In this document: positions 1 through 64,000 of the stretch, one piece after another
How the letters are laid out: every line of letters starts with the position of its first letter
Position numbering within the stretch: the stretch's first letter is position 1
From: Effrenium voratum
Taxonomy: Eukaryota > Sar > Dinophyceae > Suessiales > Symbiodiniaceae
Assembly: GCA_963377175.1 (NCBI GenBank)
Contig: CAUJNA010000502.1
Location: forward strand, 269,001 to 333,000
Direction: 5' to 3'
DNA: 64,000 bases
Position numbers and translations under genes: made by a program
The notes under the pieces: generated by a model
What the model was told of the DNA's origin: nothing
Databases searched by the model: none
What the model saw: only the letters and a program-made list of their open reading frames with translations

Positions 1-526
1 AGAATTACTATTTCCTTTTCTATTTGTTCCTGAGGTTATGTCGTTTACATCTTAGAATTAATACACAATGCATCCATAAAACCATTAAATCTCAGGTACA
101 AACACATCGTCAATCAACTGTCTATCTTCTCTACAATCATTTTGCTTCTACTTTAGGATCCATCTTTTGCCAATTAATAAGACTGGGAAATGAAAAGGCC
201 CAAGTCAAGGAACTGCCGAAGTCAGTGGGAAAACTGGCATGCTAAAGTTAACTCAGAGTAGTCCTTACTTGTTTTCTTGGAAGGGTATCAGAGGAAGCAA
301 TTCTACAAAATGCATGCAGAACTGTCAGACAGGGCGTCCAAGTCAACCAGGCCATTTCCCAGAGCAAAGCGTGGGCAGAATGATATGGGCTTGTCTCAAA
401 GCAGGATTCGGCACCCCCAAAAGAGGTGAGTGTCCTTGTCGCTTCCCCTTTGTAATCCAGAAAGGCAACCGTGAAAAAATGAGAAAACCCGGCAACACCG
501 AAAAAAAACGACTGCGCCCCTGAAAC
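1..526. other. Intronic DNA downstream of the last visible coiled-coil exon
   Basis: AT-rich to mixed sequence with no ORF that resembles a known family. On the minus strand it follows a GT donor at 526-525, so it is read as the start of the next intron of the coiled-coil gene. Nothing else is supported in it. Confidence 0.4.
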
Positions 527-586
527 GGCGTCTCCTCCTCATTCAGCTTCTTCTGGGTGCCCTTCCCGGCGATGTCGGTCTTGGAC
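527..586 (-). CDS. Coiled-coil gene exon downstream of the retroelement
   Basis: Reads [20 protein letters not shown] after a split first codon. Acceptor CGCGAG|GTCC, GT donor (GCC|GTTTCA). It continues the same family block as the exon at 14208-14126, so the intervening 13.5 kb, including the retroelement, behaves as one intron. Confidence 0.65.
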
Positions 587-3500
587 CTCGCGGATACCCA
601 AATTCCCAAAGGGCTTGCCCACCGAACAGGCAAGTCACCCCACCCAAAAGGAAACTTGAAACGGGAGTCTCCTTTCAACATGGCTGTGGGTCGAAAATGG
701 GTACCCAAAATGGAACCCTGGCAAATGGAACCCATGACAAAAACAGGCGGTCGCCTGGAGGTGTAATTTTGACCCACACCCACATCACCTCACCAAAAAG
801 GACGCTCACAGACAACTCGGCCAAGTTGATGTTTGAGGAACGATTTGGAGGGCGTGTGGGAAAAGGCGCCTGACTAGTTGGGGCCCAACCCCCTTTTTCT
901 GGAAGAAAACCCAAACTGGCTGGCGCACCAACGACACATCTAGACACAGGACCCTTTCAAAGGAAAAGCAATACAAACGACTGGTCATGACGTCGTTTGA
1001 CCATGGCCAAGCATAACACCGTTCAAACTGTATGGTGATTAAAATATACTTCTGGTTGTGGATTCTGATTGCCCCGTTCCGTGATGCGACATCAATGGGG
1101 TTGAATAACTTCCGAGCCACCCGGCCCAAAGCAATCCCGCGTTAGACAGTTGAGCATGGTGGAAGTACGCCATTCCGATCCCCACCACCTAAGTCCTGGA
1201 TTCGGGTGTCACAGCGGGAACAAACACTCCGCTTTCTCCCCTTGGCCCGAAGAACCTAGAAATATAAATCTGACCTTGACTCTTTGAAGCACCACTCAGG
1301 TGCTACTAAGGCCTTATACGCAAAACGGTGCCTCCTTTTTGCCGCATAAGGGTTAGTGCCAAAATGGGAGGATTGCCCAGTTCCACTGGGCAGCTCCCCT
1401 CAGCAGCTGATGGGAGTAGGATTGATGCCGCTCCCACAGCGAGGGAGAAATCCTCCCACCTCACCGGATGCCCTCCCGGCATCATGGGTGAGGAAGGAAA
1501 GTAGCGAAGATCAGTGTGATCAATTCGCTCTCGACTGAGGGGAAGACCCGGTTCTCAGTCGGGAACTGCGGGTCCGGATGAGTAAGCTCATCCGCCCACG
1601 TGTTGAAGTCGCGTTTCACATGCGACGGCCCCAACATGACCTGTTGGTCATGCAGCGTGAGCACAATTTCCATGAGGATGGCCGCATTGGGCATCCTGCG
1701 AGTGGAATCGTTAAGAAGGGAGAAAACATTTCCCTGGTTATCACTAGCCACCAGGATCCTAGTGTGAGAAGCCGAGCCGGCTGCACAAAGCAGAACGGCC
1801 CTCACCAAGAGGAGGAGGCCGAAGAGCTCCAAGGCCGCTATCGCCCGCTGCGGGTCCCCAGTAGCGAAGGCCCACGGCTCGCCCTCCGGTGTGATTCTGT
1901 GCTGGAACCACTTAACACGGGACTTATCGGGGTTGGGCACGTCCGAGCACCAGCCACCAACCCATGCATGGTCCGCCTGCCTGCCAGCTCCCGCATCAGA
2001 CGCCCCCGTCCATGGGAGTGTGGGAGCAAACGGGGATGCCAGTGGGAACCTCTGGTTGAAGAGTCTCTCCAAAAGGATGGCCAGAGCACGAACCAGCTTC
2101 GGTGGCCTGCCCGAAGTGGTGCAGGCCTTCTTCCAGCTCCAAAAAGGCTGGAGGAAAGGTTTCGTCAATGGGCACGCCGAAGTAGCCCATTGAATACGGC
2201 CTAAGGCTTGTTCCACCTCCTTGCTGGTGAAGATGTCCCCCTGGGCCAGCCGTTTAAGAGTGGCCAGGATTATGACATGTTTGACTGGAGCCAGCAGTAC
2301 ACAGGGCGTGATTGGGTCCACCACAAAACCCAACCAGGTATTGATCGGGGAGAGCGCCGTCTTCTTCCAGGAAAGCGGGACTCCCAGCGCCAGCAGTGTA
2401 GCCAAGATGGCTGTGGCGTCCCAGTCCGCCCGGCTGCATCTGAGGACCCAGCAGTAGTCGTCCACAAAGACTAAGTGCCAGTCCACCTGGGGGAAGATGT
2501 AGTACAAGAGCCTGAGCACCAGGGATGCCTTCCTCCCCCAGTACAGCTGTGCCGAGGCCATGCCGTACGTGCCCACTCTGTTGACCCACCACCGGTTTTG
2601 GATGCAGGCCACCTGGTATTTCCAGTCTTTAGGGAGCACTTTAATACGCCTGTGGGCCTTGGTGACATCTGCCTTGAGGATGATGAAGGTTTCCCCCTGT
2701 GTCGGCGGCTGCCAGCTCAGGGGTTCCCCCCCGCTCCCCCCAGGGCATTCCGTGCCCGGGGGGGGTGGGGGGAAGGGGGCCCTCCCATCAGGGCCCTCGG
2801 CACCTGGGAGTGGTCCCTTTCCTGAGGGTGTCGATCCCAGAGAGACGTCCATGCCGCCGGAGGTATCCATAATCCCCCTGCCCCGATCAGGCCCCTCGGC
2901 CCTGGGGGCCAGGCTGGTGCTGTGGGGGTCCCTCTCAGGGCCCTCGGCACCTGGGGACTGCCCCTGCACCGGCTGGTGGACATCCCGAAGTCTCTCCTCA
3001 GTGTTCGGGAACGTGGCCCAAAGTAAATGGGGATGGTCCGCCGCTGTCCTGAGCCAGTGGATGGCGTGGAGGCAGTCTCCGACCATCGGTGCAGTGGTCT
3101 TCTCCGCTGTGTGAGCCTGGATGTGTGCGTTTGCTCCCCCTTTTGAGCCATCGTAGATCGTCCTGATCTTGTCCGACTCATCAATCCCTGCAAGGGGGCC
3201 AGGGCAAAGTTCCTCCGGTTTGCAACGGCACCTCTCCGCCGCCTCGGAGCGAGTGAAGGGCCCGTCCACCATGTCCAAGGCTCGTTCCTCGTAAAAGGTT
3301 GATTCGATTTCCTCGGCAAAGAGTTCAGCCGTTGGGTAGTTATCATGAGCCACTGGCGGGGGGGGGTCTTCCCCCAGCCAGGCTTCTCCCTTAAGCTCCT
3401 CCTTAGTGGGCCAAACTCCCGGGGAGGTCAAGGTAGGGTCCGAGACTCCCAAGGGGACCCCCTCTTTCAGTGTAAGGGGGAACTCCCAGTCAGGGTCACC

Positions 3501-6500
3501 TGAGAGGGATGCCAAGTGCGACACTAAGTCCAGGAGGAAGGGTTGTCCTGGGCATCGTTCATGGAGGTGCCTCGATCCTAGGATAGCCCGCAGCTCCTCG
3601 AGGTCGGCTTCCTGGAAGGGGTGTGTGGTGGCACCTGATGCCAGGGACATCCGGACCTTATCAATCCAGGGCCTGGTAAGGGTCATGATCAGGGCGCCCA
3701 AAGTGGCCAAAGGGGAAATTCTTCGAAAGGGGGGGTTGAGCCTCCCCGGGGAAGGTTTCCCCCCCCCATCCCTCAGGGGGCGTGAGCGGAAACCCAATTG
3801 GACAATCGCAACTCGGTCAATGAGGCGTGGGACCCGGAAAGCGGGCAGACATTCGGGGCGGTCCAGGACCTGGTCCCCATGTTCTTCCTTTTCCAGTTGT
3901 TCCGCATCTCCGGCCATCGGGGGCATGGGAGATGGGAAGTCTGGGTTCATAGTTCCACGAGGGCTTACGGTGTCTGCCTCATGGTGGATGTGCCCGTGCT
4001 GGCGGGGCTTCGGGGCACTCTTGCCTCCGGGCTCTGGGCCCTGGTGTGAAGAGGAGGGACCGCCTCCTTGATTGGGTCCCCGTTTTCCCCGGGGAGAAGG
4101 GCCCCCAGGGGGGTCCGACCCCCTTCCCTTAGGTGGTTCCTTAGGGTTTCCCGGGAATTGTGAGGGGATCCGGATGTGCCCCGGCGCCGCGAGTGACACA
4201 GCGATGGCTTTGGCCAGGCCTGCCATCATATCCCAGGGGTATCTGCTGAGAGTCGAGGACTCGCTGGTGCCCACATGTGACTGATGTGTGCACCGCATTT
4301 GATCCCAGTCCTCGAGTGGGAGATCCGTGGCAAGTGTGGTGGCCTTCTTGACCAACTGGCCCAGGCGGCACTGGTCGAAGGAGATTGCTGTCAGGGAGTT
4401 TTCCTCCATCCAAAGCTGCCCCTCCTCCGTGATCCAGAAGGATGAGCATTCCTTGGCTTTGGGCAGCGAGCTGCTCACCACTGGGTCCTCCGGGTGCTCC
4501 AAGAAGGATTTTGGCCCTGGCAGAGAAACCGCCGATCTTGAGGCCCTTGCCAGGCTGGTGCTGTCCATCTGCCTCAAAATGAGGGTACTGTCCTCATCAA
4601 GCTGAGTCTGGGCGGCCTGGTCCAGGTGTGGGAGGCCCCAAAGTGTCTCTCGAGTGCGTCCTCGCACCGGGGTGGGGGCCCCCGGTTTTGGTATGTGGCG
4701 CAGGATGGACCATGTCCTGCAGTTGGGTCCTCCCCCAATGAAGACCACTCGGCCCTGCTTGGCTGCCGTGCAGAGCGCTCCATACAGCTCGGGTTGGAGC
4801 ATGTCGTGGTTCCCTTTTGGTCCCGATCGTAGGATGTCTACTGCCACCACCATGCTGGAGAGGTGCGGGTAGTTGGCATGAAGACAGCTGTCTAAGGAAG
4901 TTGGGTCTTCCTTGCCTGCATAGAGCAGGACAATGATGGGCCCACTGGATGGAACTTTGGGCGATGTGCCCTGTGTCCATCTCAGCCGCTGTAGCAGACG
5001 CTCCGGGATGTTCTCCATCCACCGGAAGGTGTCCCCTCCCGGTGACAGCTCCGTGGGACTTGTCAGGGGGGTGGCTGAAAGGCGTTGGCCCCCTTCATTC
5101 AGCCCCACAGAACTCTTGTGAAAAACCACCGGGTCCTGCTTGATGATGTTGGGCGCCGGAAGTGGGATCGGCTGCCTCCTGGGCGTGTTCCTCGGCGTTG
5201 CGGTGTGCTGCCAGTTGTCCGGCACTCGGGCCTGCTGGGCGCGGCCCCCCGTGTCAGGGCCCTTGGCACCTGCGGGGAACCGTCCCGTCCCTGCCATCTC
5301 AGGGCCCTCGGCACCTGTGGCACGGGGCTTCGGCGTTGCCGTTGTACCAGCTGTGCGGTTGTTCTGACCCCAGCTGGGGTGTTGTGCACGCTGGTCCTGT
5401 CGTCCGCATCCTTGTTCCGCTGAGGATGGCCGCCACCTGGCCTGTCCCCCCCCTGTGTCAGGGCCCTCGGCACCTGCAGGAGGGGGCTCATGTGCCTGCT
5501 TGAGGGCGCTTTCGCCCCCTCTCGCCCCCCCGGGCCCTATCAGGGCCCTCGGCACCTGAGGCCTCCCGGGGGGTCGGGGTCCGAGCCCCTAGTCAACCCG
5601 GGCAGTCCTGCGGGAGGTGGTCTCCCAGGCAGATGCGGCCCGTTGCCAGGATGAGGTTGCACTTGTGCGTGCGTCCGCAGTTGCCCGGGCAGCGCCCGCG
5701 CATCCAGTTGTTACAGAACTGGTTCCCTTTCGGATCGGTGGCCGCCTGCTTGTTACTGCCCCTGGAAGCCTGATTGTTCGGCTGGGGGGGCTTACCTTTC
5801 CCTTTGCTCCCAGGCTTGCCCCTGGACTTCCCCTTGCCCTTGGACTTGTTCTTGCCCTTCTGGGGTGGTGCGTAGTCCATGGATGTCCTGGTCTGCGGGC
5901 GGCCCCTGGAGAAGGTCCTGATCTTTTCATAGACCTCACGTGTCCAAAACAATGTGTCCTGCCTTACCGACAGCATGGCCGCCTTGAGGGTGCTGCCCTC
6001 GTGCATCTGCTCGTGAATCTTCCGCCATGCATTGCGTTCGGCAATTGCCAGGACGTGGTCCTCGGGAGGGGGAAAACGGCCCCCGATGTCCTCCCCATAG
6101 AACCACTCGTACCAGCTCTCCAGGTCCTCTCGGGTGATGTCGAACTGGCCGAACTGTGGAAACGAGAGGACGCACATGAGGAGGGTGTTCCGGAACACCG
6201 CGTGCATTCTCTCGAGCTGGTGGCGAGTTTTCGGCTCGCCCCGCTCTTCCACCTCGTCCTCCCGGTCCCAGCCATCAACCGTGGTCTTCTTGGCGGTCTT
6301 CCATGGCCGTTCTCCTGGTTCCGGGAGTGCGCTTACCAGGTACTTCATGGGGATGAACCGATCTCGCCTCCAGCGCAGAGTTTGAACTGGCGCTTCATCA
6401 GCTGGTCGCTTCCTTGCAGGGCCAACTTGGGTTTGGTGAGTTTGGTCTTCTCCTCCCAAACCCTCTCCAGCTGTCCCCGTTCGCACGAGACCGTGAGATT

Positions 6501-9500
6501 TGGGGCAGTGTCCCCGGGCGTGTGCGGCCCGGGTCCCGCTGTCGCATGTGCCCCCACTCCCATGGATCGTTGAGCCGCGTGAACCACCTGGAACATACGG
6601 GCCGCGATCAGCCGGGAGGTCACATCCGTGTAGCGGTTGTTGTTGGGGGCGAAGCCCAACTCCCTCGGCGCCGTCTCCCTTGCCCGGTCGGGCGAGTCCC
6701 ACCGGGTCGCGAGGTCCTCCATCGAGACAAAGCCCTCATCAGACAGCGTCGCTTGGATGAACCACGGGATGCCCTTGAGGACCATGAGGTTCCTGGCGGT
6801 CTTGTGGAGCTTAGCCACTGCGTCCGTGTACGCTTCGGGCACCTCCTGTGGTGGTGCCACCAACTCATCAGGCGTCGCCGCCATGGTGTGGGTGGGCGGG
6901 GTTTCAGATTCCAAAAAAGAAGGGAAGTGCCCACTTGAGCCAAAATGGTGGCCCAAGTGGACACTTACAAAGAGTCAAGACAAGCGACCACCTACGGTTA
7001 ACACTTTAGCCCAGACTCTTTGAAGCACCACTCAGGTGCTACTAAGCCTTATACGCAAAACGGTGCCTCCTTTTTGCCGCATAAGGGTTAGTGCCAAAAT
7101 GGGAGGATTGCCCAGTTCCACTGGGCAGCTCCCCTCAGCAGCTGATGGGAGTAGGATTGATGCCACTCCCAACGGACGGATCGCATCAGCTGCCAATACC
7201 AACGGACGAGCTGGCCGTTGGGGGGGGTCCTCCTTCCCCGTATGCCGTGTGGTCCCGCTGCCGCATCTCAGGGCCCTCGGCACCTGTGCGTGCAGCTACC
7301 CTGCTGCGGACCCCGGGGGTGCCTGGGAGGGCGTCTCAGGGCCCTCGGCACCTGCGCCCTTCCCCCTGCCGCCTTGCCTTGAGGCACGGGGGGATGAGTG
7401 TCAGGGCCCTCGGCACCTGCTCTATCCCCCTCAATTTCCGGGAGGACGATAGCCTCCTTGTCGGACTGAGTGTCCACGCTCTCGTCAGTGTCCGAGGAGA
7501 GGGAGATGGAGGCCTCAGAGTCCTGTGCTGCATAGGGCTCCACGGCCATCCACGTGTTCGGGAAGGTGAAATGCCGGAAACATCTGGTGCATCCTAGGTA
7601 CATCTCCGGTTCAGCATGGAAGTCCTGCTCCGCCAGCTCCGAGATCTTGGGCGGCCCCGGCCTCCAGCCACAACCCACTGTGACGCCATCCGTGTCCAGT
7701 AAGTGCATGCTGTAGGCTTTGGTGGGACCCTTTCGGGCCGTGGTGGCAATCACCGTCAGTGGACCCCGAGGCGGAGGCACCTCATCTGCAGCCACCTTGG
7801 TGATGGCCGGCTTGTCGGCGGGGATCACATCCCAGCTGGCATGTGAGGGCGGTGTGTCCGGGACTTCCTTGAACAAGGCCTTTGGTGAGGCAGGGCACTC
7901 CACCTTGTCCGCCCAGTCCTCATGTCCGAGGTCGACTCGGACCGCCCTTCCTGCCTCGAGTTGCATGGACGGGAGCTTCTGGAGAACCTGGTCCCAGATG
8001 GAGCACACCACGTGTCGCTTCTCCCGGGTGTAGACATCCGCCGTGGATTCCTTGAACCAGTTCCCCAGGTACTGGCGTTGGTCCCTCGGTATGTGGGCCT
8101 GGAATGCACAATCCGGCATGAAGACCCGGAAGGAGTACCACGATAGTTCCGCCACATCCTTGGCTGGTGCGCCCTGCTTCCCCAAGGCGTCCTTGAGCCA
8201 CCTCAGGGACCTGTCTGGGGTGCCTGGGCGGGGGATGAAACCCGTCCTGTCCTTATTGATCGTGGGGATCAGGTAGTCCATCTCACGAAACTCATCCGAG
8301 GCCCTGAATCTCTTCCACCACTTTTCCAAGGGGATCCACCATCTGGCCCCCGAGAAAGAGAATAATGGGGCGATGAGCGGGACCGGGTTCCGTTTGATGG
8401 CCACTGCCGACGTGGTCTTTGTCTGCCAGGCGAGCAGCTCCAGGGTGTTGCTCGTGGACCTGACCGTCTGCGGCGAGGTGTGCTGCACGTCGTTGAAGCG
8501 CGCACTGCAGGCTAGGTTGAACCTGGCCATCGCCATAATGTACCTGTCCACTGCTTTGGTCAATTCCGGGACCCGGTTCTCCGAGGGGCCCCCTTCTGCC
8601 CCTTGTTCCAGGGCCCAAACAATCGCCCGGGTCGGAACCACCGCTTTACGCTGTGGCTTGACCTGGGTGTCCACCAATGTCTCTTGGATGGCTTTTCGTT
8701 TCGCCAGGAGCTGTTTGTGTTCGTCAACGTTGAGCATGCCGAGCTTGATGGAGAGCCACTTTAAAGTGCCCCACCACTTCTGGAGCTTCGCCGGGGTGAC
8801 CTCCAGCGTGACCGCCTGGTTCATGAGGTGCCGGACGTCCCCGGCCGTCCAGGGGAGGTTCTGGAAGCCGATCTTGCGCATGCCCTCATAGGCCAAGCAA
8901 TGTGCTCTGATGGTCCGGAAACGGGCATCTCCGAACAGGTGGCCGAACTCCTCCAGCTCCCTGGCCCCCATCACCTGGTGCATGTAGGGGATCTGGTGGC
9001 GGAAGGGAATGAAGTAGCCCAGGAGGCGTTCCAGCCACCTGGCTCGCAAGTGCTGTTCCAACGCTCGTTGGGATGTCGGCAGTTGGGTTTGGATCTTCCC
9101 TGGTTTCCAATGCCGCCACTTGTTGGCCACTGCCAGGACATCCGGGGCCTCAATCGATCCGGAGAGGATCCACTCCTCACGGTCCCGGATGGCCTGTTCC
9201 ATTTCCAGTGGAGAATAGGTGTGCGATTGCCTGGCGCCTGCCGCACGAAACAAAAGTTGCTGCAGGGTCTTAGTAGCGAGCTCCAAATCCGCCTCCTCCA
9301 GCGGTTGTGGCTGGGAGCCGAGTATCCTTGCGAGGATCAAGTTGTAGGTGTCCGAGGCCACCAGGACATGGTTACCGTCGGGTGCAATCCCCACAATTCG
9401 TGTCCACGGTCGCGGTTCAAAAACCACCGCATCCGGGTTGGCAACCTGGTCCTTATTGACCCATTCCAGGCAGCACGCCACGAGGATTTCCCCGTCCGAC

Positions 9501-12500
9501 TGCACTGGTGCAAATCCAAGGTCATGCAAAATCAACTGGACCGCGGTTGGTACCCCTAGGAAGGCCGTTCCAAACGGGGAAGGGAGGCGGGGCCTCCACA
9601 TCATCGTGATCCACTCGAGCCCGGAGCCAAATCCCTAGGCGCAAACCCCAACCAAACAACAGGGGGGGGGGCCCCAAAACCCCGAAAAGCCACGCCCGAA
9701 AAAGGGGGGGGGGGGACCCAGGGAGCCTCCCCGGAAAGGGAAAAACGGAGCCCAGGCGCATCCCGGACCAGCCCAAGCGCTCCCCTTTTTTCTCGCCTGG
9801 TACAGGTCTAGGCCTGTGCTGTGCCCGGGGGGGATATCAGCGCCCTCGGCAGCTGTCCTCCCCCGGGGTGCAATGCGAGTCCGTTCCGGATGGCCGCAGT
9901 GCTGCATGATCACGCGGCCCCCTTGGCAATGTCGTCAATGCGCTTGAGCGCCGCCGCCTCCGGGTTCCGGAGAATCAGCTCCCAGATGGCATCTGAAACA
10001 TGGCCGGTCTGGGTGAGGTTGCCGAACCTAAACCGTGGGACTTTCTGGTCCACCACGGAGACATCCCGCAGCGGGGCAGACGGCTCTACCCGGCGGTAGA
10101 ACTCCAACCGTTCCTTGACCCAGCGGTTGTACAGTCCATCGGGCGGCTCGTCCAGCACCAGCTGAAGGATGGCCTTGCCGGCCCGGATCTGGAGGAGGCG
10201 AGTGCCCCTCCCCCGGCGCGCCAGTACCCCTTGCAGTACTTGCACATGTAGCCCCCCCGGGTCTCTCCCTTCGTCTTGGGGATGAGCTCCCATGGAGTGA
10301 CCGAGCTCAGAACCAAGCCGCACTCCATGTGCGCCCAGAAGACGTGCTTCGTCTCTGCCGAGAAGTTCTTCTTCCTGTAATCCTTGCCCACCACGCCGTG
10401 GACGTTGTCCGATGTGATGGGGGGGTAGACGATCCCCTCATCGCCCTTCTTTTCTGGGGCGGATGTCAGGGCCATCGGCACCTGTCCGGCACCCGGGGGC
10501 GGAGGGGTCCAGGCCCATGAGCTTGATCATGTCGGTGGTGTAGCCGAGCTTGCGGTAGATGGAGGGGGCCACTGAGTCGGGGACTGCGCCGACCCACCAC
10601 TGCTTCGTGTTGCAGCGCCAGTTGACTTTGACCTCCGCCAGGGCCCCCGGGCCTCCAATGCGGTCCATGAGGGCTTGGTACACCTCCGGGAACTGCTGGA
10701 GGCTTTCCACCGGGACAGATATGCGCTCATCACAGACCGCCCGGAGGATCATCTGTTCCTTGGAGTCCGCCACGTCCTGGACCGGGAGTTGCATTACCTC
10801 CGCCGGGGTGTCCGTGAGGAAGGCCCGGGCCGCAAGGACCTTACCCATGGCCCGGTAGACCAGGCGCCACTCCGGTCCCGTCTGCGGGAGCGGAAGGCCC
10901 TCCTCCTTCAGGAAGCACCGAGCCTCTTCCTTCAGGGTCTCCCAGCCTTCCAAGCGGATCTGATTCTGGGCCTTGTTTTTCGGGCCCCGCTGTCTAGGGC
11001 CCTGAAGCAGTGGCAGGGACTCCCAGACTCCCCAGAGCTGGCGCAGAGTGAAGCTGTGACCAAACATCCCCAGCAAGCCTGGGAGTGTCCAGGACGAGAT
11101 CTGGCGCGCCCAGTGGAAGTCATCATCCGGATCGTGGGGGGCCGCCCAGAAGATGGATCGCAGGTCCTCATGGTCGGTCCCCCGCCTTGGCCTGCTGGTT
11201 CAGCTCCTCAATAGAGTACCTGGCCCATGGGAGTCCACCCACCTGGTGGTTCCTGGGATGCGTACCCTTTTCCAGCGCCTCCGGATTCACCTTGGTGAGG
11301 TTGTTGGCCCAGTCCGGGACGTGTACGGGGCCCGGTCGTCGGACCCAGCGGCCCGCAAAGATGCGGACCTCTCCGACACGCTTGCTCATCATCCAGCGCA
11401 GGACCGCGAGCTGCACCTCCGGGTCCTGGGTATCCAGGCCCCCCGGGGTGGCGGACGGCTTGTCAGGGCCCTCGGCACCTGAGCTCGTCGCACCAGAGCC
11501 CGAGGCTGGGGGGATGGTGGGCTGCCTGTCAGGGCCCTCGGCACCTGGGCGCGCCGCACCAGAGCCCCCCGCCTTTGGAATGGGGATCCCCGCCAGATCC
11601 GGCAGATCTGTCAGGAGGGCCGCCGGAAAGGGGTTCCTACCAGCGAGATGACCGCCTTGGCTTCGAGGTAAGAGTCCGTGAGGGACGTGAGGTCGTCCAT
11701 GCTGAAGTCCCTCCATGCCGTGGTCGGCTCAAAGACCCCTGTCTCGATGGCAACTCGGACCTCGTTAGGCCATGCACTGAATGGAGGCTTGATGGGCTCG
11801 AGCATTCTGGTCTCGAGGGCGCCCTTCGCTTGTCTGGCCTGGTGCTTTGCCTTCGCCTCCTCCGCAGTGGTCTGGGCCTGGAGGAGCTCCGGTGTGGGCC
11901 TCCCCCAGTCCGCGCCCAGCTTATCCAGCAGTTTCTCGCGGAAGAGGTCCAAGTCCAAATTCTTGAGGAGTTGGCCCCCATCGCCTCCTCCATCGATGGC
12001 CCCTCCTTGGAGGACCGCCGCGGATCGCTCCACCGCTGCCACCTGGTCTGCCTTCTTGGCCTCCTCCTGGGCGATGGTGGTGGCGTTGAGCCGGGTCTGG
12101 ATTTTGAAGGCCTTCACCGCCGACGGGTGGAAGGCCCTGCACTCCTGGCCCTCTTCCTTGTCGCCCGGCAGCGGGGGCCTTTCCCCCATTGGGGCCGTCA
12201 GGAAATCCTCGTCCAGCTCCATGGGGCAGTTCCTGATCACCGCCCGGACCGAGGAGGGGACAAAATCCGAGAAGCTGGCCTGGTCCAGGTTCTCGCACGC
12301 CATCGGGTCGGTGGCCAGCTCGCTGACATCCACCGAGGCGCTGAGCTTGAGGTCGCGGGCCCGGTCCGTATCAGGGCCATCGGCACCTGCGGACCGGGCC
12401 GCCGTCCAGACCGCATTGCCCTGGTCATCCACTGTCAGCTGCCAGTGCGTGCCTGCCATTTCCAGGGTGGCCAAGTTGGATGCCGTGTCAATGGGCTCCG

Positions 12501-15500
12501 TCTTTTTGCCGCACCCCATACACTTCCTGGCGCCCTTCTTCACCCAGGGCATGGTGCAGCAGGGGCAGATCCAGGAGGTGGGCGCCTTACCCAGGGGGCG
12601 GTTCTCCAGCCCCCCGTACCCCAGGCCAGCGCGCTTGCCAACCTTCTGGCCCGGGGTGCTGAGCAGGGCCTCATGCTCATACTTCATCTTGGCGATGTAG
12701 AACGCCTCAATCACGCGCTCCAGGCCCCCCTGCTTGAGTTGGGGGCCCTCAAAGCCTCGCAGGAGCCGCTGGACATCCTTGGCCTGAAGTCGGCGGAGCC
12801 TGGTGGCCGTGGTCGCATCAAAACACGGGAAGTCCCCCGCCATCTGGTCCTCACTGAATTGGTAAAGGCCCTCAGAGACTTTCCCCCCGGCGGGGGGGCT
12901 GCGGGGTCCTCATCCCCCTCCGAGGACGCCTGCGCCCTGGCCTTTTCCATCAGGTCCTGGCGTCCCTGCCACTTGGTGTCGGACATCGGGGGGTCCTCCT
13001 CACCTTCCGCCAGGAGTTCCTCCATCGGGGGCTCCTCCTCGTCTTCCGCCAGGAGTTCCTCCATGGGGACATCCGGCTCCGGCGGGTTGAGAAGTTCCAA
13101 GAACGCCCCTGGGGGGCGTGTCAGGGCCATCGGCACCTGCGCCACCCCAGGGGATGAGTCTGCCATCAGCTCGTCCTCGGCCTTGCGCTTGGCTGGGATG
13201 AGTGGGGCCTGCTCCAGCTCGTCGGCGCTGGAGAAGAACCGTTCGTCCGGTGCCTGAGGGACCTCAGCCGCCAGGACGGTCCAACCTTCTTCCTCCTTTT
13301 TCACAAGGCTTGCCAGGTACTTCGCCATGGATGCCTTGGCCTTCGCCTTAGCCTCTGCAACCGCGGCACCGGCATAGGCGGGGGCGTACATGGCTTTGAT
13401 AGGAGGGGAATGAGAAGTTTCAGATTCCAAAAAAGAAGGGAAGTGCCCACTTGAGCCAAAATGGTGGCCCAAGTGGACACTTACAAAGAGTCAAGACAAG
13501 CGACCACCTACGGTTAACACTTTAGCCCATTGGCACGTTGGCGAAACGCAGGCAAAACGGGGCAAAACTTTTGAGTCAAGGAAGTCAAGTCAGATCCGCT
13601 CCATTGGGTCTCAGGAACCACTAGAAGTGGGAACAAAACTAGCCTGATTCCCGAGCGCATGCACTCCTCCCCCCCCCCCCCGCCTTTTCAAAAGGGGCAA
13701 GATCCCTTGGGACCAATCCAACTTCCTTCCCCGACCAACCCACACATTCTCCCACAAGGATTTGGCATATGTCAAAAGGGAAAACGCCATCCCTGGCTTC
13801 CCATTTAAAGCAACCCCAGGAAGTACCCTCACAAGACAGACCCATTTGCTTCCTCTCCGAATGACAAATTCCCAACCTCTCCCAAACTTTGGCGCTGGCC
13901 GAACACAACCCCCCGGCGCGCGAATCGATCGAGTCCCGACACGGCGCCAGCCCTGAGCATTTCAAGTTCTTAGGCCCCGAAACCCAAGAAATCGCAGTGT
14001 CTCAAGTGAGGAGTCTCGATTTTGGGGACCTTCCTACCCCTCCGAATGACAAATTCCCAACCTCTCCCAAACCCGGGCAATCGCGCTTCCCATGCCACTC
14101 TCCTTCGAATCCAGGGGGCTGCTGCTTGAGCTTGGTAAACTCCTCCGCCGCGCTGTCCTCCGAGGACTTGGTGCTGGCGCCCGCCTTCTCGAAGTCGTCC
14201 CGCACCACCTGGATCCATCGACGGGGGGGGGTTCAAGATTCATTCGAACTCATTCAACTTGAGAAACAGCAAGGTCCAACACCTTGTGGAGTCCCTCAAA
14301 AGGATCCCAAACACTTCATCCCCCCACACTGAACCATCCTGGCTTCCCTTTGGATCCCCTTGGTCCTTGGGCACCGTCAAGCTTCAGCTTGGTGCCCAGA
14401 AGATGCCCTGGAGGGCAAATGATGGGTTCCTTTTGGCACCTTGACACCATCGGCAGGACACCTAGCGAAAAAATTGAGCCGGAACCTTGCGAGGGCTTGA
14501 TCCAAGGCTTCGTTTTGAACATGTCCGAATTTCCGGGGGACCGGGCTGGTCACAGCCTCTCTCCTTTGGCTTCCCCAGTCCCTTCGTCGCCTTAACGTCC
14601 ATGACAATGACATTCCCAAACTTACTCTTAAGCTACGTGGTGGTTTGAAGCCCTCCCCCCCCGCCCGAAACATATATTATATCTATATATATAATGCAAT
14701 GATATGTATATATATATATATATAAATATGTATATATATATATGTATATACATATATGCAATTTTGAGAAGGTGTCAAAATGTTCGCTTTGAGGGACCTA
14801 GCTAAATCTTAAGCACCAGGTCGTGCAATCAGTGTGGCACGAAGACGAAGAAGTCTCCACTCCCAGCCTCCATCATGGAGATCACCCCCTCAGCCGCGGT
14901 CTGCTTGCCCCCGTAGCTGCCCTCGAACCCGGGCGCTGGCTCGTTGAGCGCAGACTTCTGGAAGAAGGACATAGCCTAGGATCCAAGTACTCACAAATGG
15001 ATTTGGTGAGAGGGAAAGGGAAACATGGAGAAAGGGCTTGGTGATTTACGCCCTTGGAATTTGGTTCAAGGGGATTTGCCCAGCACAAATGTCGAATTCC
15101 GCAAGTGTGAGGCACTGGATAGATCGACTCACCTCGTTTGGATTGGTAAGGGAAACCCAATTCTCTTGGGGGTAAATGGCAATCAACCCCTTCCAAACCG
15201 CCGCAAAGCACAAGTCCAAATCACCAAATCCCAAACTTCTCTCCTTAGGCCTTTCTTGGGGCATGGGATCCCAACCAACTGGACATGTGAGCTTGTATTG
15301 CTCCAAGCACCGGGCTTGGAATGGGTCCCGGAGAGGAGAAATCCAAGGGATCCAAGCCAATTTTCTACTTATGTGGTCATCTCTTAGAGGCTCGGAGGCG
15401 GTGCAGAACCTGAAAAGCAGGTTTCGTTCCAAAGTCCGGAATGGGCCAGTGCCTACCGGAGGAACTTGCGATGATTCCCCAACTTGGGAGTGTGGACTCC

Positions 15501-18500
15501 CTAGAAAATACCTTCACTTTCACTACCACTGTTTGGAGTTCAGCTGACACAGAAAAAGATCTACACAACAACAAAACAAAAAGCTGACCTGCTTTGCTGA
15601 TTGGCCATCAGTAGAGCCGAAACTCCTTTACGGCAAACGAAGCAGGCATCTACAAACAAAATGGACACAAGCACACACACACACACACAAGTAGGTGGTT
15701 TCCATTGGTTTCCCCGTTCCACGGCCCCATGTTTTCTCGGTCAAAAACAAGCCTCCCAACTTCATGTTTTTTTGACCCCGCTGGTGATGGGAAAGCCAAC
15801 CCCTCCAGTTCCAATCCTTGGCATGTGAGCAAAACACTCAGCCCGCTAAAAATGAACGGGACCAACAAACGTAGCAACAAAAACATGTGAATGCTGAAGA
15901 AAAACATGTCGTAAGAGTATGTTTTGCTTGGGGAATGAGTAAAGCCAAGGAAAAAATGGGAACCGATGCATCGCCAAATGAAAATTACCACTTGGATGAC
16001 CATGGTTCTGTTTGGGTTTCCAACTTCCCTTCGTAGCCAACTGGATCCCTTGGATGATCAACTGGGGGTGCTGGTCACCAGCCCAGCGCTAGACGGCTCA
16101 AGGTTGAGGGGGAGATGTGCATCAGCAAAAAACCGAAAGAACGAACTTTCACAATTTAAGACACAATGGTCCAGTCCTTTTCCGACAAATACAGTTTAAC
16201 TCACAGGTCAACCCAAACCAAACACGCTTTCCGAGAAACAGCCCAACATTCGCAGCACTCCAAGGCTTGGTTGACGATGGAAGGGGAGCAAACATTCTCA
16301 AATGTTAGCAGTTAAGTGGTTGGATTTCAACCACTAAACCACCATAAGATCAAAAATGCGTCAAAGGATTCCCAACAACCATGAAGGGTCCTATCGCCAT
16401 GGCTGGGTCTTTCTCAACCCATGGCAAGGGTCTTCCGGGTTCCAACTGATCGACCCCTACCCCGCCTTGTCGTGGTTCGCCGCTTTCCGGGCCGCACCTC
16501 CGGGCGATCTGGCAAACATATTTCTCCTTTTTGGGGTTCCTCAGTTTGCATTTCTTGGGCCTCCAAAAGTGGCGATTGTGTTGGAACCCACAACTTTTGT
16601 AGGGGAATTCCAGTCACCCCTGCCTTTTGGGTTCGTTTAAGAAACACGGATGATTTCGGGCCTCTCTGGCTTCACCCTATTTGTCCCTCGTTGTTTCACA
16701 CACCCATGCCCGCATCCCCGGCCCCGGAACCAAAAACACGCGCCGGATCCGCCGGATCGATCGCGCCGGATCCGCCGGATCGGCAGCCGCATCGATCTCC
16801 CGGCCTTTGTAAAAGTCCTGCAAGGCCACGATGGCCTCCTTGGTGGCGTCCAAGCCCTGCTTCGCCTCCTGCGGCAAGTTGTTTTTTTCTTTTTTTTCCG
16901 ACTGTCGTGGTGCGGAGGAAGAAGGGGGGGAAGTGGGGGAAGTGAAGCAAATCTTTTGTTCGACTGTCGCTGGTGCGGAGAGGAGGGGGGGGAAGTGGGG
17001 GGAAGTGGGGGGGAAGTGGCGGGGTGGGGATGGGAGGGATGGGGGGGATGCGGGAGATGGGGGGTTGGTGGTTTGGGGAGTTGAATCCAATGCTCAAGGG
17101 CAACCACCAATCCAAAAAACACTGGAATCACAAACAAAGATAATTTCAGTTGCATGGAAAGAACATGGGGCGACGTTAAATCCCGGTATTACCTGTGTGT
17201 ATATACACACATTTCTACACACACCAAGAAGCATGTACATATATATATACATACACAACGAACGCCCCGGGATTGCCCAGGCGTTGAAGCGTATTGTCAA
17301 TGTATATGTGTCTTATACACGGGTTTGAGGAAGTGTTGCTTTCGGGTAAAGGTTTGGGTTCAGTACTTTTGCTTGCGCTCTCGCAAGTCTTGCAGCCAAG
17401 GGTTAAGGTTCGGGGTGTATTTTTGTAGGGTTAAGGTTCGGGGTTTATGAATGCAAGGCTTGTTTTTGAGGGTTCAGGTTCAGGGATTATGGTTTTAGAG
17501 TTCAGGCTTAGGGCTTATAATTTCAAGGTTATGGTTTGAACGTTTAGGTTTAGGGTTTTAGGGTTAAGGTTTGGGGCGCAAAGCTTTATAGGGTTCATGG
17601 TGTTTCGCTGCGCGAGGCGGCGCGGGTCGGGCACGTTGTGGGCCCGGGCAAACCGCAGGAATCGGCCTTACCAATATATACATATATATATATATATTAC
17701 TATGTGTACATATATTGTATATATATATATATGTTCATACATGTGGAGGTATACCCTTTTTTCCCACCCAAGAAATCCAAACACATGCTTCCCCCCCCCC
17801 TTTGGGCTCAAAGGGCGGGGCACAAAATCCGCGCCTTGATGGCCTTGAGGTTCTCCTGGCTCTCCGCGGCGCGGAGCTCCGTGGCCGCAGCCAGGTCCTC
17901 ACCGAGTTGCCCGCAGAAAATTCTCCGAAGGGCTGAGGTTTAGGTCCTCCAGTGGAGAGGTTAGAATAAGTTGGTAACCCTTTTTCTGGGAACCCTCCCC
18001 CAAAAAAGAAACGCTGAGAAAGGGCATAACCACTGGGTGAGGGTAGTACCTTGAGGGAATTCCCAGCATCAAACGTCACCTCTTGAGGGGAACTGAACTT
18101 GGTTGCTGCAAGGACCCCTCTGCAAACAGTTGATCACTTTTTGTGGGTCCAATGGAAAACCCATTGTTTCACCCAAGACGTTCAAGTCCAAACATTCAAC
18201 CAACTAGCCGCACAAAAACCTACCATGTCCGAACCCTAGCTCCCCGGCTCCCAGAAACAAATTGGATAGCTCCTTGGCTCCCTTCCAACAGCTAGGTACG
18301 GCCAGTTTTTTGTTTAAAGGGTACCTCGAAAAAGGGCTGGTTGAAAAAGAAGCCAAAAAGAATTCTGGCATTTTTGGGGTTCCCCTAATTTGAGACATGC
18401 ACAGTTGCACAGGTTAGCCAGTGGTGAGTAAGGCAGTGCTTGAACGCATTCCGATCAATGTCTTGCAGGCAAATCAAAAGGGTGTCCCTTCCCTTTGGAT

Positions 18501-21500
18501 GGGTTTTCCCCTCCAGTTGCCACCCCCCCAAGGAATGCCCATGGCTTGCCCGTTGCATGGTCCTTCTCCAGCTTCGCCACCTCATCGGTCAACAGCGCTG
18601 TCTCCTCGAGGAGCTCCTCGATGTGCGCTGTGATCTTTGTAATCCACGGGATAAGCCGTAAACCTATCCCCTTGTTTAGAGCTCGTCCTATCCCCTTGTT
18701 TGGAGCTCATTGCCTAAGCACGTGTTTAGGGTTCGTTGTTTCAACAAAGTTCCACGCTTCGTCTTTTGGCCGTGCTGAACTGTCATTCGCTTTGTTTCAA
18801 AGTGAGCTTGATTTCAACAGCTTGGAAGTTGTTGCACGCCCCATTGAGTCACTTAACTGACAACACGACTGCCACTTCAGGTGAACAAGGGACCATGCGA
18901 GTGTTTCAAACCCTTCGGTTTGGGAAACCGGTGAGGAGACTGCCGTTCAAACAGGGATCCTTACATGAAAAACACCTGAGCATTGCAACTTGTAAATGGT
19001 TTTTGTTTCCCTCTATTTTGGTGCGGAAAAAGCACCATGTTTCAAATGGTGGCAAAATTTGTATCTTTTAAGGAGCCTCCCATTCAACCGACCTCTTTTT
19101 GCTCCACTTTCGCCCAATGGTCGCACCCGGCTCCTCGCGCTTAGTGTCCAGGCTCCCCAGCTTGGCGCTCCTCGGCTAAAAAAGAGTACCAAAGGCAGCA
19201 ACGGGCAAAGGAATCGTGGCTGATGGTTTCTTCGGTTCTTGGGAAGCAGTTTGTCTGTTTTTGGGAAGCTGAGTTGTTGACAGCTGTTTGGTGTATCCAG
19301 GTCTCCACTTGCGCTCGTCTGTGTGTAGGGTGTTGACTTTGACAATGACACTGTGGCAACGGGCTATAACCTGCTTGCAAGTCCAAATGGACTGTGCCAG
19401 TAAGCAGGTTATAACCTGAATCTCACACCCCTATGGCAAGCCCAATTTTGGGGATGGCATACAAGGAATTAATGAACTAATGGGCCTATCATGGCCTATC
19501 TTGCGACAAACCCGGATAGGGCCATGTATATTGTTCCCTCAACAACTTTTCAGGTGGGCATGGAGTTTGGGGAACCTTTCATGGTACTTTACTTTATGAC
19601 CTTTGAGGGGGAACACCCTGGCACCAAAACTTGGTTGACGTTGGGTTTGGGGAGCAAAAAAATAAATTTTAGCAGTTAAGTGGTTGGATTTCAACCACTA
19701 AACCACAATAAGCAAAAATGTAAAATGTGTCCCAACAACAACCATGAAACAGTCACAAGGTGGTGAGACCTCCGCAAACCATCAAAAAATGCAAAGGATG
19801 GTTTATTGGCCGCCGCACAAGCATGGTTGGGGCCATTGCCCGCAAACCCTTACTACTGGGCGTGAATGGAACTCAGTGGCTTCGGGGGCTCGTGCTTGGA
19901 CATCTCGACCGTGCTCTTTGTGGTTGCTTTGATGCGCGGTATAAATGGAAACAACCATGGTCACCAGCTGTTCATTTGCTCCAGTTGGCACCCTGAAGGG
20001 AGAAAGCTGATCTAAGGGAAACTATTGCTGGATGTTTTTTGTTCGTTAAAGCCATGTGCTTCAAACCTAGAAGTTGCTTAAACTCTGAATGTTAAACTAG
20101 GATTTAGGATTTGCTTAACACCTGCTGTTAGCACCAAGTTGATGCCGGTCTCCTCTGAATTAGCTGCACCATAAAGAAGCCATCAATCAAGGATGTATTT
20201 ACTGGCCGTGCTATGAGCACAACGCCATTCCCCTCAAACGGATTCTTGCACAACACGCTAAGCCCCCAGACCATACAAGTACTGCGCAATTACACAATAC
20301 CCAGAAAGACTGAGTTTGTTGCAGGGTTGTGCCAATGTCTTCCAACGAGCTGGTCCCGTTCGAAGTGAAACCAAAGGCATCATGTTAACAAATGTTTAAG
20401 CCAGGGGCGGAAGAGCCCAAGCCTGTTTAAAGGGCAAGCCAGAACAAAGCAGCGCCCAAAACCCCGACTGGCCATGTGAGAAGCCCAAAACTGAGCTTCA
20501 AGTGACATCTTCCAAACTACCCTCGCCTGCATTTGCTTAAGCCCCCTGGAAGAACCACAATGCAATAGTAAAATATTCCCTTTAAAACCAATTAGGGAGA
20601 GTAAAACATATTAAGCAAATGGAAGCTCATGGTGGTTCAAAGGGTAACCACCGGGGCTCAACAGAAAATTAGAGAACACTTGTGACCGACCTGCTTTTTG
20701 ATTTTCTAGTTACCGGGTCCAACCCAAACACCGAATGGCTGGATGGCTCAAAGGGACCCTGCCTATGTTCAAAGGGGCAATGCTAGAGGTTACACTGCTT
20801 CAATTTGCATAGCATACACATGCTTAAACCAGAGCTTGCCTTTGCACGTGTTTAAGCCACCATTGTGTCAATAACGCCTTTGACCTAGTCCTCTGGTTTA
20901 AATCAGTTTGTTAGGAGGGGGTCCTCCGAATGGCGGACCCCACTTTGGTTGGTTTGTATTTGAATAAAAATCGAACAAACCACCAATCGGTTTAGGAAAG
21001 CGACCGACACCTTTTTTGAGAAACACCGATACTATACATAAAGCTTTGTCACGAATTGTGACGAGACACCACACAGCCACACTTACATTACCCACGGATC
21101 CCTGGACCCCATGTGGATGCTGTACCAAAAAAAAGCGATTCCCCTTGTTCCCGTGGCGGACCCCGTTTTGGTTGGCAAAAATGAAGGGAGCCGAAAGGAC
21201 ACCTGTTGCTTCTTTTTTCGGGGACCGCCCCCTTCCAAGAAAACAGGTGGGGTTTGCTTCGTTTTACTTCAAGCCAGTCCCGCCCTCAAAAAAACACACT
21301 TCATGCGGACCCCTGATTAATGCCCCCCCCCCGCCCGGAAGGGATTCCACACTCAAAAAGGGACCCTGAATACCACCAGCCCCCAGGGATTCCACACTAA
21401 GAAGGGATCCTGATCCTTAAACAGGGATCCATACATTATACACCTGAACATTGCAACATGTAAATGGTTTTGTTTCCCTCTATGTTGCTGCTGAAAAAGA

Positions 21501-24500
21501 GAAAACATGCTTCAAACGGTGGCAAAAATTGTATCTTGTAAGGAGCCTCCCATTCAAACGACCTCTTTTTGCTCCACTTTACCCGGCTCGTGAGGGGGTT
21601 ATTCGTGAGGGGTCAGCATTACGAACCCAGGGAGGGCACCCCCGGTGCTCAGGCGAAACGAAATGCTCACGTCCAGGGCGCAGCTTCTTCGCCTCCCGCA
21701 GGCGGCGGTCCCTCTCCTTGGTGGCCTTGCCCAGCGCGGCGTCGCAGAAGCTCTTCTGAGTCACCTGCATCAAATGGCCGTGGCTCAAGAACAGGTACCA
21801 CAAATGGACGAAAACCAAAAAAACACCAAAAAACAATAGGTACCACAAAAATAGGTACCACAAATGGCTTGCCCTGTTAAATGGCAAGAAGGACTAAAAC
21901 CTGCGGTCGCCTGGTGGTTTCATTTTGACCCATACCCAAATGGGCGTCTCTCTTTTCTTGGGGATTCCCCCTCCCAAAACAAAATGAAGAGAGAGAGACT
22001 TGTGTCTTCAATTGATTTCCCAAAAGAAGAGAGCGAGAGACTTGTGTCTTCAATTGATTTCCCTTTAAGAACAACGAGAAAAGCGTAGCCTCAAACGAAG
22101 ACAGACTCAACTGGAACATACCCGAAAGTCAGAAGTGACAAGGGCATGTAGGGTTTCTACCCCAAATGGACATAACATAAGGGACTAGACAAGTAGAAAG
22201 GGTTCCCGGATTACGTTAAAACTAACATCAGTCATAAACATGGGAGCGCGAGAATACTAGTAATATCTCGCCCCTTAGGCTACCCGAAATCGGTAGCTAC
22301 ATTTGATTGGTATTTCAATAGGAGACTAGAATATGTTGCATATGTCCAAAAATAAATAAATCAATCAATAAATAAACACATAAATACATAAATACACAAA
22401 TAAATGAATAAACAAATAAATAAATACATAAATGAACAAATGCATAAGTCAATTAATAAGCACATAAATAAACGATATATAAATATATAAATAAATATCA
22501 TTCTACGGTGCCGTCCCTGAGTTTTCGATTTGTTCCTCCGAAAGGGGAAACGCCCAACATGCTTGGCATGTGTCTTCATGCTATGCCTGCCGCTATGTCA
22601 TCATGGTTCATGACCCGGACATAAAGCCACGTGAAAAACCGGTGAGTGGATTGGGCAAAACAGTGCTGGAACTTATTTTGTAGACCTACTACTAAATGGT
22701 TTTCTCAAACAGTATGAAGTGCAGGAACTCAGGAGGTAAGTTCTTTAATCAAATTGCTCCACCCAGCTGCAGGTTTCATAGGATTCTGTTTCGTCCTTGA
22801 GGATTCACTCACTGGGGGCTCCCAAGAGGTTTGAGCCAAAGGTGACAAAACCAGCACGGAGGGTCCCTTGGTACTGCTCCCGGATTTTCATATCTCCTTA
22901 GAAGGCCCTTGGGATTTGTTGGTACTTGGAAAGAAAGAGGATCGGCAATCCAAACTTCCAAGCGACTCATAAACTGAAAAATGTCTGTCTGTCTCTGTCT
23001 GTGTCCGTCTGTGTGTGTCTGTCCGTGTGTCTGTGTGTGTGTGTGTGTGGGCGCGTGTGTCTGTGTGTGTGTGTGTCTGTGTGTGTGTGTCTGTCTGTCT
23101 GTCTGTCTGTCTGTGGGTGTGTCTCTGGGTGTGTCTCTGGGTGTGTGTGTGTGTGTGTGTGTCTCGGAACAAACAAATTTGGCCCCCGAAAGCAAACCAC
23201 AGGAAACCAGGCATAGCTACCTTGGTCATCTGTCAAAGGCGAGAAACCTTGGCAAACAAAAGGGGTTCAGGGAGCCTGACCAACTGGGGGAACAAACTTT
23301 GTTCGCATTGAATCCAATGCTGACCAAGAGTCATGGCAAGGGGAGCCATCGGGGGTTGGGGGTTCGTGACCCTGAACTGTCCTTAAGGCCCACTGAATGG
23401 TCACCGATAGTCACTCGGGTTGCTGTGGCTCTCATGGCTCTGAAGTATCGCGCTTCCTAAGTTGAGCCAAACAAAGCAAACATTGTGACATGTTGATTGT
23501 TTGCCACGAAAGCTTGGTCCTTTCGAAAAAGCACAACAACTCTGAGGGTGCGCCGGTTTTTCGGTGTCGTTTCTTCAGGGTCTCCGGTCTGAACCCAAGT
23601 CTAAGGCACGCCTGGGTTGCTTAGCCAGCCAGAAAGTCTAAGCTAGTATGTCCTGTGTAATTGGCAGGTTCCCAAGTTTGGCACCAAGTTTAGTACACAT
23701 CTAGTCAACCATGAAAAGTACCATGTTTCCTGAGTTCACTCGAAATGGTGTATCGGGGTTTAGGCCCCCCCCAAAAAAAAAACGAAGAAGAAGCAGAAGA
23801 AGAAAAGAACACAGAGTCGTGGATCCCTTTGGGTTTCCCTTTCAAAACGACAACACCAGGGGTGCCCTCAAAACGAACGACACGCCCAACTCCTTTAAGC
23901 CATCTTCCGACTCCCGACTCCCGACTCCCGACTCCCGACTCCGAAGCTGGGAGCTCGGCCTGGCTGGCCGCCTCAGCGAGCAGCTGGTTCACCATGCCTT
24001 GCACCATGTCCTGCCGGAAGCCAAGGGGCGACACATGGCGGTTGCTCAAAAACTCGGTTGCGAAATCTGCTCCCCTGCTAAAAGCTTAACTCTTAGAGGT
24101 GTAGCTGAAAACCCATTAGTTGGCAAAGAAAAGTTGAAGTCCTAACAGCCAAGCAAAATGCACCAAAGAAAACATGTGCCATTTTGGGCACGGTACATGG
24201 AAAGACTAACACCCGCGTAGCCTCAGCTGGATAAATTTGAGCCACACCCATATGGCTTCTAAGCAACCCACAACAAGACTCTACTTATCTAGGCCCTAGT
24301 ATATGCTAAAAGGGCGGGGGTCCTGCCACCTCAGCAGAGGTTGGGAAAACAAAAGGAAGCCACCCACTTTAGGCGTACCCCCATTCAATGACCCCACCAT
24401 AAACAGACTGTGGATGCAGGATTTGGTCCATCAACATTGGGTGGTGCACTCACCAAAACCTACCTTAGCCTGTGACCCGTCATTGTTCGGCCTCAACAAC

Positions 24501-27500
24501 ACATTGTCTGCCCTTGCCAAGGATTTTGTCATGTGACTTGTGAACATGATTACACATATGCATGTATTGTGCGCCTGTTTGTTCAGAAGATTAAAGCACA
24601 TGCCCATTTACTTCAGCTGAAGGAATCATGTTCTGCTTCTGTGCCTCAGGTAGAGCTAGCAGCTGCAGCTAAGCACCTAAGCAGTCAAGTAGAAAGGTGA
24701 TTAGGTAGCTTGGTAGTTGGGTAGTTACTTCGCCTGGTTGCTTTGCTAGCATGTTTTTGTTGCTTTACGCCCTTGCGCCAATTAGGTCACTTGAGTCAGG
24801 CCAATCGCAGCCTCAAAAAAGGCGGGTAGCCCGAAGGGGTAAGTTGCTTCTTGGATGCTTAGTCAACGTAGTAAGCAATGGTTATAAGGGGACGATAAAC
24901 CCAATTACACCAGTTATAACCATAACCTACTTCCCTGACCTTGGTTGAACATCCAAGTTGCGGGTTTTGCATCTGTTGGGTGTGTCTTGTTCGAGGGTCC
25001 AAGGGAAAACAAAAAGGAAACCAACCATTTTTTTTTGGGGGGGGTGCTAGAACTCCTGGGAGCTCATAGCTCCCTGTTTAAAAGCAAATTTGGATCCCCC
25101 CAACTCATTAGCTCCCTTCCAACCACCACGCGAGTCCCCCCGGTCCTTCACAACCTGAAATGGGTTTGTGTCCACATCTGCTCGCTCCATGCGCTGCGCC
25201 AGACCCTGCAGGCGGCGGCTGCCTAAACGCTCCTTGGTTACGCTTCTCGAAGACCGAAGCCAGGGGTCAGTTCGGTGAAACACGGGTCCTTGGATGCTCA
25301 GCCAACGTCAGGTAGGTTATAAGCATGGTTATGACTGGGGTAACTGGGGTCAGTGCCATTTTATGGTTGTGTATATATATATATATAACTTAATTATCTA
25401 TTTTGTCATAACGGGATCCCCGCAAAGAAAGGACTCCGGAAAAAACGGCGAACCCTATTTGTCTTCATGGGCCGGACTAGTCGCTACTAGCCCCCATTGG
25501 GGGCCCGTATGAGCCCTTGACAACCATGGGACTTCAACGTACTTCCCTTCATCAACCGGGGGCCTGGGTCCCATTGTTAAGCGGGGGAACGGGGGTTGCT
25601 GCCCGTATAGCCATACTATTAACTGACTACGTGAATTGCAACACATACCTTGGTTGACGTTGGAATGGGAGCACAAATTTAAATTTTGGCAGCTAAGTGG
25701 GAAATCCCACTAAACCACAATAAGCAAAAATGTAACATGTTTCCCAACAACAACCATCACACACACACACATCTTTAAGACGCCCAATTCCAGACCCGGT
25801 TTTCTGCTCCAACCAAACAACATGGAAGTCAGCTTCGTCACAGAACCTGGTGCTAATTAAGTGGGTTGACCCACATGACATCTATTTTTCTCAAGTCGCC
25901 TCAAAGAACAGAAACATATTTTCTGTAGTGATAGATGCCCTTCCAACAGGGGCAATATATTTTTTCCCTACGCTGCCCTCAGATCCCCTGCGAAAAGTTG
26001 AACTCGTGGGTTAAATGGAAACCCGAAAACCTAAAAGTACCTAAGGAACCGGACGATTCGCAAACTGCCAAGTTACCGCAAATGAGTCATAATCAAAACC
26101 TGGTAATAAATGGCCTACCCAGAACCATGTAAACAGTGAAAAAGGCGGCACCTTTTTTGGTTGGAATTATCCCTCACTATCCCTTACTAATCCTCCTTTT
26201 GGCTCCAGGGGAACATAACAACATATTCATTTAGCAAATGGAAGTAACCAACTCATGGGGGTTGACTCCACTTGGGGGGACTTACTGGGTTGTAACTTTG
26301 GTTACAAACTACTAACTTGGTCGAACACAGCGAGGTTTGGCTTCTGGGCACTTCACATGGAAACAGATCATGCCTATGAAGTTTTGGCGTCTGTAGCCAC
26401 CTGAGTCATATCAAAACCTGGTATTGGACTGGTCGACCCAGAGCCATGTAAAGAATTAAGAAGGCGGCCGCAGCGCTGCTATTCATGGTTGGGATTGTCC
26501 CCTGCTGATCTACCCGGGGCTTGATTGTGGCTCAAATGGCCATGGGTCAAAATCCAAATCGTACCCCCAGTGCACATCCCAATGCCCACTAAAATCGGTT
26601 CTCAAATGGGTGGTGAATTCACCTACCCCAAAATGAAATCCCACTACTGTTGACCCACAGCCATTTGAAGCAACCACAAAGTTCAGCAATTCACTTAGTC
26701 TACTTTGGTCTATTTTTAGCAGGGGAGCCCTCCCCCAACAAAGGGCAAAAGGGCACTACTGGGGGACCTACTGATTGCGCCGATGGAAAAGCTCCGCCAC
26801 CTCAAAGCCGAGCTGCCGCCTTCTCGGCCAGCAAGGCCGCCGCCGCGCGCCGCAGCGGCGCCGAGAGATCGGCGGCCTGAGGCCAAAGGTGCCATAAGCG
26901 GCCCCAAGGAGTTCTAACAGCCAATGAAGCAGTTGGGTTATTTCTCGTTTTTGTTTTAAACATACATTAATAACCGGCGATTTCCAGGAAAATAAAACAC
27001 AAGCAGAAAGGGGTGCAAACAAACAAAACAAATCCCGAGACTGTCAAGGCAAGAGCCCGGTGAAACAGCCTGGAGTCGTCTTTCGAGTCCTTTGGATCCT
27101 AGTGTCTTCACTCGCTCGGAAGTTCTCCAAGGGCCTTGGCAGAATTTCGGCTCGGAAACCTCCGCGCGGCATTTTCTCTGTTAAATCTGCGCTGGGGTTC
27201 GGATCGGCCCTCGACTTCTCCGCACGAACATCGCAACCACAAAGCATCCAACACTCGCCTGGTTCAAAGCCCACGGTCTGAGCTCGAATTGTTCGCTTGG
27301 TTCCAGCCGCAAAAATCGATCAAGCTTGGCGTCGATCAGGTTGGCTTTGGTTGTTGGCATCTGAAATCGGGGAAGTACGGCTGGTGACAAACCAGGCAGG
27401 GTGGTGGACTAGATACTCCCTTGATCTCCCTTTAAACGGCTAGTGTCTGACCCAGAAAGGGACATATCAGACCCCCTGTCCAAGCTCAAACCAGTGCGAT

Positions 27501-30500
27501 CCATGTTCAACCAACCTAAAAGGGACACTGTTCCCATGTAATCTGGGTACCAACTCCAAACGACCCCAACTAATAGAACCCATGCCACGCGTGAGATGCC
27601 CTTCGCACATGGGTGCGTGCTTTTTGTTTGGTTGAGGCCCTTTTCAGGCAAACTGAAAGGGACAGCAAAAGGAAACCCGAAACCCCGTTCGGGGCTTGAA
27701 TCCCCATTTTGAGGCACATACACTTCCCCCTGGTATCCCGTTGCCTATTTAGCCACCAAACGGCCGTCGCAGGCTATGCCCAACCGTCCCTGAACCGCCG
27801 CACGCCTGGCTGGCCGCTGCCGTCTGGCGCGCAGCACTGGCCACTTCGCGGACGCGGGCAGTAGAGCGCTGGCCCAGCTGCAAGAAGGAGACAGGGCTCT
27901 GCGCCTTCTCCTACAAAGAGTACTTGGATGCGGCCAACTTAGTGGTTCGCCACTTGGGGTATACCCCCCGTTATGACCTAGGTTACCAACAACTTACTAA
28001 CTTGGATGAACACCCAAGTAGGCTTGTCTCCGGTGGCGTTGTTCGTAGGGACTGCCCGTGGGCCGACAGGACCCCGGCTGAAATAAAGGGGCCGGGATGA
28101 TACAAATCGGGAGTTTCTCATTGAGTGGGATGGGTTGGACAAGATCCGTGGTTGAATCACGGTTGAAACAAAAAGTGCAAAAGAGGTGACCATCCCAACC
28201 AAGCCAAAGGGTATCAAGTGACCGCACATATCAGACTTTCAACTCCCCATGCCCAGTGACCCTGGTGCAAGCTCGGGGATCAGTCTTGTGAAACAGCGAC
28301 CAAACCAAGAGCGATTGTAGGGGTGGTGTGATCGAAAAAGTGGGTTGGCTCTCCCAACCGCTGCTCAACGGTGCCGAAGGACACACTCGGTTGCCAAGAG
28401 GCTACGACAAAAACTGAGTTGGTTCTATCCCCGCCCCTAGAAGTCTTCACCTTTTCCATTTAGTTTGGAAAGTTCAAAAGCAAAGAGCAAACTGGGGGCC
28501 TTTTGTAGGGGGTCTGGACCAATTAAACAACTATCCTTTTGAGCTATTGATCGCCCTCAACCAATGAACCCCAAAGAACCGACCGACCGACATCCAGCCA
28601 CCGATTGGGAAACCGCGCCTTGAGGGCGGTGATGGCGGCACCCAAAGCCTTGCGAAAGGACCGGCCGGGACCCCGCGAAAAGGCAACACTTTTCGCCTGA
28701 AGAGGGGAAATTGCTGGTTGAGGAGGGAAAATCATGGAAACCATAAGAGTAAAAGGTTTCAAAAAAAGGCGACAAAAGTCTGGCATTGACTCGCCTCCTG
28801 CTCGCCCGCTCGCATCTTGGAGCGCTGCTCGAAGTCCTTCTTCCGCGCCTGAGGTAGTTGGATAGACGACATCCGTTTCGCACCACCTAAGAAACCCTGG
28901 AATGATGACTCCCCTGTACATAGCAACGAACAATGGTCTCTCATGGTGTCAAAGTGGTGCAGGACTTCGTCCATCCACAGTATGGGTGTGTCTATTTTTC
29001 AGGGTACCTTTTTTGTGGTTTGACAGGGAAACCACAAAAACAAGCACCATGTTGCGTTGAAAAGAAGAAACAAACTGAACAAAAACACACCCATATTGTT
29101 TTGAATTGGTTGTCCAGTGACCCATCAAAAGAGAAAACCCAATTTGGGTGCTGACTGTTTTTGGCGAGAAACCCACTAAACAAAACCAGAAAATGAACAA
29201 CGGTGCAACTACACTGTAACCAATCCATGCTCCAAAAGCCTATTGAAAATAGGAATTCGAAACATCCTCCGAAACACTTCGACACAAATAGGTGCTTCAT
29301 AACAGAAGAACCCCCCTTTAAATTGATGGTGTTCATGTCAGTTCCTTTGAACAACTCCAAAACGGGGGTTGAATGCACCTCATGTCGTTGCCGTGAGGTC
29401 ATGGGCTTCGCTGATGCAATGTTGATGGGGGGGGGGGGGGGGCGTTTGGTAGCCCAAACAGCTCCACAACAAATCGTGAACGGTTCTCGACACTGCTCCC
29501 CACAAATCCCCGTCTTTTGGCTGTCTTTGGTATCCATGCTTGCCAGCAACCTACTCCCAGTTGCCCAGTCACCCGAACGGTAGAAAGTAGAACAGACGAA
29601 GCAACATGGAAACAAAGAGGGTGCCACTGAACAACTGGGCCGTGGAAAATAATTGCCTTCGAAAACGACTCCCCCGCCAGGTTCAACACTTGCTTCGCTT
29701 GCTCCTGACATGGCACCTGTCCCGAGGGCAGGTGGAGAGTGCAACCTCGTGCAATGGAGATGGGCTGTGAGGGCAACGAATTTCCAGCGACCATGTTCCT
29801 GGAAAGCCAACCCTTGCAGGTTGCGTGAAACCACCTGCAAAGTTTACTATAATCCGAAAAGCTGAATTGAGGGATCCCCAAGTAAAGGACCTTTATTATC
29901 ATGGTGAGCTCGCTATACCCCAGGTGAGCTCGCTATAACATAGACAGAAACCACGACGCCAACCTTGGTTGGAATCCCCAAACAGTCAGACTCAACCCCC
30001 AAAAGGGACGACGGACGCCTACCCAGCCCGCCTCACCCTCTCTTGCCCCGCTGATCCCGCCTCGCACGCGGTGGTCAGCTCGGACAAGTAGCCCTTGTCG
30101 TCCTTCAAGGTGCTCTTCGTCTCCTCAGGGGCATCCATTGAAATCGGCCAAGTGGGGGTTGATCCATATTCCTGCCACCCAAATGACCATGGGTAAATGG
30201 TCATCCCATGTAAAGGACCCTTTGATCAACCTCCCAATCTGCGACCGCCGGTGGCTCTCCATGGGTGCATCTTCTTGGCACCTCACCCAGGATCAACACG
30301 GGGCGCAGGATTCTGTACGTCGGTGTCTATTCAAAATCCATGGTAACGGTTCATATGGCGCCACGATGCAACTGCACCTGGGATGCAACTGTTGACTGAT
30401 CCCTTTCAGAAAATTCAGGTTGGGCCCTCCAAGAGGGTTTATACACTTCTTGAGATACCTGGTCCCTGTATGTTCCGAAGGGGGAAGGCATCGAACAACG

Positions 30501-33269
30501 AGGCAACACATGTAACTCACAATCGAAACTGGTATACGAGGGGTCTACCGGTCTAACCCATGGTAGACCCACACGAGTAACACAAAACGCATCTAAGTGT
30601 GTTGGGACTCGCCTGCAGCCGAGTGTGAGAGTGGCTAATAATTTGGCGATAGCCACAGCTTGTGTTTAGATTGAAATGGAACAAAATATTCCATCCTTTG
30701 CTGCCGGCACTTCCAGAGACCATGGAACAAGGGGAACAAACCGAAAACCCTGCACACAACCCCAAAGTGCAGAGCTGAGATGCCCAAAAGGAAATTGCAG
30801 AGTCGGCGGTCCTTGGGTGTCCCCCAAGCTGAGGTAATGCACATGGAACACAAACGATTTCAAAAAATATTCCCTCAAAATGAGGTTCCTCCTAAACATG
30901 GACAGGGTTCCCAACATGTAACCCAAACGCGGGTTCCCCAAACAGCCGTTTCCAAAAGGAGAAGACCATTTCTTGGCTTCCTGCTGTTGATCTTCAGAGT
31001 AGTCTATGACAGGTCCATTCAGAGAGCCTAACTGATCCGACTCGCCCCTTTCGTCTGGAAGCAACTCGTTTTTTCCTGAAACACCTGACTCTGACAGGCC
31101 TAGGCCAACCTGCTCGCACATGTTCAAAGATCTACCGATCTTTCAAAGCTCCTCAGCTCCCTTTGAAAGGGGGGGCTAGGGTATGCTATTCCAAGAAACT
31201 ATTCAACCAAGCAGGGATCCTTACATTATACGCCTGAACATTGCCTTGTAAATGGTGGTGTCCCTTTATTTTGGTGTTGGGCAAAATGTATCTTCTAAGG
31301 AGCCCTGCTAGGGTATGGTTATTTCAACAAACTAATCAACCAAGCTCGAGCCGTCTCCAGAAGCAGCTGCTTCTTGTCCGCGGTCTCGCCTCAGCGGGTG
31401 AAGGGACGCAGCCACCGAAACTGCCGCTTGGGCAGTTTCCGCCAAGGTCCACCTTTACCCTAGCTGGTTGTTTGGCTTGGTGGTTTTGGACAGTAGGTTG
31501 TACAGTACTGTACCTTCTGTAAGGTTCCAAAAGGGGGTTCAAATCCCAAATCGAAAGCCGCCATGTACGGCTGGCCTGGCTGGTTCGGCCACGATTAAAT
31601 CACCACAACCCCGCGCTTGGATTGAATCCTCGTTCTTCGCAGTCCGGACCGGGCCCGGCACCCTAGTAAGACCCTGGCCGAATTCTAGCGCCAACCGGTA
31701 AAATCCAAAACCTACTTTGACCAACATTGACCAACCCTTTCAGCTTGCGCCCACGGGTCAATTGACAATCCCCTTGTGGAAAATTCAAAGGACCCCTGAA
31801 AGAGGTTTTTTGAACTACACTCCCTTTCTGTGCTTGTTCTACTTGTTGGCGTCCTTTCGAAGGAATCCATAGAGTTGCTGTTTAAGCACTGTCTCATGCA
31901 TACGTCTCTTGCGGTTTTGACTCGGCTCCATTGAATACCTGCGACCCAGGTCATGCAATACTTGAGCCCTGTATTGAGATTGGGGTCAAGGACCTTTGGA
32001 ACATGGTTCTATGGGCAATTGCCAGCCTCTTAACTTCCAGACCTAAATGGCTGCCTGGGGCCCCGTGCCCTTCAGCGCCGCCGCATTGGTCTCTGCTGAG
32101 GAGATGGCCGCGGCGGTCTGCTCCAAATCCGCGGCGCGCGCGGCCGCGAAGTTGGCGCAGGCCTCCTTCCTTGGAAGCGGTGGCTCCGGGGTAACCTGGA
32201 GCCAAAGCCCCGCCCCCCCCTCACCCTCGGCCATAGGCATCACTTAGCTTTACGGCCTGAGCCCCTCCTTTGGGTTGGTCTCTGGAGGTCTCTGAAACTG
32301 AGGCAAACTCAGGCCAGCTCGAGAAGGCAAGCTTGGGGGTTCCCGAAAGGAACACCACAATTTTGGGGGTCCCCTAAAACCAAGGCACCTCCCCCCATTT
32401 TCGGACAGACCCAACCAAGCACTCTCCCCTTACCCACTGCCGCCTACCTCTAAACGGCCCTATCCCGGGTGAGCGGCGTCTTCTTCCACTCCTCCTGGCC
32501 CTTGGACCGCTCCTGAAAATTGCAAACCCATCTGAACGCAGGGGGCCTGCCGGGTTCCATGTTGAGGGGGGAAACCCAAGAGACGCGGAAAACATGCAAA
32601 GATTATAGTTATTTGATCATGCCGTCCGTCATTTGAGCTTCTTTTTTGTTTTAACATATATTTTTTTTCATAGCCCACAACCTATCTGATTCCTGAGGCC
32701 CTAACAGTAGCAGAAGCTGATATAATATGATCCATTCAAAAGCTCCCCGAATGCCAAGAAACCTACCCCACAAACACCAGAGCGCCCCACATAGGGAAAG
32801 ACTAGAATGACAGAAACAAATACCCACAAAGGAAGCACGTTTGTTGTTCAAACAAACACCAGCCAAAAGAAAAGCTACCCAAACAAAACGACACCATACC
32901 TACAAGAGAACCCGGTACATTGTTGAATGAAGGTCAACATCCTACCACAAGAAGAAACGCTACGATGGTTAATAAACAACTCACCACAACAAGGAGCTAT
33001 CAACAATGAAAAGCCTACCAACAAAAACCTCTGCACTGACTCATCAAACACCATCAAATCAATTCGAGAATCCTCCAGTAAGGATCCTTTCTCAGATTTG
33101 CCCAAGCTAGTCCAGCCCCAGGTAAGCTTTGCTTCAATTGGTGCAACAACATTAGCACCATGAAAGAACACGCTTAGAACCAATGGTGAGTATTGTTTAA
33201 AGACGAGCAACCCTCAACAACACTAGTAGAACAGCATCGAACGCACGAACGAACGAACGGACGAACGCA

Positions 33270-33301
<32 letters not shown>

Positions 33302-35597
33302 TCAGTGGACTCAGTTGAGCCAATGGAAATGGTTGGACAAACGGTTGGCAAATGGACACCCGCCTGGACATACATGAAGAAACCAGCCACCAAAATCAAA
33401 AACACCGGAAAACAAACAACCGAGAAACAAAGGCGAAACCAACAACAGCAAACAAACTTTGGGTGAAACTTTAACGGCAGCCAAATGGCTCCATGGATTT
33501 AGACTACCGGAGGTCCCCATTCGTTTGGTTGTTGCGACAACTAACATAGAGTGGCAAACAGCCATAACACAAAACCGGGGAAACAACAACTGCAGTTGGA
33601 ATTCCCCCCCCCCCCCCGGCGGCTGTGTTCGCTCCTCGCGGAACTGCTTCAAGAGGCCCTGCAGCGTGTCCAGCACCCCAGCGGACTGAAAAGCATAGTC
33701 CTGCGGCTATCCGCGAAAGCCTTGGGTGGATGCCAATTAAATATCCAACACGACTAACTACAAAACCCTGCTAAATCACGGTGCAAGTAAACCAACCGCA
33801 CAGACAACCACAAACAAAAACAAAACGAGGGTACAGCGCGAACATATCGAGGGTGGCCTTGTTACATTGCTTGTGATATGTAGGGCTTCGACAGTAATTA
33901 TGTAGTCAAAGACCATTGTTTTTTGCAGCCCCTTCAATTGGCAACAAACCGAACTAGCAAGAAAAACCATTTCAAGAACAGAGGTCTACAGTCTACATAC
34001 TAACTGAGTCACGTGCTACCTGCTGAGGATGGTTCTTTGTCTGAAGTAAAGAGGGATTTAAGACCTCCTCATTACCCCTGGAGCTTAATAAAAAGGGGAT
34101 GCAACCACTCAGCCACAACATGAAGGGTATAATGCCCCGTGGAAAGCATCTCGGACATGGCGTGTGTTTCCCCAAAGCCAAAAGCGGCCATGGGGTCTTA
34201 GCCAATTCGGGAAGGCCTTGGGGCCAGGTTCGGGAAGGCCTTGTACTCCCACTACTTTCGGAGGGGCTAGAAGGTAGGTCCAAGCAACAAACAAGTGTCT
34301 CCACAGGTTTCGCTGATGAATTGAGTGGCCTGAGGTGAACGACTTGTTTGCCTGTGCTTAAGTTTGTTCAGTGGATCCCCGTGGGTTGTTCTTGAAGGGT
34401 GTGGTGATGTGAGGTTGAGCCCTAGATAGGCTTCAACACGCTACAGGCAGTTGGCAGGGTTTTTCTTCAAGAGCCTGGTCGGGCGAGCCAGCCTGCTTGG
34501 AGCACCCCTGGTTGGTTTAAGCATGTTTCAGCGCTGAGTGAGTTTTACTGGAGCAACATCATGGACAGAAAATAGACACCCCAATCGAGCTTGCAGCTGG
34601 CCTTTGCAAAAGAACCCAGCTACCCCATGCAAAGGCGGCCCCTTCTGGAATGTCAGCAGCACCCAGCCCTGGATAAAACAGCGACCCCCATGTGACAACC
34701 GCGAAAACACGACCAGCAAAAGCAGAACGAGAAAGGCGAGCGAGCGCCTTCTTGTTGTACTCGGCGCCCTTCTCTTCCAGCCAGGGCTCCTGAAGAAGGG
34801 CCAAGCCCGAAGTCTTCTCCTGGGCAAGGGCAGCAGCTACGACAGCCTAGTGACTAGCCCGGGGAAGTGGCTCCTCTTGCTATGGCTCTGAATCAATACG
34901 TGCACGTCTCACAATTAAGCAGCTAGGGTTATGCAGGTGTTAGTCTTTGGTTCCGTTTACCAAGGTTCCATTTCGGTACATTTATTTGGGCCACAGCCAT
35001 ATAGGACTCAATGGATCCCTGTAGGCACCCTTGCCAATCTGAGCTTTTTCAGGGGGGAAACCAAAACAACAGTCACGACTATTTTGGGGACCCCAATATT
35101 ACCCACTGTCTTCATCCGGGGGATAGACAAATCACTACGTTGACATCATCAAGACTCTAAACGGTGGTCCACAGGACCCCCGCCCCCTGTCTCACCCCCC
35201 CCCCCGGCAGCCCACTCATGTAAGCTCTAGAAAAGCTCATGATGCCACCACTCCGAGGGCAACTCCCCGCGCGAATTCCGAAGGCGTTTCACCCGCCTGC
35301 GACACGAAGCCCATGGCCGCCCCCAGCGCCAGGATGCGCTGCAGGCCAGGGGCACTCTGCAGCAACGAGACCCCCTGCCGGTCGCTTGTCCGGGCGGTCT
35401 CTTGGATGGTCAGCTTCCTCTTTGCTTGCTTATGATATTGGTTTATGTAAACTTACTTTGCTTTGTGCTGATTTATGGTGTTGTGTTGGTTTGCGCTTCG
35501 TTGACTTGTGTTGGTTTGTTTTCTATTGTTCCCTTGGATTGTGTAATTATTTGCGTGGGTTGCCGTCTTTCTTTCTTTCTTTCTTTCTTTCGTTCGT

Positions 35598-35661
<64 letters not shown>

Positions 35662-38600
35662 TCCTTCTTTCCTTCTTTCCTTCTTTCCTTCTTTCCTTCT
35701 TTCCTTCTTTCCTTCTTGCCTTCTTTCCTTCTTTCCATCTTTCCTTCTTTCCTTCTTTCCTTCTTTCCTTCTTTCCTTCTTTCCTTCTTTCCTTCTTTCC
35801 TTCTTTCCTTCTTTCCTTCTTTCCTTCTTTCTTTCTTTCTTTCTTTCCTATGGGCATGTTGTGCTGTTTCGCGCTGTGTTGCTTGCCTGGGATGAAGGGA
35901 GGGTTGCAGGAACACCTTGCCCATCACAAAAGCCTCACCCATGAGTAAGCTCTTGTTTGCCTTTCAGGTGCCGTCAAGACCCGCTGACATTTGCCTGACG
36001 GATAAACAAGCTGCACGGCCGCAGCCATTTTACTTCTTCTTTGAGGACGCTTGAAGAGCAACCAAGGGGAACACCACTATTTGGGTGTTCAAATCCCTAC
36101 ATATCAGCCTTCATGCCCATTGGTCACGTTGAGGGCACCTGGCTTCTGGCTACTGAAGCCGAGCGTTCGGCCTTCGCTCTCCATCAAGGAAAAGTCAAAC
36201 ATCACCCCTGGATGACAGACCCTTGCCAACCTGACAATAAGTGACTCCTTACAAACATCAACATCCCCCAAGGTCGGTAAGTTAAACCAAACCTAGGTCG
36301 ATCGCTTTTAATCGCCGACTCCTGCGAAAAGTGGAGAGCACACTACAGACTAGACGAAGCACACAACACACATCCTTTGCCGAAACAACACTTCCACGGT
36401 CGCCTCGATTTCTGTTGCCCAGACCGGGTAAGCTGGGCATGCCAGTGCTTCCAGGCAAACCACTCGAGTAGACAACGAGGGAGAACCCTCATTGAACAAT
36501 ATCCCGTTTAAAACAAGTAGATTGCTGCGGGAAGCACATCTTTGAACAAATCAGTTCGCCACACTTCGCCACTATTAGGAAACCATTCAAAACAGTCAAT
36601 AGGAAACTTTCTAAGGGAAGAAGCAACTCAGACAAAAAAAGAAAAAATAAACTCCCCTGCCCCCTCCCTCCCCCCTCCCTCCTCCTCCCCTCCCCCTCCC
36701 CCCCCCCCGCCATCCGATCCCTCGCCGTGGCCTGGGTGGCGCCCACCTTGGCTACGGCAGACTCCAGGCCCACCACCGCGGAGGCCAAATCCGCCTCCGC
36801 AGACTCGAAGGAGGCCTCGCTCGCTCGCGCGAGGCGCGCGCGGGAAGCGAGGCGGAAGCGAGGCAGCGAGGCGGCAGGTTATGGGACCCGACCTTTTCCG
36901 GGAAAAAGCGCTTTGGAGAATGCTCCCGCTTTCAGTCAGGTTTGGTGGGAAGGCCTGAATGTGCCCGCCCCCTCTCTTGCTTTGTTTTGCACTTTCTTTT
37001 TTGCCGTTGGACACCAATGAAGGCTTCCCTGAGACCTCCCTCGATTGACGTGTTTGGGGTGAACGCTCTCCCCTCTTGCTTGGGTGACCTTTGTGCGAAA
37101 ACCTGACTCTTTTGTGTTTTATTTTCTGGGGAAACCCCGCTCTTTTTTTGTTTTTGCAAAATCCTCAGGTGACATCTCTTTCCCACAGGCTCACAACTAC
37201 TGCCTCTTTGGGCATTCGACAACACGCTATCTGCACAGCATGCCGTGCCCCTCAAAAAAGGGGTTTGTAAACTTTTGGCGACACCTCTTTGGAGTTGGCT
37301 TTGGCAACCTTTTGACCTTGACCCCAGACCCCGGGTTCAAGAGCGGCACTCTGCCGATCAAGTCAGAACCCTTCTGCAGCTTGTCTCTTTTGAGCGTACC
37401 CTCGGCTGGTTGGTTCGAACACGAGAGAGGGACAACCATCATTAGCTACCCTCTTTCCAACAATCATGGAAGTGAACAAGAGGGTTCCCCAAAAGGAAAA
37501 TAGTCTTCCAAAGCTCTCCTGTCAACTTCCATGATTGGAGGGAGGGTACATGTATTTTAAGACACACTCAAACACCTCCTGACCCTTTGGGACAAGTTGA
37601 GCCGACGCGGGGCCCATGGGGTTGCCCAGACTCGGAGGCATGGCTCTCTCATGAGCGGCGCGGGAAGGCGCCGACCAGATTCCAAAGACATAGTGTGGAT
37701 GGTTGCGAAATCCGTTTCGCACCACCGTTCAGAAACCCTAAAATGAGTCGATTCCCCTACGTAAATAACAACAAACGTTATGGTTTCCCATGGTGTCTTG
37801 GGTGGTGCAGGAGTTTGTCCATCCACAGTTTTGCAAGACCAACCACATCCAGCCACAAGACCCTGCCAAATTCCAAAGGATTGTTCCCGACTTGCCTTGC
37901 CACGCCGGCAAATCACGACTTCGGAACACGAGATCCACGCAACTGCCAGCCTTGTCCTTGCTGCACTGATCTGCGCTGGCCTGGCAGGGGAGAAATGAGA
38001 AATGGAATTTTGGGTCACTCTAAATGGTTCTAACACCTGGGTTCTTGTGCAGCTCGTCAGACCCAGTGCTGAAGTATCTTTGACATCGCAAACCTAGATA
38101 GACTCAGGTATACCGCTGCCACTAAGAGTCTTGTAAACCAACGCTTTCCGGGCACTTTTGCGGCCTTCTTGGAAAACAAACAAACACTAAGTCAAGAGCA
38201 ACCAAGCGCAATGGGTTTCTCCGCTCAGCTGTTTTAGGAGCCTCCCCTGCAAAGCTACTGGTTCTAGATATATCTTTCCTCACTTGCCCAAAGGACTTTG
38301 ACAAAATATGGACCAGAAGGGGAAACCAAACGGTCGAAAGGTCGGTTTTGCACAACTGAGTTCAGACAATCGGATTCCCTCGCAAAGCAGGTGGTTGCTG
38401 GACGGCACGGACCAACATGGGACAACCTAAAGTTCAAAAAACAACATCACCCAAATACCAGCTGATTTAGGAGGTTCCCTTGCAAAGCACCATGTATGTT
38501 TCCTCACTTGCCCAAAGCACCTTGACAAAATATGGACCAGAATGGGAAAACCTAAAGGTCAAAAAGGTCGGTTTTGCACAACTGAGTTCAGACAATCGGA

Positions 38601-41600
38601 TTCCCTCGCGAAGCAGGTGGTTGCTGGACGGCACGGACCAACATGGGACGACCTAAAGCTCAAAAAACAACCTTCTGCCAAATACCAGCTGGGTATGGGT
38701 CAAAATTAAACCACCAGGAATTGGACCGCAGGTTTGAGTCCTTGGTTCCATTTGCCAGGGGACAACCCATTTTGGGGTTACCCTACTTTTGACCCACAGC
38801 CAGCTGATGTAGAGGATTGACTGACTACTCAGTTGTTCAGTGACCCTGGAAAAAAAGGGAACCCTTTTTGGGGAAGACCGAATTTTTAGTGGGGCAGCCA
38901 CCAAAAAGAAAGGGACAAAGGGTTCCACAACCAAATTGGGCTCCTGAAAGGTCCAAGTTGGGCCCCACGTTTCCCATGCCATCAGTCACATTTTGGCAGC
39001 GGCATCCCTTCACCCAACTACCAGCTGATTCTGGAGGCTTGACTGACTAGGATCGATTCCGCCTGCTGCTCCGCCGCCAGCTTCTCCACGGTGGCCTTGC
39101 GCTCCTTGATCTCCGCCAAGGTCTCCTGCGTGGCTGGATATCAAGCGGTCGTGGGATCCCTACGCGGAGAGGAGGGGGCGGTGCTCCAAGTCCATTCTTG
39201 AAACGGGGTGGGGATGCTAAAGGGTATTGCTTCTCTTTATCTTGGTAAGAGGAACCAAAAGGCCACCAACATCTGTGTTTGGGCCCCTATTTTGATATGG
39301 AAACTGGGAACCGACGTGGTCATGAATCCGGTAGAAGGGATGGCTTGGGTTGTAGGACGCAATGAGGGGTGTCCCATTTAAGACGAGTTTCAGATTTCTT
39401 TGGGTGCACGCCCCGAAAAGTAGGCCAGGTTGACTTGTCCGGGTCGACGTCGACGCTAAGTGGCTAGCAACCCTGCCATTCAGCCACCCCAAGGCCAAAC
39501 AATCTCTAAGCTGGAGCATCCTCACAGACCTCTTTTGCGCTGTTGGTGCCATGGTGTTTGCTGTTTGCTCTCTTCCGCGTCGAAGCCTCCTCGTCGGGGC
39601 AACTTCCATTTGCATCTAAAAGCTGCATGCGAAAATATTGAACCATTTCCCAGTCATGACCATTCCCTTGAACACGAAGAGGGAGAAACAACAAATGCAG
39701 AACATGCCTGTTCCCTTTTAAGCCCAGAAATCAAAACACTTGATGTAATCTAAAACCAACGCATCGCGTTGGAAGTAACAGGTGGACCCCGTTGGACCGA
39801 AGGAGACACCGACTGCGCAGTTCTTCGAATCCAACTTGGCTTCTTCCCTTGCTGGCTTGGACTTTCCCATTTACCCTCGGCCGGGGCTTGAAATCCTCAA
39901 TTCCAAGCCAGCATTGGAGTTGTTGGTATTCAGACCCCTGAGCTGTTTTTTTTTTTCTGCTAGGCTTCTTTCTGCACCAACTTGAATTCAGAAAAGGGCA
40001 CCCTCGAGAGAACAAACCCATCTTGCTCCTTACATCTCCCTTCTTGGGTGGCGAAAAGATCACCTTGACCTTGCTGCCACTTGTGATTGATCTTCCTTAT
40101 GGGGTGATAACTGAGGGCGTGTGGAAGGGGTGGAAATGGCCTGTTCCTCCATTTTCTGGCGCATCCAGCAAGAGTTCTGGGGGATTGGATGCGTTCAATG
40201 GTTATCGTGCTGCTGTTCAATTGTTTGGAAAGGCCGGTTTGATTGGCGAGCTTCCGTTTTGGCGCTGAGGGTGTCTCTTCAAACTGGAACCTCAAATATT
40301 CGAGGGCATCTGCCCTTCTTGATTGTTTCATGGAAGTAGACGGCAGACCTGTTTAAAATGAAGGGTAGTCGACACGCCCTTGCAACAAATGGTGCGCAAC
40401 TTGAGCTTCTGGAACTAGAAGGCGATCGATCCGATCCGGTGCTTTACACACCGGACTTCGGCTGAGAAGGGTATGATGAGGCAACAAGAAACGGTGAGTG
40501 CTCCAACGTCCACTCGCTATCATGCTGTGTTCCTTTAAAAGGGGTCCTTGCCTTGCCAGCGCCCTTTCATGGCAAATGGCCCCAAAACGGCCATTCGAAG
40601 CTCACTTAGGGGGCCTGGTGCTTGTTTAAACTTTTTTTCGGCCCACAGCACGAGCCTTAAGGGACTCATCCACTGCCTCACGGATGTTTTTCGCGGTCTC
40701 CAGGTCTTCATTCCAGTTGCTTTTCAGGTTGCAACTGTACAGCAAATATCAAGCAACTCGGGCATTCATATATCTTCTATGGCAGCAACTCCCCTGCAGT
40801 ATCTCCAGGGGAAAAGCCACATGCCTGTGTGCAAAATACCAGAGTATGCAACCTGTATGTACTTGGTTGCTTCTGTGTTTTTGGGACTGTCCTCCTATCG
40901 TGGCAAAGAGACCTTGGCCCTCTTTGGTGGCTTCTCACAAGGCACTAATTGATGCTCGGGGTTTGATATATGAGCATGGGTCAAAATCCAAATCGTACCC
41001 CCAGTGAACATCCCAATCCCCACGAAAATAGGTTCTAAAATGGGTGGCGCGCCTACCCCAAAATGGGACCATGGAGGTATGGATTTCGCCTCGCACTGTC
41101 CAAGTGCTCCTCATAGGCGCTGGACTTCTGCGTGATGCTGGCCGTATGCTCCGCCGCCTTTCCGAGTCGAGGCGGCTGTCACATCCCTGCGGAGTGCTCC
41201 CTGCAGACTAGCATGGAACGCCAAAAGGGGACCCCCTCAAAGGCTCTTCCTCTAAACGCCGACGTTTATGGGTTCCATGTGAATCTGCAGGGGAGCAACT
41301 AACTTGGAATCAAAAACCGCTTGAAAGAAATCTGCTTTTGGATAGCTGTTAGCCAAAGGATCCAGCGATCAGTGGTCAGGAAAAGAATGCCCACGCCCCA
41401 AGAAGTGTACCCTCTTGCCAACCATGGAAAAGAGCAAGTCTTGAAAGGGCCCCTTGTCCACTTCCATGTCGATTGCTGGCAGAATTGGCCTTCAAAGTCC
41501 TCTGAGCCCCATTGTCTGCAACAACCGGTCCCAAAAGATCATAAGACTAGCCCACAACGCACTTCCTGAAAGCAACACCGCCCAAACAAGTCCAAACTGT

Positions 41601-44584
41601 TGTTGCCTTAATTTCTCTGAAAACTTTACCCCTAAATATAGAAGAGAGAACATGTCCTATACGGATAGCTTTGACCTCCATTCGCATGCGCCAGCATAAA
41701 AACCTTGCCGCAATACAACTCCCAAATCATCAGACTTTCGCGGGACCTGCTCTGGGGTCATCAGGGTTTATGGCGCTGCTCATGTAATTAAGGGTGTCTC
41801 AGAATGGTGGACCCCCCTCCCAAAAAGAAGGTGGTGCTCACGTGGTGTCTTTTTTAAACCAGCCCGATGGTTCCCAAAAACGGTGGTGGTTTTATGGTTT
41901 TTCCTTTGAATACCCATTACTCCCCCTCCCACGTTGCCATGGCACTTGAAACTCCCAGATCCCACAGGCTCCATGGGAGGAAGTGTAACCATAGGTGGGA
42001 TTCCTTGCTTGCTGGGTGGATGGCCCCAAAAAAGCACCCAAACTAACTTCTTCTTTTTTACCACCAAAATGGTCTTCCGAAAAAGTGAAAAGTTCATGAA
42101 CTCAGGAAGTGAGATTCCCTTAAATGGCCCATAGGGGTCACTCCGTGTCTCATTCCCTGCTTCTCGCACCAAGTCATTCATCAAAACTGCCACGCCTTGT
42201 CCTCCCCGAGCTTGATGGCTGCCTCCTTGGCGGAGCCTCAGAATCTTGCCCGCGAGTTCGCCCCCAAAACCGATCTGACTTTTGATCCTACCAACATGGT
42301 ACAGCCTTGTTTCTTTTGTTTGTTCATACGCATCTCTGTTTTGAGGGACCTTTTGTTGGGTGGTTCCAACATTTTGGGAGGCCCCTTAAAAAAGACACAA
42401 CCCATAAAAGCCTTCCTGCAACCATGAAAAACAAGGTAGTAGGACCACCAGTCAAAATGGCCCTTTTGGACTCGGTTTCGAGCGGTCGGCAGAACTGAGG
42501 CGCCCTCCGGTGCTGGTGGGGCTCTGAGCTGCGAGCACCTGCTGCCCTTCAGTTGCCTGCTGATCCTTTCAAGGCCTGCCCTGAGGACCTCAGGAGTGAG
42601 CTAAGTGGTCCCCAGTTCACCCCCCACCCCCGCACCCGTTAACTCCCTGTAAACCCGCTTGCTAAGCCTAGGTGTCCTTTTCAAAGAAAGAAGATAAGAG
42701 CCAAACTAAAACAAGCGCCGTTTAGTTTCAGCCCAACTCACCTCAAAAAGGACGCCTACAGCGTTTGGGTGTTGGTTGGTTTTGAATCGAGCAAACACAA
42801 ACAAGAAAGAAAGGGTGCCTCTTGTTTGGTTGTTCAGGAACCTAACCGAAAATAAGGGAACAACCGCACGCAAAACTGGCTGCATGGTTGTGGGAAACAA
42901 CTCTGTGATGGCACAACACCCCTGCATGGCTGACTCCCATCAAAACTTTGTCAATCTCGGAAAGTGACCTCAACACCCAGTCCATTTCCCACAAGAAAAC
43001 GCGTCCTTGCGGAGTATCCCCAGTCCCTAAACCTCCCCGGAGAGTTCCCAGAACGCTGGGCTGTCGCGCTGGTGGTGCCGCAGAAGTCGCTGTACTTCTT
43101 GAAGTTCGCCTCCTCTGAAGCGCCCTCCTGGCGCTGGAACGAAAACCTAAAAGGCTTCTCCGGTATTGCGTGACTTGCTGCATGACTTCTGACAAATGGA
43201 TTCCCCGTTTCGGATGCGGAAACAAAAGAACCCGCGATTGTCCTTTGATGCAAGCGATCGGAACCAATTCGTTTGTTGGGACCAGTTTAGGGTACCCTGC
43301 TCCAAATACACAGTCAACAAGAATTTTAGTCCCCTCAACCACTTAGTAGGTTATAACCATGGTTAGAAGGGGGCTAACCCCAGTGACAACCATGGTTATA
43401 ACCTACTTATCAAGTTGGCTGAACATCCATCAAAAGAGCAACATCACCCGCGCAGGTGGCTCAACACCCCAACCCCACCGGCTCTCCTTATCCAGCAAAG
43501 CAGAGTCGCAACCGTATGTGAGCCACCCGCAAAATATAGGCAGAGCACGCGCAAAAAATCCACCTGCGTTGTTTCTGCGAGCGACTGGACATGTTGACCT
43601 CACAAAGCATATGTGTCAACCAACATCTAAGGGTTCATGACCATCCATAAGCCTGGGCTGACCCTGCAATGCTGCCAGCCCTGTTTGGTCCATGTCCGGA
43701 GATGTCCGGCGGTCACAAAGGGTCTCCTTTGACACTTTACGTGTTGCCCCTTGAGACAAGAATTTCTATACCAGGTAGCGCAATGGGAAAAACTCAGTTG
43801 CTCGCAAACCGACGTAGGTGAACAGATTGGAGTCGAGTCGGTGAGGCGCAAGCGTCGCGAGATGGCTCCTTGGACACTTCCTCCTTCAGATCTGACAGCA
43901 TCGTAACCACCTGCGGAGACGATCATGAGAACCTCATACCCGCAACGGGCAATATGCATAGAGTAGTTGTTCAAGATTGCGGGCGCGGCCGCCAGCCGTA
44001 AACTACTTGTCCCTCTTCCCCTGGTTTCCTCCAGCTAGTGTCCTGGTACGGCCGCAAGTCAGGGCTTGGCTTTGCGGGAACGGAGGAAGGGGGGCTGTGG
44101 AGTTCTAGAAACATGTTCATGTGCCTTTCAGGTCGGTGTCGGCGCACATCCCTTTCCCTATCTTCCAAAGAGGGACCGCTGCCCAGAAACTGGTTGGAAG
44201 TGAAAGTATGATCTCAAATCCTTTGGATACCTACCTACCCAGGCTCCAGGCAGGGGTTGTGCCGAGCTGTTCAAACACGCTCAAACACCTTTTGCTTGAA
44301 CCTGCTGTTTCGGGGGAACATTTTTGCCACTGTCGATGGCACCGGATCCCTGACGGTCACTAATTAGTCACCTTCGGCTGGCAATGCAGTTGATGTGGGA
44401 ACTTATTGATGAGCGAGGCCCCCGAGTCCCCAACTGGAACGTAGACCACTGGAAACGTTGTCCGAACCTCCATGCACAGACCACACTTCGGAGAATCTGC
44501 GCGGCTGAGCTTTGGCTTCCTGCCTTCTCCATGGGGCTGACAGAGGCGGCCTCCGCCGCCACCAGCGCAAGCGCCAGCTTCCAC
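527..44584 (-). CDS. Large multi-exon secreted coiled-coil protein gene (at least 29 exons, 3' end outside window)
   Basis: Twenty-nine short exons on the minus strand can be joined in frame from a signal-peptide exon at 44584 to an exon at 586-527, about 585 residues in all. The peptide is rich in Ala, Glu, Lys and Leu with heptad-like spacing, so it should be largely coiled coil. Phrases such as [19 protein letters not shown] and [12 protein letters not shown] match what I know of a large uncharacterised dinoflagellate coiled-coil family; that match is from memory and no function is known to me. Donors are mainly GC (about 18) or GA (about 6), with few GT. Acceptors are mostly AG|G. Introns average roughly 1.5 kb; the one between 14126 and 586 holds a 12-kb retroelement. 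An exon between 44524 and 43112, and one between 25176 and 24010, may be missing. The stop codon lies beyond position 1. Confidence 0.75.
681..782. mobile_element. ~102-bp TIR element (MITE-like), family 1
   Basis: Left end TGGCTGTGGGTCGAAAA and right end TTTTGACCCACACCCA are inverted repeats with few mismatches. Same size and ends as copies at 38690, 48688 and 59396. Confidence 0.6.
787..1277. other. Intronic sequence between TIR element and retroelement
   Basis: No supported gene. It lies inside the intron that carries the retroelement. The last bases before the B2 repeat are CTGACCTT; I see no clear target-site duplication against the other flank (TTGGCACG after 13529). Confidence 0.4.
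1278..1436 (-). repeat. Repeat B2 (3' end of element)
   Basis: About 159 bp, near identical to 7014-7171 (one extra G in the AAGGCC stretch, plus one substitution near the inner end). It contains small hairpins, for example AGCACC-ACTC-AGGTGCT and GCCCAGTTCCACTGGGC. Confidence 0.9.
1482..5555 (-). CDS. Reverse transcriptase-RNase H polyprotein with N-terminal methyltransferase-like segment (1357 codons)
   Basis: The first ~180 residues are Pro/Gly-rich and contain in-frame copies of the 19-bp motif (GAEGPD or VPRAL). Around residues 210-420 lies a segment with [19 protein letters not shown] (Cys about 279) and FLEHPEDP. It resembles the SAM-binding and PC motifs of cytosine methyltransferases; this is inference. 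The reverse transcriptase follows: [11 protein letters not shown] (Asp about 963), [17 protein letters not shown] at 1030-1033, and [17 protein letters not shown], in the style of DIRS-type RTs. RNase H comes last: Asp 1187 (TGASDAG), AALE, Asp 1272 (VASDNQ) and Asp 1322 (NTWADELTH). The likely product copies element RNA into DNA in the nucleus or in a particle. The first Met lies inside a motif copy, so the true start is unclear; the ORF may be reached by frameshift or splicing from the gag-like ORF that stops at 5593. No recombinase or protease is seen in it. Confidence 0.85.
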   Translation of the reverse strand: MPRALIGPGGARGGESALKQAHEPPPAGAEGPDTGGGQARWRPSSAEQGCGRQDQRAQHPSWGQNNRTAGTTATPKPRATGAEGPEMAGTGRFPAGAKGPDTGGRAQQARVPDNWQHTATPRNTPRRQPIPLPAPNIIKQDPVVFHKSSVGLNEGGQRLSATPLTSPTELSPGGDTFRWMENIPERLLQRLRWTQGTSPKVPSSGPIIVLLYAGKEDPTSLDSCLHANYPHLSSMVVAVDILRSGPKGNHDMLQPELYGALCTAAKQGRVVFIGGGPNCRTWSILRHIPKPGAPTPVRGRTRETLWGLPHLDQAAQTQLDEDSTLILRQMDSTSLARASRSAVSLPGPKSFLEHPEDPVVSSSLPKAKECSSFWITEEGQLWMEENSLTAISFDQCRLGQLVKKATTLATDLPLEDWDQMRCTHQSHVGTSESSTLSRYPWDMMAGLAKAIAVSLAAPGHIRIPSQFPGNPKEPPKGRGSDPPGGPSPRGKRGPNQGGGPSSSHQGPEPGGKSAPKPRQHGHIHHEADTVSPRGTMNPDFPSPMPPMAGDAEQLEKEEHGDQVLDRPECLPAFRVPRLIDRVAIVQLGFRSRPLRDGGGKPSPGRLNPPFRRISPLATLGALIMTLTRPWIDKVRMSLASGATTHPFQEADLEELRAILGSRHLHERCPGQPFLLDLVSHLASLSGDPDWEFPLTLKEGVPLGVSDPTLTSPGVWPTKEELKGEAWLGEDPPPPVAHDNYPTAELFAEEIESTFYEERALDMVDGPFTRSEAAERCRCKPEELCPGPLAGIDESDKIRTIYDGSKGGANAHIQAHTAEKTTAPMVGDCLHAIHWLRTAADHPHLLWATFPNTEERLRDVHQPVQGQSPGAEGPERDPHSTSLAPRAEGPDRGRGIMDTSGGMDVSLGSTPSGKGPLPGAEGPDGRAPFPPPPPGTECPGGSGGEPLSWQPPTQGETFIILKADVTKAHRRIKVLPKDWKYQVACIQNRWWVNRVGTYGMASAQLYWGRKASLVLRLLYYIFPQVDWHLVFVDDYCWVLRCSRADWDATAILATLLALGVPLSWKKTALSPINTWLGFVVDPITPCVLLAPVKHVIILATLKRLAQGDIFTSKEVEQALGRIQWATSACPLTKPFLQPFWSWKKACTTSGRPPKLVRALAILLERLFNQRFPLASPFAPTLPWTGASDAGAGRQADHAWVGGWCSDVPNPDKSRVKWFQHRITPEGEPWAFATGDPQRAIAALELFGLLLLVRAVLLCAAGSASHTRILVASDNQGNVFSLLNDSTRRMPNAAILMEIVLTLHDQQVMLGPSHVKRDFNTWADELTHPDPQFPTENRVFPSVESELITLIFATFLPHP
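2788..2806 (-). repeat. 19-bp element motif, copy in RT ORF
   Basis: TCAGGGCCCTCGGCACCTG on the + strand; read as GAEGPD in the RT ORF. A degenerate copy lies at 2887-2905. Confidence 0.85.
2935..2953 (-). repeat. 19-bp element motif, copy in RT ORF
   Basis: Exact copy, read as GAEGPE in the RT ORF between the RT N-terminal region and motif A. Confidence 0.85.
5254..5558 (-). repeat. Cluster of four 19-bp motif copies at RT ORF start
   Basis: Copies at 5254-5272 (one substitution, CCTTGG), 5299-5317, 5458-5476 and 5540-5558. The RT ORF reads the last as VPRAL and the others as GAEGPD-like. Confidence 0.85.
5593..6956 (-). CDS. Gag-like protein with C-terminal CCCH zinc finger (two overlapping frames)
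   Basis: One frame runs from 6956 to 6345 (203 codons, starting in repeat A2; a likely natural start is [13 protein letters not shown]). The second is open from 6702 to 5593. Real coding probably switches from the first to the second near 6345-6400, where [12 protein letters not shown] gives way to [17 protein letters not shown] one-base change in a run of C, or a small intron, would explain it. The C-terminal part is basic (Lys/Gly-rich, [14 protein letters not shown]) and ends in a finger C-x7-C-x3-C-x3-H within [20 protein letters not shown], typical of nucleic-acid-binding gag tails. It lies directly upstream of the RT ORF in another frame. Confidence 0.6.
6901..7013 (-). repeat. Repeat A2
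   Basis: 113 bp, matching 13417-13529 along its whole length. It holds a 17-bp imperfect inverted repeat (AAGTGTCCACTTGGGCC against GGCTCAAGTGGGCACTT) around ACCATTTT, and a 15-nt spliced-leader match at 6934-6948. Probably the leader of the gag-like ORF that follows. Confidence 0.9.
6934..6948 (-). other. 15-nt match to the dinoflagellate spliced leader 3' part (A2)
   Basis: Minus strand CCATTTTGGCTCAAG equals the last 15 nt of the known leader CCGTAGCCATTTTGGCTCAAG. The bases before it do not match. It lies in the loop and one arm of an inverted repeat, so chance or structure is an alternative. Confidence 0.45.
7014..7171 (-). repeat. Repeat B1
   Basis: 158 bp, near identical to B2. It directly abuts A2 at 7013 with no intervening base. 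Downstream of the recombinase ORF on the minus strand. Confidence 0.9.
7268..7419 (-). repeat. Cluster of three 19-bp motif copies at recombinase C-terminus
   Basis: Exact copies at 7268-7286, 7336-7354 and 7401-7419. The recombinase ORF reads them in three different frames and stops in the last one it reaches (7268-7286). Confidence 0.9.
7268..9604 (-). CDS. Tyrosine recombinase of the retroelement (778 codons)
   Basis: The C-terminal half has the tyrosine-recombinase layout: Arg 369 in SARFNDV (box I), a Lys in WQTKTTS, box II around SWYSFR (Arg 493), LGNW, and the presumed nucleophile Tyr 525 in DVYTREK. The spacings, 124 residues between the two Arg and 32 from Arg 493 to Tyr, fit the family. 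The usual His three residues before the second Arg is Tyr here. The N-terminal ~300 residues should bind DNA but show no motif I can name. It would integrate a circular DNA copy without target-site duplication. After residue ~725 the ORF runs through three copies of the 19-bp motif, each in a different frame (GAEGPD, QVPRAL, CRGP-stop), and its stop codon is the TGA of the last copy. Confidence 0.8.
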   Translation of the reverse strand: MMWRPRLPSPFGTAFLGVPTAVQLILHDLGFAPVQSDGEILVACCLEWVNKDQVANPDAVVFEPRPWTRIVGIAPDGNHVLVASDTYNLILARILGSQPQPLEEADLELATKTLQQLLFRAAGARQSHTYSPLEMEQAIRDREEWILSGSIEAPDVLAVANKWRHWKPGKIQTQLPTSQRALEQHLRARWLERLLGYFIPFRHQIPYMHQVMGARELEEFGHLFGDARFRTIRAHCLAYEGMRKIGFQNLPWTAGDVRHLMNQAVTLEVTPAKLQKWWGTLKWLSIKLGMLNVDEHKQLLAKRKAIQETLVDTQVKPQRKAVVPTRAIVWALEQGAEGGPSENRVPELTKAVDRYIMAMARFNLACSARFNDVQHTSPQTVRSTSNTLELLAWQTKTTSAVAIKRNPVPLIAPLFSFSGARWWIPLEKWWKRFRASDEFREMDYLIPTINKDRTGFIPRPGTPDRSLRWLKDALGKQGAPAKDVAELSWYSFRVFMPDCAFQAHIPRDQRQYLGNWFKESTADVYTREKRHVVCSIWDQVLQKLPSMQLEAGRAVRVDLGHEDWADKVECPASPKALFKEVPDTPPSHASWDVIPADKPAITKVAADEVPPPRGPLTVIATTARKGPTKAYSMHLLDTDGVTVGCGWRPGPPKISELAEQDFHAEPEMYLGCTRCFRHFTFPNTWMAVEPYAAQDSEASISLSSDTDESVDTQSDKEAIVLPEIEGDRAGAEGPDTHPPVPQGKAAGGRAQVPRALRRPPRHPRGPQQGSCTHRCRGP
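9605..9909 (-). other. Spacer between ORF1 region and recombinase
   Basis: C/G-homopolymer-rich spacer with a degenerate copy of the 19-bp motif at 9837-9855. No conserved ORF. Confidence 0.4.
9910..13472 (-). CDS. ORF1 region of the recombinase-bearing half (several overlapping frames, zinc ribbon)
   Basis: Open frames follow each other on the minus strand: 13472-12711, 12843-11611, 11716-11168, 11076-10438, 10481-10086 and 10323-9910. Each looks like protein coding (acidic/Ala-rich, then folded-looking), so this is probably one gene broken by frameshifts, small introns or mutations. The 12843-11611 frame has a zinc ribbon (CPCC and CMGC, around residues 92-111). The 10481-10086 frame has MCKYCKGYW, a possible second Cys knuckle. 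Copies of the 19-bp motif at 13121, 12371, 11529, 11463 and 10466 are read as QVPMAL, GADGPD or GAEGPD. The role is unknown; by position and zinc motifs it may replace gag. No reverse transcriptase motif is present in this half. Confidence 0.5.
10466..13139 (-). repeat. Five 19-bp motif copies in ORF1 region, two sequence variants
   Basis: 10466-10484, 12371-12389 and 13121-13139 carry GGCCATCGG; 11463-11481 and 11529-11547 carry GGCCCTCGG. The AT variant occurs only in this half of the element. Confidence 0.85.
13417..13529 (-). repeat. Repeat A1 (5' end of element)
   Basis: 113 bp, matching A2. Its minus-strand sequence contributes an in-frame [18 protein letters not shown] to the ORF that follows, as A2 does for the gag-like ORF. 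Translation may really start at a later Met in each case. Confidence 0.9.
13450..13464 (-). other. 15-nt match to the dinoflagellate spliced leader 3' part (A1)
   Basis: Same sequence and context as at 6934-6948, in repeat A1. Confidence 0.45.
13530..14125. other. Intron between retroelement and coiled-coil exon
   Basis: No gene. A ~30-bp sequence (around GACAAATTCCCAACCTCTCC) occurs twice, near 13858-13887 and 14042-14071, so this part contains an old local duplication. Confidence 0.45.
14126..14208 (-). CDS. Coiled-coil gene exon upstream of the retroelement-bearing intron
   Basis: Reads [20 protein letters not shown] and continues AEEFTKL plus AA. Acceptor ATCCAG|GTGGTG, GC donor (AA|GCAGCA). 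The AA is completed by the G that opens the exon at 586, giving [13 protein letters not shown]. Confidence 0.7.
14666..14759. repeat. TA-rich microsatellite
   Basis: Interrupted (TA)n with TATG and TATC steps, in the intron between exons 14975-14868 and 14208-14126. Confidence 0.85.
14868..14975 (-). CDS. Coiled-coil gene exon (36 codons)
   Basis: Reads [20 protein letters not shown] and continues [16 protein letters not shown]. Acceptor CCTAG|GCTATG, GC donor (GAG|GCTGGG). Splicing to 14208 gives [14 protein letters not shown], a strong in-frame join. Confidence 0.75.
16300..16395. repeat. Dispersed repeat, family 3, with 7-bp hairpin
   Basis: Contains AGTGGTTGGATTTCAACCAC followed by TAAACCAC. 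Other copies are at 19672-19748 and 25678-25756 (hairpin changed in the last). Confidence 0.65.
16800..16868 (-). CDS. Coiled-coil gene exon
   Basis: Reads [20 protein letters not shown] and KGR. Acceptor CCGCAG|GAGGCG; the donor is probably GA (CGG|GAGATC). Followed on the gene strand by a degenerate (GGATCCGCC)-type stretch. Confidence 0.65.
16884..17068. repeat. Purine-rich GGGGAAGTG minisatellite
   Basis: Degenerate repeats of GGGGGAAGTGG and GGATGGGGG type, right beside the coiled-coil exon at 16868. Long ORFs here are low-complexity by-products. Confidence 0.7.
17325..17595. repeat. Degenerate telomere-like TTTAGGG repeats
   Basis: Many variants of GGTTTAGGGTT, GGGTTAAGG and GGGTTCAGG in a row on the + strand. 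The plant/dinoflagellate telomere unit is TTTAGGG; here it is strongly diverged. Confidence 0.55.
17670..17735. repeat. TA-rich microsatellite
   Basis: (TA)n with TATG interruptions, intronic. Confidence 0.8.
17835..17897 (-). CDS. Coiled-coil gene exon
   Basis: Reads [20 protein letters not shown] and K. Acceptor GGTGAG|GACCTG, GC donor (AAG|GCGCGG). Confidence 0.7.
18563..18634 (-). CDS. Coiled-coil gene exon
   Basis: Reads [20 protein letters not shown] and KLEK. Acceptor ACAAAG|ATCAC. GA donor GACCATG; the next exon starts GACCTGG. Confidence 0.65.
18955..19110 (+). repeat. Dispersed ~120-150-bp repeat, family 2
   Basis: Starts near AGGGATCCTTACATGAAAAA and ends GGAGCCTCCCATTCAA. It lies within ~25 bp of the donor of exon 19170-19134. 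Confidence 0.75.
19134..19170 (-). CDS. Coiled-coil gene micro-exon (37 nt)
   Basis: Reads (L)[12 protein letters not shown]. Acceptor GCCGAG|GAGCG, GA donor (GAG|GAGCCG). The end may be one codon longer. Confidence 0.6.
19672..19748. repeat. Dispersed repeat, family 3
   Basis: Same hairpin and the flank AATAAGCAAAAATGT as at 16300 and 25678. Confidence 0.65.
21422..21585 (+). repeat. Dispersed repeat, family 2
   Basis: Shares GGTGGCAAAA, TGTATCTT and GGAGCCTCCCATTCAA with the copy at 18955. Lies ~100 bp past the donor of exon 21764-21682. Confidence 0.75.
21682..21764 (-). CDS. Coiled-coil gene exon
   Basis: Reads [20 protein letters not shown] and continues RLREAKK plus CT. Acceptor TGCAG|GTGAC, GC donor (CT|GCGCCC). 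This block is one of the clearest family matches. Confidence 0.7.
22345..22500. repeat. ATAA/ATACATAAATA tetranucleotide repeat
   Basis: About 150 bp of AAATAAATACATAAAT-like repeats, intronic. Confidence 0.8.
22981..23164. repeat. (TG)n/(TCTG)n microsatellite
   Basis: Mixed TG and TCTG repeats. They open all frames on both strands and create false ORFs. Confidence 0.9.
23907..23942. repeat. GACTCCC tandem repeat
   Basis: Five head-to-tail copies of a 7-bp unit ending just past the coiled-coil exon donor at 23956. Confidence 0.85.
23957..24010 (-). CDS. Coiled-coil gene exon
   Basis: Reads [18 protein letters not shown]. Acceptor CGGCAG|GACATG, GA donor (GCC|GAGCTC). Confidence 0.65.
25176..25232 (-). 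CDS. Coiled-coil gene exon
   Basis: Reads [19 protein letters not shown]. Acceptor ACCAAG|GAGCG (an alternative is TTTAG|GCAGC). GT donor (GAT|GTGGAC). A following short exon may be missing. Confidence 0.6.
25678..25756. repeat. Dispersed repeat, family 3
   Basis: Shares the flanks of the 19672 copy; the hairpin arms read AAGTGGG and CCCACTA. Confidence 0.55.
26814..26876 (-). CDS. Coiled-coil gene exon
   Basis: Reads [20 protein letters not shown] and A. Acceptor CCTCAG|GCCGCC, GC donor (GCA|GCTCGG). Strongly Ala-rich and GC-rich against its AT-rich surroundings. Confidence 0.55.
27818..27910 (-). CDS. Coiled-coil gene exon
   Basis: Reads [20 protein letters not shown] and continues [11 protein letters not shown]. 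Acceptor TTGTAG|GAGAAG; the GC donor (GCA|GCGGCC) is one of several close choices. Confidence 0.65.
28619..28648 (-). CDS. Coiled-coil gene micro-exon (30 nt)
   Basis: Reads [10 protein letters not shown], joining neatly to give [15 protein letters not shown]. Acceptor CGCAAG|GCTTTG, donor GC (AAG|GCGCGG). Confidence 0.6.
28795..28848 (-). CDS. Coiled-coil gene exon
   Basis: Reads [18 protein letters not shown]. Acceptor CCTCAG|GCGCGG, donor GC (GAG|GCGAGT). Confidence 0.65.
30061..30123 (-). CDS. Coiled-coil gene exon
   Basis: Reads [20 protein letters not shown] and E. Acceptor CTGAG|GAGACG, donor GC (GAG|GCGGGA). Confidence 0.65.
31205..31312 (+). repeat. Dispersed repeat, family 2 (shorter)
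   Basis: Begins AGGGATCCTTACATTATACG and ends AAGGAGCCCTGC. Lies ~45 bp past the donor of exon 31389-31358. Confidence 0.7.
31358..31389 (-). CDS. Coiled-coil gene micro-exon (32 nt)
   Basis: Reads (G)[10 protein letters not shown]. Acceptor GCTGAG|GCGAG. GA donor GAGACG; the next exon also starts GAGACG, so six bases are repeated across the intron. Confidence 0.55.
32069..32169 (-). CDS. Coiled-coil gene exon
   Basis: Reads [20 protein letters not shown] and continues [13 protein letters not shown] plus G. Acceptor CCAAG|GAAGG, donor GC (AAGG|GCACGG). Confidence 0.65.
32484..32512 (-). CDS. Coiled-coil gene micro-exon (29 nt)
   Basis: Reads ERSKGQEEW plus AA. Acceptor TTTTCAG|GAGCGG; GA donor (GAAGAC). 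The next exon begins GAAGGA and completes the Lys codon. Confidence 0.55.
33236..33301. repeat. ACGA/ACGC/CA microsatellite
   Basis: Successive (ACGA)n, (ACGC)n and (CA)n tracts, intronic. Confidence 0.85.
33635..33685 (-). CDS. Coiled-coil gene exon
   Basis: Reads [17 protein letters not shown]. Acceptor TTTTCAG|TCC. GA donor GAGCGA, while the next exon begins GAGCGG, so five bases are shared across the intron. Confidence 0.65.
34748..34789 (-). CDS. Coiled-coil gene exon
   Basis: Reads [14 protein letters not shown], 14 codons. Acceptor CTTCAG|GAGCC, donor GC (AAG|GCGCTC). Confidence 0.6.
35297..35398 (-). CDS. Coiled-coil gene exon
   Basis: Reads [20 protein letters not shown] and continues [14 protein letters not shown]. 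Donor GC (CAG|GCGGGT). The 5' limit is 35398 or 35400 depending on acceptor choice. Confidence 0.6.
35567..35848. repeat. (TTTC)n then (TTCCTTCT)n repeat
   Basis: About 280 bp of pyrimidine repeats. The long Phe/Ser/Leu-rich and Lys/Glu-rich ORFs over it are artefacts. Lies in the intron upstream of exon 35398-35297. Confidence 0.95.
36747..36815 (-). CDS. Coiled-coil gene exon
   Basis: Reads [20 protein letters not shown] and VAK. Acceptor GCGAG|GCCTCC; likely donor GT (AAG|GTGGGC). The frame stays open for another ~30 bases ([10 protein letters not shown]), so the 3' limit is uncertain. Confidence 0.6.
37951..37980 (-). CDS. Possible 30-nt micro-exon of the coiled-coil gene
   Basis: Reads [10 protein letters not shown] in phase 0 between acceptor TGCCAG|GCCAG and GC donor AAG|GCTGG. 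It fits between its neighbours but is short, so it could be chance. Confidence 0.35.
38227..38690. repeat. Tandem duplication, two ~230-bp units
   Basis: 38227-38457 and 38459-38690 share long stretches, for example ATCGGATTCCCTCGC and GGTTGCTGGACGGCACGGAC. A recent local duplication inside a coiled-coil intron, ending at the TIR element at 38690. Confidence 0.8.
38690..38802. mobile_element. 113-bp TIR element, family 1
   Basis: Left TGGGTATGGGTCAAAA and right TTTTGACCCACAGCCA. The interior shares ATTAAACCACCAGG and CCGCAGGTTT with the copy at 59396. Confidence 0.7.
39063..39125 (-). CDS. Coiled-coil gene exon
   Basis: Reads [20 protein letters not shown] and one more Q, 21 codons in phase 0. 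Acceptor CGCAG|GAGACC, donor GC (CAG|GCGGAA). Confidence 0.65.
40656..40705 (-). CDS. Coiled-coil gene exon
   Basis: Reads [16 protein letters not shown] after a split first codon. Acceptor TGAAG|ACCTG (start uncertain by a few bases), donor GC (AAG|GCTCG). Less GC-rich than the other exons but clearly in the same heptad style. Confidence 0.55.
41097..41157 (-). CDS. Coiled-coil gene exon
   Basis: Reads [20 protein letters not shown] plus one nucleotide. Acceptor GAAAG|GCGG, donor GT (GACA|GTGCG), although a GC donor two bases later is also possible. Confidence 0.6.
42196..42236 (-). CDS. Coiled-coil gene exon
   Basis: Reads (G)[13 protein letters not shown]. Acceptor CTGAG|GCTCC, donor GC (AAG|GCGTGG). 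Phase fits both neighbours. Confidence 0.6.
43079..43112 (-). CDS. Coiled-coil gene exon
   Basis: Reads [11 protein letters not shown] plus one nucleotide. Acceptor CAGAG|GAGG, donor GC (TGCG|GCACC). Joins in frame with the exon at 42236, giving DFCGSAKEAA. A longer 5' extension (RQEGASE) is possible with another acceptor. Confidence 0.55.
43345..43407. repeat. 63-bp foldback with exact 20-bp inverted repeats
   Basis: AGTAGGTTATAACCATGGTT at 43345-43364 and its reverse complement at 43388-43407. Degenerate relatives occur near 24900, 25310, 27970, 45140 and 50415. Confidence 0.75.
44524..44584 (-). CDS. Coiled-coil gene, signal-peptide exon
   Basis: After acceptor ACGAG|GTGG the exon reads (M)[20 protein letters not shown], a short hydrophobic run ending in small residues, typical of a cleaved signal peptide. 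The start Met would be split: an upstream exon ending in AT would complete ATG. That upstream exon was not found. The donor is GC (AAG|GCAGG). Confidence 0.55.
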
Positions 44585-44589
44585 CTCGT

Positions 44590-45904
44590 AGGGTTTCTTC
44601 GGGTAAACCCCACCCCCCTCCCAGGTACCCACTGCCCCCAGGTCTAAAAAAATGGACCCGGATCCCGCCCCCCCGGGTCAAAAAGGGGCCCTGAGCCAAT
44701 ATCTCGCAACTTGGCCGAAGACCTCCGGCCGAGCCGCATGGATCTCACTTCGATCTCCGCGGCCGGGCGCCGCGGATCGAAACTGCGTTGAGGTCGGGGG
44801 GAAAGGGCCGCTTGCGACTACCCCTGGAGCCGCAAAAGGCCAGAAATGGCCAGAAGCCTGTGAAGATGAGGATTCGGACCCGAAAATGGGCGGAGCCGAA
44901 AAAAAAGAAGACTCGGAACCAAAACCTGGGGACCGTTTACTACATGGTTTCCCTTTGAACCAAGTTCATGTACCGAGCCTGGGCCGGCCTTGGACAAGGC
45001 GAGGCTCCGCTGCTCCCTCATATTAGGGAGGGCTCGTTTTCAATTGGACCATACGTGGATTGCTACCTAGCTAGGGGTGAGATTCATCTGGGTTGCAAAG
45101 TCCCAGGACTGAATTTGCCCGGTAGGTGGGCCATAAGCTGGCTTACTAACTACTAGCTTGGTTGAAGACCCAAATAGGCGGCTCGAGCCATCGAGGCGAC
45201 CTGGGTCATTCTGGGGGAAACGCGCAGGATCAACTTCCATTCGGTCTGGTAGGCCGATGTTAACTCCATGGGGGGCGCATCCCATTCGATCAGATCGGCC
45301 AATGCAGGGAGTCAAACAAAACGAGCCACTGTTCTAGCGGGTTTGGATCATGAGCAACCCAGCTGGGAATCCCTGATAATAACCAGACGTAAAGGGAACA
45401 GCACATCCAATGCTCAGGTTTGTCTCACAAGGGGAACCCCAACACGGGGCGGTTCACTTTGGTGTCCCTTGAAAATATTAACCACCAGCTCGCCATTACG
45501 ATAGAAACCCGCCCCGTTCTTTCTCCAAGGCTCGGTTCAGAAAGGCACTCGATGGGTTTTGAGCAGTGCAAAGGGCTCAAAGTACAAGCTGACAATGAGA
45601 AGGAACCGAGGGCCCACCAAAAACCGATACCCATCCACCTGTAGAAGTCCTAATGGACAACCCCAATCTGGCAATCATGTCCATTGCGCATATGATCAAT
45701 AGCACACGTTTCAGAATGGGGCTTCCTCAACAGCCAGCTTAAATCAGAGAAACAGCTAAGAGATGCCCAATGTGGCAAGCTTGACTTTTCTGAGTGGCCA
45801 AGTTGTACGTACCTCAGGATCCCTCTCCACTTTTCGCCGCTCTTGGGAAATCTTCCGCAATGAGTCGAAGACTCGCGGAAAGATCGGCGGAGTCTCTCGC
45901 TCAG
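44590..45904. other. Interval between WD40 gene stop and coiled-coil gene signal exon
   Basis: Should hold the WD40 3' UTR and the 5' part of the coiled-coil gene, including its split start codon. GC-rich patches near 44740-44810 and 45830-45900 could be UTR or missed exons; none can be assigned. Confidence 0.35.
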
Positions 45905-45943
45905 CTAGGGTTCCCCTGCGCCAAAGTCGTAGAGATACACCGC
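45905..45943 (-). CDS. WD40 gene last exon
   Basis: Reads AVYLYDFGAGEP-stop. Acceptor ACCCAG|GCGGTG. Completes the last WD40 blade (DNAVYLYDF). Confidence 0.6.
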   Translation of the reverse strand, partial: AVYLYDFGAGEP

Positions 45944-46661
45944 CTGGGTCAAGGTACCCCAGATCTTTCGCAGCGCGACCCAAGAATGCGAGGGTTTTCT
46001 CTTTTTTTGTTTCCGGGGACCCTGACCCCGAAATAACATCATTGGTCCGCAGCTGGAATGAGATGGAATGACCCCAAACTGAACCATCCTCGCTTTCTTC
46101 AAAGGAATCCCTAGATTCATTGCCTTCTCAGAACCAGCAAGTCTGGGTGCTTCTCTGGGCACTCGTTTTGTTGGCTGGTTGTTAAGGGCAACCTACCCCC
46201 AAAAAATGAGAGACTGAAGTCTAGGGCTGGTCCCTGTTTTGTCAAAAGCCATGTGCTTTCCTTGGAAAGAAAGAAACTGTTTTCCCTCTGATAAGCCGGT
46301 CAGGGCAATCTTTAGGTAACCCCACCCCCCCCCCCTGCCACAGGCATCCCGTTTCTGAAAATTCCTGGGGCCTCGGGTGGCGACTCAAATTATTTCGATC
46401 CAATGAGTTGTACTACCTGAAGGTTTGATATGACTTCTATTTTCCCTTGGTTGATTGCGGAATGGCAACTGGCAGCAGGCATAAGTTTGATACAGTTTGA
46501 CATGTGAATCCACCATGATCATTGAAGCAGGAGGCAACAATGTACGGTAAGAATCATTGACCAAAGGCAACCAACATAAAACCAAGCACAACTGCAGGAC
46601 AGGCATGACTCAGCAAACAATTGTGTGTTGGTCTTTGACTCCAAAACGTAAAGCAGTTTGA

Positions 46662-46727
<66 letters not shown>

Positions 46728-46728
46728 C

Positions 46729-46763
<35 letters not shown>

Positions 46764-49700
46764 GATTGGGCAACATGCACTGTCTAAAACAGTTCAAAGC
46801 TTAAAGGTTGTAACAACTCCGTAGGTGTAGAGAGTTGACTACTTAAAGCCGGTTTTAAAGCGTAGCCAAACCCAGGCGCATTGTCCCTGCCATCGGTGAC
46901 CATGAGGTCGCCTTCCTTGCGGGGCGTGGGGCTCATGACGGAGGAAAGGAAAACTCTTCGGACCAAGATGGACCTATGTTGGTAGATGATCCCTAGGGTC
47001 GTCATGGACCAAAACCGGAAATAATTCGCATAGGAACATGGGCATCTGGGTAGGGAACCGCGTGTCCGAAGACTCTCCTGCAGATTCGCATGGAACCTAA
47101 ACACAGGGAGCTCATTTTGGTGGATTTATGTGGATTTACAGTTTGCAGGGAGTACCCACATTTGCATAGGAGTGCTGCAAGGGCGCCAGAGGGGAAAACG
47201 ATCAATTGGTCTAGTCAAGGTTCTACTATTTGCTCACGCCCAAATGGAATTGAACCCCTCTACTTGAGCATGTCCTTTGTTGGGGGGGCCTAATTAAACC
47301 TAAGGGAAGGCAAGGGGAACCCCTAAAATGTTGGCATGTTGAGGGCCCGAAGGTTTTAGGTAACTCGCCCGCCCCACTCGCCCGCCCGTTTGTTTGGCCC
47401 GTCCTCCGAGACGCACACGGAGCCCAGCCAGGCCTTCGGCGAGTGATTCCCCGAGGCGAATAGTTTTATGTATGCATAGGTGTCCTTTTGGTAGCATCCT
47501 TGGGTTGCACTGGTGGATGGCATAACACTCATCTAAACCAGTGGAACTGGAACCCATCTGTTTCTACTCAAAGTACCCTGAAAAGGACACTTAGGGTAGG
47601 TTACCAAACGCTTTACCCGGTTTGTAATTAAACGGGAGTCCAAACTTGGCTACCTAGCATATGGTGACTGGAACCTCCAACAGGGTTCAATAAAGTGACA
47701 TCCTCAAGATTACCCTCAAGGTCCCGGACACGAACACTATTTTGAGAAGCTCTCAAGATACTGGCTTTAGGGGACCCCTTATAATGACACACCAGTAAGG
47801 AATCCCCTAGGGATCTTCATGGCTTTACTCCCGGCTAAGCTCCTTGCATCGGCTCACTAACCTGGCCTTCACAAGTTGATCGATTTGCTCCTGGAGCTTC
47901 CAATAGGAAATACCCTGCAAATTTCTATAGCACGCCCCCCAAAATGAGACTCAGGCTTGGGGTTTCATGCTACTGCAATTTGTAGGGCAGTAAAGGGGAC
48001 CTCGCCTAAACACCCCCCTCCAGGAAACAAAGTCCTTTAGAGACCCGTTTACTTTCAGCATCACGAAGCGAAAGTCATCTAACGCTGGCCCGCGGATGGG
48101 TAGAGTCCACTTTGCACCAGTTGGTAGCTGATTTCTTCCAGTATGCATAGGATTTCGTTCATGTTAAGTGGTGCCAAGGGGCGTAGATTTTGTCTCCCTA
48201 CCTGGCCCAACAGATCCCGGAGACACTCGGATCAGATCAATCGCCTTTTGGACAAACCAACAAGCGGGGATACGGAGGCGGGATTCCCTTGGCGCCATTT
48301 CCCATAAACTTAGTGAAGGGAATCCTCCCGTATCCAACTGGTTCCCCCTGTATCCCTGCTAGTTGGTTTCCCTGACGCCTTGTGGCTGGGAATGCAGAAG
48401 ACGAAGCTCCCGTCCTCCTGACAAGGCGCCGCGACATGCCGGAAAAAAAAGAAGAGGAAAAACATGGAAAAAAAAGGAAACCAAAAACGAAGGAATGTTT
48501 GGCAAAACCATTTGGCCGTGGGTCAAAATCGGTACCCCAAGACATGCAAAGGAAACGGGATTTTTGGCCAAACATTTGGCTGGGCGAAGAAAAACTAAAG
48601 GCGCTGGGGATTCCTTATCGTCCCGCATCTGGGTGAACCAACTAGAACAGCTTGGCCCTTTGGAGTACCCAATAAATGTGCGCCATACGGCTGTGGGTCA
48701 AGAATCGGTACCCCAAATGGCTTGCTCTGGGTGGAAACATGGATCAAAACCTGCGTTGCCATGGTGCTGAAATGTTGACCCATACCCATTTGGGTGTCTC
48801 CTTTTTAGGGTGTCCCTTAAAGGAGTGGTTTTAGAGGGCGGGCAATGGTTTCCCCTTTTGGGGGTCCCGTCTGTTGTCCCATCGCTTTGAGTATGCATGG
48901 CCTTGCTCAACCTGCCGCGGCCTTTCAACATTTTGGGCTTGCATGACTGAACATCCATGCCAAAGCCAAAGCCAAGCCCAACTAAGGTCCAAGGAGTCCA
49001 TGAGGGAACCCGCCCAATGCATCGCCCAAACTCCGCGCGAGGGTTGCCCTGAAAATGGTTACCTCGCCCCTGTGTGTCCCTGCGTTGAACACGCCACCCC
49101 CGCTTCCTTCGGTGCGAGGTCCTATTTTACCAAACATCAAGTGGACCGTTAACAAAAAACACGTAAACTGACACCCAGTGTGAGGGGTGTTGGTTTTCCA
49201 GTGTATTGTTCGCCAGTTGGCAAAATTATTATGTTTCTGGGCTGCCTTGTTGCCGCGTTCAACCAGCAATGCGGGCACATGCCCACGTCAACAAGCATAT
49301 CAACGTCAACTCCATTTGCCCCTGGAAACATATGTCCAGTAGTGGTGGATCCTCTTTAAACCCAACAGGAAAGAAACATAATGGAAGATAGACTCATTAA
49401 GCAAGGTTTAAATCTTGAGCAAGCAAAAACCAAAGGCGCTGGGGATTCCTCATCGTCCCACATCTGGTGAACCAAAAGGAAAAACACAGCTTGGCCTTTT
49501 GGGGTACCCAATAAATATGCTCCATATTTGGTCAACCTTAAAACACAACATGAGCGAGCTGCAAAACCAGAAACCACTTTGGGTGGGAAGCTATCGTTTT
49601 TGGGGGGCCTTTTGTCGTTCCTGAAGGTTTCTGTGTTGGGTTTTCACTAAATCACCGAAAGCATATCTCTGCACCAGAGTTTAGCCTCTCTCTCACATCT

Positions 49701-52700
49701 TTTCTGGGACCCTAGACTCTGCGACTCTGATTGGTAGTTTGGGGGCCGGGGGCTTGGTCCTTTTATGGGGGCCTACCTCTCCACTTGCTTTCACAAAGAA
49801 CCAGGGATAATGCCCAAGATTTGAATGAACCTTGTATCCCTCCATGCGCAGCTAAAGTCTACCCCAGCTTTTGCCCATCGAAAATGCCGCGGTTGATTCT
49901 GGTCCGTATGTACTGCAAAATCCACCAAAGAAGATCTTCCAAGTGGCAGAAAGCTTGCATTTGACCCCCTTGTCTGAGAAGATTACCAAGTCGGAAACGC
50001 AAGTTGCTACAACCAACGTAGATATTCAAGTGCGTAACATAAGGGGCTAAATAGTTGCACACAATATGATATTGTAATCATGACAAAATTTGGGTTTAAG
50101 GTACCTCACAACCCCATTCCAAATGTTTAGCCTGTTGCAGTAGGGTTTGGGGTAGTAGTGCAAGTCCTCTTGCAGCCTGCACTTTTCCAAAATTGCTTCA
50201 GAGCCGTCTCGTCAAAGAGGCCAAGCAAAAGCGATTGTGACCCTCAATTGCCCAATAGCCCCAGGAGTATTGCAGTTTCTCACCCCAAAACCAAAACCAC
50301 AAGAAAAAACAACATTTACAGGAGTCCAAATCTTCATTGTGACACAAACTACCCATATGGGAGTGCCCTTCTCTGTGGTTCCAAAGGCACGATGTTCACC
50401 CAACTTAGCAAGTATGCTATAACCATGGTTGTAACTAGGGTAGCTGCAAGTGGTTGATCCCCACCTTCCGCCTAAGTTGGGGGTAGCTCACCATTTCTGG
50501 GGTCCGAGCAAAGAAACAGACCCATTTGCCCCACCCCACCCCCCCCACCCCCTCCCCCTTGGAGCCTTATCCCAGGCGATGACGCGGCCATCCAGCGCCG
50601 CGCTGGCCACCAAGTCCCCCGCCGCCTCGGTGACCGCCACCACGCGGCCCGTGTGCTGCTGCGACCTCGCGGACTGCCGGACTGGGAGGGAGGAGCCAAA
50701 GGGCGGCCAAACCCCCCGACGATTCTTCAAACCCGCGAGCGCCAGAACCCACGAACTCATTTTGTTTGAGCATAGCAACCACTGCCATGGTAGGAATTGC
50801 TATCAATTTGAAATTTCGGGGCTCAAAAGGGTTGGAGGGGCAGACGAGTGGAACAGCAAAAAGCAAAGTACTTCATGATTGACCAAGCAAAAGCCATCTA
50901 CCCAGTTGATTTGGATTGAGGTTCCGGGTAGCTTCCCCTTAGCCTGTGCAAAAGCCATGGGGTCAAGTCCCCAAACCACCAAACCAGCTTGCCTGAAAAA
51001 GGTGACCATTCCTACACAGTTCAAAATGGAAGGTACCACCCTTTTTGTGGGTTTAAAGGGATGCCAAAGGGCAACTACCATTTTGGTGGGATCCCCCCAA
51101 AATGGCGCACCAAAATAGTGTTTGTCTTTTCGACACCAAATGGTTGAGCTGCCCTTAACAAAGAGCACCCTCATGGTTGTCCTTGATGACAGGAATTGTT
51201 CCATACATGAGGCTCCTAGAACACGTGGGTCCCACAAAATTGAAGCAAAGTGAAGGGTACATACTTTAATTGGCGGCCATTGCAACGCATCCTGCCAAAA
51301 TAATATACAAGTTGTGAAATAGCCCCTTCGGTCGGCCATTCTCACTGAAAGCGGGATCTCCATGGCCACTCACAGAAATGGCAACCTCAAACCCAATTGG
51401 CCAATCCCCAATCCACAATCCTTCTTGGAAATCCGCCGCAAAGGAGACCCCTTGAGATTGCGCTAAGAGAGTACCCCTTGTTTGGTGGTTTTTCAGGAGA
51501 ACTTCGAAAACCACCATTTGTTTTGGGGGGGACCCCAAAAGAAAACGCACCAAAACGGGACTCCTGCAAAATTGTGCATCCCAGCGTCCACAGGATCTCC
51601 CAGTCCTCCCCCGGCAGCGTCTCGTCGCACTTCCAGCTGATGAGGTTCCCTGTGTCGTCTCCGGTCACAAGACCCTGCTCCTAAGCTTGAGATGGGTCCC
51701 CTTTCTGCCAGGGTCATATTCCAGCAGTATCTTAGCAAAAGAAAACCCAGGCATGCTTCAATATAGAGTCCACAAACCGAAACAAAAACAACAGGACACG
51801 GAATCAACTGCAGGCTGAGTTTATCTCTTTTCTCTAGGGTCTCTGAAGAGATTTGACTTTGGTCTTCACTTTAGGATATTTGCAAGCGCCTGAAATCTGA
51901 AAGATTAAACAAATAGTGGAAAAGAGGGTTGGGAGACAGCCACCCGTTTTGGAAGGAACCTCCACCATTTTGAGAAAGCTCCATATGGGTCTTTTTGGCT
52001 TTCTCTTTCTGGCCCATGTTGTGCCAATCCCTTCAACGCCATGGCTTTCAACGCCGACAGAACCATATTCTCAGCGACAAACCACCATTTCTGTGGGGGT
52101 CAATTTCGCATGGACCCCCCTGACCTCCGACCTCCGCGCCGACGCGCCGCCCGAGATCCCGAGGCGCCGTCATCTGCAGCGCCGACACCGCTGAGCGGTG
52201 GCCCACGCGCCGGGACAGCAGCGACAGCTTGGGACTCCGCAGCTCGATGCTGCCTGCGGCTCGAGCAGAACCAGCGGAACCAGCGGAACGAGCGGACGCT
52301 CTTTGCAGGGTCCATACCTGTGAGGCCCGAGGTGTGTGTGTGTGGGGCTTTTTTTTTTCTCAATGTTTGGTGTGTTTTTGTTCGAGAAAATCGTTTTTGT
52401 TGGGGTTGGTTGGCGTGTTATTGTTCGAGAAAAGCGGTTCTTTGTTTGTTTGGTGTGTTTTTGTTCGAGAAAAGCGTTTTTTGTCTTGGGGTTGTTTGGT
52501 GTGTTCTTGTTCGAGAAAAGCGGTTGTTTGTTTGTTTGGTGTGTTTTTGTTCAAGAAAATCGTTTTTTGTTGGGGTTGTTTGGCGTGTTTTTGTTCGAGA
52601 AAAGCGGCTCTTTGATTGTTTGGTGTGTTGTTGTTCAAGAAAAGCGTTTTTGTTGGGGTTGTTTGGTGTGTTCTTGTTCGAGAAAAGCGGTTCTTTGTTT

Positions 52701-55700
52701 GTTTGGTGTGTTGTTGTTCGAGAAAAGCGTTTCTTCTTGGGGTTGTTTGGCGTGTTTTTGTTCGAGAAAAGCGGTTCTTTGTTTGTTTGGTGTGTGTGTG
52801 TGTTCGAGAAAAGCGTTTTTTGGGGTTGTTTGGTGTGTTCTTGTTCGAGAACAGCGGTTGTTTGTTTGTTTGGTGTGTTTTTGTTCGAGAAAAGTGTTGT
52901 TTTGTTTGTTTGGTGTGTTGTTGTTCGAGAAAATCGTTTTTTGTTGGGGTTGTTTGGCGTGTTCTTGTTCGAGAAAAGCGGTTCTTTGTTTGTTTGGTGT
53001 GTGTTTGTTCGAGAAAAGCATGTTTTTGGGTTGTTTGGTGTGTTCTTGTTCGAGAAAAGTGTTGTTTTGTTTGTTTGGTGTGTCTTTGTTCGAGAAAATC
53101 GTGTTTTGTTGGGGTTGTTTGGCGTGTTTTTGTTCGAGAAAAACGGTTCTTTGTTTGTTTGGTGTGTTTTGTTCGAGAAAAGCGTCTTTTTTGGGGTTGG
53201 TTGGTGTGTTCTTGTTCGAGAAAAGCGGTTGTTTGTTTTTGTTTGGTGTGCTTTTGTTCGAGAAAAACGGTGTTTTGTTTGTTTGGTGTGTTTGGTGTGT
53301 TTTTGTTCGAGAAAAACAGTTGTTGTTCCATTTGTGTTTGTGAAACATGGCATGTGTTTCCACATTTCAAGCTTGTTTGGAGATTCGTGGGTAGAGTGTG
53401 TCTTGGACGGCAAAACAAAAGCGGACAAAGCCCATATGGGTATATGTCAAACTAGGACCCTCAAAATTGTGGTTGTCCTTTTGTTTTCCCTTTGAACCAA
53501 CCCTAAGAAGGGTACCCTCAAAAGAAACACGCCAACATTTCCCTTTTTGGTTTTAAGCATCCCGTTTTGGGCCCCGTAAGGTGAGTTTCCTCTGGCAGGG
53601 GTGATGTGTAACACAAGTACTATAGGACACCCTGCAGCTAGCAAATCAACTTGACCGATAAGAAAGAATATGAGTGCCCCCAACCACTTCGGAGCATTGC
53701 TTGATTGCCCACCTCTTTGGTTGGAAAGGAGCGCGGTTCCGCCTCAAAAAGACGAGGTTGTGTCAGAAAGTTGGTGTCAAAAGGATAACTCGGGGGCCTG
53801 GGATGTTGGTCGGGCAGATTCACTTTTCTGTTGAAAGCCCTGTCCCAAACAAATCATGGGTCCCTCCTGGATCTGGCGTGAGCCAAGCCGACCCCCTGTT
53901 TAAACATGTTTAAACAGCTATTGTCAGCTTCCCTCCAATTGGCAGGTTGGATTAGATTGGTGGTTTGGTGGTTAAGGAGGGGTTTCCCATTTACCCTCTA
54001 CAGGAACCAGGGGTTCAAATCCAATTCCAAGCGTATGGCCAAAGCAGGGTTTCTTTGTGCAACCAGCCCACCCAAGCGTATGGCCAAAAGGATCCCATGG
54101 CCATTCCCATGTGGTTCTAGCTGGTTCCACACAACTTAAGTCCAAGTTACACACATAACCAAGAAACAAAGAAAAGGGAAAGCCCTGAAACAGAAGTAAC
54201 AGGTGATATCCTTGACAGCAAACCCTCTTGGACTCAAATCTGGGGTGCACCGAAAATATGCTTTCAGTTTCTTCATGTTCCATTTATCCTAAACAAATCC
54301 GCATGTTTTGAAACATGCGCCTGTCTGTGTGTCACAAATAGGCTGTGCCATGACTACACTGTCATTTCAAAGGTCCTTGGCCACGCACAGAAAGCGGGAA
54401 CCTGAAACACCATCGCACACACCTCCATCCATCCATCCATCCGTCCGCCCGTCCGTCCGCCCATCCATCCATCTCTTGGTGCACGCAACGAACACCTCCA
54501 CCCCAACACAAAAGGAACCGCAGCATCCATCCAGTCCCTTCAAAACCAACCATCCCCACACACACACACATAACACACACACACACACACACCCTCCCAA
54601 GAACAACACGGCAACATGGCAGCAAACCTCCATCCATCCAATCCACTACACCTCACTTTCTGAGTGGACTGACCAAAAATAGTCTAAACTTGTTGGTTGC
54701 CACTAAACTGGTCCAACCCCAAGTGAAAGTCCATGAACTCAGGAGGGACACCCCCCCCGCCCCACAAGAATGTGACAGGAACACAACAGGGATCCGGATG
54801 CATGAAAAACACCCGAACATGGCAACTTGTACATGGTTTTTGTTTCCAGCTTTATTTTGGTGAACAAAAATCCAACATGTTTCAACGGGTTGCAACATGG
54901 AGATCTTTCAAGCCCTGCACTCAAGCCGCTTTGGCTTTCCGAAGCCAAGCCGCCGTCTTCCAGGCCCAGCGCCAGCACTTGGCCCTGCGCCAGGCTATGC
55001 ACGCGGCACCCCACCTGACGATGGCATGGACATGCGGGGAGTGTCAAAGGCAGTTCTCTCATAAAAAAAAATGGCCCGAGCTCATAAAACTCATAAACTC
55101 AAGGGAGATTTCACTCATAAAACTCAGAGCCATTTGTAGGTTGCCCTCTGGTGGACGTCATTTAAGTGGGGATTCATGTCCGCCAACCACTCATCGGGGG
55201 CTCGAACTCTTGAAATTCATGGCCATCAGAGGTATGTAGTAGGGTAGCACTTTGATTGTCATTGTGTAATTTGTGGTCTCTCTTAGCATCCATATGTTTT
55301 GAGTCGCCTGGAAACAAATAAAAGTAGATTTCCAGTAGTGCTAGATGGGAAAACAACTATTGATTTCAGCAAATGGGCGTGATCTTCCTTTATTCGGGCA
55401 CCTATTTCTGGTTGGGACTATCCCTTACTGATCTTCCTCTATCCGAATCGGAAGTTAGCCCAGATGTCGTCAAACGGCCCCCCGCGCCTGCGCCGCGCAC
55501 AGCGGCAGCACCCGCGACGGCTTCTGCGGCTCTCGCGGCTCAGCCGCCGCCTCCGCCAGCAGAGCGAGATCCCAGCAGAGCACCGAGTTGTCGGCGGCGG
55601 CGATGAGGAGGTGATCCTGGAGGTACAGAACCCCAATGTGCAACAGTGCTTTTTGTTGGGAACTGTGATGGGAAAAAGTAGCTGATCTGAGGTTCCTTCA

Positions 55701-58700
55701 AGATGGTGTGAGGTCTCAACGTGAACAAAGGACTGATAGCTCCGTTGATGAAGGTGTGGGTTACCTACAACTTTCACTTCAAGCGATACCACACCGAAAG
55801 GAAGCTCTAAAGGTGATAGTGTACCTCCGAAGGCTGAAGCAAAGAAAAACCCGTGCAAAGGTACCAATGGTCACTCAGCGGCATAGCCTATTTTGGGCTC
55901 CTTTGGCCGGTCGCATGTATCATCTTGCACAGAATGGCTGCCCAAACTAACTAGGGAGCCCGTGGCTTGTTTCAGGATATGCAGTTTCCCTGTGGATTTT
56001 GGTGCTGACTGTCTCTGGATACTTTTGATTTAGAGCTTGCAGGTCAAAAATGGGGTACTAATGGTTCCACAGCAATGCTCATGTTTGATATTTGCCATCC
56101 CAAGATGGGAGTTGATAATTTTGACCCAGACACACTTGAAGTTTGGTTTCACTTTGGAAACTTTTCGTGGCCCTTTTAGCTGTCCTTTTGGGCAACCGAA
56201 AAGCCCGAGCTTAGGATCAGAGTTCGAAGCTTCGGGGATTCTGAACCGAGCCCCGGAAAATCCGCAACAGTGTGCGCGTCGACAAAAAAACCACGTGGGG
56301 CTTGGCGCAGAAAGGGAACCCCCAAATACATCTCGATGCTCCTTTTGGCTTCCCTCAACCAATCCAAGGGTTCCGAGCCTCAACAAGCACCCACATGAAT
56401 ACCTGACATGACCAAGGAAAAGATCCGCATTTTGCCCTCGCTTGTGGTTCGTAAACTTGCGATGAGGGAATCCTTACATCTTAGGGGTCAAACTCACCTG
56501 GCCCATCTTCCTGGTTGCAGGGAGTGAGACGAACGAAGGGACCCTGCCCACAGACCATATAACCTCGGACAAAAGAACATGAGGAAATTGGGATCAACCC
56601 TCGGCTTTTGTGGGAAAATCGGGTTGTTCCCGGGCCCCCTATGTCCTGCCATATATTGTCAGTTGCTCATTGTCTTTGTGGGCACAAACCTTCAACCTTC
56701 GATGCAGGTGCTGGTTCTGGGCAAAACATGTCACAACCATGTCCAACAAAAACTGGTAACATACACAGCACCCGTTTACTTGCTGGTGCTCAGAAGTAGG
56801 GAAGGGAATGATCCCAGGCCGAGGGTTGGCCAATCCGAATTCACATCCCGAATTGAGAGCCCGATACGAAGGTAGTCCTTTGAAGGAACTCAAGGCCATG
56901 ATCAGCAGATAGCCTTTGAACCGCCCGAAGCTCAATTCAGCCATATTGGGGTCTTGGAACAGGGGCCTGTTTCAAGTTTTGCGAAAGGCAGATGTTCACC
57001 AGGTTATATGCATATAAACTAGTGAACCTGTCATCAATCACCTCAGACCATGGTTTGTACCTAGTTACTTAGCTGCACCAAGCCACATGTGCAGGAACTG
57101 CATGACAAGAATTACTAAACATGAGTACAAGCAACAGCACGAACCAACACATAAAGACAAGCGACACAAACAAGCAAAAAAAAAAAAGAAATGCAAAGGA
57201 GCACCAAGACCACAGACCCTCACACCACAGAAATGGTTTCATGTTTTGAGTCCCCTTCCTCGCCTAAAGTAACTGTTCAGGGAATGAATAACATACACAA
57301 GACCTGTTTGCTTGCTGGTGCTCTAAGTAGGGAGTGAGGGAATCAACCCAGGCTGAAGGAAACCGCCAGTTCCAGAGGGTTTTTCTGGGGGTCAGACACC
57401 AGTTCTCCTAACACCGCGCCCGGCAGGTCGGATTCCTGGACGCAGACATAGCAGGGCCTCTGCTGCTCTGTGACCTCGGCTTTTCGCCAGCTACGAGCTG
57501 CGCGAGCGGACGATGGGCCGGCTTGTAGGAGTCCACTGGAAATGCAGCCCTTTGGGAGAGGCATTTCCGCTTCCTTGATACCAATGGAAGGCCTGCCAAA
57601 TGACTCCTTCGTTCTATGTGAAGGGAAAGGAAGCTGGAACATCCTTCATTCCCCACAACTCTGAATGAAGCTGCTTTTCTAGATAGTGGGAACATATCCC
57701 CAAGTTCAGATTCTTGCTGAGAACCCTCCCACCCACCGACATGGAAGTGTCGTGGGGACATGTCCTAGTTTGTGGACCTCTCTTGGAGGGGCGAAATCTA
57801 AGAATCGAACACCAGCAACCCGAAAATATAGGTGGCGTCCTTGTGGCTTCCTTGAAACAAAACCCCAAAAAGGGTACAGCGCCTCTAAAAAAGACGCTCG
57901 AACCGTGCCGATGGGCCCAGTTCCTTGGGAGGGATCTGACCCAAGAAGCGGACGTTTGCCGGTTTAACGTTGACCCCGGATTCACAATCTCGGCCTGTGA
58001 ACAGGGTGGTTCCCCTCACTAAAACCAAACACCCCCTTAGTCCACCAGGGCTCAAAAATCTGGGCTTCCCTAGTAGAAATGAACAGAAATAAAAGACGAT
58101 AAAATAACAACTTGCCGGCAACAGCGAAGGCAAAGCTCCTTTTCGTTTTCTGGTTTCCGCGATGCACAGAAGCAGCGTGATGCAATCAACCGACATCATG
58201 ATCGGCCGAACGTGTGGCAAGGGCTCGCGGGGCACTCAGCGGCTTCGACCTACAGCAGTCTGCGCCGTAAATTGTCGCAAGAAATGTCAGGGACCCCTGG
58301 CAACCATGTTCCAAGTGCTTTCTCAAGTGCCTTCTCAAAAAATCCTTGTTCCGAGTGCTGAAGCTAAAAGAACCGGCCCGGCGCCATGCAGGTGCTTAGC
58401 TGCAGGCAGCTTGGCCGAAGGCTAGCCAGCTTCTTAAAAGCGCAGGATGGCCCTCTGTGCCCTTTCGAGATTCCCACTTCTTGACAAATCATGACAAATC
58501 CGAGTGCGCCTGTGTGCAGGGTGTGTTGTGTGAGGGTAGCCCCATATTAGTGAACCAAGCAGTTTATTAGCAGGGGGGGCCTGGTTTTAGTGGGGAATCA
58601 TCACTTTTGGGGGGGTGGTCAACACATGTCAACACCCCCCTATCTTTAAACTGGGGTTGCTTGATATGGGGTCAGCATTAAGCCTTTCACCTTGGTTTGC

Positions 58701-59072
58701 AGGGAAACCCAAAGGAAAGCCATTGCAACTGTTGGTGTTTTTGGGGTGTCCCCCTTGCAAACATAAGACATACGTGGCGCTCCCAACATGGGCGGAGTGA
58801 TACATTCGGACAAGCGGGTGCCCCCTGGGGTCGGGATCGGAACTCCGTGTGCGGCGAAGTACTTTGGGAGTCAGCGAAATGGTTCCCGGAACCCTGGCCA
58901 CCCAGTTATGTCCCATAACCCAGTTTGGTTTTTTTTTGCCACCCAGCTACAATGCTTGTAAGTCCCCCACAAAAAACCCGATGCGAAGCATTTAGCTAAG
59001 CCTTGGCCTGATGTACGGGTCCGCCCCCAGACCCCAGGTACTCCCTCAGCTTCTCAAGCAGCCGCGTGAGGG
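45905..59072 (-). CDS. WD40-repeat protein gene (11 exons, 5' end not found)
   Basis: Eleven minus-strand exons join in frame, about 252 residues plus a missing N-terminus, and end at TAG at 45907-45905. An N-terminal helix (LTRLLEKLR) and PIPTPGG-type linker precede about five WD40 blades: LLIAAADNSVLCWD, VLALGLEDGSIELRS, GLVTGDDTGNLISWK, DLVASAALDGRVIAWD and GDLMVTDGRDNAVYLYDF. Such proteins form a beta-propeller scaffold for other proteins. This one is not close enough to a named family for me to assign a pathway. Donors are a mix of GC (5), GT (3) and GA (2). The introns carry a 1-kb minisatellite, a (TAG)n tract and dispersed repeats. It lies between the cysteine-rich array and the coiled-coil gene, all on the same strand. 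More exons may be missed between 50566 and 47433. Confidence 0.7.
46660..46763. repeat. (TAG)n trinucleotide repeat
   Basis: About 100 bp of TAG with one CAG interruption, in the WD40 gene intron between exons 46915-46880 and 45943-45905. Confidence 0.95.
46880..46915 (-). CDS. WD40 gene exon
   Basis: Reads EGDLMVTDGRDN. Acceptor CGCAAG|GAAGGC, GC donor (AAT|GCGCCT). Confidence 0.6.
47407..47433 (-). CDS. WD40 gene micro-exon (27 nt)
   Basis: Reads AWLGSVCVS; one more codon (E) is possible. Acceptor CCGAAG|GCCTGG, GA donor. Confidence 0.5.
48688..48789. mobile_element. ~102-bp TIR element, family 1
   Basis: Left CGGCTGTGGGTCAAGAA, right GTTGACCCATACCCA; diverged inside. Confidence 0.55.
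50566..50665 (-). CDS. WD40 gene exon, blade with VIAWD
   Basis: Reads SQQHTGRVVAVTEAAGDLVA and on to ALDGRVIAWDK. Acceptor GCGAG|GTCGC, GC donor (AAG|GCTCC). The clearest WD40 repeat in the window. Confidence 0.75.
51592..51680 (-). CDS. WD40 gene exon, blade with LISWK
   Basis: Reads EQGLVTGDDTGNLISWKCDE and on to EDWEI plus CT. Acceptor GCTTAG|GAGCAG, GT donor (CT|GTGGAC). Splices to 50665 in frame (WEILSQQHTGRV). Confidence 0.7.
52168..52253 (-). CDS. WD40 gene exon
   Basis: Reads (G)SIELRSPKLSLLSRRVGHRS and AVSALQMT. Acceptor CCGCAG|GCAGC, GC donor (ACG|GCGCCT). Confidence 0.65.
52335..53330. repeat. ~1-kb minisatellite, 40-45-bp unit
   Basis: About twenty copies of TTTGGTGTGTTTTTGTTCGA followed by GAAAAGCG and a T/G-rich tail. 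Open on both strands in several frames, giving 240-480-codon ORFs. It lies in a WD40 intron just upstream of exon 52253-52168. Confidence 0.9.
54421..54592. repeat. CCAT/CCGT and CA microsatellites
   Basis: (CCATCCAT/CCGTCCGC)n at about 54421-54475 and (CA)n at about 54557-54592, in the WD40 intron. Confidence 0.8.
54788..54915 (+). repeat. Dispersed repeat, family 2
   Basis: Begins AGGGATCCGGATGCATGAAA and ends near AGCCCTGC. Lies ~40 bp past the donor of WD40 exon 55014-54954. Confidence 0.7.
54954..55014 (-). CDS. WD40 gene exon
   Basis: Reads VGCRVHSLAQGQVLALGLED plus G. Acceptor CGTCAG|GTGGGG, GC donor (G|GCGGCT). Confidence 0.6.
55488..55616 (-). CDS. WD40 gene exon, blade with VLCWD
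   Basis: Reads DHLLIAAADNSVLCWDLALL and on to VLPLCAAQ. Acceptor CTCCAG|GATCAC, GC donor (CAG|GCGCGG). Confidence 0.7.
57415..57521 (-). CDS. WD40 gene exon
   Basis: Reads (S)GPSSARAARSWRKAEVTEQQ and continues RPCYVCVQESDLPGA. Acceptor TACAAG|CCGG, GT donor (GCG|GTGTTA). Confidence 0.55.
58804..58861 (-). CDS. WD40 gene exon
   Basis: Reads YFAAHGVPIPTPGGTRLSE plus one base. Acceptor CAAAG|TACTTC, GT donor (GAAT|GTATCA). Confidence 0.5.
59044..59072 (-). CDS. WD40 gene exon (first one seen)
   Basis: Reads LTRLLEKLR after a split codon. Acceptor CATGAG|CCCTC, GA donor (AGG|GAGTAC). Confidence 0.45.
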
Positions 59073-59179
59073 CTCATGGCCGCTCTGGCTACAGACTGGT
59101 TGGGTCACCGGAGCAGCGCCGGTGAAAAAAAAACAACAACGCCTGGTAGCAACAGACTTGGGCTTCGGCTTTCCTGTGC

Positions 59180-59300
59180 AGGGATCCTTACATAAAAAAC
59201 ACCTCAACATTGCCTTGTCAATGGTTTTGCGTCCCTTTGTTTTGGTGTTGAAAAAGAAATGTTTCAAATGGGCAAAATGCATCTTTTAAAAAGCCCTGCT
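59180..59300 (+). repeat. Dispersed repeat, family 2
   Basis: Begins AGGGATCCTTACATAAAAAA and ends AAAGCCCTGC. It is ~110 bp upstream of WD40 exon 59072-59044. Confidence 0.7.
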
Positions 59301-59395
59301 GTAGAAACTCAACTCGCTGGCTGTGGGTGCGGCTCCTTGACCGAAGAACCTACCAGAACATGATCTTTCCATTACAACACAAGCCAATGAGTCAT

Positions 59396-59497
59396 TGGGT
59401 GTGGGTCAAAATTAAACCACCAGGGGACCGCAGGTTTTAGTCCATGTTTCCATTTACCAGGGTTGCAATCTGGGTACCTATTTTTGACCCACACCCA
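59396..59497. mobile_element. 102-bp TIR element, family 1 (exact 16-bp TIRs)
   Basis: TGGGTGTGGGTCAAAA at 59396-59411 and its exact reverse complement at 59482-59497. Related single ends lie near 21925, 26548, 40977 and 48518. Confidence 0.75.
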
Positions 59498-59567
59498 TCT
59501 TTCCATTTGAAGAGCACAAGGCAACCAGTCATGATTTTGGCAAAAACCAAGCAGGAGACGATCTTGC

Positions 59568-60303
59568 TCACAAGGTGTTGGTGTTCTTCTGAGCACCTAC
59601 CGCCATCACCCGGCCTTGGACCACTGCCCCCGCCTGAGGCTGACCGTATGGCTGACTAGATGGTTGATGCTGACTCTCTCTGCTCCTCGCGAGGGCCCTG
59701 TGCTTCAGCACCTTGAAGACGAAGAGGGCGACGCAGAAGCTGCCTGCACAACCAAAAACGCAAAGAACGATGATAGTGATAATACCTTCGCCGTTGCAGC
59801 CCTCTACGCAGCACTCCGTGTAGACAGTTGCCAGGTACTCGTCACAATTCGCGATTGCATACATACAGTCTTCCGTCTCACAGGCAATGCAGTCGTGGCA
59901 CTGAGTTGCGTCCGTCATCAGGTTCAGGCAAGCACTGCTCATCTCCTCTTCAGTCAGTAGGCTGCACACACCATCGCTATCGCCATCGTTGTAGGTGCCA
60001 TACCTCCGCCTGCTGCCAGCGCTAAGCAGCACGACTGCACCAAAGGCACCAGCACTGGCATATGAAGCACGAGAGGACACCACTGAACCTCCAAAGCCAC
60101 CAGAGCCGAAAGAGCCTCGGTGCTTCCGAGTGGCCATTGGACTAAAACGGGCACCTTGTTTCTGTTGGTTTATTCTGAAGGGAAACCCTTGCCGAAAAAA
60201 AAGAAAGGAACACAGGATGCAAGTGGGCTGGGGCACCCCCTCCACCCTTGGCACTCGCGCGAAGCACGAGCAGTGCCAGTATCTCGAGCAAAGGCGTGGC
60301 CAT
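59568..60303 (-). CDS. Cysteine-rich secreted/membrane protein, copy 2 (217 aa, one 82-bp intron)
   Basis: Exon 1 (60303-60237) encodes a signal peptide, MATPLLEILALLVLRASAKG. An 82-bp GT-AG intron (60236-60155) follows. Exon 2 (60154-59568) resumes as GARFSPMATRKHRGSFGSGG. Next come a short hydrophobic stretch (GAVVLLSAGS), a domain with ten Cys (from GVCSLL to VEGC), a membrane span (IITIIVLCVFGCAGSFCVAL) and a basic, Gln-rich cytoplasmic tail. The layout suggests a small single-pass surface or endomembrane protein with five disulfides; the function is unknown. The intron starts GTGCCC and exon 2 also starts GTGCCC. This copy lacks the intron that copies 1 and 3 carry after CMY. No named family is recognised. 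Confidence 0.75.
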
Positions 60304-60334
60304 TGCACAGCTTGGTGTCGCAGAGCCGCTGGCG

Positions 60335-60352
60335 CTTGAGCCACAGGCTAAA
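60335..60352 (-). other. Possible relict spliced leader upstream of cysteine-rich copy 2
   Basis: Minus strand reads TTTAGCCTGTGGCTCAAG about 30 nt before the ATG, against the leader GTAGCCATTTTGGCTCAAG. The 3' nine bases match exactly; the middle is shortened. Copy 1 has only a weaker AGCCTTCGCCTTAAG at the equivalent place. Confidence 0.35.
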
Positions 60353-60439
60353 GTGGCATATTGGCCAGTATGTCAATATCAACCTTCATGAGGACATACA
60401 AACATCGGACTTGTTGCGGAAACTGTGGGTTTCCCATCG

Positions 60440-60900
60440 GTTTTGCGAGACCTTGGTATTTAACCATCCACGTCACCCCGAAAGATACCTTCCCAAAACG
60501 AATCAGTGCAGAAACTGGAGAAGTGAGGGAAGATCACATTCCCAGACTTAGTTGTTGTCTTGAAAAAACACCAGCTGCCGATCGAGCCCTTCGCCGAAAC
60601 TGGGTTTCGGATTCTCTGCTGAGGAGCATCCATGAAGAGGACCGAGGAGCAAAACATTCTTTCCAACATGTGGCTCGAGTCCAGAAGCCGGGGCATAACG
60701 TAAAAATGTCTCCCTACTTTAGTCGGGGTCCTGGAAATCCACCCACGACCAACCCAGTGCACTCGACTCACCTTTTGGCCGAACCCTAAAAAAAACAAGT
60801 TTGCTTCTGGATACTTGGTGAACCCGCCGCCTGAAAACGCAACATCACTAGCAAGATCCCGGGTGAGGAGCAAACTCTTGCGGCCTGCCGCCCTTTCGCT
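60440..60900. repeat. Duplicated spacer upstream of copy 2
   Basis: Shares patches such as GAAGTGAG, TCTCCCT.CTTTAGTCG, CCAGTGCACTCGACTCAC and GGAGCAAACT with 62640-62990, which lies upstream of copy 1. This shows the array arose by ~2-kb segmental duplication. Confidence 0.65.
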
Positions 60901-61141
60901 CGCCCCCTTATGAATCCAAGCCTGAGTTGCCTAGCTGCAAGATGCTGCCTGCCTTTAAGGCTGGGCAGCGCTTTCTGTGCAACTTGCTAAGCTTCCCAAA
61001 GAGAGGCGCGGCCATTTGCAGGGCGTGGTGTTTCAGGGTAGGGTCTGTTGAAGCCTCTTGAGGAAAACGGAAAGCCACTCCCCCGACGTTGACACGCGAC
61101 ATATGGGGCTCGGTGACATCTGCATGAGGCGCCTGGCCTCG

Positions 61142-62215
61142 TCACATCATATTCACGGCGGGTCCTACCCCGATCACCTGGCCCTGGACCTCCGCGGCTC
61201 CTGCGCTCTTTCTCTTCATCTTGCAGCAGAAGAGGCCAGCGATGCAAGCGAAGCAACAGCATGTCGCGACAAGAGATGCAATGATAATTCCTGCCGCAGG
61301 ATCGTCACACTCCTCTATGCAGCACTCCGTGTAGACAGTTGCCAGGTACTCGTCGCAATTTGTGATTGCATACCTTGGTGGTTTGTTGATCCCTTGCTAA
61401 AACTTAGGCTTTCGGTGGGACAAGTACTGGGTCTTTGAACATCGATCGGTTCGGACCGTCTTGAACACTCTATTCGCGGCATCTGAACAGTTTGATGTTG
61501 GATGCAGCATGCAAAATCTTGCCTGGCAGCCGCCCCGGACGCTGCGGAGCGTGTTGGTCTAGAACAGGACTGGAACGTGCCAGGATAGGAGTCTGGAACG
61601 GGCGGGCGGGCCGACAATCTGATCCGGACTATTCTTCTCTCTATCTCGCTCTCTCTCTCTCTCTCTCTCTTTCTCTCTTTTTCTAAATCGCCTCCCTCTC
61701 TTTCTCTCCCGGGCTTGAATGAGGGTCTGGATCGGAGGTCTGGAACGGAGGGTCTGGAACGAAGTTGCTGCGGGTGATCTGGATGTCTGGAAACGAGGTC
61801 TGGGTCGTCTGTTGGTCGCCACATGTCTCTAAAAACCCAAAGTCTCAAAGTCTGAGGGTCTAGAACAACTGCCAAGATACATGCAGTCTTCCGTCTCGCA
61901 GGCAATGCAGTCGTGGCACTGAGTTGCGTCCGTCATCAGGTTCAGGCAAGCACTACTCATCTCCTCTTCAGTCAGTAGGCTGCACACACCATCGCTCTCG
62001 CCATCGTTGTAGGTGCCATACCTCCTCCTGCTGCCAGCGCTAAGCAGCACGACTGCACCAAAGGCACCAGCACTGGCATATGAGGTGCGAGAGGACATTA
62101 CCCCAGTACTGTAGCCACCAGAAGAGCCGTACGAGCTGTAGCTTCCAGCGTATCCACCCTTGGCATGGGCGCGAAGCACCAGCAGTGCCAGGATCTGCAG
62201 CAAAGGCGCTGGCAT
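61142..62215 (-). CDS. Cysteine-rich secreted/membrane protein, copy 1 (188 aa, one 507-bp intron)
   Basis: Exon 1 (62215-61881) encodes a signal peptide (MPAPLLQILALLVLRAHAKG), a Gly/Ser/Tyr-rich stretch (GGYAGSYSSYGSSGGYSTG), AGAFGAVVLLSAGS and most of the Cys domain. Exon 2 (61373-61142) gives YAITNCDEYLATVYTECC, a membrane span (IIIASLVATCCCFACIAGLF), a KMKRK stop-transfer signal and a short tail ending VNMM. The intron starts GTAT and exon 2 also starts GTAT. The Cys domain is almost identical to that of copy 2, while the tails differ. It lies ~0.84 kb upstream of copy 2 on the same strand, with related spacer sequence upstream of each start. Confidence 0.75.
61641..61862. repeat. CT microsatellite and GGTCTGGAACG-type minisatellite
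   Basis: (CT)n at 61641-61685, then variants of GGTCTGGAACG to 61862. Together they fill much of the 507-bp intron of cysteine-rich gene copy 1. Confidence 0.75.
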
Positions 62216-63222
62216 TGCTCAGCTTGGCGCAGGGCCGGAGCTTAAGGCGAAGGCTTGGTCACATGCACCCTTGAAACCCCAACCCCCAAATTGTGGTAAC
62301 AAAGGATCACACGTACCCGAATTTGTGGATCACAATCACAGCCTGGCATGAACACGTGTTACCCAGAGCCATGTAAAGAATGGAGAAGGCGGCGACTACC
62401 CACTTATGGTTGTCAAAGTGCGACCTCTGTGGGAAAAAGGTCCCCCCATGACCTCACCAAACCAACCGTAGCCTGCCAAGATTTCTGTCCGATACTCACC
62501 TGGCTTCGAGGTCTATGATTACGGGTTCCAGGGCACCCTTTGTTTTCCCAGGCACGCCGCCTTGAAAAGACAACATCAGCCTCTCGGCCCTTTCGCCCTC
62601 ATCACCCGTGCTTCTATTCAGAAACCAGCCACTAACTCCGGGCTTTTGGAGAATCAGCTTTCTCAAGAGAATGGAACAAGGGCACGGCCCGAGAAGCCAA
62701 ACATCACCTTTCCAGCAAATGGCTCAAGTCCAGAAACCGGGGAAGTGAGAAAAATTTATTCCAGACTCGACAAACACATCTCCCTGCTTTAGTCGAGCTT
62801 CCCATCAACCCCAGTGCACTCGACTCACTCACTACCTCAGAGTGACTTGCCCGAACCCTACAGTGATATGTTTGCTTCTGGCAACCATAACTTGGTGAAC
62901 CTGAAAACTGAATACGTAACATCACTTCAAACAAGATCCCGGGTAAGGAGCAAACTTTTGCGGCCAACATCTCACTGCCGTCCTTGCGCTCCAAGCCCCC
63001 TACGAACCCACGCCTCCGCCCAGGGCTGGAGAACCCTCAAAAAACAGCTAAGCCGCCGAAGGCTACTTCAGGACAGAACCGTTGCCGCCTGCCTTTGGCA
63101 ACCGTGGCATACATGTCTCTTGGCCCTCACCCGACCCAAAGCCATTGTAGAGCTAGTGGTGCTAACTGAATGAGATTGACTACATGGTTCACCAAGCCTC
63201 GCTCTGCTCTGGAGGTACTTAC
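62216..63222. repeat. Spacer between copies 3 and 1, including duplicated segment
   Basis: 62640-62990 is the counterpart of 60440-60900. No ORF of its own is supported. Confidence 0.6.
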
Positions 63223-63289
63223 GCAGCCATCGACACAGCACTCCGTGTAGACAGTTGCCAGGTACTCGTCACAGTTTGTGATTGCATAC
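63223..63289 (-). pseudogene. Cysteine-rich gene copy 3, isolated exon fragment
   Basis: Reads YAITNCDEYLATVYTECCVD and GC after acceptor CGAAG|GTATGC, followed by a consensus-like GTAAGT donor. Neither the signal-peptide exon nor a membrane exon is seen inside the window. It may be part of a gene extending past 64000 or a broken copy. Confidence 0.6.
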
Positions 63290-63607
63290 CTTCGCGGTTT
63301 GTTGACTCCGTGCTTAGTATCTATTTGCTTAAGTCTTTGGGAAAAAAAATATATATCCAGTGATAGATTCCCTTTAAGCAGTGGATAATCACTGACATGA
63401 GGGCGAGACCGCAGGCCCAGGACAAACCGAGAATGGGCCAGGGCAGTTGAGCAGGAGGGGAGTGGAGGGGTGCAACTTGGGCTACCAGCGCCAGGGGGGG
63501 ATCTTCATGGCCAAATCGAGTTCCCGAGATTTGAAGGAGAAGCCTTTGACCACCTCACAGCGGAGGCACTGGTGGGCTGATTACATCGCCGTCCGTGATC
63601 CGTGATC

Positions 63608-63958
63608 ATGGGTGGCTCCCTGCGCGCTGTCCTGAAGATCTCGAGGGCTGCTCAAGCCCTGAGGAAGCTGCTTGTGTTGGGGACTGTTTCGGCCGCGTTG
63701 GCGATTCTCCAGAAGCCAAATGGCCCGTGGCGCGCTCGGCATTTGCAGCTCCGCGGGAGAGAGTGCGATAAGGGGCTTCGTCAATTGGGAAAGCCGCAGA
63801 TCTCACGACGTCGCGAGCTCCAATGGGATCCGCTGCTACACCTTGGCGGGCATGATCGAGGCACCCGGGATCGGAACCCTAGTCGCAGAAGAAGGTCGTT
63901 TAAGCACCGAGGAGGCGAAGGAAGTCGGCAGTCGGGGGCGGAGCTGGAAAAAAGGTAG
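63608..63958 (+). CDS. Uncertain + strand ORF at the right edge
   Basis: GC-rich, exon-like stretch. From ATG at 63608 it reads MGGSLRAVLKISRAAQALRK with a hydrophobic run (LLVLGTVSAALAIL), but a second + frame (63672-63977) and minus frames are also open. If it is real, it would be the only + strand gene and would mark a strand switch. No family recognised. Confidence 0.2.
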   Translation: MGGSLRAVLKISRAAQALRKLLVLGTVSAALAILQKPNGPWRARHLQLRGRECDKGLRQLGKPQISRRRELQWDPLLHLGGHDRGTRDRNPSRRRRSFKHRGGEGSRQSGAELEKR

Positions 63959-64000
63959 CGCACTGGCATCCTCGTGAGCCTCGGTCGCGCATGGAAAGCG

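What the first reader, a model, noticed from the sequence alone, without database searches (positions are those of the whole stretch)
1278..13529. Split-direct-repeat retroelement whose recombinase and reverse transcriptase sit in different halves
Seen: A1 (13417-13529) and A2 (6901-7013) match over 113 bp; B1 (7014-7171) and B2 (1278-1436) match over ~158 bp; B1 and A2 abut exactly. Between A1 and B1 there is a tyrosine recombinase but no RT. Between A2 and B2 there is gag plus RT/RNase H but no recombinase. Known: PAT and Ngaro elements have A1...B1A2...B2, with B1A2 near the 3' end. Here the arrangement is either a new gene order for one element or two complementary elements, each with A and B ends, joined head to tail. 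The second reading would be a bipartite system in which one partner supplies integration and the other copying.
Basis: partly seen in the sequence, partly recalled or inferred. Interest (0 to 1): 0.92.

Follow-up and report, generated by a model that had tools for sequence, protein, structure and literature searches.

The report
Split-repeat retroelement carrying RNA hairpin array
A common jumping element of a dinoflagellate genome keeps its integration enzyme and its copying enzyme in two repeat-framed halves that travel together, and both halves are studded with the same RNA hairpin, whose stems change in matching pairs as if the folded RNA were under selection.

Summary
The repeats are real and exact: A1 13417-13529, A2 6901-7013, B1 7014-7171, B2 1278-1436, minus strand. 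It is one 12,252-bp unit: A-ORFX-YR-B-A-gag-MT-like-RT-RH-B. In the host genome 10 of 10 fetched further copies have this order, the same ends, different flanks and no target-site duplication. Of 40 scored A1+ORFX loci, 38 reach the B1A2-gag junction and 2 could not be judged; of 40 scored A2+gag loci, 40 follow YR-B1. No solo half and no reversed order was seen, so the bipartite reading is refuted within that sample. The order is a circular permutation of nematode PAT/Kangaroo: a variant.

The surprise is elsewhere. Fifteen clear hairpins and one degenerate lie only inside the element, in both halves, all in sense. Their tip is nearly fixed; their lower stems differ yet stay complementary. 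Over 180 homologous proteins the tip-stem codons covary (93 of 138 sites complementary, 19.9 expected). I read them as cis-acting RNA signals, perhaps for packaging; that function is inferred.

The parts
13417..13529 (-). repeat A1, outer 5' end
6901..7013 (-). repeat A2, abuts B1, leads into gag
7014..7171 (-). repeat B1, tail of the YR half
1278..1436 (-). repeat B2, outer 3' end
9910..13490 (-). ORFX region, unknown function, broken into several frames in this copy
7268..9634 (-). tyrosine recombinase ORF (domain at residues 172-543)
5593..6974 (-). gag region, two overlapping frames (6345-6974, 5593-6735)
1482..5588 (-). pol ORF: methyltransferase-like block, RT, RNase H
2777..2814 (-). 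hairpin
2876..2912 (-). degenerate hairpin, 23.3 bits
2924..2961 (-). hairpin
5243..5280 (-). hairpin
5288..5325 (-). hairpin
5447..5484 (-). hairpin
5529..5566 (-). hairpin
7257..7294 (-). hairpin
7325..7362 (-). hairpin
7390..7427 (-). hairpin
9826..9863 (-). hairpin with CAGC/GCTG tip
10455..10492 (-). hairpin (weakest lower stem)
11452..11489 (-). hairpin, local duplicate of the next
11518..11555 (-). hairpin
12360..12397 (-). hairpin
13110..13147 (-). hairpin

Best explanation
One tyrosine-recombinase retroelement of a dinoflagellate, 12,252 bp, made of two halves that look like expression cassettes: A-ORFX-YR-B and A-gag-pol-B. Shown: the layout, its constancy over the copies seen, the ends, the absence of a target-site duplication, the concerted identity of A1/A2 and B1/B2 within a copy, and the hairpin array with covarying stems. 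Inferred: each A acts as promoter/leader and each B as 3' end, so that YR and Gag-Pol mRNAs come from separate units while a full-length RNA from A1 to B2 is the genome; reverse transcription uses the internal B1A2 as template to complete the ends; YR inserts the product. Inferred with less confidence (about 0.4): the 15-16 hairpins spread over both halves are cis-acting signals on the genomic RNA, most likely bound by Gag for selective packaging or folding of the long RNA. The confidence below is for the single element and its two halves.
Against: ORFX and gag of the window copy are broken into several frames, so this copy may be dead or carry sequencing errors; activity is not shown. With two identical BA junctions a circle should insert in both orders, yet one order alone is seen, so a simple circle step is doubtful. 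C3114 has 3 substitutions and 1 indel between A1 and A2, and an A run differs between B1 and B2 in 7 of 11 copies. Within this family the hairpins show no two-sided change (3010 same, 16 one-sided, 73 broken, 75 gap cells), so covariation rests on the 15 paralogous hairpins and on amino acids of relatives. One hairpin (10466) pairs worse with its own partner than with most others (rank 13 of 15). 'Pairs with a change on both sides' is only mildly above shuffles (9 against 7.2, 16 of 500 reach). 22 of 44 relatives lack the motif at the RT site. There are no Gag-RNA data.
Confidence: 0.8

Rival explanations
1. Two complementary elements, one with YR and one with gag-RT, joined head to tail and working as a bipartite system.
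For: Each half has its own A and B and its own ORFs.
Against: No solo half among 80 scored boundary matches, two of them uninformative; same order in diverged relatives; concerted A1/A2 and B1/B2 variants within copies; same hairpin tip in both halves.
Confidence: 0.02
2. The hairpins are selfish mobile palindromes that keep inserting into the element, like Rickettsia palindromic elements (recalled), and do nothing for it.
For: Many sit in poorly conserved protein linkers and in more than one frame; two neighbours (11452, 11518) are a local duplication (D5).
Against: An inserting palindrome should carry a constant stem; here stems differ and stay paired. The same ORFX and RT sites carry the tip in diverged relatives with complementary codons. 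None is antisense or in the flanks read.
Confidence: 0.17
3. The hairpins mark non-canonical introns whose ends are brought together by pairing, as in Amoebophrya introners.
For: Amoebophrya introners form hairpins with variable splice sites (PMC7789003, passages).
Against: An element copied through its own spliced RNA would lose introns; the 1666-aa relative P0103 reads through two tip motifs in frame.
Confidence: 0.05
4. The hairpins act as folded single-stranded DNA sites for the YR, as attC sites do for integron integrase (recalled).
For: Bulges at fixed places, nearly constant tip, one strand only, and a YR in the element.
Against: Recombination between them would delete coding sequence; the model finds none in A or B.
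Confidence: 0.06
5. The hairpins regulate translation or stability of the long mRNAs and have nothing to do with packaging.
For: They cluster near the end of the YR half and the start of pol.
Against: They also occur in ORFX and RT; nothing here separates this from packaging.
Confidence: 0.2

Closest known systems
PAT1-like (nematode form) and Kangaroo retroelements
   Same: YR retroelements with split direct repeats A1-B1A2-B2 and the internal repeats between MT and YR, so that RT and YR lie in different halves (PMC4157794, section 7).
   Different: There the RT half comes first and the YR half second (inferred from that text); here YR comes first, and ORFX precedes it. No hairpin array is mentioned in the section and passages read.
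SymbioDIRS-Dnmt3 and other Symbiodinium DIRS elements
   Same: Same host group; separate YR ORF; two repeat pairs; [quoted passage not shown]
   Different: Their repeats are given as A-coding region-B-A-B (legend; the figure was not seen), not with B1A2 between YR and gag; they carry a Dnmt3 domain, and no PF00145 match was found here.
Ngaro and VIPER/TATE
   Same: Split direct repeats and YR; Ngaro and Viper lack the MT domain, and none was found by Pfam here.
   Different: B1A2B2 grouped at the 3' end (PMC8547959 and PMC6681497, passages); here 5.5 kb of gag-pol follows B1A2.
Dispersed packaging signals of RNA viruses and HBV
   Same: Many stem-loops with a recognition motif spread over a genome (abstracts of PMC3593212, PMC7793301, PMC7612645 in the listing).
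   Different: There coat- or core-protein contacts were studied; here only sequence is known, and the carrier is a YR retroelement.

Membership tests
YR retroelement with split direct repeats (PAT/Ngaro type) | A1 ... B1A2 ... B2 with near-identical pairs and abutting B1A2 | tested here: met
YR retroelement with split direct repeats (PAT/Ngaro type) | tyrosine recombinase | tested here: met
   Cre-like fold of relative P0002; R370 and K397 invariant, H488, R491 and Y523 nearly so in 41 homologues; roles of residues recalled. No Pfam match
YR retroelement with split direct repeats (PAT/Ngaro type) | RT and RNase H | tested here: met
   RT: RVT_1 in 3 of 12 relatives, best 4.3e-7; window pol has no Pfam match but matches the profiles built from relatives. 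RNase H: by motif (recalled) and those profiles only
YR retroelement with split direct repeats (PAT/Ngaro type) | no target-site duplication | tested here: met
   0-2 nt shared in 11 copies; that the group lacks duplications is recalled
PAT-like (DIRS group) | methyltransferase domain | tested here: inconclusive
   no Pfam match; conserved GGPNCRT and EHP motifs resemble a C5 methylase (recalled)
PAT-like (DIRS group) | placement in an RT or YR tree | not tested
   no tree was built
nematode PAT1 / Kangaroo | RT-MT, then internal repeats, then YR | tested here: not met
   order is ORFX-YR, B1A2, gag-MT-RT-RH
Ngaro / VIPER | B1A2B2 grouped near the 3' end | tested here: not met
SymbioDIRS-Dnmt3 | Dnmt3 (PF00145) in Pol | tested here: not met
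   no PF00145 match to pol
Dispersed packaging signals | binding by the cognate coat or Gag protein | not testable with these tools
   needs binding data
Dispersed packaging signals | many stem-loops with a common motif along the genomic strand | tested here: met
Known Rfam family | match to a curated RNA model | tested here: not met
   one sub-threshold match in the YR gene, PAGEV 18.3 bits against a gathering score of 61.1

The most novel reading that the evidence does not exclude
Dinoflagellate YR retroelements package their long RNA through an array of a defined hairpin (lower stem, 3' ANA bulge, 4-bp stem CANN/NNTG, 5' one-base bulge, GCC/GGC, three-base loop) repeated 11-16 times over both halves; the tip stem changes by compensation between elements, so elements may differ in the tips by which their RNAs are told apart. 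I recall no such array in a retrotransposon.
Probability: 0.35. Interest if true: 0.87.

Novelty: new variant of a known kind. Interest (0 to 1): 0.68.

Why it matters
The layout shows that the repeats of a YR retroelement can frame two full cassettes, which makes the role of the internal B1A2 testable: with two identical BA junctions a circular intermediate should insert in two orders, yet one order alone was found in 40 of 40 scored A2+gag loci. The hairpin array would be a rare case of structured RNA kept by compensation inside the coding sequence of a retrotransposon, in relatives of the coral symbionts; it offers a way to ask how these elements recognise their own RNA, and a tag for finding them.

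Tried and rejected
Bipartite reading: rejected on boundary searches. Misassembly of 7013/7014: rejected. 'Each element uses one tip code': written in a note and dropped, since P0102, P0104, P0130 and P0160 mix tips; the window has 14 CAGG and 1 CAGC among its 15 clear hairpins. Covariation within the copies of this family: none. ORFX fold: model useless, mean pLDDT 33.5. Rfam: nothing above threshold. Relatives in viral contigs (tip motif) and in prokaryote genome contigs: none. Pfam on nine window ORFs: none at E 0.1. The PDB profile search with the RT family gave only weak matches (E 0.016 to a protease/RT/RNase H), with YR none. The VIA list covers residues 195-573 of the YR model; the rest is untested. 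One search counted upstream pieces on unoriented loci and was replaced.

Not done: DNA of other element families of this genome, which would test the tip covariation in bases; the P0104 query and the tip-pattern queries did not complete. The RH-B2 query and the YR-B1 query did not complete either; that no A follows B2 was seen only in the 10 fetched copies and the window. Host genes were not searched for the hairpin.
Full report
WHAT IS THERE. A1 (13417-13529) equals A2 (6901-7013) over 113 bp; B1 (7014-7171) and B2 (1278-1436) differ by one substitution and one 1-nt indel. Everything reads on the minus strand. In sense order the element is A1, ORFX, YR, B1, A2, gag, methyltransferase-like block, RT, RNase H, B2. 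An ATG follows A1 and A2 within about 30 nt; the YR frame ends about 100 nt before B1 and pol about 45 nt before B2. Each half thus looks like an expression cassette with A as leader and B as tail; this is inference from anatomy.

HOST. The named homologues come from Symbiodinium and Polarella (most carry no name), and A contains the last 15 nt of the dinoflagellate spliced leader CCGTAGCCATTTTGGCTCAAG (leader and relict from passages of PMC6616646). The genome that holds the window has 1,155,904,702 bases in 3,699 contigs.

IS IT ONE ELEMENT. The 351-bp junction query matched end to end at all 40 scored loci, the window included (871 candidates). I took the ten best after the window and read both sides: 10 of 10 are A-ORFX-YR-B-A-GAG-POL-B, 11.4 to 12.3 kb long, 94-99% identical over the main aligned pieces (one YR piece 86.8%), some with internal deletions. 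All begin TGGGCTAAAG and end CAAAGAGTC, in different flanks, without target-site duplication. An A1+ORFX query scored 40 loci of 594 candidates: 30 have a junction at +6.1 to +6.5 kb on the same strand; 8 more show it in 600-bp stretches; one stretch (C21) ends inside B1; for C2384 the contig ends first. Thirty of the 40 were fetched with 1.5 kb of upstream flank and none has B there. An A2+gag query scored 40 loci of 583 candidates: 35 overlap a junction match, and the other five are preceded by B1 and YR 3' sequence. So among scored loci there is no solo half and no reversed order. Only best-scoring candidates were seen, so older or diverged solo halves are not excluded.

RELATIVES. Profile scans of 180 homologous proteins (99 from the YR search, 59 from the RT search, 22 more from the ORFX search) found ten gene models that join YR to gag, MT or RT downstream (3 YR-GAG, 2 YR-MT, 2 YR-RT-RH, 2 YR-GAG-MT-RT-RH, 1 YR-RT), three ORFX-YR, one ORFX-RT-RH, and none with gag, MT or RT ahead of YR. 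Some of the ten (P0036, P0082; 98% identical to the window's YR) are near copies of this element; P0106 and P0111 are diverged. Gene models may skip sequence, but they agree on the order.

CONCERTED REPEATS. A1 and A2 of one copy do not differ in 8 of 11 copies, although A of the other copies differs from the window's by about 2-4%; C3114 is the main exception, with 3 substitutions and 1 indel. The window's B1 and B2 share variants that neither B of the other ten copies has. One trait, an A run, is longer in B2 than in B1 in 7 of 11 copies, so the copying does not seem to cover all of B. This fits end repair from the internal B1A2 during reverse transcription, the kind of model for Ngaro and PAT mentioned in PMC6681497 (passage). 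It also makes a puzzle: a circle would hold two identical BA junctions, yet the copies seen use one. Either insertion goes through a linear form, or the two junctions are told apart.

THE HAIRPINS. A 19-nt motif occurs 15 times with at most 2 mismatches, all inside the element, in both halves, all in sense, where shuffles give none. Folded, each is a hairpin: tip CAGG-U-GCC-GAG-GGC-CCUG (or close to it), a 3' bulge A-N-A (14 of 15), then a lower stem whose sequence differs from copy to copy. The three innermost lower pairs form in 15 of 15 hairpins with three to five pair types each. Pairing of the first five peaks at a bulge of A+2 nt (85%; 43-53% at the neighbouring offsets; swapped partners 46%, 0 of 5000 reach; random places in the element 37%). 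A duplex-energy test agrees (own partner -19.7, others -10.8, 0 of 20000), the own partner being best for 11 of 15 and poor (rank 13) for 10466. On alignment A6 the covariation score is 0.424 against 0.112 shuffled (0 of 500) and 0.09-0.23 slid; the count of pairs with two-sided change is only mildly high (9 against 7.2, 16 of 500). A model built from them finds the 15 and a degenerate sixteenth at 2876-2912, and nothing else up to E 10 in 64 kb. The eleven copies hold 11-16 each by a simple pattern, none antisense, none in the flanks read. Within this young family no pair has changed on both sides, which neither helps nor harms.

WHAT THEY DO. Nearly constant tip, variable paired stem, one strand, both halves: this resembles dispersed packaging signals of RNA viruses (abstracts; stem variability recalled). 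Gag carries a CCCH-like zinc finger (recognised by eye). I put packaging or RNA folding by Gag at about 0.4; translation control, selfish palindromes, introns and DNA sites are the rivals. The listings of searches showed no title or abstract start about such an array in dinoflagellate retroelements; most full texts were not read.

NOVELTY. The element is a new variant: PAT-like repeats with a circularly permuted order, near to what was reported for Symbiodinium (PMC5890265, section 6) and nematodes (PMC4157794, section 7). The hairpin array is the part I could not match to anything.

Noticed in passing
6934-6948 and 13450-13464: A holds the last 15 nt of the dinoflagellate spliced leader (CCATTTTGGCTCAAG) within a long hairpin, perhaps a leader relict taken up by the element.
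   Followed up: partly
6966-7022: The B1/A2 joint lies inside a 9-bp inverted repeat (CAAAGAGTC at the end of B, GACTCTTTG in A), which may matter for recombination or end joining.
   Followed up: no
L009-L028 and window 1278-1436, 7014-7171: One A run is longer in B2 than in B1 in 7 of 11 copies, although other B variants are shared within a copy.
   Followed up: partly
whole element, 40 scored A2+gag loci: Only one of the two orders expected from a circle with two BA junctions is found.
   Followed up: partly
13490-9910: ORFX: a long coding region of unknown function ahead of YR, conserved in relatives, with no Pfam match and no useful model.
   Followed up: partly
P0128, P0132, P0136: Three diverged RT relatives have longest contigs of 8,939, 8,894 and 8,933 bases, nearly one length; they may be whole transcripts or circles.
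   Followed up: no
13846-14072: A 42-nt repeat (93% identical, 185 bp apart) just outside the element.
   Followed up: no
14695-14760: AT-rich inverted repeat of two 33-nt arms, 79% complementary.
   Followed up: no
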